From: Luteolibacter yonseiensis
GTDB lineage: Bacteria; Verrucomicrobiota; Verrucomicrobiia; Verrucomicrobiales; Akkermansiaceae
Direction of reading: 5' to 3'
DNA: 64,000 bases
Assembly (NCBI RefSeq): GCF_016595465.1
Contig: NZ_JAENIK010000004.1
Location: 868,001 to 932,000 of the forward strand
Positions 1 to 64,000 of the stretch are shown here, piece by piece; positions within the stretch are counted from its first letter, which is position 1; every line of letters begins with the position of its first letter. Position numbers and translations under genes: made by a program. A model generated the notes under the pieces. The model did no database searches. It had not been told where the DNA came from and saw only the letters and a list, made by a program, of their open reading frames with translations.

Positions 1-936
1 GGCCGCGCCCTCGCCAAGGTAGGCTCGGACCGTCATGGTCCGGCAGCCTCCATTATTCCGATCCGCACGCTGTTCGGAGATTGGCAGATCCGGACATGGG
101 ACGGTCTTGTCGTCAGCAGAACGTACGACCCCGCCACTCTCGCGACTGCGGTGGTCCTCGCCATCGTGCTGCTGGCATCCGGCGGTGTTTTGTTCATCCA
201 GCAGAAACGTGCGCTCAGGCTCGCCAGCGAACGCGTCTCCTTTGTCAACCGGGTGTCCCACGAACTCGGCACGCCGCTTACGAATCTCACGCTGAATCTC
301 GACCTCGCCACGGAGGTCCTCACCTCCCGTCCCGCGGAGGCGCGCCGCCGGCTCGGCCTGGTGGCCGAGGAAATCGAGCGGTTGTCGCGTTTGGTCGCGA
401 ACGTCCTGACCTTTTCCCGCCGCGAACGGGATACTTTGGAACTCAAGCCCGTCCGCTGCATGCCCGGGGAAATCATCGGGCGCACGCTGGAAAGTTTCCG
501 CCCCGCGCTGGAACGGCGGGGAATCGTGATCGAAGCGCGGATTTCCGCTGACAATCCCGCGCTACTGGATGCCGATGCTCTCAGCCAGATCACCGGTAAC
601 CTTCTCTCGAATGTCGAAAAATACGCAACCGCAGGCCGGTGGTTGGGGCTGGAGGCGGTTCAGGATGGAGGCTTGCTCACCCTTGAGGTGCGCGATCATG
701 GGCCGGGCATCCCCGCCGTCTCCCGCCAGCGGATCTTCAAACCCTTCGAGCGCGTTCTCCAGACGACCAACGAAGGTGCCAGCGGCACCGGCCTGGGACT
801 CGCCATCGGCCAAGACCTCGCCGGGCGAATGGGTGGTACGCTTGAACTAATGGAAACCGGGCAGGGCGCGGCTTTTCGCCTGAGAATCCCGGCTCCACCC
901 GCCCTTGCCATTGTCACCGATACCGACGCCGCATGA
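1..936 (+). CDS. Sensor histidine kinase, 5' end outside window
   Basis: The frame is open from the first base, so the N-terminal sensor region lies outside the window. The visible 311 codons begin with the end of a periplasmic segment, then one membrane helix (codons about 49-67). A HisKA H-box follows, reading SHELGTPL, with the phospho-acceptor His at codon 87. The HATPase_c domain has an N-box (NLLSN, Asn at codon 200), a G1 box (RDHGPGIP), an F box (IFKPFERV) and a G2 box (GTGLGLAI), so the catalytic domain looks intact. The H-box carries Gly where most kinases have Arg. The gene overlaps the downstream response regulator by ATGA, which makes them a translationally coupled two-component pair. 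The signal sensed cannot be inferred. Confidence 0.9.
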   Translation, partial: GRALAKVGSDRHGPAASIIPIRTLFGDWQIRTWDGLVVSRTYDPATLATAVVLAIVLLASGGVLFIQQKRALRLASERVSFVNRVSHELGTPLTNLTLNLDLATEVLTSRPAEARRRLGLVAEEIERLSRLVANVLTFSRRERDTLELKPVRCMPGEIIGRTLESFRPALERRGIVIEARISADNPALLDADALSQITGNLLSNVEKYATAGRWLGLEAVQDGGLLTLEVRDHGPGIPAVSRQRIFKPFERVLQTTNEGASGTGLGLAIGQDLAGRMGGTLELMETGQGAAFRLRIPAPPALAIVTDTDAA

Positions 937-1619
937 AAATCCTCATCGCCGAAGACGATCCGCTCACGCTTGATGCCCTCGCAGCCTGCGTCGAGAGCGA
1001 TGGGTTCACCGCCCTGCGCGCGGCGGACGGACGCCAGGCGCTCGACCTCTGGAGATCGGACCGACCGGATCTGCTGTGTCTGGACATCATGATGCCGGGA
1101 GTGGACGGCTACGAGGTCTGCCGCCGGGTACGCGCCGGAAACCGTGACATTCCCATCCTGTTCCTTTCCGCGAAGAATCAGGAAATCGACGTGGTGGTCG
1201 GACTGGATCTCGGGGCCGATGATTTCATCCGCAAGCCCTTCACGCGCGCCGAGGTGATGGCCCGCATCCGTTCCGCCCTCCGCCGCATCGCACCACGGGA
1301 GGGGAAGGACGACTTCCAACTCGGTGATCTCCGCATCCGGCCACGTGCCATGATCGCCGAGAGGGATGGGAAATCCATCGAGCTCACACCGCGCGAGGTC
1401 ACCATGTTGCGTCTGCTCCACGACCATCGCGGTGACCCTGTCTCGCGCGACGCCTTCCTCGATACCTGCTGGGGCATCGATTATTTTCCGGACTCCCGCA
1501 CGCTCGACCAGCATGTCTTCCTCCTGAGGAAGAAGATCGAGCGGGATCCCGCGAATCCGGTGATCATCCAGACGGTGCGGTCGGCGGGATATCGGTGTGG
1601 TGCGGTCGTCCCGGGTTGA
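933..1619 (+). CDS. OmpR/PhoB-family response regulator
   Basis: A 228-aa protein. The receiver domain (about residues 1-118) has the acidic pocket E7/D8/D9, phospho-acceptor D51 in LDIMMPG, S79 in the switch position and K101 in RKPF. The C-terminal winged-helix trans_reg_C domain (about 130-225) includes ELTPREVTMLRLL and the VRSAGYRC wing. The start overlaps the kinase stop by 4 bp, so the two are made together. It is expected to bind DNA as a phosphorylation-controlled dimer; its targets are unknown. Confidence 0.92.
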   Translation: MKILIAEDDPLTLDALAACVESDGFTALRAADGRQALDLWRSDRPDLLCLDIMMPGVDGYEVCRRVRAGNRDIPILFLSAKNQEIDVVVGLDLGADDFIRKPFTRAEVMARIRSALRRIAPREGKDDFQLGDLRIRPRAMIAERDGKSIELTPREVTMLRLLHDHRGDPVSRDAFLDTCWGIDYFPDSRTLDQHVFLLRKKIERDPANPVIIQTVRSAGYRCGAVVPG

Positions 1620-1681
1620 TCTCCTGCCACGACAAATGGTCTCGCCAGCGTGCCCTCCATTGTAATTGGGTATTGCCGGTC

Positions 1682-2089
1682 ATGAAGATCCTCCATCTTT
1701 CAGATCCGACGCACGGCTGGATCAACATCACCTTCGGAAAAGAGCCGGAGACCTATACGGTGACCGCTTCAGGCGTTCCAAACGATTGTCTCTTGGATTT
1801 GGCTGCGGCCACGATACGGATTGCGAAGGGATCGGTTTTCGAAACGGTTCGATTCTCACTCGAACCGGATTTCATGACCTGCCGGTTGCAGCGGGAATCT
1901 GATTCGATCCGTATCGTCATCATGAGCCCGGATCATGTTGCTCCTGTTTTCGAGGCGGCGTTTTCTCTCCAGGCGTTTACGCGCAGACTCCGGTTTGAGT
2001 TGCTCCGGATCGAATCCCGTTGTTCGACCGACCACGGATGGACCCGACCGTTTCCCTATCAGGAAGTGGACCTGCTGGATAAAAACTGA
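1682..2089 (+). CDS. Hypothetical protein, 135 aa
   Basis: I chose ATG 1682 because longer in-frame starts read into the intergenic region after the response regulator. The product has no signal peptide and no membrane segment. It is a mixed alpha/beta sequence with no motif I recognise. It is more AT-rich than its neighbours and is followed by another orphan gene in the same direction, so recent acquisition is plausible. No function is proposed. Confidence 0.6.
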   Translation: MKILHLSDPTHGWINITFGKEPETYTVTASGVPNDCLLDLAAATIRIAKGSVFETVRFSLEPDFMTCRLQRESDSIRIVIMSPDHVAPVFEAAFSLQAFTRRLRFELLRIESRCSTDHGWTRPFPYQEVDLLDKN

Positions 2090-2170
2090 TCTTCGGCCAT
2101 GCCCGCATATTCCACATTTAAAGCCATGGATAATAGTCTGGCCGGGTGAAATAAATCGCTGCAGTTGTTC

Positions 2171-2187
2171 GGTATACGAATTATACC
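2171..2187. promoter_or_regulatory. Small palindrome upstream of orphan gene
   Basis: GGTATA and TATACC arms flank the centre CGAAT. The site lies 14-30 bp before the ATG at 2201, in an AT-rich stretch of otherwise GC-rich DNA. The placement suits an operator or a -10 element. No regulator is known. Confidence 0.3.
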
Positions 2188-2200
2188 GCTGGTTCTGATA

Positions 2201-2611
2201 ATGCATATTTTCCTACAACGTGCCGACGGTGAATTGCGCCAGCTTGGCCATGTCGACGTGGACGAAGCGCTCGAACTTTTCCGGCAACAGGATTGGGAGT
2301 CGGAGATGTCGACCGAGGACCGGTTGATATCTGACGGTCGCAGTTGGTTCTCGACGCATATGGAATGGGTTCACGACGGAGGTTCCTCCCTAACCATCTC
2401 CCCATCCGACCGAGGTTCGATGATCATCTACCGCAGCGGGAGGAAATACCGGCTGCTAGGAGTGATTCCCACACCAGCTCACGAAGTGTTTGCGGTCAGG
2501 GATGTGCCTGATGATGCCTTGAAAGGAATTTTGGATTGCTTCTATCGAGCGGATCGGGGGATGGAAAAACTGCTTCGAAAGTCCGGCCTTTCAACTCAAA
2601 TTTTTGGTTAA
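2201..2611 (+). CDS. Hypothetical protein, 136 aa
   Basis: The ATG at 2201 is preferred over a TTG at 2165 because residues upstream of it do not look coding and a palindrome lies there. The product is soluble and acidic in its first third, beginning with the residues MHIFLQRADGELRQLG. No catalytic motif or transmembrane segment is visible. It follows the other orphan (1682-2089) by 111 bp on the same strand and may be co-acquired. I do not recognise the family. Confidence 0.6.
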   Translation: MHIFLQRADGELRQLGHVDVDEALELFRQQDWESEMSTEDRLISDGRSWFSTHMEWVHDGGSSLTISPSDRGSMIIYRSGRKYRLLGVIPTPAHEVFAVRDVPDDALKGILDCFYRADRGMEKLLRKSGLSTQIFG

Positions 2612-2621
2612 CAATGAGGCG

Positions 2622-2809
2622 GCACCGGCATCCCCGCCTGCCCTTTCACCGGGGCGAGGGGAAGGGCGGCAAGTTCCGGGAGGGCAGCGATCAGTGATGG
2701 GAAGGGAGGGGTGAGCCTCGCGGTGTCATGTTTACTACTTCTCGCTGATCGCTGCTCACCCGGCACTTGCCGCTTCGGATGGTGAAAGGGCAGGCGGGAA
2801 TGCCGGTGC
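2622..2809. repeat. Nested long inverted repeat (REP/MITE-like)
   Basis: Two concentric inverted repeats make a 188-bp near-palindrome. The outer arms 2622-2650 and 2781-2809 match in 28 of 29 positions as reverse complements. The inner arms 2666-2694 and 2745-2773 match in 26 of 29. The central loop is about 50 bp. It fills most of the 302-bp gap between convergent genes (2611 and 2914). There is no T-tract, so it is not a standard terminator. The form resembles a non-autonomous palindromic element or a doublet REP unit. No coding capacity is seen inside. Confidence 0.8.
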
Positions 2810-2816
2810 GGGCCGC

Positions 2817-2873
2817 TCACAGCAGTTCCAAGCGCCAGTCGAGGTAATCGGGATCGTCTTCGGCGGAGGTCAT
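2817..2873 (-). CDS. Possible 18-codon micro-ORF
   Basis: An ATG-to-TGA frame encodes 18 residues of acidic-aromatic composition (contains DDPDYLDWRLELL). It lies about 40 bp beyond the stop of the membrane-protein gene on the same strand, directly beside the palindromic repeat. No ribosome binding site is visible. It may be a real microprotein at the end of that operon or chance. Confidence 0.2.
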   Translation of the reverse strand: MTSAEDDPDYLDWRLELL

Positions 2874-2913
2874 GGCGGGTTCGTGATATGGATTCGGGAG
2901 ATTGTGCGGGTGG

Positions 2914-3645
2914 TTATTTCGCGGCGTTTTGCGGTGTCGGGCGGGACAGGGATTCTCCGATGGTCTCGCCCCAGTGCTGGAGGAAGAATTTCTTCTCTTG
3001 GGTGAGCAGGACGGGGGAGCGGCCGAGGATGGGACGGAGCGAGGTGGTCATCTGCAGGGTGACGAGCAGGAACACCGCGCTCCAGATGACGAGCGGTCCT
3101 TTCTGTGTGCCCCCGGTGGTGAAGACGACGGATTTCAAGAAACGCAGGGCGAAAACGAGGGCGATGATCCATGTGCCGATGGCGAGGGTGCCGATGAAAC
3201 CGAAGGAGTCGGTGGATTCCGCGAAGATCCAGATGGCGGGCGCGAAGCCGAGCAGCAGCAGCCCGGCGAGCGCGAGCGCTCCGGCGAGGCAGGCGGCGAG
3301 TTGGGAAATGCCGACCCGCGCCCCCGCCAGGGTGGAGAAGATGTAGAGGCTCGGGAAGCAGATGAGGCCGGAGAAAAGCAGGCCGGTGGTGATCTTCAAC
3401 GGAGCCGCCCACAGTTGCTCGTGTTTCGCGAAGCAGCCGATGACGAAACCGAAGCAGAGGATGGATACCACGGCGACGAGCGCGAGTTTCCCGGTCGCTC
3501 CATGATCCGGTTCGGACAACCGTTCCACGAGGGAGTGCGGGCGGCGGAGGAGGGCCTCGAAGAGGGATTTCAGATCAAGCTTCGCAGGCAACGGAGCTTC
3601 GAGAGGTGGAGGTACTGCAGGTGTGGGATTTTCAGGCGTGTTCAT
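2914..3645 (-). CDS. Polytopic membrane protein
   Basis: A 243-aa protein with a proline-rich cytoplasmic N-terminus (PTPAVPPPLEAPLPAKL) and about five or six hydrophobic helices between residues 50 and 205. Examples are the segments around LVAVVSILCFGFVIGCF and LAGALALAGLLLLGFAP. Its ATG overlaps the stop of the upstream membrane-protein gene by 4 bp, so the two are translationally coupled and probably form a complex. The layout recalls Yip1-like membrane proteins, but no diagnostic motif is visible and the function is unknown. Confidence 0.75.
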   Translation of the reverse strand: MNTPENPTPAVPPPLEAPLPAKLDLKSLFEALLRRPHSLVERLSEPDHGATGKLALVAVVSILCFGFVIGCFAKHEQLWAAPLKITTGLLFSGLICFPSLYIFSTLAGARVGISQLAACLAGALALAGLLLLGFAPAIWIFAESTDSFGFIGTLAIGTWIIALVFALRFLKSVVFTTGGTQKGPLVIWSAVFLLVTLQMTTSLRPILGRSPVLLTQEKKFFLQHWGETIGESLSRPTPQNAAK

Positions 3646-4406
3646 GGTTTTCTGTTGATTGCATGGTTGGTGGTCAGGGCGCTGGCGATGGGAATGAAGA
3701 TGGAAAGGACGATGGCGCAGAGCAGCGGGATGCCGTTGCCGCCGGTGACCTGTTGGATGGATGCCCAGACCGCGAAGTAGAAGTTCCCGTCCATGGGATG
3801 CTCGCGGAGAAACTGGACCTCAAGCCGTGGCGTGCCGAAAAACGGCCGCAGGATCCACGAGAACTGCGCGCCGAGGAATCCATTGCCCCCGAGCCACGCC
3901 AGCAGGGTGGCGGTTGCGGCCATGCGGGTCGGCGCACGGGCCGCGAGCAGGCGATGCAGGTGGATGTTCGCGGCGATACCCGCCAATCCGATGAGAACGG
4001 TGTGCGTGACAAGGTAGGCGGCGTGGGCGTTTTGAGCGCCGGCGGCGTCAGGGGCCGGGGCATTCCAAGCCAACAGGAAGGTGACGGGGGAGAGGGAGCC
4101 GAGCATGACCCCGGCGAGGGCGAAGGCGCTGAGCAGGGCGAAGAACGACTGGCGGAAACCCAGGCCGGTGCCGAGAAGGAGGCCGAGGAGTCCGTTCAGC
4201 AGGGAATTGCAGGCCCGGGTGAGCGCGACGAGCAGCGGAAGTTTCACCGCCACGTAAACACCCATGAGCGGATCCCGCCAATACCCGACGGAAAAACCAT
4301 AACACGCCAGCCCCGCAACCGCCATCAGCGCGACCCGGACGATGCGCCCGGGCGTGGGCGCGTCCAGCCAACCGGTGTCAGGCTGGATCAGGCGGCGTAG
4401 GTGCAT
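3642..4406 (-). CDS. Polytopic membrane protein, partner of the downstream gene
   Basis: A 254-aa protein with roughly six membrane helices, starting with a short basic N-terminus (MHLRRLIQ). Hydrophobic segments include RIVRVALMAVAGLACYGF and LLCAIVLSIFIPIASAL. A polar stretch near residues 115-130 separates the halves. The 4-bp overlap with the next gene shows coupled translation. Such two-gene membrane pairs have no assigned role that I know of. Confidence 0.75.
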   Translation of the reverse strand: MHLRRLIQPDTGWLDAPTPGRIVRVALMAVAGLACYGFSVGYWRDPLMGVYVAVKLPLLVALTRACNSLLNGLLGLLLGTGLGFRQSFFALLSAFALAGVMLGSLSPVTFLLAWNAPAPDAAGAQNAHAAYLVTHTVLIGLAGIAANIHLHRLLAARAPTRMAATATLLAWLGGNGFLGAQFSWILRPFFGTPRLEVQFLREHPMDGNFYFAVWASIQQVTGGNGIPLLCAIVLSIFIPIASALTTNHAINRKP

Positions 4407-4498
4407 GCCGCATACTCAAGATCTTCCGTGTGAACCGCGGATGCCGGCTGCGTGAAAATTCCATGAAATCACGGAGCGATGTCCTGGCAATCGTCGTT

Positions 4499-5203
4499 TC
4501 AGGACGCGGCGCTCATCTCGCCCGCGCTCCAATTTTTCAAGGACTTGAGGTATTTGACCGCCACCTCCGTCCTTGAGCGGACGTTGAGTTTCCGGAAAAT
4601 GGTGCGGATGTGCGTGCGGACGGTTTCCAAGCCCACATCCATCTGGCAGGCGATTTCCTTGTTGGTGCAGCCTTCGGCGATGAGCCGGGCGACGACGGTC
4701 TCGCGTGGCGTGAGAGGCTCCGAGGTCTTGTCCAACCGGGTCTTCTGTCCGCGGGTGTGGAGTTTTTCGATCACGCTGCGGGCCATCTCCGTGACGGTGT
4801 TTTCACAACCGAAAGGAGGGACGGTTCCGGAGGAGCCCATTCCGCCGCCGGGAGTGGGTTTGATGAAGTAACCACAGGCTCCGGCCTGGATGGCTTCGGA
4901 GATCCGCTGGGGGTTCGCATCCAGCGAGACGATCATCACCTGTACGTCCGGCATCAGCCGTTTCAGAGCCGCGGTGGCGGCGATGCCGGAGATGCCGGGC
5001 AGGTCGATGTCCATCAGGACCATGAGCGGGCGGGCTTCGCCGATCTTCTGCAGGCACTCCTTCGCGGAATGCCAGACACCGGCACAACGGGTGTTGGGTG
5101 CGGCATCCACCGCGCGGCGCAGGTTTTCGGCAAGGATGTGGTTTCCTTCCACGATGCCGACTGTGACTGCGTGATCGAATTCCAGGGGTGTGTCAGAATA
5201 CAT
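4499..5203 (-). CDS. NarL/LuxR-family response regulator
   Basis: A 234-aa protein from the ATG at 5203. A TTG start 60 codons upstream would add a non-homologous extension, so it was rejected. The receiver domain has E19, the likely phospho-acceptor D65 in LMDIDLPG and the conserved Lys in YFIKPTPGG. A glycine/serine-rich insert follows that Lys. The C-terminal LuxR helix-turn-helix contains LTPRETVVARLIAEGCTNKE and VRTHIRTIFRKLNV. It has no kinase beside it and is divergent from the ECF sigma gene across 200 bp. Its partner kinase must be elsewhere. Confidence 0.9.
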   Translation of the reverse strand: MYSDTPLEFDHAVTVGIVEGNHILAENLRRAVDAAPNTRCAGVWHSAKECLQKIGEARPLMVLMDIDLPGISGIAATAALKRLMPDVQVMIVSLDANPQRISEAIQAGACGYFIKPTPGGGMGSSGTVPPFGCENTVTEMARSVIEKLHTRGQKTRLDKTSEPLTPRETVVARLIAEGCTNKEIACQMDVGLETVRTHIRTIFRKLNVRSRTEVAVKYLKSLKNWSAGEMSAAS

Positions 5204-5403
5204 GGTGGCGGTGGGTTCGATGCGGCCGGATCTGGCAGCACTTTTCCCCAGAAGCGGAATTCCGGAAAATTTCCCGACAGTGGCGGTGATTTTCTTTCCA
5301 TGGAAATCCCGCCGGGACGGCCCGCGTCGTGAAATTTCCTTGCTGAGCGCATACCCGGCGGCAACCCTGCCATCGTCACGCAAGGGGAAAAATCCTCAGG
5401 AAA

Positions 5404-5964
5404 ATGGATACCGATGGACATTCTTTCGCAGACTTGTCGTCCGAGCAGCTGTTGCCGCTGGTCTACGACGAACTGCGGCGTCTTGCGGCATCCCGCATGG
5501 CGCGGGAGTCCGCGGGAATGACCTTGCAGCCGACCGCGCTGGTCCATGAGGCATGGCTCCGCCTGTCGGAGAAAGGCGGGAGAAACTGGAACGACCGCAC
5601 CCATTTCTTCCGCGCGGCGGCGCTGGCCATGCGCCGCATCCTGGTGGACCGCGCGCGGCAGAAATCCAGCCTCAAGAGCGGCGGGTTGCGGGCGGAGTTG
5701 GACATCACCGCGATGACCCCGGTGGAGGTCACGCCGGACGAACGCCTGCTGCTGATCGACGAGAGCCTCCAGCGCCTGGAAAAAGAAGACCCGGAGAGCG
5801 CCCGCATCGTCCTGCTCAAGTTTTTCGCGGGACTTACCAACCAGGAGGCGGCGGCCACGCTCGGAGTGAACGTCCGCACCGTCGAGCGGCAATGGGCCTA
5901 TGCGAAGGCGAGTTTGTTTCAGATGGTGAAGGAAATCGAGGACGGGTCACGCCCCCCCCATTGA
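5404..5964 (+). CDS. ECF-type RNA polymerase sigma factor (TIGR02999-like)
   Basis: A 186-aa protein. Region 2 includes LVYDELRRLAASRM and LVHEAWLRL, typical of the ECF subgroup common in Acidobacteria, Planctomycetes and Verrucomicrobia. Region 4 includes LKFFAGLTNQEAAATLGVNV and RTVERQWAYAKASL for -35 recognition. No anti-sigma gene is adjacent. Instead a membrane Ser/Thr kinase follows 52 bp downstream, the usual partner for this subgroup, which suggests control by phosphorylation. Confidence 0.9.
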   Translation: MDTDGHSFADLSSEQLLPLVYDELRRLAASRMARESAGMTLQPTALVHEAWLRLSEKGGRNWNDRTHFFRAAALAMRRILVDRARQKSSLKSGGLRAELDITAMTPVEVTPDERLLLIDESLQRLEKEDPESARIVLLKFFAGLTNQEAAATLGVNVRTVERQWAYAKASLFQMVKEIEDGSRPPH

Positions 5965-6016
5965 GGGGTGTCGGTTTTTTTCGCCGCCTTACGCTTCTCA
6001 GCAGGAAGTTGGAAAA

Positions 6017-8275
6017 ATGACGGGATCCAGAGAAATTGAAAAAGCCCTGTTTGAGGCGGCGGTCATCATCGACGCACCGGACGTGCGCGAGGTGTTCCTC
6101 GACCAGGCGTGCGAGGACGCCGCGCAGCGGACACGTCTCGTACGGCTGCTGGCGGCGCACGAGGCGGCGGACGGATGGATGGAGGAAGCCGAGCACGCCC
6201 GCACAGTGGTGGCGGCGGAGGCGTATGAGAATCTGACGGAGATCCCCGCGGGAGCGGCATCGGCAGCAGGGGATTATTTCCCCGAATCCGACGGACCGGG
6301 CACCTGGATCGGGCGCTACAAGGTGCTGGAACGGATCGGCGAGGGAGGATGCGGTGTGGTCTACCTCGCGGAGCAGATGGAGCCGGTACAGCGCCTCGTG
6401 GCGCTCAAGGTCATCCGGCTTGGCATGGATACGGAAAATGTCATCGCCCGGTTTGAAATGGAGCGGCAGTCGCTCGCCGTGATGGACCACCCGAACATCG
6501 CCCGCGTGTTGGACGCCGGGGCGACGGAGGCGGGGCGTCCGTATTTCGTCATGGAGTGGGTGCGGGGCACGCGCATCACGGACTATTGCAACGAGAACCG
6601 GTTGGACGTCCGGCAGCGTATCGACCTGTTTATCTCCGTCTGCCACGCCATCCAGCACGCGCACCAGAAGGGAGTCATCCACCGGGACATCAAGCCGTCG
6701 AACATCCTCATCACCCTCCACAACGGCCGGCCCGCGCCGAAGGTGATCGACTTCGGAATCGCGAAGGCCACCTCGGGAAAATCCGTGGGAGAGACGATGC
6801 TCACCGCGAACGAGCACTTCGTCGGCACGCCGGTTTACATGAGCCCGGAACAGGCGGATCGCAAGGGGCTGGATGTGGACACCCGCAGCGACGTGTACAG
6901 CCTCGGCATCCTGCTTTACGAACTCCTCGCCGGGCGCACGCCTTTCGATCCGAAGGAGCTGGCCACCGCGGGGGTGATCGAAATGCGGCAGATCCTCATG
7001 GAGCGGGAGCCGCCCGCTCCGTCCGCGCTGCTCCGCACGTTGGATCGTGAAAAACTGGCGGAAACGGCGGCCTGTTGTCATACCGAGCCGGCGAAACTCA
7101 TCTCCACCGTGAAGGGGGATCTCGATTGGGTGGTGATGAAAGCGCTGGAGAAAGACCGCCAGCGCCGCTATGAGACGGTCAACGCGCTGGCCATGGACCT
7201 GCGGCGCTTCATCGATAACGAAGCGGTCACCGCGAGCCCTCCGAGCCAGATCTATCTGTTCCAGAAATTCGTCCGGAGAAACCGGCTGGCCGTCACTTCC
7301 GTGGCGGGTGTGGCGGCGGCGCTGGTGCTCGGGATGGGCCTCGCCTATGGCTCCTACCTGCGCGAGCACAAGGCGCGGCAGGAACAGGCCCATCTGCGCG
7401 AGATCGCCGAAACGGCCCGCACGAACGAGGAGAAACTCCGTTCGAACGCGACCGTCCGCGAGAACATCGCACAGGTGGCCGTGCTCATGAGCGAAGGGAA
7501 AACCGAGGAAGCGGATGCCCAGCTCCGGCTCACGCCGCTCGCCTCCGTCGAGCCATCGCTGGAAGCGGCGAACGTCCTGCGCTCGCTCGGCGGTTGGAAC
7601 GCGCTGCGCGGCCGGTGGCCGCAGGCGTCCGAGTGTTTCCTGCTGCTCACCCAGGCGAACCGCATCACCAGTCCCGAACGGATTTACGCGAACAACGACC
7701 TCGTCGCTCCGGGACCCGCGCTGGTGGAAAACGGCAACCGTGAGGATTTCAGAAAGTTCCGGGACTGGGTGATCGCGCGGTTTGGAGACACCACCGAGCC
7801 GCGTGTGGCTTCGCAAATCATCCAGGCCACTCTTCTGCTCCCGGCGGATTCTGATTTCCTGAGGAAACTGGAACCCTGCAAGACCACGATCGAGAGCGCC
7901 CACGCGGCGAAACCCGGTGCCGAAAACGGCACGGGCGTCTGGAGGACCTGGTCGATGGCCCTCTACGAATACCGCCGTGGCGACTACGAACAGGCTCTCA
8001 TCTGGGGGGGGATTTCCGCCGCTTTCCGGGACCCGAACTCCTGTACCTCGGCGATCCGGCATCCGGTGATGGCGATGGCGCACTATGGTGCCGGGCGGAC
8101 CGACGCGGCCCGGGCTGAGCTGGCGAAAGCCCGCGAGCTCATCCACTTCGCCTTCACGCCGGAATTGGAGCCATCCTACGAACCGGTCGGTCGCGGCCAA
8201 GGCTATTGGTGGGACTGGGTGCTGGCGAGGATCCTTTACCGTGAAGCGGAAACCCTCATCGAAACGAAATCCTGA
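6017..8275 (+). CDS. Membrane-anchored Ser/Thr protein kinase
   Basis: A 752-aa protein. A helical N-terminus (about 1-95) precedes a Hanks-type kinase domain (about 103-380). The domain has a Gly loop (IGEGGCGVVYLAEQ), catalytic loop HRDIKPSN near residue 222 and DFGIAKA near residue 245, so it should be active. One transmembrane helix lies near residues 423-446. The C-terminal half is an alpha-helical, TPR-like sensor region. It is in an apparent operon with the ECF sigma factor and is expected to phosphorylate it or its partner. The following hydrolase gene starts 8 bp after the stop. Confidence 0.9.
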   Translation: MTGSREIEKALFEAAVIIDAPDVREVFLDQACEDAAQRTRLVRLLAAHEAADGWMEEAEHARTVVAAEAYENLTEIPAGAASAAGDYFPESDGPGTWIGRYKVLERIGEGGCGVVYLAEQMEPVQRLVALKVIRLGMDTENVIARFEMERQSLAVMDHPNIARVLDAGATEAGRPYFVMEWVRGTRITDYCNENRLDVRQRIDLFISVCHAIQHAHQKGVIHRDIKPSNILITLHNGRPAPKVIDFGIAKATSGKSVGETMLTANEHFVGTPVYMSPEQADRKGLDVDTRSDVYSLGILLYELLAGRTPFDPKELATAGVIEMRQILMEREPPAPSALLRTLDREKLAETAACCHTEPAKLISTVKGDLDWVVMKALEKDRQRRYETVNALAMDLRRFIDNEAVTASPPSQIYLFQKFVRRNRLAVTSVAGVAAALVLGMGLAYGSYLREHKARQEQAHLREIAETARTNEEKLRSNATVRENIAQVAVLMSEGKTEEADAQLRLTPLASVEPSLEAANVLRSLGGWNALRGRWPQASECFLLLTQANRITSPERIYANNDLVAPGPALVENGNREDFRKFRDWVIARFGDTTEPRVASQIIQATLLLPADSDFLRKLEPCKTTIESAHAAKPGAENGTGVWRTWSMALYEYRRGDYEQALIWGGISAAFRDPNSCTSAIRHPVMAMAHYGAGRTDAARAELAKARELIHFAFTPELEPSYEPVGRGQGYWWDWVLARILYREAETLIETKS

Positions 8276-8283
8276 TTTTCGAA

Positions 8284-9732
8284 ATGGACGACCGCGCTCA
8301 TCACAGAAGGAGCGGCGCCCTTGGTGGCGCCCCTGGCCCGTCCGGTCGGGAAGAGAAGGTCGGGAAGGTTCTTTTCCTCCGATTCCTCCTTTCGATCATC
8401 CTTATCCTGGCGTTCTGCCGCGCGCCATCCATGCGTGCCGCCGAACCTCCCGCCGGTTATCTGATGGGCTACTTCACCGAGTCGCTCACGGGCCGGGGGG
8501 ATTCATGGAACCTGCAGATCGCCGTGAGCGAGGACGGCCTCGACTGGATGCCGCTCAATCAGAACGAACCGGTGCTCGTTTCCAAGCTCGGGCAGAAAGG
8601 CATCCGTGATCCCTATTTCCTGCGGAAGCAGGAGGGCGGTTTCGTGGTGCTCGCCACGGATCTGACCGGGAAAAAGATGATCGCCACGCCGAACATCTTT
8701 GTCTGTGAAACGGCGGACTTCATCACCTTCGAAAACCCCCGTCTGCTCAAGCTGCATGACACGGACATGTGGACCCAGGCTCCCGAAGCGTTTTTCGATC
8801 CGGTGAAAAACGAATATGGCATCATCTGGACCGGGGACGCCGGCTACCACCGCATCTATGTGAACCATACCCGGGATTTCGTGAACGTCAGCCCGAGCGA
8901 AATCTATTTCGACCCGGGTCATGACGTGCGTGACGCCACGCTGGTCACCGCACCCGCGGCCGCCGGAAGCTTTCTCTATTATCGTGACGGTGAGGCGAAC
9001 CGCGTGCGTGGCAGCCATTCCTCAGGTCCGTCCCCCGGCGGTTTTCCTGAAATCCCTTATGCGAAGCCGCCCGGTCAGAACCTCACCGAAGCGCCCTTGC
9101 TCGTTCCCGCCCGTCAGGAGAACCGCTGGTTTCTCTACGCCGAGTCCAACAACCCAGTGAACGCCGAGTTCTACGCCTGGCAGACCGACGACCTCGCGCG
9201 GGACTCCTGGCAGGAAATCAACAAGCGCGATTTCAACCCGCCGCTGAATGCCAAGCACGCCACCGTCCTGCCCATCACCCGCAGCGAGATGGACCGGCTC
9301 GTCGCCCACTGGGGCAGGCCCAAGTGGAACCGTCTCAAGTCGTGGAACTACCCGGACTGCTACCTGCGGCATGAGTCCATGTTGGCGATGATCTCGCCCT
9401 ATCCGTTCGATCCCTATCAGGATTCCCAATGGATCATCGTTCCCGGTCTCGCCGACGCCGGCGGGGTTTCCTTCGAGTCCGTGAACTACCCCGGGCACTT
9501 TCTTCTCCGTGTGGCCGAACACGCGCGGCTCGTGAAATACGAGGACACGCCGGAGTTCCGGGACCGGGCGACATTCGTGAAGGTCTCCGGCCTCGCGGAG
9601 CCCGGCTGGTCGTCCTTCCATGCGTGGAGCGCGCCGGATCTCTACCTGCGCCACGCCAGCCACCACCTGAGGGTGGAGGGCGTCAGCACCCAGGGCGACA
9701 GGGAAGACTCGACCTTCCGGGTGGTGTATTGA
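8284..9732 (+). CDS. GH43-like beta-propeller glycosidase with C-terminal AbfB (CBM42) domain
   Basis: A 482-aa protein. A hydrophobic export segment lies at about residues 30-50, after an unusually long 28-residue hydrophilic start, so the true start may be further in. The middle region (about 55-330) has five-bladed-propeller features such as GIRDPYFLR and repeated aromatic blades, as in GH43 arabinosidases. The C-terminal about 140 residues carry SFESVNYPGHFL and DLYLRHASHHL, typical of the arabinose-binding AbfB trefoil. It is likely a secreted arabinan or arabinoxylan enzyme. It sits 8 bp after the kinase gene, linking a carbohydrate enzyme to the ECF/kinase signalling unit. The catalytic acids were not confirmed. 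Confidence 0.7.
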   Translation: MDDRAHHRRSGALGGAPGPSGREEKVGKVLFLRFLLSIILILAFCRAPSMRAAEPPAGYLMGYFTESLTGRGDSWNLQIAVSEDGLDWMPLNQNEPVLVSKLGQKGIRDPYFLRKQEGGFVVLATDLTGKKMIATPNIFVCETADFITFENPRLLKLHDTDMWTQAPEAFFDPVKNEYGIIWTGDAGYHRIYVNHTRDFVNVSPSEIYFDPGHDVRDATLVTAPAAAGSFLYYRDGEANRVRGSHSSGPSPGGFPEIPYAKPPGQNLTEAPLLVPARQENRWFLYAESNNPVNAEFYAWQTDDLARDSWQEINKRDFNPPLNAKHATVLPITRSEMDRLVAHWGRPKWNRLKSWNYPDCYLRHESMLAMISPYPFDPYQDSQWIIVPGLADAGGVSFESVNYPGHFLLRVAEHARLVKYEDTPEFRDRATFVKVSGLAEPGWSSFHAWSAPDLYLRHASHHLRVEGVSTQGDREDSTFRVVY

Positions 9733-9978
9733 GGAGTATTCCGGGACCGTTTTGCCGTGGCTCCGGTGGGCGATTGAACCGGTGAATCCGATATCCGGGC
9801 CATCCGGAAAAAAATTCACCGATCATGTCGGGTTTTTTTCCGCGATCCCGCTTCTTGCCATGGACCGGAGCAAATCCGGCCGCCTTTTGCCCGCCGGGAA
9901 ACCCATAACTCCCGGTGAATCCGCGATTTAACCCACCCCAAAAACAAACCCCGCGCTCCGCGCTCCTTCATTTGTCAT

Positions 9979-12900
9979 ATGAAACCCAAAGGCACTTCCC
10001 GTCTCTTCACCGGCTCCGCAGCACTCATCGTCGCCAGCTTCGTCACCTCTTCCGCATATGCCGCCAGCGCGACATGGAGCGGAACCACCAACGCCACCTG
10101 GGCAACCATCACCAACTGGCAGGGGCCGCCAAGCGTCGTTCCCGGTGGGGTTGTCGGGAATCTCACCCCCTCTGATATCGCCACCTTCAACAATGCGGGA
10201 AACGGTAACACGGTGATCGATCTCGCCGGAATGTCCCCCATCGGCGGCCTCGTGTTCGATACCTCGTCGACCGCCTCCTACACCCTGGGCTCCGGCGCGG
10301 TCGGCAGCCAGTCGCTTCCCTTTTCCAGCGCGGGCTTGCTGAATCTCTCCAACACGGTCACGACGAACCAACTGGTGAACGCGAATGTGAGCCTGTCCAA
10401 TGCGGCCGCAGCGGCCACCACGTTCACCAACAACGGCACCGGCCTGCTGACCTTTGCGGGCTCGATTGCCGCGAATGCCGTCAGTGGCAACGGCGTCCTC
10501 ACCGTCGGCGGCACCGGAAACACCACGGTCACAGGCGCGGTCACCAAGCCCGGCGCGGGTTCCAACGCCTTGCTTAAAACCGGCTCCGGCACGTTGACGT
10601 TGGGCAACGGCAGCGTCTGGAGCGGTGCCGGAGCCATCGGCCGCGTCCCATCGTCCTCGGGATATCCGCTCGTCGCGCGGGAAGGGGTTCTCCTCCTCAA
10701 TGGCGGTACCCACACAGTTACTGGCGAACTCGTCGTCGGCGGCGTCGTTGCGGATGCCGGACCGGGTCAAAACGCGAAAATCCAAGTGGACGCCGGCACC
10801 CTCGCGGTGAGCAGCTGGCTTTCGCTCGGACGCGGAAACGGAGTCGGTGGCGTCTCTTCGGACATCGTGGTGAACAATTCCGGAGCCATCACCACGGCGG
10901 ACTTCAGCGCCGGGTTCAACGGTGGCGCCACCTCGAACATGGCGAAGGGCACCTTCACCCTGAACAACAGCTCGTCCTTCACCATCAATGCGAACGGGGC
11001 CTTCAACCTGGGCGAGTCCACCGGCTCGAACATGACGATGACCGTCAACGGCACCGCGCAGGTCATCGCGGCGGGAACGGGCATCAAGCGCATCGGGAAC
11101 AACGGAACCGGCGTGCTCAACATCAATGACAGCGGGAACGTGAACTTCGGCAACCAGCTTGTCTATCTCGGCTACCGCACGGGAAATGGCACGGTGAACC
11201 AGACCGGGGGAACCTTCACGACGGCCGGAGAGGTCCGGGTGGGAGGTTCGGACACGAACAACGGCGCGGCGGAAAACGCCGTCGGCACCTTCAATATCAG
11301 CGGAGGCACCGCGAATCTGAACACACTCGTCATCGCGAGAGGAAACAACAACGCCGCCGTCGCATCCGGCTCCGCCACGCTCAGCGGCGGCACGGTGAAC
11401 GTGGTGAACGACGTCATCCTCGGCTTCGCGGGGTCGAACAATCTCGGCAAGCTCACCGTCAGCGGCGGCACGCTCAATGTGGGGACCACCGCCACCAAGT
11501 GGTTCTACGTGGGACGCTGGGATACCAGCAAGGGCGAGCTCAACATCTCCAGCGGCTCGGTGAATCTGCAGAACAACTCCTCCCTCAAGCTCAGCGGTGA
11601 CAATTCCACCGGAGCGAACGTGGTGAACCAAACCGGCGGGAATGTGACATTCTACAGCAATTCCGGCACCACCGTCGGTGGCACGGGAGATCTCGACCTC
11701 CAGCGCTCGGGGGGGGCGGCGGGCAACAACACCTACAATCTGGATGGGGGAACGCTGACCGTGCCGAGGATCATCTCCACCGCCACGACCGGGGCCAGAA
11801 CGTTCAATTTCAACGGAGGGACCCTCAAGGCCGCCGGAAACCAGGCCGCCCTCCTCACGCTGGGGGCGGGGGTTGCCAGCGCGAACGTCCGCAACGGCGG
11901 AGCGAAGATCGACACCAACAGCTTCAGCATCGGCATCGCGCAGCCTCTGCTCCACAGCCCCCTCGGGGAAGATGCCGCGACGGATGGCGGGCTCACCAAG
12001 CTGTCGGCGGGGACGCTCACCCTGAGCGGAATGAACACCTACACGGGACCCACGCTCGTCAGCGGAGGCACCCTGGCCCTCGCAACCGGCGGCAGCGTCA
12101 ACACCAGCTCCGGCATCACGATCAACGGCAGTGGGGCGAAACTGCTCCTCACCGACAGCTTCGGCGAGGTTTCCACTCCGGTGACACTCACCCAGGGAGC
12201 GCTCGATGGAAACGGTTCGATCACCTCGCTCACCGTCGCCAACGCGGTGGGGAACACGCTTTCCGTGGGCAACGGCGCACCGGGCACATTGCAGGTAGGC
12301 ACACTCACCTTCCAAGGAGCGGCCACGGTGAACGTGACCGCGGCGGGTTCCGACATGGTGGAAAACATCCAGGCCGAAGCAGTCGTGACCAACGCCGCGG
12401 GACAGGTCGTCATCAACGCGACCAACACCAGCGGTTTCTGGTCCCCCGGCGACTACAAGATCATCGAATACACCTCGCTCACCGGAAACAATTTCACCTT
12501 GGGAACGGTCGCCGGTCTTAGCGGCGGACAGACAGCGTCATTGCAGTACGTCGGCGGCGCCGTCACCCTGCATATCGTGGGGGATTCCCTGACCTGGACC
12601 GGAAAACAAAGCTCGAACTGGACCACTGCCGCAGTGGGCGGGCAGAAGAACTGGAAATATCCGACGTCGGGGCTTACCTCGGAGTTCGCCAACGGCAGTC
12701 CGGTCGTCTTCAATGACTTCGCGGACAACTTCGCGGTGGATCTCGGCTCGAATGTCAGTCCGGCCACCACCATTTTCGATAACAGCGATCTCCATACCTA
12801 TACCGTCGCCAGCGCGGGCGGTTTCGGCATCAGCGGTGGTTCGGTGCTCAAGAGCAACACGGGCACGACCATCCTCACCACGACGAACACCACCACAGGC

Positions 12901-15636
12901 ATCGTCACCATCACCGGTGGCATCCTTCAAATCGGTGACGGAACCACGGACGGATCGATCGCCGCCAGCGCGTCCATCGTCAACAATGCGGCGCTGAATT
13001 TCCAAACCAAGGGCAGCCAGACTCTCACCAATCCGATCACGGGCATCGGTGTGGCGACCATGACAGGAACAGGTTCCCTGACGCTCGTGGGAGCCAATGC
13101 CTTCACCGGCGGCGGCATCGGTGTGGCGTCGGGAACGCTCAATGTGAACCACGCGTCCGCAATCGGTTCCACCACCGGTGGCTCCCTCATCATCAGCGGT
13201 GGCACCCTGAACAACACCAGTGGCGCCGCCATCACCACCACCACCGCGAAGACACAGACCTGGAGCGGTGACTTCTCGTTCGCGGGCTCCAACAACCTCA
13301 ACTTCAATGGCGGAACCGTCACTCTTTCGAACGGGGGCTCCCGGACGGTGAACGTGGCTGCCGGTACTCTCACCACTGGAAACATCACCAGTCCGGACAC
13401 GGGGCTCTCGCTCACAGGTCCCGGGTTGCTGGCCATCAGCTCCGGAACCGCCAGCAACATCGCCGGCACTCTGGATGTGGCCGCGGGTTCGAAATTCCGA
13501 ATGAACACCGGAGCCGACGCGGCGACCACCAACGATTTCATCGCCACGGGTCTCACCGGAAGCGGCACCATTGAAAACGGCGGTGGTGTCGAGCGCTGGT
13601 TGTTTGCCAACCTGTCCACGGACCAGACCTTCCCCGGTCTGCTGCAGAACGGCGGGGCGGGTCCTCTCGGATTCAACAAGGGCGGCACGGCCACCCTCAC
13701 CGTCACCGGAACCAATACCTATACCGGTCGCACCAGCATCACCGCCGGAACCCTCAGCGTGGCGACCATTTCCAATGGCGGTCTTCCCAGCCCCATCGGA
13801 GCGGGCGGCGTCGATCCCGCGGGCATCTATCTCGGGAACAACGCCGGTACCGGCACCCTTCTCTACACCGGAACGGATGTCACGCTCGACCGTGGTTTCA
13901 CCACCGGTGCGAACGCGGGCAACAGCGGCGTCCTCGACACGAACGCGAACATGACCTTCACCGGTGCCGTCAACGGCGTCAACGCCGGTGGTTTCGTCAA
14001 ATTCGGCACCGGCACCCTGACCCTCAGCAACAGCGGCACCACCCAGAAACTCAGCAACGGAGCAAACGGTGGGGCAGGCGTGTTCGGAGTGAATGTCGCC
14101 CTCGGCAAGCTTGCCTTGAAAAACGGCACCTTCGCCACTGTTGGAGAGCTCGTTGTCGGAGGCCAGCTGCAGACCGGCGGCAACTACACGGATGCCTACC
14201 TCGATGTCACCAACGCAGGCACGCTCAACGTGCCGAGCTGGATTTCCATCGGCAGGGGCAACGGCGTCACGGGCCTGGGTTCGGTGCTCACCGTCGATGG
14301 GGGAACGCTGAACCAGACACTCGCAACCGCCGGTCTCGCCATGGGCTTTGACGCCGCGATACCTGGTTTCAACGCCGCACCGGTGCTGAACATCAAGGGT
14401 GCCTCGGTCGTGAACGTTGCCGGGTCGCTCAATGTAGGGGAATCCAGCGGGTCGGACGCCACCGTCAACGTGCAGGGAACCGCCACCCTCAACCTTACGA
14501 ACGGCACCCTTGCAAACAAATCGGTCGGGGTTTCCGGCAAAGGAACGCTTAATGTCACCTCGGGCACCGTCAGTGCCGGAGTCGGCCTCACCGTTGGTAA
14601 AAACGAGGGAAGCGAGGGCATCATCCACCTGAATGGCGGAGTTCTCGACACCGGCGCCCTTGCCGGGGGAACCGGTGTTTCCCGTGTGTATCTGGACGGG
14701 GGCACCATCCGGGCCAATGCCACCAACGCCACATTCATCGCCGTCAACACCACCGACATCGAGGCGGGCGGAGTCACGATCGATACCCAGTCCTACGCGA
14801 TCACCATTCCGCAGTCCCTGAACGCGGGAGCGACCGGAACCGGCGGACTGGCCAAGAACGGGCTTGGTTCCCTGACACTCGGCGGTGCCAACAGCTATCT
14901 CGGGAACACCACCATCAACGCAGGAACCTTCACGCTCGCCGACAACGCGGGACTGACGTTCGCTCCAGTTGCGAACGGCGTCAGCAACAAGGTCACCGGC
15001 ATCGGCAGCGCGACGATTGATGGTGATTTCACCATCAACCTCGGCGGTGCGGCGCTTGCTAACGGAAACAGCTGGACGCTGGTGGACACCACCACCAAGT
15101 CCTTCACCACGAACTTCGCCGTGATCGGTTTCGACGATGCCGATCTGGACAACAAGTGGACCAAGGTCGAGGGCTCCAATACCTGGACATTCGACGAAGC
15201 CACCGGCAAGCTCACGCTCGCGGTTTCCGGCGGTTCCGGTTATTCCTCGTGGGCGTCCGGCTTCGGTCTCGCCGCGGGAGACCAGGACCCGTCCGACGAT
15301 CCGGATCACGACGGATTGTCCAACCTGGTGGAATACGTGCTCGGTGGAAATCCATCCCAGTCGGGCAGCTCGGTCCTGCCAACCGGACATAAGGACGGAG
15401 CGAACTATATCTTCACCTTCAAGCGTAGCGACGCCTCCGAGGGGGACACCACACAGTTTGTGGAATATGGTGATAACATGACCGTCTGGGGCAGCTTCGC
15501 CATCGGAGCCTCTCCCGGCAGCGGTGCCGTCAGCATCAGCGAAAACACCCCAAGCGCCGATCTCGATACCGTCACCGTCACCATCCCGACCGCAGGGGCG
15601 ACGAAATTCTTCGCCCGCCTCAAGGTCGTGAAGTGA
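9979..15636 (+). CDS. Giant autotransporter-associated beta-strand repeat surface protein
   Basis: A 1885-aa protein. It has a signal peptide (about 1-29, ending SSAYA) and a long beta-helical passenger rich in Gly, Thr, Asn and Ser. Several units of the autotransporter-associated type are present, for example LTLSGMNTYTGPTLVSGGTL and LTVTGTNTYTGRTSITAGTL. A large segment is duplicated inside the protein (the regions around SWLSLGRGNGV and SWISIGRGNGV). No outer-membrane barrel is present. Instead it ends with a DxDxDG-containing tail (DPDHDGLSNLVEYVLGG, about residue 1770) and a roughly 100-residue beta module ending FFARLKVVK, shared with two other proteins here. Its role is probably surface display or adhesion. 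A strong terminator follows. Confidence 0.85.
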   Translation: MKPKGTSRLFTGSAALIVASFVTSSAYAASATWSGTTNATWATITNWQGPPSVVPGGVVGNLTPSDIATFNNAGNGNTVIDLAGMSPIGGLVFDTSSTASYTLGSGAVGSQSLPFSSAGLLNLSNTVTTNQLVNANVSLSNAAAAATTFTNNGTGLLTFAGSIAANAVSGNGVLTVGGTGNTTVTGAVTKPGAGSNALLKTGSGTLTLGNGSVWSGAGAIGRVPSSSGYPLVAREGVLLLNGGTHTVTGELVVGGVVADAGPGQNAKIQVDAGTLAVSSWLSLGRGNGVGGVSSDIVVNNSGAITTADFSAGFNGGATSNMAKGTFTLNNSSSFTINANGAFNLGESTGSNMTMTVNGTAQVIAAGTGIKRIGNNGTGVLNINDSGNVNFGNQLVYLGYRTGNGTVNQTGGTFTTAGEVRVGGSDTNNGAAENAVGTFNISGGTANLNTLVIARGNNNAAVASGSATLSGGTVNVVNDVILGFAGSNNLGKLTVSGGTLNVGTTATKWFYVGRWDTSKGELNISSGSVNLQNNSSLKLSGDNSTGANVVNQTGGNVTFYSNSGTTVGGTGDLDLQRSGGAAGNNTYNLDGGTLTVPRIISTATTGARTFNFNGGTLKAAGNQAALLTLGAGVASANVRNGGAKIDTNSFSIGIAQPLLHSPLGEDAATDGGLTKLSAGTLTLSGMNTYTGPTLVSGGTLALATGGSVNTSSGITINGSGAKLLLTDSFGEVSTPVTLTQGALDGNGSITSLTVANAVGNTLSVGNGAPGTLQVGTLTFQGAATVNVTAAGSDMVENIQAEAVVTNAAGQVVINATNTSGFWSPGDYKIIEYTSLTGNNFTLGTVAGLSGGQTASLQYVGGAVTLHIVGDSLTWTGKQSSNWTTAAVGGQKNWKYPTSGLTSEFANGSPVVFNDFADNFAVDLGSNVSPATTIFDNSDLHTYTVASAGGFGISGGSVLKSNTGTTILTTTNTTTGIVTITGGILQIGDGTTDGSIAASASIVNNAALNFQTKGSQTLTNPITGIGVATMTGTGSLTLVGANAFTGGGIGVASGTLNVNHASAIGSTTGGSLIISGGTLNNTSGAAITTTTAKTQTWSGDFSFAGSNNLNFNGGTVTLSNGGSRTVNVAAGTLTTGNITSPDTGLSLTGPGLLAISSGTASNIAGTLDVAAGSKFRMNTGADAATTNDFIATGLTGSGTIENGGGVERWLFANLSTDQTFPGLLQNGGAGPLGFNKGGTATLTVTGTNTYTGRTSITAGTLSVATISNGGLPSPIGAGGVDPAGIYLGNNAGTGTLLYTGTDVTLDRGFTTGANAGNSGVLDTNANMTFTGAVNGVNAGGFVKFGTGTLTLSNSGTTQKLSNGANGGAGVFGVNVALGKLALKNGTFATVGELVVGGQLQTGGNYTDAYLDVTNAGTLNVPSWISIGRGNGVTGLGSVLTVDGGTLNQTLATAGLAMGFDAAIPGFNAAPVLNIKGASVVNVAGSLNVGESSGSDATVNVQGTATLNLTNGTLANKSVGVSGKGTLNVTSGTVSAGVGLTVGKNEGSEGIIHLNGGVLDTGALAGGTGVSRVYLDGGTIRANATNATFIAVNTTDIEAGGVTIDTQSYAITIPQSLNAGATGTGGLAKNGLGSLTLGGANSYLGNTTINAGTFTLADNAGLTFAPVANGVSNKVTGIGSATIDGDFTINLGGAALANGNSWTLVDTTTKSFTTNFAVIGFDDADLDNKWTKVEGSNTWTFDEATGKLTLAVSGGSGYSSWASGFGLAAGDQDPSDDPDHDGLSNLVEYVLGGNPSQSGSSVLPTGHKDGANYIFTFKRSDASEGDTTQFVEYGDNMTVWGSFAIGASPGSGAVSISENTPSADLDTVTVTIPTAGATKFFARLKVVK

Positions 15637-15724
15637 TCTGGAAAATGGTCGATCCGTCGGATCCGGCGAACCAGCCGGGTCAGGCGGATCGAGCCGGCTG
15701 ATTTTTTCTGACTGGAGAACAAAA

Positions 15725-15763
15725 AGAACCGCCGCAGTGGTTTGGGTCCACTGCGGCGGTTCT
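15725..15763. terminator. Bidirectional intrinsic terminator
   Basis: A perfect 16-bp stem (AGAACCGCCGCAGTGG at 15725-15740 and its complement at 15748-15763) has a 7-nt loop. It is flanked by an A-run on the left and TATTTT on the right. It sits between the convergent repeat-protein gene and the 66-aa gene and can serve both. Confidence 0.9.
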
Positions 15764-15810
15764 ATTTTGAAAATGAGCCGGTTCCAATGCCGGTGGAACC
15801 CTCCATGCGG

Positions 15811-16011
15811 TCACTTGCCGCCGAACAGGCCACCCAGTCCGCCGAGGAGGCCGCCGAGTTCCGGTGTTTTGCCTGCGAGGACGTCATCAATCATCGAATG
15901 ATAGCCTGCGGGGATCTTGGATTTCACGAAATCCGCCACCGTCGCAATGGCCTTGTCCGTCATTTCCTCGCTGAGTCCCAGCGCGATGAGTCGTTGTTTG
16001 AGTTCGTTCAT
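15811..16011 (-). CDS. Small protein with Gly/Leu-rich tail, 66 aa
   Basis: The first about 50 residues are predicted helical (MNELKQRLIALGLSEEM, then DKAIATVADFVKSKI). The tail is GLLGGLGGLFGGK. No signal peptide or catalytic motif is seen. Similar short helical proteins with GLGGLFGG ends occur in Verrucomicrobia and Bacteroidetes without a known function. It lies downstream of the M23 peptidase gene on the same strand, about 119 bp away. Confidence 0.6.
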   Translation of the reverse strand: MNELKQRLIALGLSEEMTDKAIATVADFVKSKIPAGYHSMIDDVLAGKTPELGGLLGGLGGLFGGK

Positions 16012-16130
16012 GGTCGTTGAGGCTGGTATGCCGGTAAATGTCCGGGCGTGCCTGCATCACCGCACGGGAATCCGTGGCGGTCAAGTGGTTCCGGGGCCGG
16101 GACGTGGTGGCTTGCGAAAAGGCAATCCCG

Positions 16131-16880
16131 TCATTTCGACTCTTCCACCGCCAGGGGCGATGGCGAGAGTTCGTCCACCGCCGCATTTCTCAATCCCACG
16201 ATGGTGGCCGCCGGGTCGAGCCGGTTCAGTGGAAACATCGCGTAACCCGCGCCGATGTCCACACCGTCGCTGGTTCGCATTTCGAAATGGAGGTGTGCCG
16301 GGTAGTGGCCGTTCGCGGTGCCGACGATGCCGACCTTTCCGCCGCGCGGGACGAGATCGCCGCGTTTCACATCGATGCGGTGGAGATGGGCGTACATCGA
16401 GTGCAGCGGACGGCCATCCGGAGCCCTGTGCGCGATGACCACCAGATTTCCCCAGCCCGGAGACGGCTCGCCCGCGTAAACGACGCGTCCGTCCGCCGTG
16501 CAGAAAATGGGGTCGCCGAAGTCCGTGTTCATGCCGCCGATGCCGTTCAGGTCATCACCCGTGTGGTGGCCGCCACGCTTCTCGTTCATTTCCCAGAACT
16601 TCTGCGCGTTGTAAACCAGCCCGCCGTGCTCGGTGCCCAGCGCCGGGTCGAACCGAGAGGCGTTGGGGATTTGTGCGGTCTCCCATGCGGAAAGGAAGTT
16701 GAACCGATGGTCCACCTCGCCATTCCGCGGCATTTCGAGAGGCGTGTCCGCATCGATCGTTCCGGGGCCGATCCTCCTCAGCATGAGGACGCCGGCCAGC
16801 AGGAACAGCATGATTCCGAAAATATACGCGCGGGCCCAATTCACTCCGCCAATACTGGGGATGGGCCGGGAAACATTCAA
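16131..16880 (-). CDS. M23 (LytM-type) peptidase, membrane-anchored
   Basis: About 249 aa. A single N-terminal membrane helix (YIFGIMLFLLAGVLML) is followed by a LytM zinc-peptidase domain. The metal ligands are visible as HHTGDD and the final HLHFE motif, with SMYAHLH between them. The TTG at 16880 is preferred because it leaves an 83-bp divergent promoter region. A TTG at 16952 would add 24 residues and nearly touch the divergent lpd gene. It is expected to cut peptidoglycan cross-bridges in the periplasm. The start is uncertain. Confidence 0.85.
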   Translation of the reverse strand: MNVSRPIPSIGGVNWARAYIFGIMLFLLAGVLMLRRIGPGTIDADTPLEMPRNGEVDHRFNFLSAWETAQIPNASRFDPALGTEHGGLVYNAQKFWEMNEKRGGHHTGDDLNGIGGMNTDFGDPIFCTADGRVVYAGEPSPGWGNLVVIAHRAPDGRPLHSMYAHLHRIDVKRGDLVPRGGKVGIVGTANGHYPAHLHFEMRTSDGVDIGAGYAMFPLNRLDPAATIVGLRNAAVDELSPSPLAVEESK

Positions 16881-16963
16881 GACCGCCGTTTCCGCCTTTC
16901 CATCTTTGACAATCCCCCCGCGGAACGACAGTTTCTCGCCGCAAACCAGCAATCTTCAATCTT

Positions 16964-18343
16964 ATGGCCTACGATCTCATTGTCATCGGTGGCGGCCCGG
17001 CCGGCTACGTCGCCGCCATCCGCGCCGCTCAACTTGGAAAAAAAGTCGCCTGTGTCGAAGCAGACCGCGCCGGGGGCACCTGCCTCAACTGGGGCTGCCT
17101 TCCCACCAAGGCCCTGTTGAAAAACGCCGAGCTTTACCACACCCTCTCCCACCGGGCCGCGGAGTTCGGCTTCAAGATCGAAGGATTCAGCTATGACTGG
17201 TCCACGGTGATCGGTCGTTCCCGCAAGGTTTCCGACCGCCTCGCCGGCGGCATCGAGTTCCTTTTCAAGAAGAACAAGGTGGACTACATCCGCGGCCTCG
17301 GTTCCATCGAAGGCACCGGAAAAGTCGGCGTCATCGCCAACGACGGCAGCCGCACCCTTTATGAAGCGAAGGACATCCTGGTTTCCACCGGTTGCAAATC
17401 CCGTGGACTGCCGAACCTTCCGTTCAACGGCAAGAGCGTCATCGGTTCCAAGGAAGCGATGATCCTCGCCGAGCAGCCGAAGGAGCTCATCATCATCGGT
17501 GCCGGAGCCATCGGCGTCGAGTTCGCCTACATTTACAACGCCTTCGGCACCAAGGTCACCCTCGTCGAGATGGCCCCGCGCATCCTTCCCGTCGAGGACG
17601 ACGAGGTCGGTGATGCGTTGGAAAAATCCCTCATCAAGCAGGGCATCCGCGTCCTGACGAACACCAAGATCACCAACGCGGTGGACAAGGGCACGTCCGT
17701 GGAGCTCACCGTGGAAGGTCCGAAGGAAAACGGCACCATCAGCGCGCCTGTGTGCCTCGTCGCCATCGGCATCCAGCCCGTCCTTCCCGGCGGCCAGGAG
17801 CCGGAGCTGGATCGCGGCTACATCAAGGTCGGCGACCGCTACGAAACCTCCATCCCCGGCGTGTATGCCGCGGGTGACATCACCGGTCCTCCGTGGCTTG
17901 CCCACGTCGCGTCGTTCGAAGCCGTCCAGGCGGTCGAAGGCCTCTACGTGGAAGGCCACAAGCCACGCAAGGTCAGGAATTTCCCCGGTTGCACCTACTG
18001 CCACCCGCAGGTTGCCTCCGTCGGCAAGACCGAGCGCGCGCTCAAGGCGGAAGGCATCGAATATGTCGTCGGGAAAATCCCGTTCGTCGCCATCGGCAAG
18101 GCCATCGCCTCCGGAGAACCGGACGGCTTCGCGAAACTCCTCTACGGCAAGAAGCACGGCGAGCTGCTCGGCGCGCACATCATCGGTGACAACGCCACGG
18201 AACTCATCGCCGAGATGGGTCTCGCGCTCGACCAGGAGCTGACCGGCGAGGAGATCCACGCCACCATCCACGCCCACCCGACGATGAGCGAGGTCATCCA
18301 CGAGGCCACCCTCGCCGCGGAAGGCCACGCGATTCATTTCTGA
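16964..18343 (+). CDS. lpdA: Dihydrolipoyl dehydrogenase (E3)
   Basis: A 459-aa flavoprotein of usual length. It has an FAD Rossmann motif (GGGPAGY, residues 9-15), the redox disulfide C40/C45 in GGTCLNWGCLPTK and a second NAD-binding motif (GAGAIGVEF). The FAD contact TSIPGVYAAGDI is present, and the C-terminal dimerisation domain ends with the active-site pair in HAHPTMSE. It reoxidises dihydrolipoamide of 2-oxoacid dehydrogenase or glycine cleavage complexes. No E1/E2 genes are adjacent, so it appears to be a stand-alone locus with its own terminator. Confidence 0.96.
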   Translation: MAYDLIVIGGGPAGYVAAIRAAQLGKKVACVEADRAGGTCLNWGCLPTKALLKNAELYHTLSHRAAEFGFKIEGFSYDWSTVIGRSRKVSDRLAGGIEFLFKKNKVDYIRGLGSIEGTGKVGVIANDGSRTLYEAKDILVSTGCKSRGLPNLPFNGKSVIGSKEAMILAEQPKELIIIGAGAIGVEFAYIYNAFGTKVTLVEMAPRILPVEDDEVGDALEKSLIKQGIRVLTNTKITNAVDKGTSVELTVEGPKENGTISAPVCLVAIGIQPVLPGGQEPELDRGYIKVGDRYETSIPGVYAAGDITGPPWLAHVASFEAVQAVEGLYVEGHKPRKVRNFPGCTYCHPQVASVGKTERALKAEGIEYVVGKIPFVAIGKAIASGEPDGFAKLLYGKKHGELLGAHIIGDNATELIAEMGLALDQELTGEEIHATIHAHPTMSEVIHEATLAAEGHAIHF

Positions 18344-18362
18344 CCATTACCGCCCGTTCTCC

Positions 18363-18394
18363 ACCTCCTCTCCGGCTTATGCCGGGGAGGAGGT
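18363..18394 (+). terminator. Stem-loop after lpdA
   Basis: Arms of 14 bp with one G-T wobble (ACCTCCTCTCCGGC and GCCGGGGAGGAGGT) around the loop TTAT lie 20 bp after the lpdA stop. The following T-run is weak (CTTGTGTG). It probably ends lpdA transcription. Confidence 0.6.
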
Positions 18395-18585
18395 CTTGTG
18401 TGCGGGATTTCATCTTGTTGTTATCGGGTTCCGCCATTAGGTTTGGCGCGTGGTCGATCCTTTCCAAGAGCCGCTGAAAAAAAGGGTGGGTGGAAGCCTT
18501 GCAAGGCTGCCGGTGTTCGCCCGTTTGGAGATGCTCCGCCGGAATGCGTGGATGATCCGCAAAGCCGCATGGTCACCCCCTGCCG

Positions 18586-19023
18586 ATGATGGAACCCTCG
18601 TTCGAAAAGTTGTTGGCCTTGCTCGCAGAAGCTGAGGTGAAATTCATCGTAGTCGGTGGCATCGCAGTCTCGATCCAAGGCTACGTCCGTCTCACGGAAG
18701 ATGTGGATATTCTCATTGAGGACAGTCTTGCGAATGTGAATCGTATGCTGGCACGGTTGGCCAATTATGGAGAAGGATTCGCCCGGGAACTTTCGGCCGA
18801 AGACTTCGATGATGAAGAAGGAGCTATCCGCATCGTCGAAGAAACAGAGCAATGTCAGATTGATATTTTCACCCGTATGTCAGGCCGGAAGTATGGAGAT
18901 GTCATTATCGACGCTGATCGTTTCGAGGTTGGTGGACATCAGGTGGCCATCGCTTCGAAAGGTTCCTTGATTGATTGGAAATCTGCTTCAGTTCGGGAAA
19001 AAGACCAGTTTGGCGCTACGTAG
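18586..19023 (+). CDS. Nucleotidyltransferase-fold protein, C-terminus apparently frameshifted
   Basis: The product is 145 aa. It has the nucleotidyltransferase-like pattern VVGGIAVSIQGYVRLTEDVD, a second acidic strand (CQIDIFT) and the family tail IASKGSLIDWKSASVREKDQ, as in MNT/DUF6036-like proteins. The present frame stops as QFGAT. One frame over, from 19013 to 19054, the bases read ALRRLQRDPDAFR and stop, a plausible natural C-terminus. A 1-2 base indel near 19011-19013 therefore seems likely, either a mutation or a sequencing error. The gene is AT-richer than its neighbours and stands alone. Relatives serve as antitoxins or in defence; no partner toxin is visible. Confidence 0.75.
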   Translation: MMEPSFEKLLALLAEAEVKFIVVGGIAVSIQGYVRLTEDVDILIEDSLANVNRMLARLANYGEGFARELSAEDFDDEEGAIRIVEETEQCQIDIFTRMSGRKYGDVIIDADRFEVGGHQVAIASKGSLIDWKSASVREKDQFGAT

Positions 19024-19066
19024 ATTGCAGCGGGATCCTGATGCGTTCAGGTGATTTATCGGCAGC

Positions 19067-20395
19067 CTAAATCCCATCCACCATCTGCCCAGGCACGACT
19101 TTCCAGGTCGCGTTTTCCAAAACATAAGGAGGCGAGCCGCGCGATTCCTGCGATGGCGCGGGCTGGCTCTGGTCGAGCCGGAAGAGCGGGAGGATCGGTG
19201 AACCGGTACTGTCCTTTTCATAGTTCACCCCGTCCTCCTCGATCATCAGCGAGGCACCGAAGAGTCCGCCCAGCTCGCTGATGAGGATTTCCACGGGATA
19301 GCGCTGGCCCTGGTTCACGGTGAAGTGCTTGCCAGCCATCAGGCCGCCGCGTTCGTTGTACTGCCCCGCGTTCGAGTAGTCGTAGCTTTTCACCGGGAGA
19401 TCGTAGCCGCCGCGCCGCGCTTCCTTTTCCGCATCGCGGTTTCCGGAACGTCCGGCGAGCAGGTCGATGGACCCCTTGTCCCAGATCGGTCTCGCCATCC
19501 CCGCCGAGTAGTCGCCGCCATCCAGCACGACCTTGGAATTGAAGCGGATCACCAGCACGTTGTCCGCGCGGCCGACGAACCGGAATTTTCCGGAACGCGG
19601 CGGGGTGACGTAGCCCCGGTAAAGCGCGACCCAGTTGACCGGCTGGACATCCTTGCCGCAGCCGAACGCGTTCGGGGCCTCCGCTGCGTCCATGATCGGG
19701 ATGTAGAGTTTCGTTTGATAGAGCGTGTTCGGTGCCTTATAATACTTTTCCAGCAGGCGGATGTTCCAGTTTCCCCGCGTGACGAATTGTGAAATCGCCT
19801 CGAGCGTCTCCTTTTCCTGAAATCCGGTCGGCGTGCCGTCCTTGTTCTGTTTCAGGTCGTAAAACGTCCCCACCAGCGCGTCCTTGTCCTGGGTCAGCAT
19901 GCCGAAGGGGTTTTTCATTCCGCCGCCGGTTCCCAGTCCGGAGCCAAAACCGGCGCCGATCCCTTTTCCGTCTCCGGTTCCTTTTCCTCCGCCGGTACCG
20001 CTGCCACCCAAGCCGCCTGCCAGACCGCCGGAACTCATATCGCCCACCGAGACGATGCTTGAGGACTCGTCAGGATCGGGAAGCACGAGGTTCGAAGTCG
20101 CGCCGAGCGCCGCGATCCGGGCCATGTTCGGCTGTGTCATCCGCACGCGGTGTTGGTTCGCCTTGGAGTCGGAAAGAGGGGTTCCTCCTCCGCCCGAGGC
20201 CGGCATGAAGTCCACCTTTTCCTCTTCGGGCAGGATGATCCGGAACACCCACAGGAACCCGACGATCACGAGGATGAGGTGGAAAACGATCGAGATGAAC
20301 AACGGTCCGGTGCCGATCTTCTCCCTGAGCGTGCGTTTCCTACCGGAGACGACAGTGGTTTCGGAAGGTGGGGCGGATGGAAGGGTTTTTGCCAT
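19067..20395 (-). CDS. Single-pass membrane protein with glycine-rich linker and PA14-like domain
   Basis: 442 aa from the ATG at 20395; a start 9 codons further up is less likely. The N-terminus is TonB-like in layout: a basic cytoplasmic start and one helix (PLFISIVFHLILVIVGFLWVF). Then comes a very Gly-rich linker (about 125-165). The C-terminal half contains GYVTPPRSGKFRFVGRADN, which resembles PA14 sugar-binding domains. It is probably anchored in the inner membrane facing the periplasm. No ExbB or ExbD gene is nearby. The function is unknown. Confidence 0.65.
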   Translation of the reverse strand: MAKTLPSAPPSETTVVSGRKRTLREKIGTGPLFISIVFHLILVIVGFLWVFRIILPEEEKVDFMPASGGGGTPLSDSKANQHRVRMTQPNMARIAALGATSNLVLPDPDESSSIVSVGDMSSGGLAGGLGGSGTGGGKGTGDGKGIGAGFGSGLGTGGGMKNPFGMLTQDKDALVGTFYDLKQNKDGTPTGFQEKETLEAISQFVTRGNWNIRLLEKYYKAPNTLYQTKLYIPIMDAAEAPNAFGCGKDVQPVNWVALYRGYVTPPRSGKFRFVGRADNVLVIRFNSKVVLDGGDYSAGMARPIWDKGSIDLLAGRSGNRDAEKEARRGGYDLPVKSYDYSNAGQYNERGGLMAGKHFTVNQGQRYPVEILISELGGLFGASLMIEEDGVNYEKDSTGSPILPLFRLDQSQPAPSQESRGSPPYVLENATWKVVPGQMVDGI

Positions 20396-20724
20396 GATGA
20401 ATGAGCGGGATCGTTCCAACACGCGCCCGGAGATTCCTCCGCGCCGTCAGGAAATGGGTTTGGTTGTCCATGCTCTGGCAATCCCTCCCGCAGTCCAAGG
20501 ATGAAGCTGCTCCCATTTTCTGCAGGAGGGGATTCCCGATTCGTGCCAAGGCCGGCTCCCGGATTTCGGCCATTTGGCTTATTACAAGTCACTTGAACGG
20601 ACGTTGGAAAATGCCAGCACTCTCAAACTCCGATCGTCCGGCGATGAATGTATTTCACTCGGAAAGACATGATCCTTGTTTGAGAACGCTCTTCCACCGT
20701 GTAGTCATCCGGCACCAAAAAACC
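20396..20724. other. Divergent intergenic region, 329 bp
   Basis: This is the space between the PA14-like membrane protein (minus) and prolyl oligopeptidase (plus), and it must hold both promoters. I see no convincing palindrome, RNA gene or conserved small ORF. The plus frame is open through it as an upstream extension of the peptidase, but that part is not family sequence. Confidence 0.5.
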
Positions 20725-22839
20725 ATGTTCGCCCAAAATCTCATCATCCCCAGCGTTCTCCTCGTCGCCGGTCATCTGACCGCCGCGGAGTTGAAATATC
20801 CCGAAGCCCGCAAGGAATCCGTGACCGATGTTTACCATGGCACGGAAGTCAAGGATCCCTACCGCTGGCTGGAAGATGACAATTCGGCCGAGACCAAAGC
20901 CTGGGTATCGGCGGAAAACAAGGTGACGGACGGATTCATCAAAACCATCCCGCAGCGCGACGAGATCCACGCGCGGTTGAAAAAATTGTGGAACTACGAA
21001 CGCATCGGCCTGCCTTACGAAGAGGGCGGGAAATGGTTCTATTCGAAAAACTCGGGCCTGCAGAACCAGGCCGTCCTCTACGTGGCGGACACGCTCGACG
21101 GCGAACCCCGCGTCCTCCTCGACCCCAACACGATGTCCAAGGACGGCACCGTGGCCCTTGCCCAGAGCAGGCCGAGCGAAGATGGCAGGCTGCTCGCCTA
21201 CGCGACCTCCGGCGGTGGCAGCGACTGGTTGGAGATCCGCGTGCGCGACATCGCCACCGGCAAGGATCTGGAAGACCACCTGAAATGGGTGAAATTCAGC
21301 GGCATGTCCTGGGCCAAGGACAACAGCGGCTTCTACTACAGCCGCTACGACGCCCCCAAGGAAGGCGCGGCCCTCACGCAGAAGAATGAGTTCCAGAAGT
21401 TGTATTTCCACAAGCTTGGCGATCCCCAGGAGAAGGACACCCTCATCTACGAGCGCAAGGACCAGCCCCAGTGGGGCATCGGCGGCGGGGTTACGGAAGA
21501 CGGCCGCTACCTGATCATCCACCTCTCACAAGGCAGCGACACGAAGAACCGGGTGTTCTATAAATCCCTGGAGACTCCGGATGCGGAAGTGGTCCAGCTT
21601 CTGCCGGACGGGGATGCGGACTACGGCTTCCTTGGAAACAACGGGTCGGTGTTCTACTTCAAGACCGACCTTGATGCGCCGCGCTTCCGCGTGATCGCCA
21701 TCGATACGAAAAATCCCGACCGGAAGGAATGGAAGGAAATCATCCCACAGACCGCCGAGCCGTTGGATGACGTGAGCAAGGTCGGCGGCAAGCTCATCGC
21801 CACCTACATGAAGGATGCGAAGAGCCGGGTGGTCCGCTTCGACGCGGACGGGAAGAATCCGAAGGAACTGGAACTGCCGGGCATCGGCACGGTCGGTGGC
21901 TTCGGTGGTGAGGAAAAGGACACGAGCGTCTTCTACAGCCACACCAGCTTCACCAACCCGGGTGCGATCTATCAGCTCGATCTGGCCGGCGGCGGAAGCA
22001 AGCTTTGGAAAAAGCCGGAGGTTGGTTTCGAGGGCGGGGCGTATGTCACCGAGCAGGTGTTTTTCGAAAGCAAGGACGGCACGAAGGTTCCGATGTTCAT
22101 CGTCCGCAAGAAGGACGCGCCGATGGACGGTTCCAACAGGACGCTGCTTTATGGTTACGGCGGATTCCAAATCAACATGCTCCCCGGCTTTTCGGTGGCC
22201 CGCGCCGTGTGGTTGGAGCGCGGTGGAATCCTCGTCGTCGTGAACCTGCGCGGCGGCGGCGAGTACGGCACCGAGTGGCATGAGGCCGGCAAGATTTCCA
22301 AGAAGCAGAATGTCTTCGACGACTTCATTGGCGCGGCGGAAACCCTGATCAAGAAAGGCTACACCAAGTCCGCGAACCTGGCCATCCAGGGCGGCAGCAA
22401 TGGCGGCCTGCTGGTCGGAGCCTGCATGACCCAGCGCCCCGAACTCTTCGGTGCGGCACTTCCCGCGGTGGGGGTGATGGACATGCTCCGCTTTCAGAAA
22501 TTCACCATCGGCTGGGCATGGCAGGCGGAATACGGCAGCTCGGACAAGGCGAAGGATTTCCCACTGCTTCACAAGTATTCACCTTACCACGCGCTGAAAC
22601 CGGAAACCCGCTACCCAGCCACTCTGGTGAGCACGGCGGACCACGACGACCGCGTCGTCCCGGCCCACAGCTTCAAGTTCGCGGCACGGCTGCAGGAATA
22701 TCAAGCGAAGGACGGCCCGCCGGTTCTGATCCGCATCGAGACCAGCGCGGGTCATGGTGCCGGGACGTCCCTTACCAAAGTCATGGACCGCACGGCGGAC
22801 GAGTGGGCGTTCCTGGAAGCCGCGCTGCCGGGGAAATGA
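20725..22839 (+). CDS. Prolyl oligopeptidase, secreted (S9A)
   Basis: 704 aa from the ATG at 20725, which gives a signal peptide (MFAQNLIIPSVLLVAGHLTAA). An upstream in-frame extension was rejected. The N-terminal region has the S9A hallmark VKDPYRWLED, then a seven-bladed propeller (about 90-430), then an alpha/beta hydrolase domain. The catalytic triad is visible: S558 in GGSNGGLL, the Asp of DHDD (639-642) and H677 in SAGHGAG. It cleaves short peptides after proline, probably in the periplasm or outside. It is convergent with selO. Confidence 0.93.
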   Translation: MFAQNLIIPSVLLVAGHLTAAELKYPEARKESVTDVYHGTEVKDPYRWLEDDNSAETKAWVSAENKVTDGFIKTIPQRDEIHARLKKLWNYERIGLPYEEGGKWFYSKNSGLQNQAVLYVADTLDGEPRVLLDPNTMSKDGTVALAQSRPSEDGRLLAYATSGGGSDWLEIRVRDIATGKDLEDHLKWVKFSGMSWAKDNSGFYYSRYDAPKEGAALTQKNEFQKLYFHKLGDPQEKDTLIYERKDQPQWGIGGGVTEDGRYLIIHLSQGSDTKNRVFYKSLETPDAEVVQLLPDGDADYGFLGNNGSVFYFKTDLDAPRFRVIAIDTKNPDRKEWKEIIPQTAEPLDDVSKVGGKLIATYMKDAKSRVVRFDADGKNPKELELPGIGTVGGFGGEEKDTSVFYSHTSFTNPGAIYQLDLAGGGSKLWKKPEVGFEGGAYVTEQVFFESKDGTKVPMFIVRKKDAPMDGSNRTLLYGYGGFQINMLPGFSVARAVWLERGGILVVVNLRGGGEYGTEWHEAGKISKKQNVFDDFIGAAETLIKKGYTKSANLAIQGGSNGGLLVGACMTQRPELFGAALPAVGVMDMLRFQKFTIGWAWQAEYGSSDKAKDFPLLHKYSPYHALKPETRYPATLVSTADHDDRVVPAHSFKFAARLQEYQAKDGPPVLIRIETSAGHGAGTSLTKVMDRTADEWAFLEAALPGK

Positions 22840-22879
22840 TGGGGATTCTCCTGTGAAAGGCCGCGATAAACGGGTCAGC

Positions 22880-22896
22880 CGGAGTCGAACCCTCCG
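22880..22896. terminator. Short stem-loop between convergent genes
   Basis: CGGAG and CTCCG flank the loop TCGAACC, in the 85-bp gap between prolyl oligopeptidase and selO. It is a weak terminator candidate. On the minus strand the loop reads GGTTCGA like a tRNA T-arm, but no tRNA can be folded around it. Confidence 0.3.
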
Positions 22897-22924
22897 AAGC
22901 CGGCGGATTTTCCGAATGGTTTTC

Positions 22925-24397
22925 TCACGTGCCGCAGAAGGTCTGATAGGCCGCACCGCCCTGAGGGGGTGGTGTGGTGTATTCCGGCGGCGCGCTGTCG
23001 GCATAGGGGTTTGTCAAAATCTCCAGCAGCCGGTGCGTCACCGTCAGATCTCCCTTGATGGCGGTGTCGAGAGCTTGCTCGACCTTGTGGTTGCGGGGGA
23101 TCACGACGGGATTGTGGGCGCGCATTTTTTCCACAACTTCGGCGGTTGTGGCCGGCTGGCGGCCGAGCCGTGCGGTCCATTTCTCATGCCATGCCAGAAA
23201 GGCGGCATCGATGAACGGCGGCTCCGCGATGGAGGAGGCGGAGCTGAGGGAGCGGAAGGTGTTGGTGAAGTCCTGATGGTTGGCGTGCATCCAGTCGAGG
23301 AGTTCCTGGACGAGCGCCGCGTCCTCTTTTTCCGCGGTGAAGAGCCCCAGCTTGGAACGCATCCCTAACAACCAGTATGCTTGGAACCGCGCTTCGAAAG
23401 ACCCGAGCGCGTCATTGGCGAGGTCGATGGCGATGTTCTGATCCTCATGGAAAAGCGGCAGCAGCGTCTCCGCGAGGCGTGCGAGATTCCAGCGGGCGAT
23501 CTGCGGCTGCTTGTCGTAGGCATATCGTCCGTAACGGTCGATGGAGCTGAAGACGGTTTCCGGATCGTAGTCATCCATGAACGCGCAGGGCCCGTAGTCG
23601 ATGGTTTCACCGGAGAGGGCCATGTTGTCGGTGTTCATGACACCGTGGATGAAACCGACGCACAGCCATCTCGCGATCAGGGATGCCTGCCGGTCCATCA
23701 CCGCTTCGAAGAAGTCGAAGTAGCGGGTGCCGGACCCGGCCAGTTCGGGAAAATGCCGTTTCAAGGTGTGGTCCGCCAGGGCGGTGAGGGCGGGAAGGTC
23801 TTCGTGGGCGGCGGCATACTGGAAAGTGCCGACGCGGATGTGGCTGGCGGCGACACGGGTCAGCACCGCACCGGGAAGAAACTCGTTGCGGAAAATCTCC
23901 TCACCCGTGGTCGCCACCGCGAGACTGCGGGTGGTGGGGATGCCGAGCGCGTGCATCGCCTCGCTGATGATGTACTCACGCAGCATCGGGCCGAGTGTGG
24001 CCCGTCCGTCTCCGCCGCGTGAGTAGCGGGTGCGCCCGGGACCCTTGAGCTGGATGTCGGACCTGATGCCGGAAGGTGCCAGATGCTCTCCCAACAAGAT
24101 GGCGCGTCCGTCGCCGAGGTTGGTGAAATTTCCGAACTGGTGTCCGGCGTAGGCTTGGGCGATGGGTTCGGAGCCGGGAGGAATTTCATTTCCTGCGAAA
24201 ATGTCCGCGGCTTTTTCCAGAGCGCCGGCATCCAGACCTAGCGCGCCGGCGAGAGGGCGGTTGAGAATGGCCAGTCCGGGAGCCGGGACCCGTGTGGGCA
24301 AGGTGGGAGTGAAGAAGATTTCCGGCAGGCGGGTGTAGGAATGATCCCAGTTCCAGCCAACTGGAGCGGGTGGATTGCCGGATAAGGGGCCTTGCAT
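22925..24397 (-). CDS. selO: Protein adenylyltransferase SelO (YdiU/UPF0061)
   Basis: 490 aa from the ATG at 24397; the upstream extension lacks family similarity. It is a pseudokinase-fold enzyme that transfers AMP to protein Ser, Thr or Tyr. Family motifs are present: YAGHQFGNF, LGDGRAILLGE, LKGPGRTRYSRGGDGRA, and the metal/active-site segment HGVMNTDNMA with DYGPCAFMDDY. It ends with the common FCGT, having Cys where eukaryotic SelO has selenocysteine. It is the only gene on its strand between a convergent peptidase and the PEP-CTERM gene. Confidence 0.94.
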   Translation of the reverse strand: MQGPLSGNPPAPVGWNWDHSYTRLPEIFFTPTLPTRVPAPGLAILNRPLAGALGLDAGALEKAADIFAGNEIPPGSEPIAQAYAGHQFGNFTNLGDGRAILLGEHLAPSGIRSDIQLKGPGRTRYSRGGDGRATLGPMLREYIISEAMHALGIPTTRSLAVATTGEEIFRNEFLPGAVLTRVAASHIRVGTFQYAAAHEDLPALTALADHTLKRHFPELAGSGTRYFDFFEAVMDRQASLIARWLCVGFIHGVMNTDNMALSGETIDYGPCAFMDDYDPETVFSSIDRYGRYAYDKQPQIARWNLARLAETLLPLFHEDQNIAIDLANDALGSFEARFQAYWLLGMRSKLGLFTAEKEDAALVQELLDWMHANHQDFTNTFRSLSSASSIAEPPFIDAAFLAWHEKWTARLGRQPATTAEVVEKMRAHNPVVIPRNHKVEQALDTAIKGDLTVTHRLLEILTNPYADSAPPEYTTPPPQGGAAYQTFCGT

Positions 24398-24435
24398 GGC
24401 CCACACTACCCCCATCCCGGTTGATTCAAAATGCG

Positions 24436-24467
24436 AAAACCGCCGCACCGGAAAATCGATGCGGCGG
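24436..24467 (-). terminator. Intrinsic terminator of the PEP-CTERM gene
   Basis: The stem CCGCCGCA/TGCGGCGG (24440-24447 with 24460-24467) is followed on the minus strand by TTTT. It lies 15 bp beyond the stop of the 24482-25321 gene. Confidence 0.75.
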
Positions 24468-24481
24468 CGAGGGACCACGGA

Positions 24482-25321
24482 TCAGCGGCGGCGGCGGAAC
24501 AGTGCAAGGACTCCGAACGCTCCGAGCGATGCGGAAGAAGGTTCCGGAACGACATCGAAACGATATTCGAACGTGCCGGAGTCGCCAAAGATGCCGGACT
24601 CATCCGTCAGTTTGAACTGCGCGGTGTAGGTTCCCGGTGAAGCATCCGCATCGGTCCAGAAGACCGGAGTGAAACTGAAGCTGTCGTCGAGGTGGTGGTT
24701 GTCGCCCGGGCTGGAGAAGAGATTCAGCACGGTGGAGTTTCCGACGTTCAGTCCGGCGCTGAGCGAAACCAGCTCGAGGTGGACGTCCGCTCCGATGAGC
24801 GAACCGTTCCAACGGTTCGCACCGGAGTTGAACAGGATGCTCTCTCCGCTTCCCGGAGAGAAACCGGAGAGTTTTCCGGTGTCCTGGATGGTCGAAAGCG
24901 AAAACGGATTTCCCGGCTCGGGCGCGCTGACGAATTTTCCATCGTAGAGGCCGCCGGTCCCCACCGTCATCAGAAGTGGCGGTGCGGTTCCTTCCGGGAG
25001 ATAGTTCGCCGGGTTGATTTCCGTGGAGGTCTGCCCTTCGCCGAGATTCGGGCCGGTGTATCGGTAGACGCCCTTGCTGTGGTAGTGGTTGCTGGCCGGA
25101 GTGTCCGGATAAACGTGCGCATAGAGCAGGGTCAGCCGGTTGAGGTTGGGATTGGACAGCCCGGCGTAGGTTCCGCTGGCGATGGTGGCGAGCCCGTCGA
25201 CCCCGACATAGTAACTGACGAATGCGGCATCGCCCTCCGGAGCAACCGCGAGCATCAGGGCGGTTGCGACATTCAGGATCGAAATTGGGTTTCTGGAAGA
25301 TGTGAAGTGTTTGATTTTCAT
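24482..25321 (-). CDS. PEP-CTERM protein resembling the all3515 Zur-repressed family
   Basis: A 279-aa protein. It has a signal peptide (about 1-32), a beta-rich His-containing body (motifs YAHVYPDTPASNHYHSKG and DNHHLDD) and a C-terminal PEP-CTERM sorting tail: VPEPSS, a short hydrophobic stretch and RRRR. Layout and His content fit the cyanobacterial all3515 type, which is repressed by Zur. That match is from memory of the family, not a search. A perfect Zur-like palindrome lies 75-107 bp upstream of the start. Its likely role is a surface or exported zinc-binding protein made in zinc starvation. It is divergent from the pseudopilin operon and shares that operator. Confidence 0.75.
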   Translation of the reverse strand: MKIKHFTSSRNPISILNVATALMLAVAPEGDAAFVSYYVGVDGLATIASGTYAGLSNPNLNRLTLLYAHVYPDTPASNHYHSKGVYRYTGPNLGEGQTSTEINPANYLPEGTAPPLLMTVGTGGLYDGKFVSAPEPGNPFSLSTIQDTGKLSGFSPGSGESILFNSGANRWNGSLIGADVHLELVSLSAGLNVGNSTVLNLFSSPGDNHHLDDSFSFTPVFWTDADASPGTYTAQFKLTDESGIFGDSGTFEYRFDVVPEPSSASLGAFGVLALFRRRR

Positions 25322-25395
25322 GGGTGTGGATTGATTTCAGGGCTCCCGCTCGGCCTCGTGGGGCTCCGCGAGATGCAAGAGCACTAATGCCATGT

Positions 25396-25428
25396 ATTTC
25401 CAAATGCAATAATATTGCATTTGGAAAT
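25396..25428. promoter_or_regulatory. Perfect 33-bp palindrome, probable Zur operator
   Basis: The arms ATTTCCAAATGCAATA and TATTGCATTTGGAAAT are exact reverse complements around one central A. The core AAATGcaATA-a-TATtgCATTT matches the Gram-negative Zur box AAATGttATA-n-TATaaCATTT at 16 of 20 arm positions. It lies between divergent genes and overlaps the -35 elements of both. This makes it the likely zinc-responsive switch for the PEP-CTERM gene and for the pseudopilin/choice-of-anchor-M operon. Confidence 0.8.
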
Positions 25429-25443
25429 GTTGTGTATTAATTT
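25415..25443 (+). promoter_or_regulatory. Promoter inside and beyond the Zur-like operator
   Basis: The -35 TTGCAT (25415-25420) lies in the right arm of the palindrome. A 17-bp spacer leads to -10 TAATTT (25438-25443). The expected transcription start is close to the GTG at 25450, so the mRNA would be nearly leaderless. The other arm gives TTGCAT on the minus strand, 17 bp from a weaker TAGTGC. Confidence 0.5.
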
Positions 25444-25449
25444 TTCGGC

Positions 25450-26178
25450 GTGAGCCCGTTGAAATGTCCCCGAATCGTTCCGCGACGCCTGCGTCGCGGT
25501 TTCACCCTGTTGGAGTTGCTGGTGGTGATGAGCCTGATGATCGGCCTCTGCGCCGTGGGAGCCGCTGTCTGGCGGAAGTCTTCGAGCAGTGCCAAAAAAG
25601 TCATCTGCATGGGGAATCTCCGGACCATCGGTGTGGCGATGCACGCCCATGCCCAGGAGAACGGCGGTGTCCTGCCGCTGACGACCCATTCCACCACTCT
25701 CGATCAGGCCTGGATCTACCGTTTGGAAGATCATCTGGGAAACTTCGACGAAGTGCGGATCTGTCCTTCCGATCCAAGAGGAAAGGAACGGCTCGAGGCG
25801 CGTGGCACCAGCTACATTCTCAACAGCTTCGTTTTTGTCCCATCGGTCGATGCCTTCGGCAGACCCCGGGGGAAGGCGATGAACCGGCTGATCAACATGG
25901 ATGACCCGACACGGACGCTGCTCGCCACGGTATGCTCGGACGATGTCGGAGTCGCACCGGGAAATGATCACACCCACTCCGAAAGCTGGAAGAAATGGTC
26001 GGTCGTTTGCCGCGATATCGCCCCAGGGCGTCACGGCTCTTCCCGCGGCGATGGCATGGACGGCGGCTCGAACTATCTCTACGCCGACGGCCATGTCTCG
26101 TTCATCCGGGCGACCGAACTCAAGCGCCAGATCGAATCCGGCATCAACCCCGCGCAACCTCCCGGATGGAACCCATGA
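25450..26178 (+). CDS. Pseudopilin with prepilin cleavage site and H-X9-DG domain
   Basis: A 242-aa protein from a GTG start. It has a short basic leader, then the type IV prepilin/type II secretion cleavage pattern RRGFTLLELLVVMSLMI, with cleavage expected after G17. The C-terminal H-X9-DG processing-associated motif reads GRHG...NYLYADGHVSF. It also holds DHTHSESWKKW, a possible metal ligand cluster. Such proteins are numerous in Verrucomicrobia and Planctomycetes. This one is unusual in starting directly at the Zur-like operator and in overlapping the next gene by ATGA, which implies a role in zinc-limited secretion or surface assembly. Confidence 0.8.
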   Translation: MSPLKCPRIVPRRLRRGFTLLELLVVMSLMIGLCAVGAAVWRKSSSSAKKVICMGNLRTIGVAMHAHAQENGGVLPLTTHSTTLDQAWIYRLEDHLGNFDEVRICPSDPRGKERLEARGTSYILNSFVFVPSVDAFGRPRGKAMNRLINMDDPTRTLLATVCSDDVGVAPGNDHTHSESWKKWSVVCRDIAPGRHGSSRGDGMDGGSNYLYADGHVSFIRATELKRQIESGINPAQPPGWNP

Positions 26179-27242
26179 CCATGAGAACCTTCAGTACCTG
26201 TTTCATCATCCTCGCGATCCATCAGCAGGCGATGGCGCTTTTCCCACTTCAGGATCACATCGATCTCAGGGTCGCCTACCGGTCCTCCATGCAGGACTGG
26301 CAATGGAGCCTGATGACGGAGGGTGAGAATGTGGATCCTTCGCTCGCCTATTTCCCGGCAAGAGATGCGGAGTATCCGGACGGGGAAAGGGATTACCGCC
26401 CGCCGGGAAATGAATGGAATTTCCTTGGAGTCCGGGAGGGCGGGCCACTGTGGATTTATCCGGAATCCAGCAGCGCTCATTCGTGGCTTGGCTTTGACAA
26501 CACGGCTTCAGGCCTGATGGATCCGGTGAGGTTCAAACTCGTGAAAGTCCTCGGTCCGTCCGGAGGCCATTTCGCGCTCTACCGGGTGATTTCAGGGATG
26601 CCTGTGGTCTTCATGTCCACCCACGACGGGATCAGCGAAGGTGACGTTTTTTCCAAGCCCGCCGGTCATCATCATTTGAACTGGTCTTTCAGCAGAGCTG
26701 GGATGTGGGCGGTGGATCTCAAGGTTTCCGCCAGCCAATCCGGTGGCAGGGGACCGGCCGTGGCCGGCCCGACCGACACCACCCGGTTGTTTTTCGCGAT
26801 CGGAAAACAGGCGGAGTGGCGTGCCCGCAACTTCGCCGCCGCCCATGTGATGGACGAATCCATCGCCGGAGCCAACGCCGATCCGGACCACGATGGTTGG
26901 TCGAACCTGCTGGAATACGCCTTCGGAGGAAATCCGCTGATGACCGGCCTGCACCGTGCGAACTCCCGGACCTCCGCGGCTCCTGTGCATGGAGTCGTCC
27001 AGCATCTCGGAAAACCCCATGCCACCATCACCTTCTTCCGCCATCGGGACCCACAGGCCGCGGGCATCGGATATGCCGTGCAATGGCAGGCAGGCCTCGC
27101 GGACTCCGGGTGGACGGAAGGGGGGGTGGTCCACCAGACGCAGGCCGTCGACGCCACGTGGGAGCGTGTGACCATCCGAGACCCCGCGGAATTGACTGCG
27201 GATCCGGGATTCGTCCGGATCCGGATCAACACCCTGCGGTGA
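26175..27242 (+). CDS. Secreted choice-of-anchor-M-like protein, His-rich
   Basis: 355 aa from the ATG at 26175, which overlaps the pseudopilin stop by 4 bp. The signal peptide ends QQAMA. The domain (about 22-195) carries His motifs QDHIDL, SGGHFALY and STHDG, and the signature GHHHLNWSFSRAGMWAVDLKV. This resembles the P_ac_wall repeat (HxHxNWxFxxxGxYxV) of actinobacterial surface proteins linked to zinc/manganese ABC transporters. The tail has DPDHDGWSNLLEYAFGG and a beta module ending FVRIRINTLR, as in two other proteins here. It is probably an outer-surface zinc-binding protein under Zur. Family assignment is by motif only. Confidence 0.7.
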   Translation: MTMRTFSTCFIILAIHQQAMALFPLQDHIDLRVAYRSSMQDWQWSLMTEGENVDPSLAYFPARDAEYPDGERDYRPPGNEWNFLGVREGGPLWIYPESSSAHSWLGFDNTASGLMDPVRFKLVKVLGPSGGHFALYRVISGMPVVFMSTHDGISEGDVFSKPAGHHHLNWSFSRAGMWAVDLKVSASQSGGRGPAVAGPTDTTRLFFAIGKQAEWRARNFAAAHVMDESIAGANADPDHDGWSNLLEYAFGGNPLMTGLHRANSRTSAAPVHGVVQHLGKPHATITFFRHRDPQAAGIGYAVQWQAGLADSGWTEGGVVHQTQAVDATWERVTIRDPAELTADPGFVRIRINTLR

Positions 27243-27339
27243 GGACGATTCCGCCGGAATCCGGGGCTTGTTTTCCGCCGCCGGGAGCCTGCGGAAAAAA
27301 ACCTCGTCTTTTCCCCGCTGATCCGCAGACATTTGCCGG

Positions 27340-28113
27340 GTGATCCACCCTACCGCCATTGTTTCTCCTGCCGCCAAAATCGGGCACAACGTCCGCATCG
27401 GGCCCTATTGCATCATCGGTGCGAATGTGGAACTCGGTGATGATTGCGTGCTGCACTCGCATGTGGTCCTCGAAGGCCATTCCAAATTCGGCAAGGGCAA
27501 CGAGTTCTTCCCGTTCTCCATGCTCGGCGGGAAAACGCAGGACCTGAAATACATCGGCGAGCCGACCTACCTTGAAGTGGGCGACCACAACGTGTTCCGG
27601 GAAAACGTCACCGTGCATCGCGGCACCTTTGAAAACCTGCCGACCCGCATCGGCTCGCACAACCTGATGCTGTGCTACTCCCACGTCGCCCATGACTGCC
27701 AGCTCGGCGATCACATCATCCTTTCAAACTCCGTCGGCATCGCGGGGCACATCATCATCGAGGACCACGCCATCGTTTCCGGCGTGGCGGCGGTGCACCA
27801 GTTCTGCCGCATCGGGAAGCACTCCATCGTCGGAGGATGCTCGAAGGTGGTGCAGGACGTGCCACCGTATATGATCGTGGATGGAAACCCTGCGAACACC
27901 CGCGGCATCAATCTCGTGGGCCTGCAACGCCGGGGGTTCTCCGAAGACGACATCAAACACCTCAAGCTCGCTTACAAAAAACTCTTCCTGAAAAAGGACG
28001 GAAATCTCTCCACCGCGCTCAGTTCCCTCAAGGCGACCCATTCGGCGGACACGCCCCAGGTCGCGCATCTCATCAAATTCGTCGAGGAGTCCGAGCGCGG
28101 TGTGACGCGGTGA
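27340..28113 (+). CDS. lpxA: UDP-N-acetylglucosamine acyltransferase LpxA
   Basis: A 257-aa left-handed beta-helix of hexapeptide repeats, with a GTG start that gives the typical N-terminus MIHPTAIVSPAAKIG. The catalytic His is in CYSHVAHDC. Acyl-chain and UDP contacts are visible (KTQDLKY, VHRGT, GGCSKVVQDVPPYMI), and the helical C-terminal domain includes NLVGLQRRGFS. It makes the first lipid A intermediate, showing a Gram-negative envelope. It is monocistronic here, not in the usual lpxD-fabZ-lpxA order. Confidence 0.96.
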   Translation: MIHPTAIVSPAAKIGHNVRIGPYCIIGANVELGDDCVLHSHVVLEGHSKFGKGNEFFPFSMLGGKTQDLKYIGEPTYLEVGDHNVFRENVTVHRGTFENLPTRIGSHNLMLCYSHVAHDCQLGDHIILSNSVGIAGHIIIEDHAIVSGVAAVHQFCRIGKHSIVGGCSKVVQDVPPYMIVDGNPANTRGINLVGLQRRGFSEDDIKHLKLAYKKLFLKKDGNLSTALSSLKATHSADTPQVAHLIKFVEESERGVTR

Positions 28114-28128
28114 GCGGGACGTGCGGCC

Positions 28129-28908
28129 TCAGTCGATGGCCGGAACCTTGCAGGTGACGTTGATATCGAACGGGCTCTCGTCCTTGTCGTTGCTCCAGAT
28201 GTGGAGGCGGGCCCTTTTCGTGGTGAGTGGTGCCTTGCCATCATAACTCACGGTGAAGATTGCTCTTTTTCCCGGGGCCAGTGTGGTCGTCTTCAGCTTG
28301 CTGACGCTGAATTTCGAGCGATCCGCGCCGGTGGTGGTGATCCTCAGTCCTTTCAAGGGAGTGGCACCGGCGTTCTTGATGACGAGATCGTAGGAAAACG
28401 ATGGGTTCCCCAGAGCATCAATGCCAAGATCGACCGTGGATTTGCCGTCGTACAGCTTCCAGGAATAATCCGAGCCCGCTCCCCGGACGGTGATCTCGTG
28501 GGGAATCGTGACCTTGGGCTTGATGTGGAATATTCCGTTTACAGGCTGGTCGAACTGGGGAGAAGCGGTCATCCGGAAAGTTCCCACGCCATCCGAAACG
28601 GATAAGGTCAGGGTGATCGGATCCTCCGAAAGTCCGGCAAGAACGATGGATGTCACGCCTCCGCGGCGGGTCATGGTGAATGAACCGTTGATGTCATTCA
28701 TCGGCCTGCTGAAATTGAAATCATGTGACGAAGGCTTCAGCTTCAATTTCCAACCGGGCTCCTGTCCGGGGGCGGTCGTCTCGGGCGAGTTCATGAATAC
28801 CAGCGCCCTCCCATCGGCAATGGCCGCGGCGAGTTGTGAATCGGTCAGGGCGTGGGCCTGGACGATAGAGAAAACAAACAGAACGAGGGAGAGGAGGGGA
28901 CGATTCAT
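28129..28908 (-). CDS. Secreted protein with Ig-like (choice-of-anchor-D type) C-terminal domain
   Basis: A 259-aa protein with a signal peptide (about 1-20, ending VQAHA). The first part is a beta-rich domain without recognised motifs. The last about 100 residues form an Ig-like fold of ASH/choice-of-anchor-D type (LGNPSFSYDLVIKNAGATPL, then LAPGKRAIFTVSY). It is convergent with lpxA, 15 bp apart. It is likely a periplasmic or extracellular structural protein of unknown role. Confidence 0.65.
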   Translation of the reverse strand: MNRPLLSLVLFVFSIVQAHALTDSQLAAAIADGRALVFMNSPETTAPGQEPGWKLKLKPSSHDFNFSRPMNDINGSFTMTRRGGVTSIVLAGLSEDPITLTLSVSDGVGTFRMTASPQFDQPVNGIFHIKPKVTIPHEITVRGAGSDYSWKLYDGKSTVDLGIDALGNPSFSYDLVIKNAGATPLKGLRITTTGADRSKFSVSKLKTTTLAPGKRAIFTVSYDGKAPLTTKRARLHIWSNDKDESPFDINVTCKVPAID

Positions 28909-29070
28909 AAAGGCGGCTCATAACGATGACACCCGCTGACGATTGGCAATTGAAAACACCGGAAATATCAGATGGATTTTGAAATGCCGGAAGCACCGGA
29001 TCCCGAAGGGAAAGGCTCCTCCATCCCTCCTCAGGAAGCGTTCGATTTTCCCGCATCCGGAATTTCCCGT

Positions 29071-29098
29071 TTGACCGGGCCGGGAAAATTCCTAGGCT
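29071..29098 (+). promoter_or_regulatory. Promoter of the leu leader and leuA
   Basis: TTGACC (29071-29076), a 16-bp spacer and TAGGCT (29093-29098). The predicted start is next to the leader-peptide GTG at 29106, so the leader would be translated from a leaderless or nearly leaderless mRNA. Confidence 0.55.
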
Positions 29099-29105
29099 CT
29101 CGGGC

Positions 29106-29168
29106 GTGAACCTCCTTCTCAACGGCTATTTGCTGCGCCCCCTTCTTCTAGGGTTGGCCTCCCGTTGA
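29106..29168 (+). CDS. leuL: Leucine-rich leader peptide of leuA (20 aa)
   Basis: A GTG start and TGA stop encode 20 residues, of which nine are Leu: runs of three, two and three, then one more. One is the rare codon CTA. The order is MNLLLNGYLL, then RPLLLGLASR. It lies 86 bp before leuA, directly after a good promoter. The Leu runs are placed so that a ribosome waiting for Leu-tRNA would cover the left arm of a terminator hairpin. This is the classic arrangement of ribosome-mediated attenuation. It is too short for routine gene calling. Confidence 0.75.
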   Translation: MNLLLNGYLLRPLLLGLASR

Positions 29169-29212
29169 CCCATCCCCACCTGCCACTTTTGTTCACAGGC
29201 CCGCCCGTTTTT
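29151..29212 (+). promoter_or_regulatory. Candidate attenuator (intrinsic terminator) in the leuA leader
   Basis: The left arm GGGTTGGCCT (29151-29160, codons 16-19 of the leader peptide) can pair with AGGCCCGCCC (29197-29206), with one mismatch and one wobble. It is followed by G and TTTTT (29208-29212). The loop is long (36 nt), so stability is moderate. Stalling at the CTT CTT CTA codons just upstream would block the left arm and allow leuA transcription. With ample leucine the hairpin can form and stop it. Confidence 0.5.
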
Positions 29213-29236
29213 GAGGCGCTGCCACCCTTTGTTCAC
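29181..29236 (+). repeat. Direct repeat in the leuA leader
   Basis: TGCCACTTTTGTTCAC (29181-29196) recurs as TGCCACCCTTTGTTCAC (29220-29236). The two copies flank the right terminator arm and its T-run. They could be protein-binding sites, alternative pairing partners or a local duplication. Confidence 0.6.
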
Positions 29237-29254
29237 CTTTTCCTATTTTAAAAA

Positions 29255-30937
29255 ATGCATCCGAATTCTCTCTCGAAATACCGGCCTTTCCCGCCGGTTT
29301 CCCTGCCCGACCGCACCTGGCCCGACCAGATCCTCGACCACGCGCCGCAGTGGTGCTCGGTGGATCTCCGCGATGGCAACCAGGCCCTGCCGCAACCGAT
29401 GTCGATCGAGGAGAAGCTCGAATTTTTCGACCTGCTCGTGCGGGTGGGCTTCAAGCAGATCGAGGTGGGCTTTCCATCCGCCGCGGACACGGAGTTCAAT
29501 TTCCTGCGCCGCTTGATCGATGAAAACCGCATCCCGGAGGATGTGACGATCCAGGTGCTCGTCCAGACGCGCGAGGCGCTCATCCGCCGCACCTTCGAAG
29601 CCATCGACGGGGCGAAGCGAGCGATCGTCCACATCTACAATTCCACCTCTCCGTTGCAACGGCGGGTGACCTTCGGCGATGCGTCGCGCGAATCGATCAA
29701 ACAGATCGCGGTGGACGGTGCGGAACTGGTGAAGAAGCTCGTGCCCACGATTCCGCGCACGGAGGTGGTGTTGCAATATTCTCCTGAGTCGTTTTCCGAC
29801 ACGGAACTGGATTTCGCCTTGGATTGCTGCAACAGCGTCATCGACGTCTGGCAGCCGACGCCGGAACGGAAGATGATCGTCAACCTGCCCGACACGGTGC
29901 AATGGACCACGCCGAACATCCACGCGGACATGATCGAGTGGATGTGCCGGAATCTGAAAAACCGCGAATCGCTCGTCGTTTCCCTGCACACCCACAATGA
30001 CCGCGGCACCGGTGTCGCGGCGACCGAACTCGGCCTGATGGCGGGCGCGGATCGGGTGGAAGGCACGCTTTTCGGCAATGGCGAGCGCACGGGCAATCTC
30101 GACATCGTCACCGTCGCGCTGAACCTGAATAGCCATGGCGTGGCGACGGGACTCGATTTCTCCGACCTCCAGTCCATCCGGAACGTTTACGAGCGGGTCA
30201 CCCGCCTGACCGTCCCGGAGCGCCAGCCATATGCCGGTGAACTTGTCTTCACCGCATTTTCCGGTTCGCACCAGGATGCCATCAAGAAGGGTCTGGACCG
30301 CCGGGAAAAGGAAACCGCCTCGGAACCCGAGGTGCCATGGGGCGTGCCTTACCTGACCATCGATCCGCAGGACATCGGCCGCTCTTATGAGGCGATCATC
30401 CGGATCAATTCGCAGTCGGGCAAGGGCGGGGTCGCCTACGTCCTCGACCGCGAGCATGGTTTCGATCTGCCGAAGACGATGCACCCGCAGGTCGGCAAAC
30501 GCATTTATGATCTCGCTGACGAACACGGGCGCGAGCTGTCCACCGACGAAATCCGCGAGGCTTTCTTCCGTGAGTTCGTGAATCTGGCCAGTCCGCTTGA
30601 TGTGACCGACTACGAACTCGTCCACCACACCACCGAGCGCGGGCAGGTCCAGTGCAAGGCGAGCATCACGCTGGATGGAGAGGTGAAAACCGTCGAAGGC
30701 TTGGGCAACGGTCCGATCAACGCCTTCGTCCACGCGCTGGAGGGCATCGGCCTGAAGGATTTCAAGGTCACCGACTACCGCTCGCATGCCGTGCGCGGAG
30801 GCTCGGACGCGAACGCCGCCGCCTACGTCCAGCTCCAGGCGGAGGACGGCCGCATCCTCTGGGGCGCGGGCGTGGACCCGTCGATCGAGATGGCGGGTCT
30901 CAAGGCGTTGGTCACCGCGTGGAACCTGCTGCGGTAG
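29255..30937 (+). CDS. leuA: 2-isopropylmalate synthase (long type)
   Basis: A 560-aa protein of the longer LeuA class. The catalytic TIM barrel shows CSVDLRDGNQALPQPM, SLHTHNDRGTG with metal-binding His residues, and GNGERTGNLD. The C-terminal LeuA dimer domain for leucine feedback is complete (ITLDGEVKTVEGLGNGPINA, then YRSHAVRGGSDANAAAYV). It condenses 2-ketoisovalerate with acetyl-CoA, the first committed step of leucine synthesis. The leader peptide and attenuator upstream suggest transcriptional control by charged Leu-tRNA in addition to allostery. It is monocistronic here. Confidence 0.96.
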   Translation: MHPNSLSKYRPFPPVSLPDRTWPDQILDHAPQWCSVDLRDGNQALPQPMSIEEKLEFFDLLVRVGFKQIEVGFPSAADTEFNFLRRLIDENRIPEDVTIQVLVQTREALIRRTFEAIDGAKRAIVHIYNSTSPLQRRVTFGDASRESIKQIAVDGAELVKKLVPTIPRTEVVLQYSPESFSDTELDFALDCCNSVIDVWQPTPERKMIVNLPDTVQWTTPNIHADMIEWMCRNLKNRESLVVSLHTHNDRGTGVAATELGLMAGADRVEGTLFGNGERTGNLDIVTVALNLNSHGVATGLDFSDLQSIRNVYERVTRLTVPERQPYAGELVFTAFSGSHQDAIKKGLDRREKETASEPEVPWGVPYLTIDPQDIGRSYEAIIRINSQSGKGGVAYVLDREHGFDLPKTMHPQVGKRIYDLADEHGRELSTDEIREAFFREFVNLASPLDVTDYELVHHTTERGQVQCKASITLDGEVKTVEGLGNGPINAFVHALEGIGLKDFKVTDYRSHAVRGGSDANAAAYVQLQAEDGRILWGAGVDPSIEMAGLKALVTAWNLLR

Positions 30938-30950
30938 ATGACGGACGAGA

Positions 30951-30986
30951 GATGATCTACGGGTGAACATTTCCTCGTAGATCATC
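30951..30986 (+). terminator. Stem-loop after leuA
   Basis: Perfect 11-bp arms GATGATCTACG (30951-30961) and CGTAGATCATC (30976-30986) lie 14 bp after the leuA stop. There is no clear T-run. It is probably a terminator or 3'-end stabiliser. Confidence 0.5.
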
Positions 30987-31088
30987 GCCCGCATTCATCA
31001 CTCATCGATCCTTTCCTCCCCTTTTTGAGGCCTTGACCGTGGCCACGACTCCCGTGAGCTTCCCCCAATCATAGAAAACCCTCCATCC

Positions 31089-34000
31089 GTGGCGAGATTG
31101 CTCGCCGTCGTGGCTCACTGCGCCCTCGTCCTGCCTGTCTCGGCGGAGCTGACGAACCGTTGGTCTTTCGGCAATGACGCGGGATCGGCCCCCGCCGGCA
31201 CCACCGTGAGCGACCGCGTGGGTTCTTCCGCCGCGACCGTGGTGGGCATGAACGCGAGTTTTACCGGAACGTCGCTCACCTTGCCCGGTTCGACGACCGG
31301 CAATCAGACACCTGCCGCCATTTCGGCTTACGTGGATCTGCCCAACGGACTGATTTCCTCGAAGACCAATCTCACCGTGGAAATCTGGGCCACGCCGATG
31401 TCGGTGAAAAACTGGCAGAGGCTTTTCGACTTCGGGCGCATGGCCAGCAACAACGGCCAGTTGAGCGCGAACGCCCGTGGAGACGGTGCGTCGAGCGGTG
31501 AAATCCTGCCCACGGCCACCGCGGCCCCGGCGAACGCCACCTCGAGCGACGACCTCGCCATGGCATTTCATCGTGACAACACCGCGAACACGCAGCGTGT
31601 CATGGCCAAGCTGGACGGGGCCGCGGAACTCGGCAGCAACACAGGTGCGGCTCTGGCAGCCGGGACCCAGTATCACTTCGTGTGCACCTTCACCGACGGC
31701 GCGGGGGGCGCCGGTGCGTCGGGGGGGCAGGTGGCATGGTATTTGAATGGGACGCTCATCTCCACGCTGGACGTCAATTTCCATCTTTCCGAGATCCAGG
31801 ACCGCAACAACTGGCTGGGCCGGTCGATGTACACGGCGGACAGCAACGCGAACATTTCCTACAACGAGGTGCGGCTCTACAACCACGCCCTCACCCCGGC
31901 GGAGATCTCCGCCAATCTCACGGCCGGTCCCGACAATCTCGGCGAGCCCGAGGTCGTCCCCGCACCGGTCCCTGACCACCTCTGGACTTTCACCACCCAG
32001 GCGGATTCGGAAGCTTCCTCCGGCACGGCATTCACCGACAGTCTGGGCGGGAAAATCGCGACGTTGCGCGGCAATGGCGGCTCTCTCACCGGTGGTGCCG
32101 TCGTCCTTCCCGGCAGCACGACCGGCAATCAGACCGCGGCGACCATTTCCGCCTATCTGGATCTGCCGAACGGCATCGTCACCGCCACGCCGAGCGTGAG
32201 CTTCGAGGCATGGGCCGCGCCGTTGTCATCGAAAAACTGGGCTCGTCTTTTCGACTTCGGACGCTGTGTCTCATCCCACGGAGCGGGCGCGGCTCCAGGT
32301 GAAATCCTGGATACCGCCGTCGCTCCGGGAAACACCTCCGCCTACGACAACCTCAGCCTCACCTTCAACAACGCGGGAAACATGAATTCCCAACAATTGG
32401 AGGGCCAGTATGACGGCAATCCCGCGCAATACACCTTCACCACCGCCGCCACCACGGCGGGCACGAAGTATCATTACTTCTTCGTCGTCGAGGACACCTC
32501 CACCGGCTGCCAGGTGCGGTGGTATCGGAATGGCGCGCTGCAGAATACCGCGAACTTCGCCTTCCATCTGTCTGGCATGGAAGACGTGAACAACTGGATC
32601 GGCCGCTCGATGTACACGGGGGATTCGAATTCACATCTTTCGCTCGACGAACTCCGCATCTACCGCCGTGTCGTGACCCCGGCGGAAATCCTCGCCAGCT
32701 ATGCCGCCGGGCCGGATCCGACCATCGGTCCGCCGGAGCCACCGGTTCCCGCACCACTGCCGTCGCGGCGCTGGAGCTTTGACTCCCCCGCTGGAAACGC
32801 CGTTTCCGGCACTGAATTCCTCGATACCGCTACCGGAGAAATCGCCACGGTCCGGGGAAACGGAGCCACCACCAACGGCACCGAGCTCATCCTGCCATCC
32901 ACCGCCACCACCGGGAACCAGTCCGCCACCAACATCTCCGCCTATCTGGATCTGCCGGATGGAATCATCTCCTCACGCCCGAGCATGACCGTCGAGGCGT
33001 GGCTCACTCCGCTGTCATCGAAAAACTGGCAGCGTATCTTTGACTTCGGAAACACCACCTTCACCAGCGGGCCTGGTGCTTCCACCGGAGAAATCATCGA
33101 CGGCCCGAACGCACCGGGAAATTTTGTCTCGAACGACAATCTTTTCCTTTCGCTCAACAACGGCGGAACGCTCGGTTCGAACCGGGTCGAGGCGAAGCTG
33201 GCGAACGGGGCCGCCACCGCATTGAACACGGACCTTTCCTCCACCACCACCGTCGGCACCCAGTACCAGTTCACCATGACCGTCGCCGATGGCGCGGGTG
33301 TAAGTGGTGCGACGGGTTGCCTGGTGAAATGGTATCGCAACGGCGTGCTGGGCGGCTCCATCGATCTGCCCTACCGCCTGCCGGATCTCCACGACGTGAA
33401 CAACTGGATCGGCCGCTCGATGTGGGCCGCCGATTCGAACGCTCATTTCAGGCTCAACGAACTCCGCCTCTACGATCGCGCCATCTCCGCCGCGGAGGTG
33501 AATTCATCCTTTGCCGCGGGTCCGGATGCCGTGTTTCCCCCACCTGTCGCGGCGGGTGACGAGGCGACCATCCACCCGGATCAGAAGGTGCTCGTGGACG
33601 TGTTGGAAAACGACACCGGAGGACCGCTGCCCGGAACTTTGGAAATTCTCATTCCTCCCGCCACCGGGACCGCCACGGTTTCCAATGGAAAAATCCTCTA
33701 TGCCCACCATGGCGCCGGAACGGCACCCGTCACATTCACCTATCGCGTGGGAAATATCAGCGGGAACACCGCGACAGGCACCGTCACCATCCGCTTTTCA
33801 AACAGCCTCCGTCTCACCAATGAAAAACTCGCCATGCCCGCGGCTCCGCCGACGAACGCCTGGCAGCTTGTGGAGGGATTGCCCGGTCTCACCTTCAACC
33901 AACCTCTCTGCCTCACCTCTCCACCGGGTGACGCCAGGAGGTTGTTCATCTGCGAGCGGATGGCGAAGATCAAGCTCGTCCCGGACGTGACGGCGACCTC

Positions 34001-36440
34001 GCCGACCCAGAGCACCTTCCTGGATCTGCAGACGGCCATCGCCGGACGCACCCCCACCGAGACCATCGAGGGTGGAGGGAATGCCGAGCATGGTTTGCTG
34101 GGTCTCGCCTTCCATCCGCAGTATGCGTCCAACGGTTATTTCTACGTCGCCTACACCGTCCGCATCAGCACGATCTACTACCAACGCATCTCGCGCTTCC
34201 GTGTCGGTTCTGATCCGGCTGTGGCTGATCCATCCTCCGAACTGATCCTGCTCCAGCAGCTCGACGAGGGTTCGAACCACGACGGCGGAGACCTCCACTT
34301 CGGCCCCGCGGACGGCTATCTTTACTACGCCGCGGGAGACGAGGAGAACCCGAACGATTTCCGTCTGAACAGCCAGAAGGTGAACAAGGACTTCTTCGGC
34401 GGTGTGTTCCGCATCGATGTGGACAAGAAGCCCGGCAACCTCGAACCCAATCCACACGCTGCGATTCCCACCGACGGCGGGATCGCGCGGTTTTCCGTTC
34501 CCGCGGACAATCCCTACGTCCACACCAGCCTCGGCGGCACATGGGATGGCACTTACAACGGAGTGGAAATTTCTCCACTCGCGAACATCCGCACCGAGTT
34601 CTGGGCCACCGGATTGCGTCACGTCTGGCGCATGTCATTCGACTCCGTGACCGGCGACCTCTGGGCCGGAGACGTCGGCCAGGACACCTATGAGGAGGTG
34701 AACAAAGTGGTCAAAGGCGGCAACTACGGTTGGGTTTATCGCGAAGGAAAACACAACACCGCTTTCACCAATCCCGTGCCGCCGGCCAAGCCCGCGGGAT
34801 TCACCAGCATCGATCCCGTTTACGAATACGTCCACGCCGCCATCTCCGGGGATGCGAATTTCAAGGGGAACTCCGTTGTGGGAGGATACGTCTATCGGGG
34901 AACGCGTTATCCATCGCTGGTGGGCACTTATGTTTTCAGCGACTCTGTTTCGGGTCATGTCTGGCAGATGGACACGGCGACGGGGGCCGTAGGCCGCCTG
35001 ACGGGCTTGCCCGGTGCCTATGGGGTTTTTTCCGCCCAGGGGATCGATCCCTCGAACAAGGATCTGTTTTTCTGCGCGTATCTCACCGGGAAAATCATGC
35101 GCCTCACCACGGGCAGCACGGCGAACGACGGATTCCCGAAAACCCTGACCGCCACCGGATTGTTCTCGGATCTCACCGACCTGTCACCCGCGCCCGGCCT
35201 GCTTCCCTACCAGCCGAACCTCACGTTCTGGAGCGACTTCGCGGTCAAGCGTCGCTGGTTCACCATTCCCGATGCCGGGAGCAGGATGACCTGGAGCAAG
35301 GACGGAAACTGGACCTGCCCCACGGGCATGGTCTGGGTAAAGCACTTCGACCTCGAACTCAGCCGGGGAAATCCGGCGACCAGGAAACGCATCGAGACCC
35401 GCGTCCTCGTGAAAACCGATACCGGCAGCTACGGAGTCAGTTACCGTTGGAACGAAGCACAGACCGAAGCGACCCTGGTGGAGGATGCGGGAGCGGAGTT
35501 CGATGTGGCCATTGACGACCACGGCACGCCCCACACCCAACGCTGGCAGATCCCCAGCCGGTCGAGCTGCCTCACCTGCCACACGCCGCAGGCCGGGCAC
35601 GCGCTTTCCTTCAACACCCGCCAGCTCAACATGGATTTCAACATCAACGGCTACGGTGGAAACCAGTTGGAGACCCTGACAAACAACGGTTTTCTCACAA
35701 ATGCCCCGGACCCCGTGGCAACGCTCGCCCGCCACGTCCGGCCGGAGGAAACGCAGTATCCGCTGGAGCAACGGGCCCGCTCCTACTTCGCCGTGAATTG
35801 TTCCTACTGCCATCAGGCGGGTGGCAGTGTCGGTGGATTCTGGGATGGCCGCGCCCATCTGACGCTTGAGGAAACCGGGCTCATCCACGGTGCCGCGGTG
35901 AACAACGGCGGGAGTTCGCTGAACCAGTACATCGTGCCCGGCGACACCACCCACAGCATCGTGCTCAACCGCATGGCCGGAACCAACGGCTTCGGACGCA
36001 TGCCCCCGCTGGGGAGCTCGGAAACGGACCCCGCCAACATCCAGCTCATCACCGAGTGGATCAACAACGAGCTGCCGAACCGTCCGCTTTACGACCAATG
36101 GCGCGATGGATTCTTCAGCGTGTTCGACTCGAAAGGGGACAAGAACGCCGACCCGGACGGAGACGGCGTCACCAACTATCAGGAATACCTGTTGGGCAGC
36201 TCACCTCTCTCCGGCGGCGGATCATGGCAGGCGGCCATTTCCGATGGTTCATTGAACTTCCTCAGGAAATCCCATCGCTATTATTCCATCCAGACCAGTA
36301 ACGAGCTGGGCCAATGGCAGCCATGGTCCATCCCGGAATTGGAAAACAGCTACAAAGCCACCGACGAGCCGATTCAGATCCCGTTGCCTGAGAGCCCCGA
36401 TGGCAGGCAGTTCTTCCGCTTCAAGGTGAGCGAGCCGTGA
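31089..36440 (+). CDS. Giant LamG x3 / sugar dehydrogenase / diheme cytochrome c protein
   Basis: A 1783-aa secreted protein from a GTG start, with a short signal peptide (LLAVVAHCALVLPVSA). It has three near-identical LamG-like jelly rolls (about 20-275, 290-540, 555-800; each with SAYxDLP and KNWxRxFDFG). A cadherin-like segment follows (about 815-900; VLVDVLENDT). A GSDH-type six-bladed propeller spans about 915-1340 (AEHGLLGLAFHP, NHDGGDLHFGPADGYLY). A TIGR03806-like C-terminal part has two c-type heme sites, CLTCH at 1494-1498 and CSYCH at 1571-1575. It ends with the DxDxDG tail and FFRFKVSEP. It probably oxidises sugars and passes electrons to its own hemes. Its last 20 bp overlap the convergent ATP-grasp gene. 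Confidence 0.85.
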   Translation: MARLLAVVAHCALVLPVSAELTNRWSFGNDAGSAPAGTTVSDRVGSSAATVVGMNASFTGTSLTLPGSTTGNQTPAAISAYVDLPNGLISSKTNLTVEIWATPMSVKNWQRLFDFGRMASNNGQLSANARGDGASSGEILPTATAAPANATSSDDLAMAFHRDNTANTQRVMAKLDGAAELGSNTGAALAAGTQYHFVCTFTDGAGGAGASGGQVAWYLNGTLISTLDVNFHLSEIQDRNNWLGRSMYTADSNANISYNEVRLYNHALTPAEISANLTAGPDNLGEPEVVPAPVPDHLWTFTTQADSEASSGTAFTDSLGGKIATLRGNGGSLTGGAVVLPGSTTGNQTAATISAYLDLPNGIVTATPSVSFEAWAAPLSSKNWARLFDFGRCVSSHGAGAAPGEILDTAVAPGNTSAYDNLSLTFNNAGNMNSQQLEGQYDGNPAQYTFTTAATTAGTKYHYFFVVEDTSTGCQVRWYRNGALQNTANFAFHLSGMEDVNNWIGRSMYTGDSNSHLSLDELRIYRRVVTPAEILASYAAGPDPTIGPPEPPVPAPLPSRRWSFDSPAGNAVSGTEFLDTATGEIATVRGNGATTNGTELILPSTATTGNQSATNISAYLDLPDGIISSRPSMTVEAWLTPLSSKNWQRIFDFGNTTFTSGPGASTGEIIDGPNAPGNFVSNDNLFLSLNNGGTLGSNRVEAKLANGAATALNTDLSSTTTVGTQYQFTMTVADGAGVSGATGCLVKWYRNGVLGGSIDLPYRLPDLHDVNNWIGRSMWAADSNAHFRLNELRLYDRAISAAEVNSSFAAGPDAVFPPPVAAGDEATIHPDQKVLVDVLENDTGGPLPGTLEILIPPATGTATVSNGKILYAHHGAGTAPVTFTYRVGNISGNTATGTVTIRFSNSLRLTNEKLAMPAAPPTNAWQLVEGLPGLTFNQPLCLTSPPGDARRLFICERMAKIKLVPDVTATSPTQSTFLDLQTAIAGRTPTETIEGGGNAEHGLLGLAFHPQYASNGYFYVAYTVRISTIYYQRISRFRVGSDPAVADPSSELILLQQLDEGSNHDGGDLHFGPADGYLYYAAGDEENPNDFRLNSQKVNKDFFGGVFRIDVDKKPGNLEPNPHAAIPTDGGIARFSVPADNPYVHTSLGGTWDGTYNGVEISPLANIRTEFWATGLRHVWRMSFDSVTGDLWAGDVGQDTYEEVNKVVKGGNYGWVYREGKHNTAFTNPVPPAKPAGFTSIDPVYEYVHAAISGDANFKGNSVVGGYVYRGTRYPSLVGTYVFSDSVSGHVWQMDTATGAVGRLTGLPGAYGVFSAQGIDPSNKDLFFCAYLTGKIMRLTTGSTANDGFPKTLTATGLFSDLTDLSPAPGLLPYQPNLTFWSDFAVKRRWFTIPDAGSRMTWSKDGNWTCPTGMVWVKHFDLELSRGNPATRKRIETRVLVKTDTGSYGVSYRWNEAQTEATLVEDAGAEFDVAIDDHGTPHTQRWQIPSRSSCLTCHTPQAGHALSFNTRQLNMDFNINGYGGNQLETLTNNGFLTNAPDPVATLARHVRPEETQYPLEQRARSYFAVNCSYCHQAGGSVGGFWDGRAHLTLEETGLIHGAAVNNGGSSLNQYIVPGDTTHSIVLNRMAGTNGFGRMPPLGSSETDPANIQLITEWINNELPNRPLYDQWRDGFFSVFDSKGDKNADPDGDGVTNYQEYLLGSSPLSGGGSWQAAISDGSLNFLRKSHRYYSIQTSNELGQWQPWSIPELENSYKATDEPIQIPLPESPDGRQFFRFKVSEP

Positions 36441-37584
36441 GATGCTGCGGTGGTGCTTGGGCCCACGCTCGCAATTCCGCTTCGTAGGTGTCCATTCCGT
36501 TCCACAGCACTTTTGGCAGGAGATCTCCGAATGCGTTCACCTCGGCGACCACGAAACGGCGGAAGGAGGAATCCACCATGAGATCAACCGCAAGGTAATG
36601 GCATCTGGAAAAGCAGACTGCGGCAGCTTCCGCTGTGCGCATTGCGGCAAGCCATTTCGCCTCTCCCAGCTGGGTTCGTACCGCATCCGCATCACCGCGC
36701 TGGTTTCCAAGATGGAGGTTGGTGATCGGAGAGCGGCTGGTTCTCACCACAACGTGGGCGGCTTGTCCGGCAATGACAAGAATCCGCAGATCATAAGTCC
36801 GTCCACCGATGGAAGCCTTGGGAATCCATCTTTCCGCCATCGCACGCTCTTGGCAGATGGCATCCACCCGTTCGCGGATTTGTGACAGATCCTTGAGTTT
36901 TTCGAGACGCAGGGAATTGTGGACATGCTGATTTCCAGAAAAAACCGCCGAGGTGGTGGCTTGCCAGCGGTTCCGGCCGTCTGTTTCCAAAGCGATCACT
37001 CCGGAGGCGGATGAACTGTGACATGGCTTGAGGAAAACCCGGGACAGTCCGGCTTCGCTCATGCGGTTGTGAAGATCCTGGAAGTCTCTGCAAATTCCCA
37101 GATTCTTGGCGATCGGAACTCCGGCATCATGAAGAAGCTCCTGAGTGGCAGCCTTGTCGAATGCCACGGCAATGTCCAAAGGTTCGTTCATGATCGGGAC
37201 GCCTGAAACATCAGCCGCGGATTGGATGATTCCCAAGGCCGAGAACCAGCCGTGATACCATTGTCGCTGCAATCGCACGCGCCCGGGATCTTCCTCAAGG
37301 TTCCCTGCGTCTGCTGCGGAAATCCAAGGCCAGAGATTCTCCACCTGGGACGTTCCACTTCCCAAGCAGATCAACCGCCGTTCCACTTCAAAATCCTCAC
37401 CTGCGGACTCGATACGCAAGGCGCATGCTCCCTGCAGATGTTCATGAAGCGGGAAATCATCCCGCAGGACGTTGATCCATGGCAGTATCAGGGGCTCCGG
37501 ATGCCCAACCCTTACACAGGCGTCCCGGAAGAACGCCGCACGCCGGTTCCCGGGGTTGCAGATGAGGGCGATGCGTCCGCTCAT
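36421..37584 (-). CDS. STM4014-family ATP-grasp protein
   Basis: A 387-aa protein. ATP-grasp features are visible: FDKAATQELLHDAGVPIAKN, a Lys in VFLKPCHSSSASGV and a late acidic metal site (LAVDLMV, VAEVNAFGD). The N-terminal half (ICNPGNRRAAFF) fits the STM4014 family named after Salmonella. These enzymes join a carboxylate to an amine or thiol through an acyl-phosphate. The ATG directly abuts the TAG of the LRR gene (37585), so the two are coupled. The 3' end overlaps the convergent giant dehydrogenase gene by 20 bp. The substrate is unknown. Confidence 0.8.
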   Translation of the reverse strand: MSGRIALICNPGNRRAAFFRDACVRVGHPEPLILPWINVLRDDFPLHEHLQGACALRIESAGEDFEVERRLICLGSGTSQVENLWPWISAADAGNLEEDPGRVRLQRQWYHGWFSALGIIQSAADVSGVPIMNEPLDIAVAFDKAATQELLHDAGVPIAKNLGICRDFQDLHNRMSEAGLSRVFLKPCHSSSASGVIALETDGRNRWQATTSAVFSGNQHVHNSLRLEKLKDLSQIRERVDAICQERAMAERWIPKASIGGRTYDLRILVIAGQAAHVVVRTSRSPITNLHLGNQRGDADAVRTQLGEAKWLAAMRTAEAAAVCFSRCHYLAVDLMVDSSFRRFVVAEVNAFGDLLPKVLWNGMDTYEAELRAWAQAPPQHLTARSP

Positions 37585-38511
37585 CTATTCGCCCACCGCC
37601 ACGTAGCGGTAAATTTCTCCATTATATTCGTCCGGTTTTTCCTGTCCGTCCACGTCCACCTCGATGCCGAGAGACTGAAAACGGTTGGCCACGGATTCCG
37701 AGATGAAGTTCCTGTGGAGATTGAGTTTTTTGAGATTTCTCACCCGTGGGCTGTCCAAAAGCTTTGCCGCGCCTTCGTCAGTCATGACACCAAGTGAGAG
37801 ATCCAGGGATTCCAGTTTGTCCAATATCGGAGAGTCTGCCAGCGCTGTGGCGATTTCGTTCTGGATGTCGCTGTTTCCAAGCGCGAGATGTTTCAGTTTC
37901 GGAAAAATCTCCGGATTCAAAAGCGGCAGGACATCCGTCAGGGAACCGTCGAATCCGTATTCGTCCGTTCCAAGCCACAACTCGAGACGCTCCAATTCGG
38001 GAAATGCGGAATCCGCGATGCCATGCAGCACCGCCTTCGGCATGCCGCCGGTTTCGATGATCAACCGCTTGAGTCCCAGATGTCGGCAGGGCTGGAATGC
38101 GAGTCCGTCCTGCCCGCGGGACCGCAGTTCCTCCAATTCAGGGAAAATCCGCAGGACCCGCGAAATGTCGCCCTGTTGGATCCACGACATCTCGTTCTCT
38201 TCCTGGGTGATGTCACCGAGAAACATTCCCCGCAGCTTGGGAAGCTTGGCACGGCCTGATTCCAAGAGGTCGAGAAACGCCTCCTGCCCCGTTTCTCCGC
38301 CTGCCTCGTCGGCCATTCCAAAAATGATCGCCACCGTATCCGCGACTTCGGGCGATTCCAGGTAGCGTTGGAAATGTTCGAGCGGGCTTTCTTCCGCATC
38401 ATAGGAATAACCGAAGCGATAGATGGCCCCGGAAGGCTGGAATCGCGTGTCGCCCGAGGCTTCTTCGACCGGCAGGCCGAACCAATTTTCAAGATGCGAA
38501 TCGTTGAGCAT
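37585..38511 (-). CDS. STM4015-family leucine-rich-repeat protein
   Basis: 308 aa from the ATG at 38511; longer in-frame starts run into the divergent HAD gene. The N-terminal about 120 residues contain WFGLPVEEA and YRFGYSYDAEES. Then come several LRR units (ELERLELWLG, LKHLALGNSDI, LESLDLSLGVMTDEGAAKLL, LKKLNLHRNFI). It has no enzyme motif and is cytoplasmic. In STM4011-4015 loci it probably recognises a partner or substrate. It is the first gene of the two-gene minus operon with the ATP-grasp gene. Confidence 0.8.
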   Translation of the reverse strand: MLNDSHLENWFGLPVEEASGDTRFQPSGAIYRFGYSYDAEESPLEHFQRYLESPEVADTVAIIFGMADEAGGETGQEAFLDLLESGRAKLPKLRGMFLGDITQEENEMSWIQQGDISRVLRIFPELEELRSRGQDGLAFQPCRHLGLKRLIIETGGMPKAVLHGIADSAFPELERLELWLGTDEYGFDGSLTDVLPLLNPEIFPKLKHLALGNSDIQNEIATALADSPILDKLESLDLSLGVMTDEGAAKLLDSPRVRNLKKLNLHRNFISESVANRFQSLGIEVDVDGQEKPDEYNGEIYRYVAVGE

Positions 38512-38525
38512 GGAAGAGATGGTTT

Positions 38526-38554
38526 TTGATCGAAAGCTCTGATTCAGATGACAT
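38526..38554 (+). promoter_or_regulatory. Possible promoter of the HAD/radical SAM operon
   Basis: TTGATC (38526-38531), a 17-bp spacer and TGACAT (38549-38554), 12 bp before the HAD ATG. It lies in a divergent intergenic space of only 55 bp, so both arms of the cluster would be switched from one small region. Confidence 0.35.
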
Positions 38555-38566
38555 GATCCGTCGGCG

Positions 38567-39253
38567 ATGCAAAGTTTTTTCCCGGATATCAAAGCCGTCG
38601 CCTTCGATTTGGACGACACCTTGTTTGACCGGGAGGAGTCTGTTAGGTCGTTGCTGGGTTCATGGCTCGGCCCTGTTCCGTCCGGAACCATGGAGGAAAT
38701 TTTATGGCGGGATGCGGGCGGCCATTCTCCCCGCGAACTTTTTTTTGACTGGCTCGGAAAGACTTTTCCGGGACTGGGCGATGATCTGTGGAGGCGCTTC
38801 CGGGAGGAGATTTCCGCGCATGTCATGGTTGATCCGGCCGCTCGCGGGTTGTTGGAGCAAATTGCCTCCAGCGGTCTTTCCCTTGGCTTGTTGTCGAATG
38901 GCGGCACGGTCCATCAGTTGGCCAAGCTGCAAGCCACCGGACTGGCCGGGTATTTTCTGCCGGAGCGCGTTCTCATTTCCGAAGCGCTTGGTATGGACAA
39001 GCCGGATCCCGGGGCATTCGTCGCTTTGACCGGAGTGCTGGGCTTGCCCCCGGAGCACATTCTTTTCATTGGAGATGATCCTGTGTTCGATGTCGCAGGG
39101 GCGAAGTGCGCCGGATTGAAGACCTGCTGGCTGAGAAGGCGTAATGGGAGTGGAAACTGTGGAGATGCAGATCTCGCGATTGATTCATTGTTTGAATTGA
39201 TGAACCCCTTCCGGCGATTGGCGATGCTGGACAAGGCAATCCCCGACGTTTAG
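38567..39253 (+). CDS. HAD-superfamily hydrolase (subfamily IA)
   Basis: A 228-aa protein. Motif I is FDLDDTLF with nucleophile D14 and acid D16. Motif II is LLSNGG, the motif III Lys is in MDKPDPGAF and motif IV is FIGDDPVFDV. An alpha-helical cap (about 20-95) fits subfamily IA phosphatases. It is the first plus-strand gene of the STM401x cluster, 8 bp before the next gene. A HAD gene is not one of the five named STM401x families, so it may supply a cluster-specific dephosphorylation. The substrate is unknown. Confidence 0.85.
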   Translation: MQSFFPDIKAVAFDLDDTLFDREESVRSLLGSWLGPVPSGTMEEILWRDAGGHSPRELFFDWLGKTFPGLGDDLWRRFREEISAHVMVDPAARGLLEQIASSGLSLGLLSNGGTVHQLAKLQATGLAGYFLPERVLISEALGMDKPDPGAFVALTGVLGLPPEHILFIGDDPVFDVAGAKCAGLKTCWLRRRNGSGNCGDADLAIDSLFELMNPFRRLAMLDKAIPDV

Positions 39254-39261
39254 CTCATCAC

Positions 39262-40062
39262 ATGCCTCCGGACATGAATCAGCTTCTCGGCACACACGAT
39301 CTGGTCTGGGTCGTGCCGGATGCCTTGCGATTTGATGTCGCGGAGCGGGAAATGCGAAATGGCGGCACGCCGAATCTGGCCGCGCTTTTTCCCAGCGGCT
39401 GGGAAAAACGGCACTCGCCAGGGAGTTTCACCTTTCCGGCGCATCAGGCGTTTTTCGCGGGATTCCTGCCGACGCCTGCGGACCCGGCAGCTGATAGACA
39501 ACGGCTTTTTGCGGCACGTTTCGCGGGCAGCGAGACCGCCGGTGCAGGCACGGTGTTGTTTGACGAGCCGGACATCGTCCATGGTTTGGAGGCGAGGGGC
39601 TATCATACATTGTGCATCGGAGGAGTGGGTTTCTTCAACCGCCAGACGGAGCTCAGCAGGGTGTTACCCGGCTATTTCGCGGAGAGCCATTGGTCCGAGG
39701 AAACCGGCGTCACCCATCCGGACTCCGCTCGCATCCAGTTCGAACTCGCGGCGCGCCGGCTTGGCGAGATACGGGTGGACCAGAAGGTTTTCCTGTTCGT
39801 CAATCTCAGCGCGATCCACCAACCGAACCGGCATTATATTCCCGGTGCCAGGGAGGACAATCTGGCAACCCATGCGGCGGCGCTGCGGGAGGTGGACAGC
39901 CGGTTTCCGATCCTGCTGGAAGCGTTGAAATCCCGAGGCCCGGTTCATTTGCTGGTATTTTCCGACCACGGCACGCTTTACGGTGAGGATGGATTCACCG
40001 GACACCGCTTCGGCCATCCTGACATCTATACCGTGCCGTATGCAGCGGCTCTTCTTCCCTGA
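39262..40062 (+). CDS. STM4013/SEN3800-family alkaline-phosphatase-fold hydrolase
   Basis: A 266-aa protein. Metal-site motifs of the alkaline phosphatase superfamily are visible: VVPDALRFD (D20, D25), a likely nucleophile segment GSFTFPAHQAFFAG, FSDHGTLYGEDG and GHRFGHPD. It lacks a signal peptide, so it acts in the cytoplasm. It lies between the HAD and radical SAM genes with gaps of 8 and 5 bp. The expected chemistry is hydrolysis or transfer of a phospho- or sulfo-group. A second Met at residue 5 is an alternative start. Confidence 0.8.
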   Translation: MPPDMNQLLGTHDLVWVVPDALRFDVAEREMRNGGTPNLAALFPSGWEKRHSPGSFTFPAHQAFFAGFLPTPADPAADRQRLFAARFAGSETAGAGTVLFDEPDIVHGLEARGYHTLCIGGVGFFNRQTELSRVLPGYFAESHWSEETGVTHPDSARIQFELAARRLGEIRVDQKVFLFVNLSAIHQPNRHYIPGAREDNLATHAAALREVDSRFPILLEALKSRGPVHLLVFSDHGTLYGEDGFTGHRFGHPDIYTVPYAAALLP

Positions 40063-40067
40063 CAATC

Positions 40068-41393
40068 ATGCCGCACACACTTGCCGAGCGCCTCTCCGAT
40101 GATCCCTATCAGGGCTATGCCTACGCTTATCCGCACAAGACCGCCTATCGGCACTTTGACAAATCCATTCCGCTGCGGAACCTGTGGCAAGGGGAGGATC
40201 GGGACTCGCTCTTTCTGTATGTGCATCTCCCGTTTTGTGAAATGCGTTGCGGCTTCTGCAATCTCTTCACCACCACGAATCCCGCGGAAGGCCTTGTGCA
40301 ACGTTATCTCGCCGCACTGGAAACCCAGACGGCTTGTACTGTGGAAGCGCTCGGGCAGCATGGCTTTGTCCGGGGCGCGATCGGTGGAGGCACGCCCACG
40401 TTTCTAACACCAGATGAGCTGGGACGGCTTTTTGAAATGCTTGACCGCCATTGTTCGCTTTTGCCCGGGATGCCTCTTTCATGTGAGCTTTCCCCCGCCA
40501 CGGCGGATCCCGAAAAACTCGCGGTTCTGAAAGCTTGCGGTGTCACGCGCGCCAGCATCGGTGTGCAGAGTTTCATCGAGAGCGAGACCCGGACGCTCGG
40601 CAGGCCGCAAAAACCCGCCACCGTGCACCAGGCGTTGGGACGGCTCCGGGACGCGGCGTTTCCGGTATTGAACATTGATCTGATCTACGGAGCGGTGGGG
40701 CAGACGGTTGTTTCCTGGGAGGAATCGTTGCGGGCCGCTCTCGAATACTCGCCGGAGGAAATTTTCCTTTATCCGCTTTATGTGCGACCGTTGACAGGAC
40801 TGGACCGCATCGGACGTGATCCATCCGATCTGAGGCTGGATCTGTATCGGGCGGGCCGGGATTTCCTGCTCCAGCGTGGTTACCGGCAGATTTCCATGAG
40901 GCTTTTCCGTCGGATCGGATGCGCTGCGGAAGATGGGGGATCCGCGGCCTATTGTTGCCAGGAGGATGGGATGGTGGGGCTTGGCGCGGGCGCGAGGAGT
41001 TATACCAGACACGTGCATTATTGCACCGAATACGCGGTGGGGCGCGGCGGCATCATGGAAATCATCGGAGACTATGTGGACAGGAGCGCCGCCGAGCATT
41101 CCTCAGCGGTTTATGGTTGCACCCTCGACACGGCGGAGCAGAAACGCCGTTACGTCATCAAGTCCCTGCTTCGTGCCGATGGATTGTGCGCTTCCGCATA
41201 CGCGGATTATTTCGGCACGGAATGCCTTATGGATTTTCCGGAACTCGGTGAGCTCGAAAGTTCGCCGCTCGCCACTTGGTGTGACGGTGTGTTGATTCTG
41301 ACGGATGCGGGGTTCGAGCGGGCGGATACCATCGGCCCATGGCTCTATTCCACTGTCGTGGCGGATGAAATGCAGCACTATCAGTTCGCATGA
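40068..41393 (+). CDS. STM4012-family radical SAM enzyme (HemN-like)
   Basis: A 441-aa protein. The 4Fe-4S cluster motif is C57-x3-C61-x2-C64 in HLPFCEMRCGFCNLF. The SAM-binding GGGTPTFL and HemN-type segments (ASIGVQSFIESE, NIDLIYGAVGQT, YPLYVRPLTGL) follow. The C-terminal domain resembles that of coproporphyrinogen dehydrogenase relatives. It overlaps the next radical SAM gene by 4 bp. It is not a heme-pathway enzyme by context; STM4012 proteins occur only with the other STM401x members. The reaction is unknown. Confidence 0.88.
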   Translation: MPHTLAERLSDDPYQGYAYAYPHKTAYRHFDKSIPLRNLWQGEDRDSLFLYVHLPFCEMRCGFCNLFTTTNPAEGLVQRYLAALETQTACTVEALGQHGFVRGAIGGGTPTFLTPDELGRLFEMLDRHCSLLPGMPLSCELSPATADPEKLAVLKACGVTRASIGVQSFIESETRTLGRPQKPATVHQALGRLRDAAFPVLNIDLIYGAVGQTVVSWEESLRAALEYSPEEIFLYPLYVRPLTGLDRIGRDPSDLRLDLYRAGRDFLLQRGYRQISMRLFRRIGCAAEDGGSAAYCCQEDGMVGLGAGARSYTRHVHYCTEYAVGRGGIMEIIGDYVDRSAAEHSSAVYGCTLDTAEQKRRYVIKSLLRADGLCASAYADYFGTECLMDFPELGELESSPLATWCDGVLILTDAGFERADTIGPWLYSTVVADEMQHYQFA

Positions 41394-42250
41394 GCCACAG
41401 ATGGAACATCCTCTATCGCGGTCCGCTTTCGAGCTGCAATTACGCGTGTGACTATTGCCCGTTCGCCAAGACGCGGAACACCGGTGAGGAATTGCGGGAT
41501 GACGCGGCGAAGCTCACACGTTTTATCGACCAGGTGGAACGCCGCGAAGATCGTGAGATCGGCGTGCTCTTCACGCCATGGGGGGAGGCACTGGTCCATC
41601 GTGCCTATCAGCAGGCATTGCTCCGGTTGGGACGCATGAACCACGTCTATCGAGCCGCGATCCAGACCAATCTGGCGTGCTCTCTGGATTGGTTGGAAGA
41701 GGCTGACCGGGATACCGTGGCACTCTGGTGCACGTTTCACCCGACGGAGACCACCGTGGGAAAGTTCGCCGCAAAAATCCACCGGCTGCGGGAAACGGGT
41801 ATCCGTCACAGTGTCGGCGTGGTAGGATTGAAGGAACATCAGGCGGATATCGCCGCCCTTCGCTCCGCTCTGCCGGAGGATACTTATTTATGGGTAAACG
41901 CCTACAAGCGTGTGGCGGACTATTATGGTGCGGAGGACGTCGAATTCCTGCGCTCGATCGATCGCCTGTTTCCCATCAACAACCAACGTCATCCGAGCCG
42001 GGGGCTGCCCTGCCACTCCGGGCACGCGAGTTTCACCGTGGATGGTGATGGAATGGCGCGCCGCTGCCATTTCATTGCCAGTCCGCTGGGGAGCTTCTAC
42101 GATGCGGACTTCGACAAGTTCCTGGCTCCGTCGCCTGTCCCGTGTGTCAACGACACCTGCGGCTGTCATATCGGGTATGTGCATCTGCCGCATCTCGGAT
42201 TGGATGAGGTTTATGGCGATGGGATTTTGGAACGTATACCGATGGGTTGA
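41390..42250 (+). CDS. STM4011-family radical SAM enzyme
   Basis: A 286-aa protein. The cluster motif C16-x3-C20-x2-C23 lies near the N-terminus (SSCNYACDYCPF). Five further cysteines (C208, C226, C252, C257, C259) near the C-terminus, including NDTCGCHIG, suggest an auxiliary iron-sulfur cluster as in SPASM-like enzymes. Translation is coupled to STM4012 by a 4-bp overlap, so the two probably act in sequence. The substrate is unknown. A peptide or small-molecule scaffold is possible, but no precursor peptide gene was found nearby. Confidence 0.85.
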   Translation: MSHRWNILYRGPLSSCNYACDYCPFAKTRNTGEELRDDAAKLTRFIDQVERREDREIGVLFTPWGEALVHRAYQQALLRLGRMNHVYRAAIQTNLACSLDWLEEADRDTVALWCTFHPTETTVGKFAAKIHRLRETGIRHSVGVVGLKEHQADIAALRSALPEDTYLWVNAYKRVADYYGAEDVEFLRSIDRLFPINNQRHPSRGLPCHSGHASFTVDGDGMARRCHFIASPLGSFYDADFDKFLAPSPVPCVNDTCGCHIGYVHLPHLGLDEVYGDGILERIPMG

Positions 42251-42333
42251 TGGCGTTTGCCCTTTGAAAAAATTCGAAGCCTGTCAGTTGTTTCTCCTGT
42301 CATCACCATGACGCCGATGTGTCACCCCCGATC

Positions 42334-43152
42334 ATGACATCACTCACCCATGCAAGGAAGGCGCTTGAGGAAGCGGAGGCACTGTTGATCACCGCGGGAG
42401 CGGGGATGGGTGTGGATTCCGGACTGCCGGATTTCCGTGGCAACGAGGGGTTCTGGAAGGCATACCCGCCGCTGGCGGCCAGAGGGATTGCCTTCCACGA
42501 CATCGCCAATCCGGGATGGTTTGAGGAAGATCCGGCGCTGGCCTGGGGATTCTATGGACATCGCCTCAATCTCTACCGCCGGACGTTGCCCCACGAGGGA
42601 TTCGGGATGTTGTTGGAAGCCGCGCTCCGGATGAAGGCCGGCTATTTCGTGGTGACTTCGAATGTGGATGGCCATTTTCAGAAGGCCGGGTTTTCGCCGG
42701 ACAACATCCTTGAGATCCATGGTTCCATCCATCACCTGCAATGTCGGACCGCATGCAAGGCAGGCCTCTGGTCGGCGGATGGATTGGAAATCGAGGTGGA
42801 CCTGGAAAGTTGCGAAGCAACCTCCAAATTGCCATCGTGTCCGGCCTGCGGGGAGATGGCCCGCCCCAACATCATGATGTTCGGTGACTATTGGTGGCTC
42901 GGGAAGCGGGAAAAGGAACAGAGGGCCGCCTACGACCGCTGGCTGGAGTCGGTGCGGGGGAAGCGGCTGGTGGTGGTCGAGTGCGGTGCCGGCACCGCTA
43001 TCCCTAGCATCCGGATGCTGTCCTCCAGAGTTGCGGAAGCGCCGGAAGCAACGTTGATCCGGATCAATCCGCGTGACTGCGACGTCGGCCCCGGAGAAAT
43101 TTCTCTGCCGGTCGGCGCGCAGGAAGGGATCCGGCAGCTCCTCACGCCTTGA
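42334..43152 (+). CDS. Sir2-family NAD-dependent protein (sirtuin-like)
   Basis: 272 aa from the ATG at 42334; a GTG five codons upstream is possible. The Sir2 NAD-binding motif GAGMGVDSGLPDFRG and the catalytic-loop equivalent TSNVDGHFQKAGF with IHGSIHHLQC are present. A zinc-ribbon pair is present as CRTAC (spacing x3, not the usual x2) and CPAC. The C-terminal part differs from CobB, containing IMMFGDYWWLGKREKEQ. It follows STM4011 by 83 bp on the same strand. It could remove acyl groups or ADP-ribosylate within the pathway, or serve an unrelated role. Confidence 0.82.
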   Translation: MTSLTHARKALEEAEALLITAGAGMGVDSGLPDFRGNEGFWKAYPPLAARGIAFHDIANPGWFEEDPALAWGFYGHRLNLYRRTLPHEGFGMLLEAALRMKAGYFVVTSNVDGHFQKAGFSPDNILEIHGSIHHLQCRTACKAGLWSADGLEIEVDLESCEATSKLPSCPACGEMARPNIMMFGDYWWLGKREKEQRAAYDRWLESVRGKRLVVVECGAGTAIPSIRMLSSRVAEAPEATLIRINPRDCDVGPGEISLPVGAQEGIRQLLTP

Positions 43153-43167
43153 AAAATCCTGCGGTGG

Positions 43168-45648
43168 TCACAACTCCGCCAGCGTTCCCTCGGTGACGCC
43201 GAGTTTTTCAAGGGCGTGCACCTTGTCGATGAGGTCGAAGGCGTCCGATTTTCCTGAGAGGAGATCCTGGTAGGCGCGGATGGTTTTTGCTGCGTCGTCG
43301 GTTTCGTCCAACAACTCGATGCGGAAACGTGAGAGTCCGGCTGCGCGCAGGTGTTCGTAGTAGCGGGCGCCGGTCTGGGCCTTGCCGTTGAAGAGGGTGT
43401 TGCGGCAGCCGACGTCGGCCTGCAGGCGGTGGAGCTGGCCGACGCGGTCGCGCAGGTGCACGACGTGCGATTCACACGGGCGGCCGCAGTCCTTGTAGGT
43501 CGTCCCCTTGCTGAGGAAGGTGCAGAACACGCAGTGCTCCATATGGAACATCGGCATGTGCTGGTGCAGCGTGAGCTCGAACCACTCCGGCGGCGCGCCC
43601 GCCAGCAGGTCCAGCACCTGGCCGATGTTCAGGTCGTAGGAAATGGTGAGGTGGTCGAGGGACGCATTCTCCATCAGCAGTTTCGCTGTGATCGGGTTGG
43701 CGACATTGAGGGAGAAGTCGCCGATTTTTTTCAGGTCGTGGCGGTCCTTGTAGAAGTGGAGTGATGCGAGGTTGCGGAGCAGCAGGCCGTCAGGCGCGGC
43801 TTTTTCAATCAGTTTCAGGTAGCCCATCTCGCCGGGCTTGAGGATGCGGGGAGTGGCGAGATGAATCGCCGAGTCCGATGTTCTGACGAGCGCGACCGCT
43901 TCCTTGTAGCGGCGGGGGTCTTCGAAATCGCAGTAGAGGGTTTCCACTCCGCATTCGAGCGCCGAGGACACCTGGTCCATGGTGCGGCAGAGCACGGACA
44001 GGTGTGGAGCGGTGGAAGTGGCGGACCGGGTGACGGCGGGCAGAAGATCCCGATGGGTGGTGGTGATCTTCGGCGGTTCCGGCTTGATGGCTGCGGCGTC
44101 CTCAAGCTGTTTGACGAGCGCGCGGCGGAGCTGGTTAAGGGCGGAAACGGCGATGTGGCAGTTTCCCTGCAAACGGTTGTCGAGCGAGCCGAGTTCGAAG
44201 GATGAGTCGCCGAGCCGGCCCAATTGCTCGGCGAGCTTTTCCGCTCCCAGCGGATGTTTTTCCGCCTCCAGAAGGGCCATGGCCGAGGATTCCGAGAAGG
44301 TGCGGCCGGCATATGCCGCCGCCACGGTGATCGGTTCGCCGGGTTGGCCGGTGACGACGAAGTGCAGCGGCGTCTTTTTCTCAGCGGGTCGCGTGTTCTG
44401 CCAGAAGCGGCGGAGTTCGGAGTCGAGTTTCGGGTCGGACGTCTTGTAGAGCGTGTGGCCGGGCTTGATGCGGTCGAAGTTGATGCCGCTGTAGGTGAGG
44501 TGGAAAATGAGACGGTCCCCCTCGATGACCCAGATGCGGGCGCCTTGTTCGAGGTCGCGGTTTTCCCCCGCGTCGAAGACCACGCCATCGCCGGCGGTGA
44601 AGGGGACGCCTGTCAGATTTCCGAGACGGATCCAGCCGGGGCCGCAGTCGATGATGGTGCCCAGCAGCGGTCCTCGCTTTTTCCCAAATTTCCCGTGAGT
44701 GAGGTACGGGTGGTTCGTCCCTGCGAACCAACCGGTGCTGAGGCCGCGGGAAAAGGTCATTTCCAGCTCGTAGCGGTCGGAGGGAGTGATCGGCGATTCA
44801 CTGTCGGAAATCGTTGCGTCGAGCGCCTTTCGATAGACCCGGGTGACGGCGGAGACGTATTCGGGGGATTTCAACCGGCCTTCGATCTTGAATGACTTCA
44901 CTCCGGCCTTCACCAGTTGCGGGACGAGGTCCACCGCCGCGAGGTCCTGGGGGCTGAGCAGGTATCGCACCGCGCCGAGTTCGCGTTTCTCGCCATCGAC
45001 GACGATTTCGTAAGGCATGCGGCAGGCTTGCGCGCATTCGCCACGGTTCGCGCTGCGCTGGCCGAGCGACTCGCTTGTCAGACACTGGCCGGAGTAGGCC
45101 ACGCAGAGCGCGCCGTGCACGAAGACCTCCAGAGGGGTCTTGAGATCAAGGCTTTCGGTATTGTGTGCGTGGAACCGTTCGATTTCCTTGATGGAGAGTT
45201 CACGTGCGAGCACGGCGCGTTCCATCGGGAAAAGCGTCTCGGCGAACGCCAGTCCTTCGGGGGAGGTGATCGTCATCTGCGTGGAGGCGTGCAGTTCCAC
45301 ATTCGGGGCGACGGTGCGGGCGAGTTTCGCGAGGCCCAGATCCTGGATGATGAGCGCGTCCACTCCGGCGGCGGCGATTTTCCGGAGCTGCTCCTCCGCC
45401 GCTTTCAACTCGCTGGTGAAAATCAGGGTGTTCATCGTGACGAATCCCTTCACGCCGTGGCGGTGGAGGAAATCCATCAGCTCCACGAGATCCGCTTCGA
45501 TGAAGTTGTCCGCACGGAGGCGGGCGTTGAACTTCGGCAGGCCGAAAAAGATCGCGTCCGCCCCGGCCGCCACCGCCGCACGGGCGCAGTCCCAGTTGCC
45601 CGCAGGGGCAAGGAGTTCAGGAGTCGTGTCAGGTGGAAGCGAAGGCAT
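43168..45648 (-). CDS. U32-family peptidase-like protein (RlhA/YdcP type)
   Basis: 826 aa from the ATG at 45648; 18 upstream codons were rejected as non-family. The N-terminal U32 barrel shows ELLAPAGNWDCARAAVAAGADAIFFG. The signature ECAQACRMPYE comes with Cys residues that probably bind a 4Fe-4S cluster. A central beta domain follows (DUF3656-like), then a second barrel-like half with MEHCVFC and DCGRPCESH near the C-terminus. Large two-part U32 proteins include RlhA, which hydroxylates C2501 of 23S rRNA. That role is possible here but unproven. It is convergent with the Sir2 gene, 15 bp apart. Confidence 0.85.
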   Translation of the reverse strand: MPSLPPDTTPELLAPAGNWDCARAAVAAGADAIFFGLPKFNARLRADNFIEADLVELMDFLHRHGVKGFVTMNTLIFTSELKAAEEQLRKIAAAGVDALIIQDLGLAKLARTVAPNVELHASTQMTITSPEGLAFAETLFPMERAVLARELSIKEIERFHAHNTESLDLKTPLEVFVHGALCVAYSGQCLTSESLGQRSANRGECAQACRMPYEIVVDGEKRELGAVRYLLSPQDLAAVDLVPQLVKAGVKSFKIEGRLKSPEYVSAVTRVYRKALDATISDSESPITPSDRYELEMTFSRGLSTGWFAGTNHPYLTHGKFGKKRGPLLGTIIDCGPGWIRLGNLTGVPFTAGDGVVFDAGENRDLEQGARIWVIEGDRLIFHLTYSGINFDRIKPGHTLYKTSDPKLDSELRRFWQNTRPAEKKTPLHFVVTGQPGEPITVAAAYAGRTFSESSAMALLEAEKHPLGAEKLAEQLGRLGDSSFELGSLDNRLQGNCHIAVSALNQLRRALVKQLEDAAAIKPEPPKITTTHRDLLPAVTRSATSTAPHLSVLCRTMDQVSSALECGVETLYCDFEDPRRYKEAVALVRTSDSAIHLATPRILKPGEMGYLKLIEKAAPDGLLLRNLASLHFYKDRHDLKKIGDFSLNVANPITAKLLMENASLDHLTISYDLNIGQVLDLLAGAPPEWFELTLHQHMPMFHMEHCVFCTFLSKGTTYKDCGRPCESHVVHLRDRVGQLHRLQADVGCRNTLFNGKAQTGARYYEHLRAAGLSRFRIELLDETDDAAKTIRAYQDLLSGKSDAFDLIDKVHALEKLGVTEGTLAEL

Positions 45649-45716
45649 GAGGAAAGTGAAGCACGCCTGCCCGACTACGAACAGCCGAGAAAATGGCGAC
45701 ACTTTTCTGATTCATT

Positions 45717-45760
45717 CCGCGATTTTTCCTGAAAAGGGGTCGGAAATCGCGGATCCGCGA
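45717..45760. promoter_or_regulatory. Overlapping palindromes upstream of the U32 gene
   Basis: CCGCGATTT (45717-45725) is repeated inverted as AAATCGCGG (45744-45752). The right arm runs into a second perfect palindrome, TCGCGGATCCGCGA (45747-45760). They lie between the U32 start and the LacI-gene terminator, where the U32 promoter must be. This may be an operator or a leader hairpin. Confidence 0.4.
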
Positions 45761-45772
45761 ACCGGACGGATC

Positions 45773-45794
45773 AAAAACGACGGGTTGTCCCGTC
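45773..45794 (-). terminator. Intrinsic terminator of the lacI-type gene
   Basis: On the minus strand GACGGG, the loop ACAA and CCCGTC are followed by GTTTTT, 33 bp beyond the regulator stop. Confidence 0.8.
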
Positions 45795-45826
45795 TTGAAG
45801 ATTCGCCAGGTCCGTGTGTCTGTTCC

Positions 45827-46894
45827 TCAGATCTGGTATCCGCTTGTGTCGCCGCCACGAGCGACCGCGGTGGACATGCGGGGCACGAGTTCCACCGGCA
45901 TCCGCTCCATCTTCGGCTTGGCGGCCTTGGTTTGTTCGATGCGTGAGACGATCATCCGGGCCGCTGCAAGTCCCATGCTGTAAGGCTTTTGCTTCACGGT
46001 GGTGAGGGCCGGCGTGAGACGGCTGCCGAAGCTCTCGTTTCCATAGCCGATGACCGAGAGGTCCTCTGGAATCCTTTTGCCGAGAGCGGCGGCCTCGCGA
46101 TAGACATCCTCGGCGATCTCGTCGGTCGCGCAGAAAACGGCGGTCACCTTGTCCAGGCATTCCAGCGTCTCGCGAATATACGTCCTTCGCGATTGCGTCA
46201 CCGGGAGCTCCACAAAATGCGGCTTCACGCCGGGCGCGCGGCGCAGCACTTCGGCAAAGCAGGAACGGCGGTCCCTCGCCCAGGACTCGGAATTCGGCCC
46301 GGCGAAATGCAGGATCTCCTTGTGTCCCAGCGAGAGCAGGTGGTCCACGACCGCCTCCGCTCCCTGTGCTTCGTCCGTTTGAACGACGTCGGCGCGGAAG
46401 GAATCCGGCAGCATGGAATCGATGGTCACCAGCGGCAGATCACGGCGTTTCAGGTCGGAAATATGGGTGCGGTACAAATTCGCGAACCATGGCCAGAGAA
46501 TCGCGCCATCCACCCGCCAATCCATGAGCCGCTCGATCTGGCGGAGTTCCAGGACCTCGTTGGTCTGCGGCATCTGGTGCTGAGACCAGAGGGCGAGCGG
46601 CACATAGTCATGCTCGGTGAGACCGTCATGGATGCCGTGCAGCACGTCCGACCAAAAGCTGTTGGAGGGCGGGACCATCACGCCGATCATGCGGGTGCGT
46701 CCGGAGCGGATGGCGTGGACCAGGTTGTTCGGCCGGTAGCCGAGCGCGTCCGCCGCGTCCATGACACGGGCGATGGTCTTGTGATTCAGTCCCTCACCCC
46801 CGCGCAGGGCGAGGGAGACGGTGGTTCGGGCGACACCCGCTTCACGGGCGATGGCGGATTGGGACACGGCGCGACGTTCGGCAATTTGTTGCAT
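45827..46894 (-). CDS. LacI-family transcriptional regulator
   Basis: 355 aa from the ATG at 46894. The N-terminal LacI helix-turn-helix reads SQSAIAREAGVARTTVSLAL, with hinge helix YRPNNLVHAIRSGRTRMIG. The periplasmic-binding-protein-like sensor domain (about 62-340) includes GHKEILHFAGP and VTAVFCATDEIAEDVYRE. The ligand is probably a sugar. It is divergent from the DUF1800 gene across 129 bp. No sugar operon is next to it on the same strand, and no clear LacI operator was found between the two genes. Confidence 0.9.
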   Translation of the reverse strand: MQQIAERRAVSQSAIAREAGVARTTVSLALRGGEGLNHKTIARVMDAADALGYRPNNLVHAIRSGRTRMIGVMVPPSNSFWSDVLHGIHDGLTEHDYVPLALWSQHQMPQTNEVLELRQIERLMDWRVDGAILWPWFANLYRTHISDLKRRDLPLVTIDSMLPDSFRADVVQTDEAQGAEAVVDHLLSLGHKEILHFAGPNSESWARDRRSCFAEVLRRAPGVKPHFVELPVTQSRRTYIRETLECLDKVTAVFCATDEIAEDVYREAAALGKRIPEDLSVIGYGNESFGSRLTPALTTVKQKPYSMGLAAARMIVSRIEQTKAAKPKMERMPVELVPRMSTAVARGGDTSGYQI

Positions 46895-47023
46895 GGCAGA
46901 TGCAAGCACGGGAACCGCTCTCCCGCCACCGCCGGGTATTCTCGGCTTTGGGTAAATCTCTTCCCGTCATTTCCCGAAACTTCCCCGGGGCAGGGGGGTT
47001 AATGGACCAGCTATCATCCTGCC

Positions 47024-48544
47024 ATGCTGCCGAAAGCCGATCAAACCTGGACCATCTTCGAAGCCGCCCACCTGCTGAACCGTGCGGGTTTCGGCGGGAG
47101 TCCCTCCGATATCAGAAATTTCCATGGGCTGGGCCGGGAGAAGGCGGTGGAGTCCCTGGTTTCACCCGCAGAGCCCTTGGACGCCTTCCCGCTTCCGGAG
47201 TGGAGTTCCGACGAGCAGGTGGCGGAAGATTACAAGAAACTCATCGCCGGGCGGCAGGCCCTGCGGCAGCAGTCGCGCGGCCTCTCGCCCGAGAAGGCGG
47301 AGATGGCAAAACGCGAAGCCCAGCGCGCGGTACGGCGGGAATACCGCGAACGCGAGGCGGAGGCGCGGACGTGGTGGTTCCGCCGCATGCTGACGACAGA
47401 GGCTCCCCTGCGGGAGAAAATGACGCTTTTCTGGCACGACCATTTCGCCACCTCCGTCCAGAAGGTGAAGCAGACCGCACTGGTCGTGCGCCAGAACGAT
47501 CTCTTCCGCAGACATGCCTTCGGCAGCTTCCGCGATCTCACCCAGGCCATCCTCATGGACCCGGCGATGACTCTCTACCTCGACACACAGAGTTCGAAAA
47601 AGGGCATGCCCAATGAGAATTTCGCCCGCGAGGTGATGGAACTTTTCACGCTCGGGGAAGGGAATTACAGCGAGCAGGACATCCGGGAGGCCGCCCGGGC
47701 CTTCACGGGATACCAGATCAACCGTGCCACCGGCACCGTCACCCACAACAAGAAACAATGGGACGGTTCCAATAAAACCATCTTCGGTAAAACCGCTCCC
47801 TACGACGGCAAGGGTGTCATCGATCTCATTTTCACGAAAAAGGAGACCGCGCGTTTCATGGCGGGAAAACTCTGGGAGTTCTTTGTTTACGAAAAGCCGA
47901 ACGCCGCCGCTCTCGACGCGCTTGCGGAGGTTTTCCAGCAGGCGGACTTCCGGACCGGGCCACTGCTGCGGGAGATATTTCTCTCCCGCGAATTCTACGC
48001 CGCCTCCTCCATCCGCAGCCAGATCAAATGCCCCGTCCAGTATTCGGTCGGGCTGCTCAAACAACTTGAGATTTCCACCCCGCCCGCCGGCTTTCCGATC
48101 ACCTCCGGAGAACAGCTCGGTCAGGTGCTCTTCATGCCGCCGAACGTGGCTGGCTGGGACTGGGGGCAGGCGTGGATCAACACGAACACCCTTCTCACCC
48201 GCTACAATCTCGCCGGATACCTCACAAAAGGGGCCGGAGAGACGGAAAAAGTCATGGCGAGTGAAAAGGTGAGGATGCCCGGGATGAAAGACACCCCCAA
48301 GCGGGCGGCCCGTGGCTGGGATGGACCGGACTACGAGAAGATCGCCCCCCGTCCCCTGCGCGAGAATCCCGAAAACCTCGTGGACTCGCTCATTTTCCGC
48401 TTCTTCCAAGGACCGCTACCCGAAAAAGCGCGCGGCCCGCTTGTCGAATACGCCATCGCCAAAAAAGGCGCCATCTTCACCAACAAGGAAACCGCCGAGC
48501 TGTGCCACCTCATGCTCAGCACACCCTATTACCAACTTTACTGA
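47024..48544 (+). CDS. DUF1800 family protein
   Basis: A 506-aa protein. DUF1800 hallmarks are FEAAHLLNRAGFGGSP near the N-terminus, LFWHDHFATS, and NFAREVMELFTLGEGNYSEQDIREAARAFTGY. PPNVAGWDWGQAWIN is also present. No clear signal peptide is seen. DUF1800 and DUF1501 genes occur in tandem across Planctomycetes, Verrucomicrobia and Proteobacteria with no proven function. Here the DUF1501 gene begins 12 bp after the stop. Confidence 0.9.
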   Translation: MLPKADQTWTIFEAAHLLNRAGFGGSPSDIRNFHGLGREKAVESLVSPAEPLDAFPLPEWSSDEQVAEDYKKLIAGRQALRQQSRGLSPEKAEMAKREAQRAVRREYREREAEARTWWFRRMLTTEAPLREKMTLFWHDHFATSVQKVKQTALVVRQNDLFRRHAFGSFRDLTQAILMDPAMTLYLDTQSSKKGMPNENFAREVMELFTLGEGNYSEQDIREAARAFTGYQINRATGTVTHNKKQWDGSNKTIFGKTAPYDGKGVIDLIFTKKETARFMAGKLWEFFVYEKPNAAALDALAEVFQQADFRTGPLLREIFLSREFYAASSIRSQIKCPVQYSVGLLKQLEISTPPAGFPITSGEQLGQVLFMPPNVAGWDWGQAWINTNTLLTRYNLAGYLTKGAGETEKVMASEKVRMPGMKDTPKRAARGWDGPDYEKIAPRPLRENPENLVDSLIFRFFQGPLPEKARGPLVEYAIAKKGAIFTNKETAELCHLMLSTPYYQLY

Positions 48545-48556
48545 CTACGCCATCCG

Positions 48557-49873
48557 ATGAAAACACGTCGTGACTTCCTCCGAACCACCGTTCTCGGCGC
48601 CTCCGCCGCGTGGACAGTGCCCATGTTTGTCGAGCGCACCTTCGGCCAGCTTCATGAAGGTGCCCGTGACATCGCCATCCAGCCGGTGACCGGCAAGGAT
48701 GACACCATTCTCGTCGTGCTCCAGCTCGCGGGCGGGAATGACGGTCTGAACACGCTCGTTCCTTATGCGGACGACGCCTACCACAAGGCGCGTCCCCGCA
48801 TTGCGAAAAAGGAGAAGGACATCATCCGGCTGAATGACCACGTGGGCTTGAACAGCTCGATGCCGTTCCTTGGCTCGATGTTCAAGGAAGGGAACCTCGG
48901 AATCGTCCAGGGTGTGGGCTATCCGAATCCGAACCGCTCCCACTTCGTCTCCACCTCCATCTGGGAAACGGCGGATACCTCCAACCGTTCCGCCACGGGA
49001 TGGCTCGGGCGGTATTTCGACAACGCCTGCCCCGGCGCGGATCCCACCGTCGGCATCAGCTTCAACAAGACGCAGCCGGAAGCCTTCGGCGCGGCGAAGA
49101 ACCCCGGTGTCTGCCTGAATTCTCCCGAACTCTACCGCTGGATCCACGGCGGCGGTGAAAAGGCGCAGGCGGAGGAGTTTTTCGCCGAACTCAACCAGCC
49201 CGACGACCACGCGGACGATGACATGCCCGCCGACGGCGGTTCCATCGCCATGCCCGCCGGTGGAAAAACCGGTGGCATCGCAGGCGAGGGGAACCTGGCG
49301 TTTCTCGAACGCGTCGCGCTGGATGCCCGTGTCAGCTCGAAGACGATCCTCGAGCTCGCCGCGAAGCATAAGACGAACGTGCGCTACGACGGCACACCGC
49401 TCGCGCGGAACCTCAACCTCGTTTCCCGCATGATCGCGGGCGGCATGCCCACACGGGTTTACTACGTCAGCCACGGCGGCTTCGACACCCACAACCAGCA
49501 GGCGAACTCACATGACCGCCTGCTCGGACAGCTCGACAGCGCGCTCAAATCCTTCTTCGCGGATCTCAAGCAGCAGGGAAATGACAAGCGGGTCGTGCTC
49601 ATGACCTTCTCGGAATTCGGCCGGCGCGTCGCGGAAAACGCCAGCGCCGGGACGGATCACGGAAAAGCATCCTGCCTTTTCCTGGCCGGAGCCGCGGTGA
49701 AAGGCGGCCTCCACGGCGTCCACCCGAGCCTGACGGATCTGTCGGAGGGAGACATCAGGCACACGGTGGACTTCCGCAGTGTCTATGGCGGCGTGCTGGG
49801 CGACTGGTTGAAAGCGCCGAAGATGAAACCCATCCTCGGGGCGGAATATCCGAAGATGGGTTTGATCGGCTGA
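48557..49873 (+). CDS. DUF1501 family protein with Tat signal
   Basis: A 438-aa protein. A twin-arginine signal (MKTRRDFLRTTVLGASAAW) indicates export in a folded state. The body has a phosphatase-like fold with GGNDGLNTLVPYAD, SHGGFDTHNQQ and a possible metal site in FSEFGRRVAEN and TDHGKAS. It shares an operon with DUF1800. An alkaline-phosphatase-related activity has been suggested for the family from its fold but is not established. Confidence 0.9.
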   Translation: MKTRRDFLRTTVLGASAAWTVPMFVERTFGQLHEGARDIAIQPVTGKDDTILVVLQLAGGNDGLNTLVPYADDAYHKARPRIAKKEKDIIRLNDHVGLNSSMPFLGSMFKEGNLGIVQGVGYPNPNRSHFVSTSIWETADTSNRSATGWLGRYFDNACPGADPTVGISFNKTQPEAFGAAKNPGVCLNSPELYRWIHGGGEKAQAEEFFAELNQPDDHADDDMPADGGSIAMPAGGKTGGIAGEGNLAFLERVALDARVSSKTILELAAKHKTNVRYDGTPLARNLNLVSRMIAGGMPTRVYYVSHGGFDTHNQQANSHDRLLGQLDSALKSFFADLKQQGNDKRVVLMTFSEFGRRVAENASAGTDHGKASCLFLAGAAVKGGLHGVHPSLTDLSEGDIRHTVDFRSVYGGVLGDWLKAPKMKPILGAEYPKMGLIG

Positions 49874-49925
49874 GGTTCCCGGTGTTTCCGGAGATCCGGG
49901 CTCTGAAGCAGCGCAGCCGTCTTTG

Positions 49926-51245
49926 TCAATTTTCCGGATGAACAGGCCGCCCGGTGGCGTCGATCATGGTCGTCGTGAGCAATATCATCACACGGGAGCC
50001 ATCCGGGCGTGTCTGCACCGCCACCCTCGTACCGTGATCATCGGTGTATCCGGAGTCTGAAACGTCCGACCGTTTCCGAACGATTGTTTTTTTTCCGGAA
50101 CTGTCCAATTCGCCCGTGGTGTTGGTGAAGTTGAAAGCCACGTCGTGTCCGAAACCCAGTGCGCCGCCCTTTACTTGCAACACGGTTCCGACGTATTTCG
50201 GTTCGAGAGCGGCGGCTTCCTCATTCGCAGGTGTGACGAGCAGTTTGGTGAGTTTGATATCGACACTTTGGCCGTCTTTGCCTGTCACCGCAGGCATTGT
50301 CGCGACATCCACACTCCGCTTCTGAGACATTTGGCGTATCAGCAACTGGAGTTCCGAAGCTGTCATCCGCGGGTTGTAGGATGGAGTGAAGGCGAGATCC
50401 GAACCCATTTCGATGACATGGGTGACGAATTTGTGCTGCCGTGGAACGTCGCTTTTGAGCGAGTTCACCAGCGCGGAAATCATCTCGGCGTCGGAGGCGT
50501 TCGTCGTTTCCAACACCAACTCGTCCTGATGATTGAGAGACAGCCGCGTGGTTGGATCCAGCTCCAGCCCGGAAGCCTTGAGTATGTCATCGAGTGAAGA
50601 CTCCGCGGTTGTCGCTTGCCTGCTGGAAAGGGCCGCATCTCCGTTCGGAGAAGAATCATCCGGAGAGGTCAGTCCGGCGCACTCACTCAAACCGGATTTG
50701 AAATAGGGCGACACGGTGAATTTCCGTTCCACATCCTTGCGTCCGGTTGCGAAAGATTCGAACCGGTACTCCGTCTTATCACGGTTGACCTTCATTCCGG
50801 CGTGAGTGGCAAGAAGCCGGATGGATGAATCCAAATTCCGGCTAGCCAGCTTGAGATGAAGCCGTTTGGAGCTGCCGGGTGAGATGTTGAAGGTCAGATG
50901 CAAGGGCACCTCGCCTGCTTTCCGGCAGGCCTCTTCGTAAGCACCCGTCAACTTGTGCAGTGCCTCGCCGAGTGTCAGTCCGTCGATTTCCACAGCCGGC
51001 AGGAAAAAATCTTTCAACCGCTCCGGCCCATGGGTGGGCCGTGGTTTGCCCGCATCGCGAACCACGGACTTGGTCTTGAGCGCGGAGGATTCTCCGCCAA
51101 GGCCGGTGGGATCGGGTTGGTATCCCCGGCGTGAATCCTGCGGATGAGCCGCCACACGCTTGTGAAGCCGGAACTCACGATTTCCACCCCACAAACAAGC
51201 AACGACAAGCAAGGTGGCGGCAGCGATGGGAATCCTTTTCTTCAC
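49926..51245 (-). CDS. Secretin-like STN-domain periplasmic protein
   Basis: 439 aa from the GTG at 51245. A start at 51305 would lie inside the hairpin of the upstream gene and was rejected. One membrane helix or signal (RIPIAAATLLVVACLW) is followed by a low-complexity linker. An STN/N0-like domain follows (about 100-170; TLGEALHKLTGAY, LTFNISPGSSKRLHLKLASRNLDSSIRLL). A C-terminal beta region (about 250-439) contains VDVATMPAVTGKDGQSVDIKL, as in secretin-related proteins. It lacks a full secretin pore. It is last in a minus-strand gene series and is probably periplasmic. Confidence 0.6.
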   Translation of the reverse strand: MKKRIPIAAATLLVVACLWGGNREFRLHKRVAAHPQDSRRGYQPDPTGLGGESSALKTKSVVRDAGKPRPTHGPERLKDFFLPAVEIDGLTLGEALHKLTGAYEEACRKAGEVPLHLTFNISPGSSKRLHLKLASRNLDSSIRLLATHAGMKVNRDKTEYRFESFATGRKDVERKFTVSPYFKSGLSECAGLTSPDDSSPNGDAALSSRQATTAESSLDDILKASGLELDPTTRLSLNHQDELVLETTNASDAEMISALVNSLKSDVPRQHKFVTHVIEMGSDLAFTPSYNPRMTASELQLLIRQMSQKRSVDVATMPAVTGKDGQSVDIKLTKLLVTPANEEAAALEPKYVGTVLQVKGGALGFGHDVAFNFTNTTGELDSSGKKTIVRKRSDVSDSGYTDDHGTRVAVQTRPDGSRVMILLTTTMIDATGRPVHPEN

Positions 51246-51299
51246 TACCGGGCATGCTGGAAATCCACAGTGCCTTGGCAAGTGGATTTTTTGTAAGTG

Positions 51300-51332
51300 A
51301 CTCATCCTCCGACTCCGAATCGGAGGATGAGT
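51300..51332 (-). terminator. Perfect 13-bp stem-loop after the metallohydrolase gene
   Basis: ACTCATCCTCCGA (51300-51312) and its complement (51320-51332) enclose a 7-nt loop, starting 6 bp beyond the stop of the 51339-53969 gene. On the minus strand it is followed by ACAAAAAA rather than a T-run. It is a termination or mRNA-end candidate. Confidence 0.55.
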
Positions 51333-51338
51333 CTCGAT

Positions 51339-53969
51339 TTACTTCAAAGTCACGATACCCACATCCAGCACCTGACCGCCGACCCCGTTGTGGCCGTGGG
51401 CGGAGAGGGTGATGGTGGCTCCGGGTTTCAGTTTTGCGGCGGCTTCCGGTGTGATTTCAAAAACCTCGTAGTCGCGCGTCTCGATGTTCGCGGCGCTCCA
51501 GGCGAGGATGCCGTTGATGTAAACCTCCGCTTTGTTGTCGTGGTGGACGAGCAGCCGGAGCTTCGCCCCGAGGTCATCCGGCAGCTTGATCTTGCGCCGG
51601 ATCCAGATGTCCTTCGTGTCCCAGATGGTGTTGAGGATGCCATCGGTGCCCGGTGTCGTCGGCGTGCCGAAGGCGGATCTGCCTTCCGCCCACGCCGAGT
51701 CGTCGAAGTCGGGACTGACCCAGTCGTCACCGGGATCCGCCTTGGTCCATTTCCAGATGGCGGGCTGTTTGGCGGCGGTGGGGACGACTTCATCGTAGCC
51801 GGCGGTCAGTTGTTCCTTCGGCACGGGAAGGCTGCGGGCCTCTTCCGCGAAATCTCCGGCGGGTTTTGGTCCGATCCACACAGGCTGGGTGAAGGCTCCG
51901 TTGCCCGCGATGTCCCATGCCTCGAAGCGGACCCACGTACGTCCCTTCAGATCCAAGGGAATCCGCAGCTTCTTGCTGCCGAAGCCGTCTGTGTCGCTGA
52001 GGTCGATGCGCTGGCGGAAGATCTGTCTGCCATCGCCGGAAACCACGTTCGCAAAGGACATCGGGAAGGTCCACTCGACGTCGGCTTCCAGCATTTTTTC
52101 TCCGGAGTCGTCGGTGATCTCCTCACCGCTGGATTTCCCGGCGACGGAGAATTCCGGAATGAGGATCTCACCGGTGGTCGTGAAGAATTGTCCGCCGCGC
52201 AGGCTGTCGAGCAGGGGCTGCCAGCCCTCCTTGAACTTCGGCAGCGTGCCGAGCTTCACATAGTTGATGTTCATGTGGGCGTAGGTTTCGAAGTCAGGTT
52301 CCATCCGGAAGAGGTCCGACTCGCCGATGGCCTGCTTGCGCATTCCCCAGTTCGACGAATCATCCAGCAGGTCCAGCACCCGCCAGCCGAGCGTGGGACG
52401 TGAGAGGTCCGCAGGCATGGCCTTCCATGCCGCGCCGAGGAAGTGCTCGGACTTGTAGAAATCGCTCTTCTTGTAGCGGTCCGGGTAGCCGATCGACGCC
52501 TTGATACGTGCGTGGGCCGTCCACATGAGGCCTTTCTCCAGTTCCATCAGCTTGAGCACCTCTTCCGGGTTTCCGACGTGATAGACTTTTCCATAGCCCG
52601 GGACTTCCTCGATGAATGGTTTTTCCGCAGGGCGGTTCAGGACCCAGTAGATCGGTTTCGGAAACAGGCTGATCCAGTGGCCGCCGAGGTGCACGTTCGG
52701 CTCTTCGCCCGGCAGCATCAACAGCTGGTCGTCCGACAGGCGGTCGCACTCCTCATGCATCACTTTGAGAAGCGGCAGCCTTTCCTCCGGCTTCATGCGC
52801 GGGGTGTCACCAATGTGAAGTTCCGCCAGGTGCACGATGTTCACGCCGCGTGCCTTGAAGGTTTTGACCATGCCGGGGACTTCCAAACCTTTCGGCACAC
52901 CGGTGGTGTTCTGTTCCTTCTGTTTGCGGATGTACTCCAGCGTGTGCTCCACATGGTAGTGGCTGCTGAAGGTCTTGTAGCCGTCGACCGGTTTGTAGTG
53001 ATCCCCGCGGGTGTATTTGGCGACGGAGTCCAGCGCGGCTTTGCCGTCACCGCTGGTGAGGTAGTAAAACACGCCGAGCTGTTGCTTCGTGCGTGGTGGC
53101 GCGTTGAACCATGGGACGAAACGGTTGTCGCCGCCGAGTTCCTGGCGGATGCCGATGCCGTAGCCATCAAGCAGTTTCGCGTAGTCGTTGCCGTGCCAGA
53201 CGAATTTCAAATTGAACGCCTCGTCCAGGGGATAGAAATACCGGTGGGGTGCGGGAAACACCGCGAGCGAGCCAGCCGCACCTTCCGCGACGATGGTGCG
53301 TCCGGCGACGGCGAGAGGGGTGGCGGGTGCCGAAGGGTCGAGCGGGACGCTCTGGATGTTGCCGGTGGTGTCCTTCCAGACGGTGGCCTTCCAATCCGGC
53401 TTCGCGCTGGTGAGTCCGGTGTCATAAATGATCGCGCGTCCGTCCTCCTCGGTTTCCAGCACCGTCTCCGCCTGCATCAGCCCGCTGTTCCGGTAGAACG
53501 TGAACCGGACCTCGCCGTGGAAATTCCCCGCGCTCGCGGCTGCGACGGTGACGGTGGTGTGGGCGCCCTTTTCGGTCACGTTCAGCGAGCGTTTGCCCAG
53601 TTTCACGGCGTGGCGCTGGTATTCGCGTTTCGGAGGATTGTCGAAAAACGCGACCCAGCCCGCCTGGTCGTTCAGGTTCCGGCTGCCGACCGTCAGCACC
53701 GTGGAGGGCGTCAGACCGCTGGCGATCACCTTTTCTCCGACCGACATCGTCTCGATGAGCGGCTTTGTCTCATCCATGCTGAAAACGACGGAACCTTTCT
53801 CCTGTGCTGAAATCGGCCAGGTGACACGGACGAGGCTGCCGTCTTTCTCGACCTTGACCTCGGACTTCGAGGCGCCGTCATTGTTCGCGACGATGACGCC
53901 GAGGGTGACCAAGACAGCCAGACAGGAGATGTGGGCCGCCCGGAGCAGCGGTGGTTTGGATTTTTTCAT
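51339..53969 (-). CDS. CehA/McbA-like metallohydrolase with C-terminal jelly-roll domain
   Basis: A 876-aa protein with an N-terminal membrane or signal helix (AAHISCLAVLVTLGVIVA). Beta domains (about 35-320) precede a PHP-like region (about 325-620) rich in potential metal ligands: SSHYHVEHT, HLAELHIGD, LPGEEPNVHLGGHW and MWTAHARIKAS. The C-terminal about 140 residues form a galactose-binding-like jelly roll (DWVSPDFDDSAWAEGRSAFG, then LLVHHDNKAEVYINGILAW). It is exported and probably acts on a polymer or ester substrate. Family assignment is moderate. It follows the CE15 esterase gene by 87 bp on the same strand. Confidence 0.6.
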   Translation of the reverse strand: MKKSKPPLLRAAHISCLAVLVTLGVIVANNDGASKSEVKVEKDGSLVRVTWPISAQEKGSVVFSMDETKPLIETMSVGEKVIASGLTPSTVLTVGSRNLNDQAGWVAFFDNPPKREYQRHAVKLGKRSLNVTEKGAHTTVTVAAASAGNFHGEVRFTFYRNSGLMQAETVLETEEDGRAIIYDTGLTSAKPDWKATVWKDTTGNIQSVPLDPSAPATPLAVAGRTIVAEGAAGSLAVFPAPHRYFYPLDEAFNLKFVWHGNDYAKLLDGYGIGIRQELGGDNRFVPWFNAPPRTKQQLGVFYYLTSGDGKAALDSVAKYTRGDHYKPVDGYKTFSSHYHVEHTLEYIRKQKEQNTTGVPKGLEVPGMVKTFKARGVNIVHLAELHIGDTPRMKPEERLPLLKVMHEECDRLSDDQLLMLPGEEPNVHLGGHWISLFPKPIYWVLNRPAEKPFIEEVPGYGKVYHVGNPEEVLKLMELEKGLMWTAHARIKASIGYPDRYKKSDFYKSEHFLGAAWKAMPADLSRPTLGWRVLDLLDDSSNWGMRKQAIGESDLFRMEPDFETYAHMNINYVKLGTLPKFKEGWQPLLDSLRGGQFFTTTGEILIPEFSVAGKSSGEEITDDSGEKMLEADVEWTFPMSFANVVSGDGRQIFRQRIDLSDTDGFGSKKLRIPLDLKGRTWVRFEAWDIAGNGAFTQPVWIGPKPAGDFAEEARSLPVPKEQLTAGYDEVVPTAAKQPAIWKWTKADPGDDWVSPDFDDSAWAEGRSAFGTPTTPGTDGILNTIWDTKDIWIRRKIKLPDDLGAKLRLLVHHDNKAEVYINGILAWSAANIETRDYEVFEITPEAAAKLKPGATITLSAHGHNGVGGQVLDVGIVTLK

Positions 53970-54056
53970 AGGGACACGCGGGGTGCTGGATACGCCCTAT
54001 CACAACCCGGACTTTCGGTCAGTGCCACGGAAATGTCCCCCCTCAATCGGGCCGTT

Positions 54057-55271
54057 TCAATCGCCCTTCTTCAACCGCTTGTCAGCGAAATCCAAATACT
54101 GCCGCCAATCGAAATCCGTCACGTCATGCCGTCCGGTGCGGACGTGATAGCCGTTGCCGCCTTGGGTGGACGTGTTCACGGCGGGCCATTTTCCCGCCGG
54201 CAGTCCGCTGGAACCGAGTAATTCGAAAACCGGATCCGCGGCCTGGAGCGAGGCGAACTCGCCTTCGGGGTCCGAGTGTTTGTCGTCCTCGGCGCTCGCG
54301 ACATAAACGGGCCGTGGGGCGATGAGGGAGATGACCTGATGTTGGTCAAAGGGCAACTCCGTGTCCTTGCCCATGTACTGGCGGAAGCTTTTCGCGAACC
54401 AATGGGGGAAATTAGTGTTCAATCGTGCGATGTCCTCGCCGAGGCCTCGGTGGAAAAGCTTGGCTCCTCCCGCGCCGGACTCGTTGCTGATGACCATCGC
54501 GAAGCGATCATCCGTCGCGCCCGCCCAGAGCGCCGCTTTTCCCAAGCGCGAGAACCCGAACACCGCCACCCGTTTGGAATCCAGCAGTGGTTCTTTCTCC
54601 AGCACATCCAGCGACCGGCTCAAGGCCCACGCCCAGGCACCGATGTTGCCGAAATTGTCATCCCCCTTCTGAAGTTCCGGGAACAGCGGCTGCACTCCGC
54701 CCTCGAAATAGGGCGGGTGGTCCGGGCAGACATCCTCGCGATACATCGTCGCCAACGCGTAGCCGCGGGAGAGAATCGTTTCCACCGGCCATTGGCTGGC
54801 GTTGCTTCCCCGGTTGGCGTCTGTGGCGCGGTGGTCCTTCGAACTTTTTTCATCCACCCAGCTCTCCGTCAGACGGATGCCGGGATCCGGATGGATCGCG
54901 TGGTTTCCTGAAAAATTCAGTCCGAGGATGGCTGGGACGGGCTGTCTGGCACCATTCGGCACATAGACCAGCAGATCCATGCGGGGAGCGGGTTTGCCTG
55001 CCGGGTAAATGGCTATCTGGATGCGGGTGGCCTTTCCTCCGAGTGCTTTTTCGTCGCGGTCGAAAACCTCGGAAAAGAACTTCTCCGGTTTTCCCGGCGA
55101 GCGGCCGTACATCTCACGGGTGAAAAACTCCAGCAACTCGGGCCGGCGTTTTTCCCGCCACAGCGCGGCGGTGGTGACCGGCGTGCCGTCCGCCATGACA
55201 AGCGGGTCCGGAAGACCGGCGCCGAACACATGCAGGCTCAACAGGAAATGGAGGGGGATGAAGCGGAACAC
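54057..55271 (-). CDS. CE15-like glucuronoyl esterase
   Basis: A 404-aa secreted alpha/beta hydrolase with signal peptide LHFLLSLHVFGAG. The CE15 nucleophile motif is GFSRLGKAALWAG (Phe in place of the usual Cys before Ser), the second acidic residue is in ISNESGAGG and the catalytic His is in RTGRHDVTDFDW. CE15 enzymes cut ester links between glucuronic acid of xylan and lignin alcohols, so a plant-polymer-degrading lifestyle is suggested. It lies between an SGNH esterase and a metallohydrolase gene on the same strand. Confidence 0.85.
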   Translation of the reverse strand: MFRFIPLHFLLSLHVFGAGLPDPLVMADGTPVTTAALWREKRRPELLEFFTREMYGRSPGKPEKFFSEVFDRDEKALGGKATRIQIAIYPAGKPAPRMDLLVYVPNGARQPVPAILGLNFSGNHAIHPDPGIRLTESWVDEKSSKDHRATDANRGSNASQWPVETILSRGYALATMYREDVCPDHPPYFEGGVQPLFPELQKGDDNFGNIGAWAWALSRSLDVLEKEPLLDSKRVAVFGFSRLGKAALWAGATDDRFAMVISNESGAGGAKLFHRGLGEDIARLNTNFPHWFAKSFRQYMGKDTELPFDQHQVISLIAPRPVYVASAEDDKHSDPEGEFASLQAADPVFELLGSSGLPAGKWPAVNTSTQGGNGYHVRTGRHDVTDFDWRQYLDFADKRLKKGD

Positions 55272-55320
55272 GGCAAGATGTGGTGGCTACGGCTTCGGTG
55301 TGGCAGGGCGGTTGGAACGT

Positions 55321-55352
55321 CCGGTCCGGGTGGCTGGCACGAACCGGACCGG
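55321..55352 (-). terminator. Stem-loop after the SGNH esterase gene
   Basis: CCGGTCCGG (55321-55329) pairs perfectly with CCGGACCGG (55344-55352), 17 bp beyond the SGNH stop. There is no T-run. It is a possible transcript end between the two esterase genes. Confidence 0.45.
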
Positions 55353-55368
55353 TGATCCCCAGGTCCGT

Positions 55369-56031
55369 TTATTTATCCTTCACATCCGGAGCACGCTTGC
55401 CGGTGATCGCCTTGTAGGCGGCTTTCGCCATTTCGCCGGCACCTTCGGTATTGGGGTGGACGCGGTCCGGGAGAAGCCCGGGCTTGTCCTCAAGCGCCTT
55501 GTACATGTCGATGACCTCGAGATCCAACTCCTTCGCGAGCTTGTCGATGCGCTTGATTTCCTCCTTCACGTTCGTCTCGTTGATGCCGAAGTTTCCGGGC
55601 TCCGGAACGGGGCATGGGCGGCAGATATAAACCTTCGGCTTGGTTTCGAGCGATTGGAACGATTTGACCAGCTCCGTGTAGTCGGCGACGAACTCGGACT
55701 CGAACTTCCAGTTCTGCGGCTTGGTGTCGTTCGTGCCGAGCATGATGATGACGACCTTCGGTTCGAAGGTGAGCGCTTTCTGGTAAGCTCCTTCCTTCCA
55801 GTAGGGATGATCGCCCTTCTTCAAGAGCGTGCGGCCGCCGACACCGAAGTTTCCGACCTCCCATTTTTCTCCCAGCAGTCCCTGGAGCTGGGACGGGTAG
55901 GACTTTCCGCCCTCCGCGCCCGCGCCTTCGGTGATGCTGTCGCCGATACAGGCGACTTTGGTCGGCAGAGGGTCCGCGGCGAGGGCGTTCAACGACAGGA
56001 TGGCGAGAATCTGGAGAATGCGTGATTTCAT
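55369..56031 (-). CDS. Secreted SGNH/GDSL esterase
   Basis: 220 aa from the ATG at 56031; 13 upstream codons precede the signal peptide and were rejected. The signal peptide is SRILQILAILSLNALA. The four SGNH blocks are visible: IGDSITEG (nucleophile Ser), GVGGRT, LGTND and the Asp-His pair DRVHPN. It probably deacetylates carbohydrate or acts on lipid-type esters in the periplasm or outside. It lies upstream of the CE15 gene, which supports action on substituted plant polysaccharides. Confidence 0.88.
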   Translation of the reverse strand: MKSRILQILAILSLNALAADPLPTKVACIGDSITEGAGAEGGKSYPSQLQGLLGEKWEVGNFGVGGRTLLKKGDHPYWKEGAYQKALTFEPKVVIIMLGTNDTKPQNWKFESEFVADYTELVKSFQSLETKPKVYICRPCPVPEPGNFGINETNVKEEIKRIDKLAKELDLEVIDMYKALEDKPGLLPDRVHPNTEGAGEMAKAAYKAITGKRAPDVKDK

Positions 56032-56150
56032 GGAGATGGGAAAACGGTGGGCTCGGGGAAGTTCTGTCATGGACCGCCGCGAGGGGATGGGAAGAAAAAT
56101 GAAAATGCCTGGCGGGATGTCCGGAGCTTATTTGTCAGGCGTATTGGATG

Positions 56151-56178
56151 CCCCCGGGCATGAGCGGTCCGCCGGGGG
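56151..56178 (-). terminator. GC stem-loop after the hypothetical gene
   Basis: CCCCCGG (56151-56157) and CCGGGGG (56172-56178) lie 20 bp beyond the 56198 stop on the minus strand. No T-run is present, so this is a weak terminator call. Confidence 0.35.
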
Positions 56179-56197
56179 TGCGGATGATGGCGACAGG

Positions 56198-56860
56198 TCA
56201 AGGGGCGGCGGTGGCGGGCTTGAGATATTCATCCACGGCGCGGTAGGTGGTACGGCCTTCGGCGTTGGTGAAGAAGAACACGTAGCTGCGCAATCCTTGG
56301 TCAACGGGCCATCTGGTGGAACTGATGAGCTTGTCCGTGGTGCCCTCGCGAATGGCAAAGGCGATGTTGTAATAGGTGTTGTCCACCGCGCCGTTCGGGC
56401 GGGATTTCGTGGTTTCTCCCGGTTTGAGGGTGAGGGGTGCGGTGCCGAGCTTGCCAAGGATGGTCTTGTCCGTGCTGTTGACGAAAAAAACGTCGCCCGC
56501 GCGGAAGGTGGAATCGTCGGTCCGGATCACGAGGGGCTTGAAGCCGGAGGGCTTCGCCGCGACGAGCAACAGAGCAAAGGATTTCCCCTGATCCGGCAGG
56601 GTGATGGTGCAAAGTGGCACATCCTTTTGTGCGAGCTTGAGCACCATGGTGCGGCCTTCGGCGGCGACGGAGTCCGAAAGGCGGTTCGTCGGCAGGTCGA
56701 ACGGCTGGGATTTTTTGTCGCCAAACACGAGGTAGACCTGCCCGAGCTTTTCCGGGAATTGCTCGGCGAGGAGCTGCACCTCGAGATCTGTTTTTTTGTC
56801 AGACTGTGAAAATGCGGTCAGAACCAACAGGAGTTGGAGAAGGATGGTACGAAGGATCAT
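56198..56860 (-). CDS. Exported hypothetical protein, 220 aa
   Basis: A signal peptide (MILRTILLQLLLVLTAFS) is followed by a beta-rich soluble domain with no catalytic motif. Recognisable stretches are VYLVFGDKKSQPFDLPTNRLSD and a C-terminal RSYVFFFTNAEGRTTYRAVDEYL. It begins 30 bp after the Verru_Chthon protein A gene on the same strand and is probably co-transcribed, so a role with that pilin-like system is possible. I do not recognise the family beyond this context. Confidence 0.65.
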   Translation of the reverse strand: MILRTILLQLLLVLTAFSQSDKKTDLEVQLLAEQFPEKLGQVYLVFGDKKSQPFDLPTNRLSDSVAAEGRTMVLKLAQKDVPLCTITLPDQGKSFALLLVAAKPSGFKPLVIRTDDSTFRAGDVFFVNSTDKTILGKLGTAPLTLKPGETTKSRPNGAVDNTYYNIAFAIREGTTDKLISSTRWPVDQGLRSYVFFFTNAEGRTTYRAVDEYLKPATAAP

Positions 56861-56890
56861 GGGTTTTTCCGTAGGGACTGGTGTGGATTC

Positions 56891-59800
56891 TTACGCTTCG
56901 GACGGATTGAGCCAGCGGAAAGATACAATTTTGAACTGGCGGCCGAAGTTTATGTTGGTCTGGTTGATGGTGTCGTAGGCCTTCTCGGCGGCATCCACGG
57001 GATCCACGAAATCCGCCCCACGCTCGACGACGGCCTCGCACCAGGCGCGGGCGAGGATTTTTCCGGAGGCATCGGTCTTTTCCCCATAACCGCGGATGAT
57101 GAAGCTGTCCGAACGGGCGGAAAGGATGGGAGCGATGGGGGTGAGGATGTCGGCCTGTTTGACGACACCCGGAATGCCATAGGATTTGGGGCCTTTTTCC
57201 GCGTTTTTGAAGTCCATGTAGGTTCCTCCGTTGCTGGCGCGGCTGCCTGTGTTGAAGGCTCTGTTCACGGTGACCTCGTCCGAATCCAGCGCGTTCTGGA
57301 TGGCGCCGGCGCGGGCGAGATCTTCATTGGTGCCGACGCGGCGGTTGATGAAATCCGCCAGACTGATGAACGGGCCGCGCTTGCGGACCTCCCTGACGAT
57401 CCCGCGCGCCAGCGAGTCGATCTCATCGGCGGAAAGGGAACGGTAGCCGGTCCATTGGGTGGGGTCCTTGAGCGAGGACGGACTTCCCTCAAGGCCGGTA
57501 TTGGTGGGGCCGAACAGGCCTGACACGGGAGTTCCGGCGGAGTCGGAGTTCCGGATCGTTTCCAATCCCGCCTCGCTGCGGGTGACCATCTTCCGGCCGC
57601 CGCGACCTGCCAGCAGGCTCTTCCATGCTTCGACTGATGTGGAGTTCACATTGAAAAGCCCCTCCACCTGGATATAGCTGCCGATATTTGCGGCGGCGGT
57701 CGTGGGGATCGGGCGCGAGCCGGAAAAGAAGCTGTTGGCAAGGGTCGTGGGATCCTTGCCCCGGGTGTTCGGAATGTAGCGGGTCACCGGAAGTTTTCCC
57801 GTCGGGGCATCCGTGAAAAACTGGGTGGCCACGACTTTTTGCTGGCGGGTCGTGGGAGAGAAGCTGGACGACAGTTGCGGGGAGATGCCGGAAAGGAACC
57901 AATCGTCGAACAAAGCCTGGTTCGCGAGGTAGGAATGATCTGCCAGCGGACGACCTCCGGCTGCCGTGCCCGCGGTCTTGTCCTTGTCGATGACGGGGCA
58001 GGCGAGGGAGTTTCCGATCGCATGGGAGATCTGTGGCAGAAGTGGTTCGCGGGCGTTGAGGGTGGAATAGCCCAATCTCGGCTTTTGAGCGGTGAAGCCG
58101 TTGGCGAACGAATGCTGGAAGGCGGCCAGCGAGACGATGGGTTCCCGAGGCACGCTGTGGGTCGTGACGAAGGCGTTGCCGTCATCACTGGTCATGGAGG
58201 CACCGAAATAGGCCTGTCCCTCCGGGGTTCCGTCGAGCCGGTCGTTCTTCAGACTGCTGATTTGTTCGACGCTGTATTCGTAGGGCAATATCTCCCGCTC
58301 CCTGTTTCCGAGATCGTAAAAATCGACCTGCAGGGCCTTCGGATTGAAGCGTGAGAGCGTGCGTGCGGAAAATAGCTTGGTTCCGTATTCTGTCTTCGCC
58401 GAAAAGGAGAAAAGCATGACAGGCATCTTGTTGGTGGTGATGGTCCGGCCGTCGGTGGGAAATGACCTGAACACATTGCTGCGTTGCAGGGCGTTGTAGC
58501 GCTCGCCGGTGAGTTTCGTGCCGCCGGCGTTTTCCGCCCGGGCCGGCTCTGTCGGCTTGAGGCGTCTGTTGCCGAAGTCGTAGTCCAGATAAATGCCGCC
58601 GATGCCGATGCTGTCCTCGTAGTTTCCGGACTTCGAACGATCCGTGCCCAGATAGAACTCGTGATGGGTGAGAGAGAAATGGCGGGTGTGGGTGGCGTTG
58701 CCCGAACGGACTTTGCCATCCTTGCCTGAAGCTCCCGCTGTCAGATCGTTTGGTTCCGCCCCCTCAAATCTGACCACTTCGCCGCTGGCGAAGGTGATCG
58801 GCGTACGTGCGGTGGTGTCATTGACGTCCGTCGCATTCCATGAAACCCCGTAGCCGAAGTTGTAGCCGGCCTTGGCGATAAGGGTATGGGGAGCTGCGGA
58901 TGAGCCTTGGAACTGGGACATTCTGACAACCTCACCTGGCTTGAAGACCACGCGCTGGCTTCCCGAACCGATTTGAAGGCTCATGATGTTGGAATCGGTT
59001 CCGGGAGTGACGGGACAGAGGTAGGTGGTGGCCCCTTTCCTGATCTTGAGGTTGTAGGGGACCTGCCAATATTTCACCGAGAAAAACATCCCGTTGGGAA
59101 CCACGACGGGGACATCCAGCGGATTCCACAGGGTGACGATGGGGTCGGCGACAATCTTGATATTGTTCCCCTCGGTTTTCAACGAGAGAAGCAGCTGGTA
59201 ATTGATGACGACAGGTTGCTTGTAATAAAAAAAGTCGTCGTTGCCGCTGGCCGAGACATCGGCGGCGCTCCCCAGGAGGGTGAGACAGGGGGTTTTGGCC
59301 GGCATGCTCCCGCCGGTGGTGTAGGGAGTGTTGCCGGAGCTCCAGTTCAGACCTTTTCCTCCATTGTTGGCGGAGGAGGAGAGATTGTAATAGGCCCAGA
59401 GTTCCTGCATGTTGATGCCGGGTTCCCCGGCGACCGTGTAAAGTGCGGAGGTGGTGGGATTGGGTTGGAGATTGGTCGGCTTTTCCAGTTCCATGGACAG
59501 GTCCTTGCGGAACCCTCCGGCGCGGACGTTGGTGAGGAGGCCGCGGTTGTGCGTGGTGAAATCGTGGAAAAGTCCGCCAACCTCCGCGGACTCTCCATGG
59601 CCTGCAAGCAGTTCCGCGCTTTCCCATGAATGGACGCGGGCGAAATTGGGGTCGTCTCCCTCGACCTGCGAGAATGGGGTGGAGGCGCCGACTTTCGCGG
59701 ACTGGATGTGCGACGTTGGCATTGCCTGGAGATCCGCGCGGACTTCGGCAACCGTATTGCTCTCTACTTTGGAGGGGGCGATCAGCGCTTTGACGCCTTG

Positions 59801-60367
59801 GTCGCCAACCCACCAGGCGAAGCCATTTTTGGTGCCGTTCTTGAATGTTTGGGTGAGCTTGGGGACTGTGACGGTCTCACCCGGGCCCACGGTGTTGGTG
59901 GTGACAATTTCGACGGCGTCGTTGGCGGAGAGGAGGGCATAGTTTTTATCCTGGAGATCGTTCGGATTTCCCGAAATCAGCCACTGGCCGAATTCCGGTT
60001 GGGGTCGTGCGTCCGAAGGCAGGCCTTTCGGCCATGATTTGTAAGTGCCCGTCCACTGGCGCTGCCCCTCGGGCGCGAGCGGTGTTTCGGGACTGCCACT
60101 GGTGGCTAGTTGATCGGCTGTCACGCTGATGCGGGTGTCGGGGCCCATCTGCTTTTGCAGGGCGCCGATGGCGAGCATGAGCGAGAGCCGGGCATTGTTC
60201 CGTGCCGCGGATGCCGCGTCTTCATGGGAAGACGTGCGCAGCGAAACGCTGGCGATGGAAAGCAGGCCGACGGCGATGACGGTGAGCAGGATCATCATCG
60301 AAAGCGTGACAACCAGCGCAAAGCCATGGGAATGAGGTTTTTGGGTTTTTGAATGATGGGTTTTCAT
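56891..60367 (-). CDS. Verru_Chthon cassette protein A homologue
   Basis: 1158 aa from the ATG at 60367; two upstream in-frame starts (60385, 60415) lie in repeat-rich DNA. The N-terminus is pilin-like: a His/Lys-rich leader, then HGFALVVTLSMMILLTVIAVGLLSIASVSLR. The long body is beta-rich with Asn/Gly turns. The C-terminal part has LADFINRRVGTNEDLARAGAIQ and MAWCEAVVERGADFVDP-type sequence (reading RAWCEAVVERG). The cassette was defined in Verrucomicrobium and Chthoniobacter as four genes A-D that encode pilin-like proteins. B, C and D are not in this window, so this is an orphan A followed by one hypothetical gene. Confidence 0.8.
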   Translation of the reverse strand: MKTHHSKTQKPHSHGFALVVTLSMMILLTVIAVGLLSIASVSLRTSSHEDAASAARNNARLSLMLAIGALQKQMGPDTRISVTADQLATSGSPETPLAPEGQRQWTGTYKSWPKGLPSDARPQPEFGQWLISGNPNDLQDKNYALLSANDAVEIVTTNTVGPGETVTVPKLTQTFKNGTKNGFAWWVGDQGVKALIAPSKVESNTVAEVRADLQAMPTSHIQSAKVGASTPFSQVEGDDPNFARVHSWESAELLAGHGESAEVGGLFHDFTTHNRGLLTNVRAGGFRKDLSMELEKPTNLQPNPTTSALYTVAGEPGINMQELWAYYNLSSSANNGGKGLNWSSGNTPYTTGGSMPAKTPCLTLLGSAADVSASGNDDFFYYKQPVVINYQLLLSLKTEGNNIKIVADPIVTLWNPLDVPVVVPNGMFFSVKYWQVPYNLKIRKGATTYLCPVTPGTDSNIMSLQIGSGSQRVVFKPGEVVRMSQFQGSSAAPHTLIAKAGYNFGYGVSWNATDVNDTTARTPITFASGEVVRFEGAEPNDLTAGASGKDGKVRSGNATHTRHFSLTHHEFYLGTDRSKSGNYEDSIGIGGIYLDYDFGNRRLKPTEPARAENAGGTKLTGERYNALQRSNVFRSFPTDGRTITTNKMPVMLFSFSAKTEYGTKLFSARTLSRFNPKALQVDFYDLGNREREILPYEYSVEQISSLKNDRLDGTPEGQAYFGASMTSDDGNAFVTTHSVPREPIVSLAAFQHSFANGFTAQKPRLGYSTLNAREPLLPQISHAIGNSLACPVIDKDKTAGTAAGGRPLADHSYLANQALFDDWFLSGISPQLSSSFSPTTRQQKVVATQFFTDAPTGKLPVTRYIPNTRGKDPTTLANSFFSGSRPIPTTAAANIGSYIQVEGLFNVNSTSVEAWKSLLAGRGGRKMVTRSEAGLETIRNSDSAGTPVSGLFGPTNTGLEGSPSSLKDPTQWTGYRSLSADEIDSLARGIVREVRKRGPFISLADFINRRVGTNEDLARAGAIQNALDSDEVTVNRAFNTGSRASNGGTYMDFKNAEKGPKSYGIPGVVKQADILTPIAPILSARSDSFIIRGYGEKTDASGKILARAWCEAVVERGADFVDPVDAAEKAYDTINQTNINFGRQFKIVSFRWLNPSEA

Positions 60368-60408
60368 TTCAAATGGTGTAAATACCATGTGATGTTTCAT
60401 TTGAAAAT
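60365..60408. repeat. Repeated TTCAAATG half-sites at the Verru_Chthon start
   Basis: CATTTGAA (60388-60395) and TTCAAATG (60401-60408) form an inverted repeat around AATAC. A third TTCAAATG follows the start codon region at 60368-60375. The cluster lies immediately upstream of and across the chosen start of the cassette gene. It is a candidate operator. Confidence 0.4.
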
Positions 60409-60569
60409 ACTTCAAATGCGTGTGTCGGAAATTAGTGGATTTTACGTTTGTACATGGTAGCGGCGGACAAAAAGTCCCCCGCGGACTCCCTAACGGGTGC
60501 CGTTCACGAAATGTTTCGTGTCCATGAAAGCCACCCGGCGGAAACGTGCCCGGCGGCCTTGGCAGTGAA

Positions 60570-61781
60570 TCACTGCATGCTGCTTTGGAAACCGCAGTTC
60601 GTCAGAAACGCCCGCGCCTCGCCCACGAGAAAGAGCGAGCCGGCGACGAGGATCGGATTTTCCTGGGTTCCGGCGGCGGCGTAAGCGGATTCGAAGGTAT
60701 TGAAAATCTCGTGCGGCGGTGAGTCCGCAGGCAGGAAACCAGCGAGTTCCGCAGGGGTGACCGCGCGGGGCGTATCGACCGGGCAGAGGAGGATGCGCGA
60801 TGCGATGGGGACGAGGCGATCGAGTATTTGCCCTATGTCCTTGCCTGCGACGGCACTGAAGATGAGGGCCGCCTTCTTGTTGGGAAACTGCTCTTGCCAG
60901 GTCGCGGCGAGGACGGCGGCGGATTGGGGATTGTGTGCTCCGTCCAATATGACACCGGGAATGACGCTTTCAAAGCGGCCGGGCCAGCTTACCGTGCGGA
61001 GGCCGTAGCCGACACTGTCGGAACTGAGCGGAACACCCGCGCGGTGGAGCGCGGCGACGGCGAGCGCCGCATTCCATTTCTGGTGCTCTCCTGCGAGAGC
61101 CATCGGGTAGCCGAGCATGGGTTCCTCGATGAATTCGAGCGGCGAGCGGTGTTCGTTCGCTTCTTTTTCGAACACGTGCCTGACGGACTTTTCCTGAATT
61201 GCGGAAATGACGGGCTTGCCGGGAACGATGATGCCAGCTTTTTCCAAGGCGATTTCCTCCAGCGTGTTTCCCAACCACTGCATGTGGTCCAGGCCGATGG
61301 GGGTGATGACCGCGATGTCCGCGGGAACCGCGGTCGTGGCGTCAAGCCGCCCGCCCATGCCGGTCTCGAGCACGATCATTTCACACTCGCACCGGCGGAA
61401 CCAGCGCATGGCCAGCACCAGCGTGATTTCAAAAAATGTCGGGTGGTTTTCCATCCCCTCGCAGAGGGCGCGCAATTCGGTGAGCATGGCGGCGCACTCT
61501 TCCTCGGGTATTTCCTGACCGGTCACGCGGATGCGCTCGCGGAAATCAATGAGATGGGGCGAGGTGAAAAGACCGCACCGCCGGCCACAGGCGCGGGCGA
61601 TGCTGTCGATCATGGCGCAGGTGCTGCCCTTGCCATTGGTTCCCGCCACATGAATGACAGTGACGCCGTGGGCGGGGTAGGCAAGCGACGCTTTCAGCAG
61701 ATGGCGCGTGCCGTCCAATCCCAGCTTGATGCCGAACATCTGGGTGGAATAGAGCCAGTCGAGCGCCTCGCCGTAGTTCAT
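60570..61781 (-). CDS. folC: Folylpolyglutamate/dihydrofolate synthase
   Basis: A 403-aa Mur-ligase-type enzyme. The P-loop is HVAGTNGKGST, followed by GLFTSPHLIDFRERI, the metal/substrate segment LETGMGGRLDATT and SPIGLDHMQWLG-type sequence (here TPIGLDHMQWLG). DGAHNPQS near residue 280 is the family signature. It adds glutamate to dihydropteroate and folates. It starts 8 bp after the stop of the DUF1080 gene, so it is transcribed with that gene despite the unrelated function. Confidence 0.94.
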   Translation of the reverse strand: MNYGEALDWLYSTQMFGIKLGLDGTRHLLKASLAYPAHGVTVIHVAGTNGKGSTCAMIDSIARACGRRCGLFTSPHLIDFRERIRVTGQEIPEEECAAMLTELRALCEGMENHPTFFEITLVLAMRWFRRCECEMIVLETGMGGRLDATTAVPADIAVITPIGLDHMQWLGNTLEEIALEKAGIIVPGKPVISAIQEKSVRHVFEKEANEHRSPLEFIEEPMLGYPMALAGEHQKWNAALAVAALHRAGVPLSSDSVGYGLRTVSWPGRFESVIPGVILDGAHNPQSAAVLAATWQEQFPNKKAALIFSAVAGKDIGQILDRLVPIASRILLCPVDTPRAVTPAELAGFLPADSPPHEIFNTFESAYAAAGTQENPILVAGSLFLVGEARAFLTNCGFQSSMQ

Positions 61782-61789
61782 GCCCGCGA

Positions 61790-63046
61790 TCAGAGTTCTT
61801 TCACCCAGAGGTTTGCGAAGTCGATGGCGCCGCCGTGATGTTGGAGGCCGAGAAATCCTTTCGCCGGCACCCCGGGCAGTTGGGCGTTGTCAATGACGAC
61901 GCGGCCGTTGAGCGAGACGGTGAGCCGGTCGCCCTTGATGGTGACCATGGTGCGGTTCCATTCGCCAAGCGGGCGGTCCGCCTTCACCTTCGGGGTGACC
62001 CCGGCACGGACCTCCGGAGAGACGGAAGCGTCGGTGCGGTAACCGTAAACCTCGCCGGAGCCGACGGGCCAGTTCCAGAGATTGACCTGGCTCTTGGTGC
62101 TTCCACGGAGGTAGATGCCGCTGTCGAGCTCCTGGACTTCGATGGTTTCGGGCTTGCCTTGGGAGTCGAGCTTGGCGGTGCCGTCTGGAAGAAGGATGGG
62201 CCGTTGCATCAGCGGGCCGGTACCGCTCCAGCGCCAGTCGAAAACAATGGAGCAGTCGGCATATTCCTTTTCAGTCCAGAGGTCGGGAGCATCCTTGTTG
62301 CCATTGTGCTTGATGATGCCGTTCGTCACGACCCAGTCCGGGCTGTTGCCATGTTTCCAACCATCGAGATTCTTCCCGTTGGCCAGGCGCGTGAAGCCGG
62401 CGGCCATAACTCCCTCGACGTAGGCGGCGGGTGCCGTTTCGGCGATTTGGATATTCTTGAAGGCGACCTTGTCTCCATGGCCCAGGAGAGCGATGTGGCC
62501 GGAACGGCGCTTGACGCCTTCATGTTTCGGGTTGCGGGCGGATAGGTCGTCGAGATTGGTGCGGAGGATGATCTCGCCATTCAGTTCCACCGTGAGGCCG
62601 GAACCACTGACGGTGACCTTCTGGTGGTTCCACTCGCCGACGGGCTTGAGCCCGGATTTTTTCGCAGGAGCGAGGGTGTAGAGGGAGCCGTGGAATTGAT
62701 AGTCCTTGAGATCCTTGTATTTCGGATCCGAGTTATCAAGGATCTGGAGTTCCATCCCGCTGTAGGCACCGTCACCGCTGCCGGGGTAGTGGATGCCCAG
62801 GCCATTGTTGCCGCCCGGTGGCAGCTTGAAGTCGAATTCCAGGATGTAGTTGGCGAACGTCTCCGCGCTCACGAGGTTTTTCCCCTCGGGCGTGCAGACG
62901 ATGGCTCCGTCTTCCACCACATAGCCGCTGCCGGACCAGCCCGCCAGATCTTTGCCGTTGAACAACGGACGTGCGGAAGGTGCTTCTGCCGCGAAGGCAT
63001 TTGCCGTGCAATAAATTGCTGCTAGCGGGACGATGAGGTTTTTCAT
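61790..63046 (-). CDS. Secreted protein with two DUF1080 (3-keto-disaccharide hydrolase) domains
   Basis: A 418-aa protein with signal peptide IVPLAAIYCTANAFA. The first DUF1080 domain (about 25-205) has PLFNGKDLAGWSGSG, GNNGLGIHYPG and GEWNHQKVTVSG. The second (about 215-418) has TRLANGKNLDGWKHG, DSGIYLRGSTKSQVNLWNWP and GEWNRTMVTIKG. Proteins of this family bind or cleave sugars, some acting on 3-keto-glycosides. The tandem domain form is common in Verrucomicrobia and Planctomycetes. It is the first gene of the pair with folC. Confidence 0.9.
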   Translation of the reverse strand: MKNLIVPLAAIYCTANAFAAEAPSARPLFNGKDLAGWSGSGYVVEDGAIVCTPEGKNLVSAETFANYILEFDFKLPPGGNNGLGIHYPGSGDGAYSGMELQILDNSDPKYKDLKDYQFHGSLYTLAPAKKSGLKPVGEWNHQKVTVSGSGLTVELNGEIILRTNLDDLSARNPKHEGVKRRSGHIALLGHGDKVAFKNIQIAETAPAAYVEGVMAAGFTRLANGKNLDGWKHGNSPDWVVTNGIIKHNGNKDAPDLWTEKEYADCSIVFDWRWSGTGPLMQRPILLPDGTAKLDSQGKPETIEVQELDSGIYLRGSTKSQVNLWNWPVGSGEVYGYRTDASVSPEVRAGVTPKVKADRPLGEWNRTMVTIKGDRLTVSLNGRVVIDNAQLPGVPAKGFLGLQHHGGAIDFANLWVKEL

Positions 63047-63126
63047 GTGGTGAAGGATGCGAGGGTGAAATGGCTTTTCTCGGAAAGCGCTAGGATACGC
63101 CAGGGAGAGCGTGAAGTTTCCGGCTT

Positions 63127-64000
63127 TTATCGATCGGCGGCAAGCGCATCGATGAGGTATCGCGCCGGACGGAAGTTTTCGATCAGGATCTCCCGTTGTT
63201 CGCCACGGTTCATCCGGACTTGGCTGATGTTGAAATTCGGCGTTTTGTGTGGAGCGAAGAGAATGTCGTCATGGGTGGAATTCTCATGCTTTTTGAACAT
63301 GTTGGGCAGGATGTCGCCGCCCAAATGGTCGTCCCGACCGGTGGCGAGGTGGCAGGTGCCGAGCACCTTCTCGTCCTGGATGTCCGCGCCGGATACAGGC
63401 AGGACCTGGGTGCCGAAGCCGAGTTCGCCGAGCGTGCCGGTCATGGGATCGTCGGCGAGACGGGCGTTGTGGGCATTGATGGTCTCCTGGTCCCCTTGGA
63501 TGAGGGTTGAGCGGATGATGCAGCGGTTTTCCACGTCGAGCACGCCGAGGGTGCCGTCTTCGTATTTCATCGGAAACTGGCCGCGGGCATCGGCGGGGAC
63601 GAAATAGACCTCCCCGGCCGGCAGATTGGCGATGTCGGGAGTTTTTCCCAGGCAGAGGCCGTGGGATTTCTGGGCGTCCTGACCGTCAAGTCCGAGCCAT
63701 GCGGTGAGGATGCGGCCATCTTCGAGCGCGAAGTCGATCTCGATGGAGTCCGCATTCGTCAGGGCGGCGCGGAGGCGCTCGGAATCGGCGGACACCTCGT
63801 GGTAGTCCACCGAGAGGCCGGAATTGAGGATGATGTCGTTCAACCCGTGCAGTGTTGCTCCGCGGAAGCCGTATTCCTTGCACTTCGCGGTGAGCGGGGC
63901 GGTGGCGGAGAAGGTGGAGATGCAGAGGATGATGTCGTGGTTCGGATAAATATCGGCATCCAGCGAAAGATGATTCCCGGCGGTATCCCACACGTCGTCG
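63127..64000 (-). CDS. M29-like aminopeptidase homologue, 5' end outside window
   Basis: The frame is open to the window edge (residues DDV precede a GTG at 63993), so the start is missing and about 290 codons are seen. The segment LGELGFGTQ, then DEKVLGTCHLATGRDDHLGGD, resembles the C-terminal half of M29/AmpS-type leucyl aminopeptidases (COG2309). The usual His-Asp metal segment is altered (ENSTHDDILFAPHKTPNF). It may be an enzyme with changed metal ligands or a divergent family member. It lies 80 bp upstream of the DUF1080 gene on the same strand. Confidence 0.6.
   Translation of the reverse strand, partial: DDVWDTAGNHLSLDADIYPNHDIILCISTFSATAPLTAKCKEYGFRGATLHGLNDIILNSGLSVDYHEVSADSERLRAALTNADSIEIDFALEDGRILTAWLGLDGQDAQKSHGLCLGKTPDIANLPAGEVYFVPADARGQFPMKYEDGTLGVLDVENRCIIRSTLIQGDQETINAHNARLADDPMTGTLGELGFGTQVLPVSGADIQDEKVLGTCHLATGRDDHLGGDILPNMFKKHENSTHDDILFAPHKTPNFNISQVRMNRGEQREILIENFRPARYLIDALAADR

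Follow-up and report, generated by a model that had tools for sequence, protein, structure and literature searches.

RimK extends ribosomal protein S6 at its C-terminal glutamate. According to PMC10433800, the LysW/ArgW carrier ends in an EDWGE tail with the linkage made at Glu54, and this tail is recognised by a GSWGR motif of the ligases LysX and ArgX. In pearlin formation, as described in PMC9303977, an amino acid is amidated to the C-terminus of a carrier and then altered by enzymes, in one case by a radical SAM enzyme. Here we analyse a locus of the five STM4011–STM4015 families, named in NCBIfam after their locus only, within a 64,000-nucleotide stretch of Luteolibacter yonseiensis DNA (the window). 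New here is the near-invariant C-terminal glutamate tail of its leucine-rich-repeat (LRR) protein, STM4015.

Layout of the locus and its five families

The locus is a divergent pair of operons. The minus strand carries the STM4014 family ATP-grasp ligase (36421..37584; NF038074, 376 bits, cut-off 175) and the 308-amino-acid STM4015 family LRR protein (37585..38511; NF038076, 306 bits, cut-off 275), whose stop codon (37587-37585) is followed at once by the ligase ATG at 37584. The plus strand carries a HAD-family hydrolase (38567..39253; Pfam PF00702, E 1.5e-17), the STM4013 family alkaline-phosphatase-fold hydrolase (39262..40062; NF038075, 364.5 bits, cut-off 250), the STM4012 family HemN/HemW-like radical SAM enzyme (40068..41393; NF006067, 550 bits, cut-off 380), the STM4011 family radical SAM enzyme with a putative Twitch-like site near its C-terminus (41390..42250; NF038073, 373 bits, cut-off 200) and a Sir2 family protein (42319..43152; Pfam PF02146). 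The two radical SAM genes overlap by 4 bp, and their products display CX3CX2C cysteines at C57/C61/C64 (STM4012) and C16/C20/C23 (STM4011). The family-fitting start of STM4015 is the ATG at 38511, and the mechanical 440-aa GTG frame extends into the HAD gene; with the former, the gap to HAD spans 38512-38566 (55 bp). The first-pass annotation was exact in all of this: operons, gene order, strands, coordinates, stop/ATG junction, overlap, gap and cysteines. Its 55-bp promoter region kept its size but yielded no sigma-70-like promoter (0 consensus sites in 38300-38700), another promoter type still being possible. Rfam gave 0 matches at gathering thresholds in 36000-43600.

The same annotation had proposed that the genes form one system and had named two refutation tests. 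In the first, a profile search, all five proteins exceeded the cut-offs of their own NCBIfam models. The second concerned co-occurrence. In one actinobacterial order, 150 genomes were searched: at least one of STM4011, STM4014 and STM4015 passes its cut-off in 87, and all three do so in 85 of these. Each of the three is over its cut-off in 86 genomes, and the STM4014 and STM4015 genome sets are identical (86 and 86); the exceptions are one genome with this pair but without STM4011 and one with the reverse. In the window's phylum, STM4015 and STM4011 exceed their cut-offs in the same 3 of 288 genomes, and the five families are spread over about a dozen phyla. A Salmonella record likewise has all five as adjoining genes, but the cluster read there ends in a Cof-type HAD after STM4011, whereas the window layout is divergent with its HAD before STM4013. 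Neither test gave a refuting outcome, and cut-offs, locus reading and genome co-occurrence support a single system made up of the five STM401x families.

The C-terminal tail of STM4015 and its adjoining ligase

The STM4015 family profile matches PDB 2ra8 (E 2e-78). In the window, the last seven codons of the gene (37588..37608, minus strand) encode RYVAVGE, ending in Glu308 (pattern match G000:C4:905585-905608, stop included). Comparison loci were the best 80 of at least 568 confirmed. Among the loci read, glutamate is the last residue of 115 of 121 STM4015-like frames from 82 loci, a count made without motif filtering. The usual tail, R-[Y/F]-x-A-V-[S/G/A]-E (consensus R-[YF]-V-A-V-[SGA]-E-COOH), is preceded by a hypervariable acidic linker. 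S, G or A prevail at position −2, position −6 is Y in 87/121 and F in 22/121, and the final residue is the only near-invariant tail position; the last 12 residues contain no invariant Ser, Thr, Lys, Cys or Tyr. Of the six frames without a final E, three seem genuine (two paralogs from Herpetosiphon and one, ending in D, from Pyxidicoccus), and the rest seem to be wrong or shifted. Among the tail variants are LYE endings in Calothrix frames and an MYTE ending in Salmonella. The commonest final residue is far less dominant in the partner proteins, accounting for 26/76 of STM4014, 18/88 of STM4013, 49/89 of STM4012 and 14/85 of STM4011.

Up to 5 tandem STM4015 paralogs occur per locus. Across 51 within-locus paralog pairs, identity is 74% over the last 7 residues, 18% over residues 8–19 from the end and 58% over the whole protein, the tail figure being raised by prior filtering of the rows (a 101-row alignment of frames with the motif and at least 200 bits). 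The exact DNA pattern of tail plus stop gave 26 matches in 12 of 21 cluster-bearing genomes and none in the other nine; 25 matches end STM4015-family frames, the remaining one lies inside an STM4015 tandem array, and a backward-read control gave 0. The motif is absent from twelve non-cluster LRR relatives (weak STM4015-model matches, 17–101 bits), which are not twelve independent cases because two pairs have near-identical endings; three of the 12 end in E without the motif.

STM4015 lies on the same strand and directly 5′ of a single STM4014 in all 76 of the 88 loci read that contain both, with at most about 210 bp between STM4015 and the STM4014 domain. Because six plasmid-record loci and the window supplied the sequences for the locus gene models, a match in these rows is expected by construction. 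Twelve loci lack STM4014. Nine of their genomes were searched (L051, L056 and L082 were left out), and seven have an STM4014 over cut-off elsewhere, in all seven cases adjoining an STM4015 that ends in E; the genomes of L017 and L018 yielded no full STM4014 over cut-off.

The predicted structure of STM4014 (pLDDT 95.9) is nearest in fold to ArgX-LysW (3vpb, Z 24.2) and RimK (7qys, Z 24.0; 5zct, Z 23.8), followed by RimK with RpsF (5zk6, Z 23.7), LysX and LysX-LysW-gamma-AAA. ATP-grasp folds are all alike: from the best hit down to glutathione synthetase (1gsa, Z 22.7) and D-Ala ligase (8evy, Z 21.8) the difference is no more than 2.4. Conserved residues are K144, K186, D265, R267, R281, T288, N289, D334, E348 and N350; together with its fold, STM4014 has the DxR, R, TN and ExN residues of LysX 1uc8, a LysX/ArgX feature list drawn up in this analysis. 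A PDB profile search placed LysX first and RimK lower. Matches to the NCBIfam RimK, MptN and LysX models are below cut-off, the best non-self match being rimK_fam (33.2 bits against 143.4), and none of 76 STM4014 proteins has a GSWGR motif. From the modelled fold and the gene pairing, we propose that STM4014 acts on the C-terminal Glu of STM4015. The LRR protein, which had been assigned a recognition role, looks like a substrate or carrier rather than merely a recognition protein, because its tail is strongly conserved and could suit a RimK/LysX-like ligase.

Partner binding is a common role of LRR proteins, and we consider it improbable, though worth weighing, that the tail is a docking signal only. 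In that case STM4015 would be a scaffold or regulator to which the enzymes are held, and STM4014 would form an amide on a small molecule and leave STM4015 itself unmodified. The last residue alone is near-invariant and the rest of the tail would also suit a binding motif, and the STM4014 fold also matches the small-molecule ligases named above. For docking, however, there would be no need to preserve the precise C-terminal Glu through about a dozen phyla, the adjoining ligase comes closest to enzymes that act on a protein C-terminal Glu, and in the loci that we read several tandem STM4015 copies with a common tail stand beside one STM4014.

Radical SAM enzymes, hydrolases and neighbouring genes

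STM4012 matches HemN (1olt, E 2.5e-52) and the radical SAM methyltransferase NocN (9p2u, E 1e-33) in PDB profile searches, and is below cut-off for the HemN, HemW and HutW NCBIfam models; similarity to HemN and NocN together with CX3CX2C is a feature of class C radical SAM methyltransferases. In STM4011, C16/C20/C23 are conserved in 86/86 sequences, as are C208 and C226 (86/86), C252 (84/85) and C257 and C259 (84/84). The last five align with C333/C351/C380/C385/C387 of SkfB, and the combination of CX3CX2C with C-terminal candidate auxiliary-cluster cysteines suggests, at the level of sequence, a putative Twitch-like cluster site as in this peptide maturase. The whole-chain match to SkfB is weak (E 0.0065), and the 286 aa of STM4011 are too few to accommodate the SkfB N-terminal RRE domain. 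The best fold match of STM4011 is BlsE of blasticidin biosynthesis (Z 16.2), ahead of SkfB (15.4), with likeness also to SuiB, EpeE and the sactipeptide thioether enzyme 5why.

Cofactor and antibiotic pathways typically employ radical SAM, ATP-grasp and phosphatase enzymes. This composition and the BlsE fold would fit a small-molecule pathway already known under another name and unrecognised here, a reading that we hold to be very unlikely: NCBIfam labels all five families by locus name, and in open-licence PMC literature the locus names occur as table entries only (one each for STM4013 and STM4015; no mention found of STM4011, STM4012 or STM4014) and the family names nowhere. In the same literature PRK08208 has a single mention, no mention of DUF6745 was found, and no text was found that brings together three of LRR, radical SAM, ATP-grasp and C-terminal glutamate. 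DUF6745 gave no match in the window genome, and controls were equally silent, so absence is not implied.

Residues D20, T57, H186, D235, H236 and H248 of STM4013 are invariant in 33 sequences, and its PDB profile matches, to sulfatases and phosphodiesterases, are weak. The enzyme tally of the first-pass annotation holds for both radical SAM enzymes, the ATP-grasp ligase and the alkaline-phosphatase-fold hydrolase, but HAD, listed there as an added gene, is no local addition, since 22 of the 80 comparison loci (the best of at least 568) have a similar HAD just upstream of STM4013, the Cof-type HAD of Salmonella being a different one. Adjacency was read stop-to-stop for 18 of 23 HAD frames, and the other five are also just 5′ with start estimates; the gap in L026 is about 370 bp. 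HAD is a recurrent accessory gene of the cluster. Sir2, also counted as part of the system, is absent from all 87 other cluster loci in the stretches retrieved (best 80 of at least 568 included), and its homologues are found in 6 order-mates without STM4013 over cut-off. We therefore reject its membership and take it for a probable bystander. The HAD and Sir2 models were each built from one sequence and distant members may escape these counts.

Other conserved neighbours were sought by blast clustering of the 6347 remaining frames with single linkage, by which weak families could be missed, as could neighbours in the seven of 88 loci shorter than 10 kb. The 30 largest groups comprise 5 to 14 loci each, and many are lineage-restricted or antisense-looking; within this scope, neither a release peptidase nor a dedicated exporter was found to recur next to the clusters. 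Ten group representatives compared with Pfam included an ABC transporter with permease (the group of 14 loci), a protein kinase, a response regulator, a RecQ-like helicase, an NlpA lipoprotein and a weak SLOG match, with four lacking a match and no peptidase, PEARL ligase or release protease among them.

These neighbours bear on another explanation, in which the tail would serve as a RiPP-like core whose residues are modified directly by the radical SAM enzymes. STM4014 would then form an amide or ester within the protein, at a side chain or at the terminus, and the LRR domain would be an oversized leader. Closure of an amide or ester within a protein is what graspetide ATP-grasp enzymes perform, and PsnB with its precursor peptide is among the Foldseek matches of STM4014 (7drm, E 1.6e-11); the peptide-modifying relatives of the STM4011 fold, the C-terminal position of the tail and the tandem paralogs (up to 5) fit as well. 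RiPP cores are usually variable and their leaders conserved, which counts against this reading. As the last 12 residues also lack an invariant Ser, Thr, Lys, Cys or Tyr, and neither a peptidase nor a dedicated exporter recurs among the largest neighbour groups, we regard a RiPP-like core as unlikely.

Proposed mechanism and comparison with known systems

Combining these observations, we propose, with confidence evenly poised between acceptance and doubt, that STM4011–STM4015 form a protein-tethered modification system in which the Glu tail of STM4015 is ligated and then radically modified. The STM4015 LRR scaffold would present its C-terminal tail, presumably a flexible substrate, to the RimK/LysX-like STM4014, which would phosphorylate a carboxylate of the terminal Glu and join to it an amine, perhaps an amino acid or amino acid phosphate. 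The HemN-like STM4012 and the Twitch radical SAM enzyme STM4011 would then perform radical chemistry, either on the group attached to the tail or on the tail itself, and STM4013, with HAD where present, may strip a phosphate or sulfate-like group. As no recurrent release peptidase was seen, the product may remain on STM4015 as a protein-borne group, and the complete route suggested by the first-pass annotation is unproven. PQQ has a Glu-Tyr crosslink; as a general reaction here such a crosslink is unlikely because position −6 is F in 22/121.

A bolder version, which we offer as a doubtful possibility, is a new kind of protein-tethered biosynthesis: LRR proteins with a near-universal Glu tail charged by a RimK/LysX-like ligase and processed by two radical SAM enzymes would keep a prosthetic group or warhead, with tandem paralogs as differently aimed carriers of one and the same group. 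The tail gives the chemistry of the cluster a specific place, accessible by mass spectrometry of one peptide. If the proposed system is real, LRR proteins would be added to the few carriers that bear metabolites or cofactors during their assembly, and a new cofactor derived from protein, or a new natural product, made by the two radical SAM enzymes might come to light.

As proposed, the STM401x system resembles pearlin formation in the C-terminal amidation of a gene-encoded carrier followed by further enzymes. PEARL ligases use aminoacyl-tRNA and pearlins are freed by proteolysis, whereas the STM401x cluster has an ATP-grasp ligase and no recurrent peptidase was seen beside it. With RimK, STM4014 shares fold (Z 23.8 for 5zct, 23.7 for 5zk6 with RpsF) and, by proposal, a protein substrate, but it stays below the rimK_fam cut-off (33.2 against 143.4 bits) and has a dedicated LRR partner gene adjoining. 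The LysW/ArgW carriers with LysX/ArgX, of AAA-pathway lysine and arginine biosynthesis, differ in that LysW-type proteins have zinc-binding cysteines and an EDWGE tail, whereas STM4015 is a 308-aa LRR protein with an R-Y-V-A-V-[SGA]-E tail (RYVAVGE in the window); GSWGR occurs in 0/76 STM4014 proteins, and the STM401x cluster has radical SAM enzymes. Common to both are a C-terminal Glu on the carrier (Glu308 in the window protein; 115/121 frames) and an ATP-grasp ligase, the STM4014 model being nearest to ArgX-LysW 3vpb.

Co-occurrence of the cluster families and their accessories

The gene order, stop/start junction, 4-bp overlap and 55-bp divergent gap of the locus at 36421–43152 are exactly as the first-pass annotation described them. 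The five proteins that it had assigned to STM4011–STM4015 all exceed the curated NCBIfam cut-offs, and the other two plus-strand genes encode a HAD hydrolase and a Sir2 protein. On the minus strand, the 3′ end of STM4014 overlaps by 20 bp (36421–36440) the end of a convergent plus-strand open frame of 1783 aa (31089–36440).

Using an STM4012 alignment as the probe on one-per-species genomes, we took the best 80 of at least 568 confirmed loci, which together with seven plasmid-record loci and the window gave 88. The 80 loci and the plasmid records cover about a dozen phyla, as assigned by eye from record titles. STM4013 and the probe family STM4012 are present in 88/88 loci, STM4011 in 87, STM4015 in 82 and STM4014 in 76. 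Of the 150 genomes sampled from an actinobacterial order, 86 carry STM4014; STM4015 is in the same 86, and STM4011 is in 86 too, 85 of them shared with the other two. In the window's phylum, STM4015 exceeds the cut-off in 3 of 288 genomes and STM4011 in the same three; both are absent from the three other same-genus genomes of that sample. STM4011–STM4015 are one system, as had been argued from the window alone: the families co-occur across the 88 loci and the genome samples.

The HAD gene, present in 23/88 loci, closely precedes STM4013 in the same orientation in each of them when real start codons are allowed for (one gap is about 370 bp), and is therefore a recurrent accessory of the cluster rather than the local addition for which it had been taken. 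The Sir2 gene, also correctly reported, had been counted as a member. A Sir2 of this type is found in 1/88 loci, the window's own, and in no other cluster locus within the stretches fetched; its homologues (E 1e-40) occur in six other genomes in a sample of the window's order, none of which has STM4013 over the cut-off. We thus rejected its membership, and Sir2 is probably a mere neighbour. DUF6745 (30/88 loci) and an unnamed family of ~100 aa (29/88) form a second recurrent accessory pair, both being present in 29/88 loci (for example L007:10207–11528, L008:3668–4993, L009:2317–3781 and L014:10243–11552); the pair was not seen within the window. Leucine-rich-looking repeats precede the DUF6745 domain in Deinococcus and Methylobacterium, and the DUF6745 proteins have a C-terminal ending in common, ...Y.P... 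followed by ET, EA or QT.

A table in a regulon study (PMC3844500) lists a predicted σ54 site, in opposite orientation, for Salmonella STM4013.S. An STM4012-like radical SAM gene (30–34% identity) is carried by eight Rhizobium plasmids and one Cupriavidus plasmid; in the one neighbourhood read (L012:7986–10303) it lies beside a methyltransferase and a pseudoazurin gene, without the rest of the cluster, and is probably part of another system that happens to share the annotation. The closest cluster among the loci compared (L015, genome G371) is from a MAG recorded as Akkermansia muciniphila, a label that is probably wrong because its 6.3-Mb genome is larger than would be expected of that species.

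The C-terminal tail of STM4015

Listing the ends of all STM4015-like frames made one conserved ending evident, R-[YF]-V-A-V-[SGA]-E. The last residue is E in 115 of 121 frames, preceded by S, G or A at −2 (108/121), V at −3 (100/121), A at −4 (86/121), Y or F at −6 (109/121) and R at −7 (96/121); the stretch N-terminal to this tail is acidic and differs between frames in both length and sequence. In none of the other cluster families is the last residue comparably fixed (highest, 49/89). The motif is absent from 12/12 control LRR proteins from three myxobacterial genomes, which match the STM4015 model weakly and have no other cluster gene within the stretch read, although three of these proteins end in E.

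The tail plus stop, written as an exact degenerate DNA pattern, was scanned against 21 genomes (about 161 million bases): 12 of them have matches, 26 in total, the other nine have none, and a backward-read control pattern had no match in the 21. As 25 of the matches are ends of frames scoring as STM4015 and the remaining one, whose own frame has only 33 aa, lies inside an STM4015 tandem array, the tail, by exact pattern, is in those genomes a mark of the STM4015 family alone.

Up to five STM4015 copies sharing one tail stand in tandem at a single locus. In arrays of four to five paralogs (L067:417–5966, L068:1079–6125, L048, L081 and L028) the linkers diverge and the tail is mostly the same; in Herpetosiphon (L032, L081) the tail of the first paralog is lost or extended. 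Three short Calothrix frames (129–191 aa; L065:3177–4754) match only the C-terminal part of STM4015 and end in LYE in place of the usual tail. A solved, uncharacterised LRR protein of Bacteroides fragilis (PDB 2ra8) is clearly related to STM4015 (E 2e-78) and carries an additional N-terminal part of ~75 residues.

STM4015 lies directly upstream of a single STM4014 in 76/76 loci holding both, at most about 210 bp from the STM4014 domain; a frame-based adjacency rule caught 74 of these pairs, the genes slightly overlapping in the other two (L008, L063). Nine genomes with no STM4014 close to the radical SAM genes were searched, and seven of them carry it elsewhere over the cut-off, in each case adjoining an STM4015 with a C-terminal Glu. 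Because this STM4014 is accompanied each time by STM4015, the pair is a module separable from HAD, STM4013, STM4012 and STM4011.

Radical SAM enzymes and a proposed route

Besides CX3CX2C, STM4011 has five conserved cysteines, which align with C333, C351, C380, C385 and C387 of SkfB (residue numbers in the chain differ by 2 from the published ones, and C380 was deduced from the CX4CXC spacing). At the sequence level the match to SkfB is weak (E 0.0065). According to PMC6231123, C351, C385 and C387 are ligands of the SkfB [2Fe-2S] cluster. The folds nearest to the predicted STM4011 structure (pLDDT 94.9) are BlsE (Z 16.2), SkfB (Z 15.4) and MoaA (Z 14.3), so that its relatives, as judged from the model, include both peptide-type and small-molecule-type enzymes. 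The nearest PDB sequences to STM4012 are HemN and the radical SAM methyltransferase NocN.

As the simplest joint reading, we propose that STM4014 would charge the terminal Glu of the STM4015 tail, that radical chemistry would then alter the charged tail, and that STM4013 and HAD would act on a phosphate or similar group. Two observations hint that the product remains on the STM4015 protein: the tandem same-tail STM4015 copies, and the fact that no recurrent release peptidase was seen among ten representatives of the largest neighbour groups beside the cluster.

STM4014 and the LysX, ArgX and RimK ligases

The STM4011–STM4015 families are known by name only, and we found no paper discussing the set in the open-access literature, which leaves most subscription journals outside its scope. 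Judged against that literature, three findings appear new: the STM4015 tail, the way it is paired with a RimK/LysX-like ligase, and the Twitch assignment.

The predicted structure of the window's STM4014 (mean pLDDT 95.9) is nearest to ArgX with LysW (3vpb, Z 24.2, 2.8 Å over 271), followed by RimK (7qys, Z 24.0; 5zct, Z 23.8; 5zk6 with RpsF, Z 23.7) and LysX (3vpd, Z 23.7), with glutathione synthetase (Z 22.7) and D-Ala ligases (Z 21.8) close behind; folds within 1 Z of each other count as tied. The ranking agrees with sequence profiles against the PDB, in which LysX is best and RimK further down the list, and the DxR, R, TN and ExN residues of STM4014 align to LysX.

According to PMC10433800, LysX and ArgX join an amino group to the γ-carboxyl of the C-terminal Glu of LysW. 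The tail-recognition motif of these two enzymes, GSWGR, is absent from STM4014: it occurs in 0/76 STM4014 proteins, which carry GSSASG-like sequences C-terminal to the conserved lysine. Since GSWGR is missing throughout, STM4014 is, by this sequence criterion, not a LysX/ArgX; by analogy, it may work in a LysX/ArgX-like manner on a different tail.
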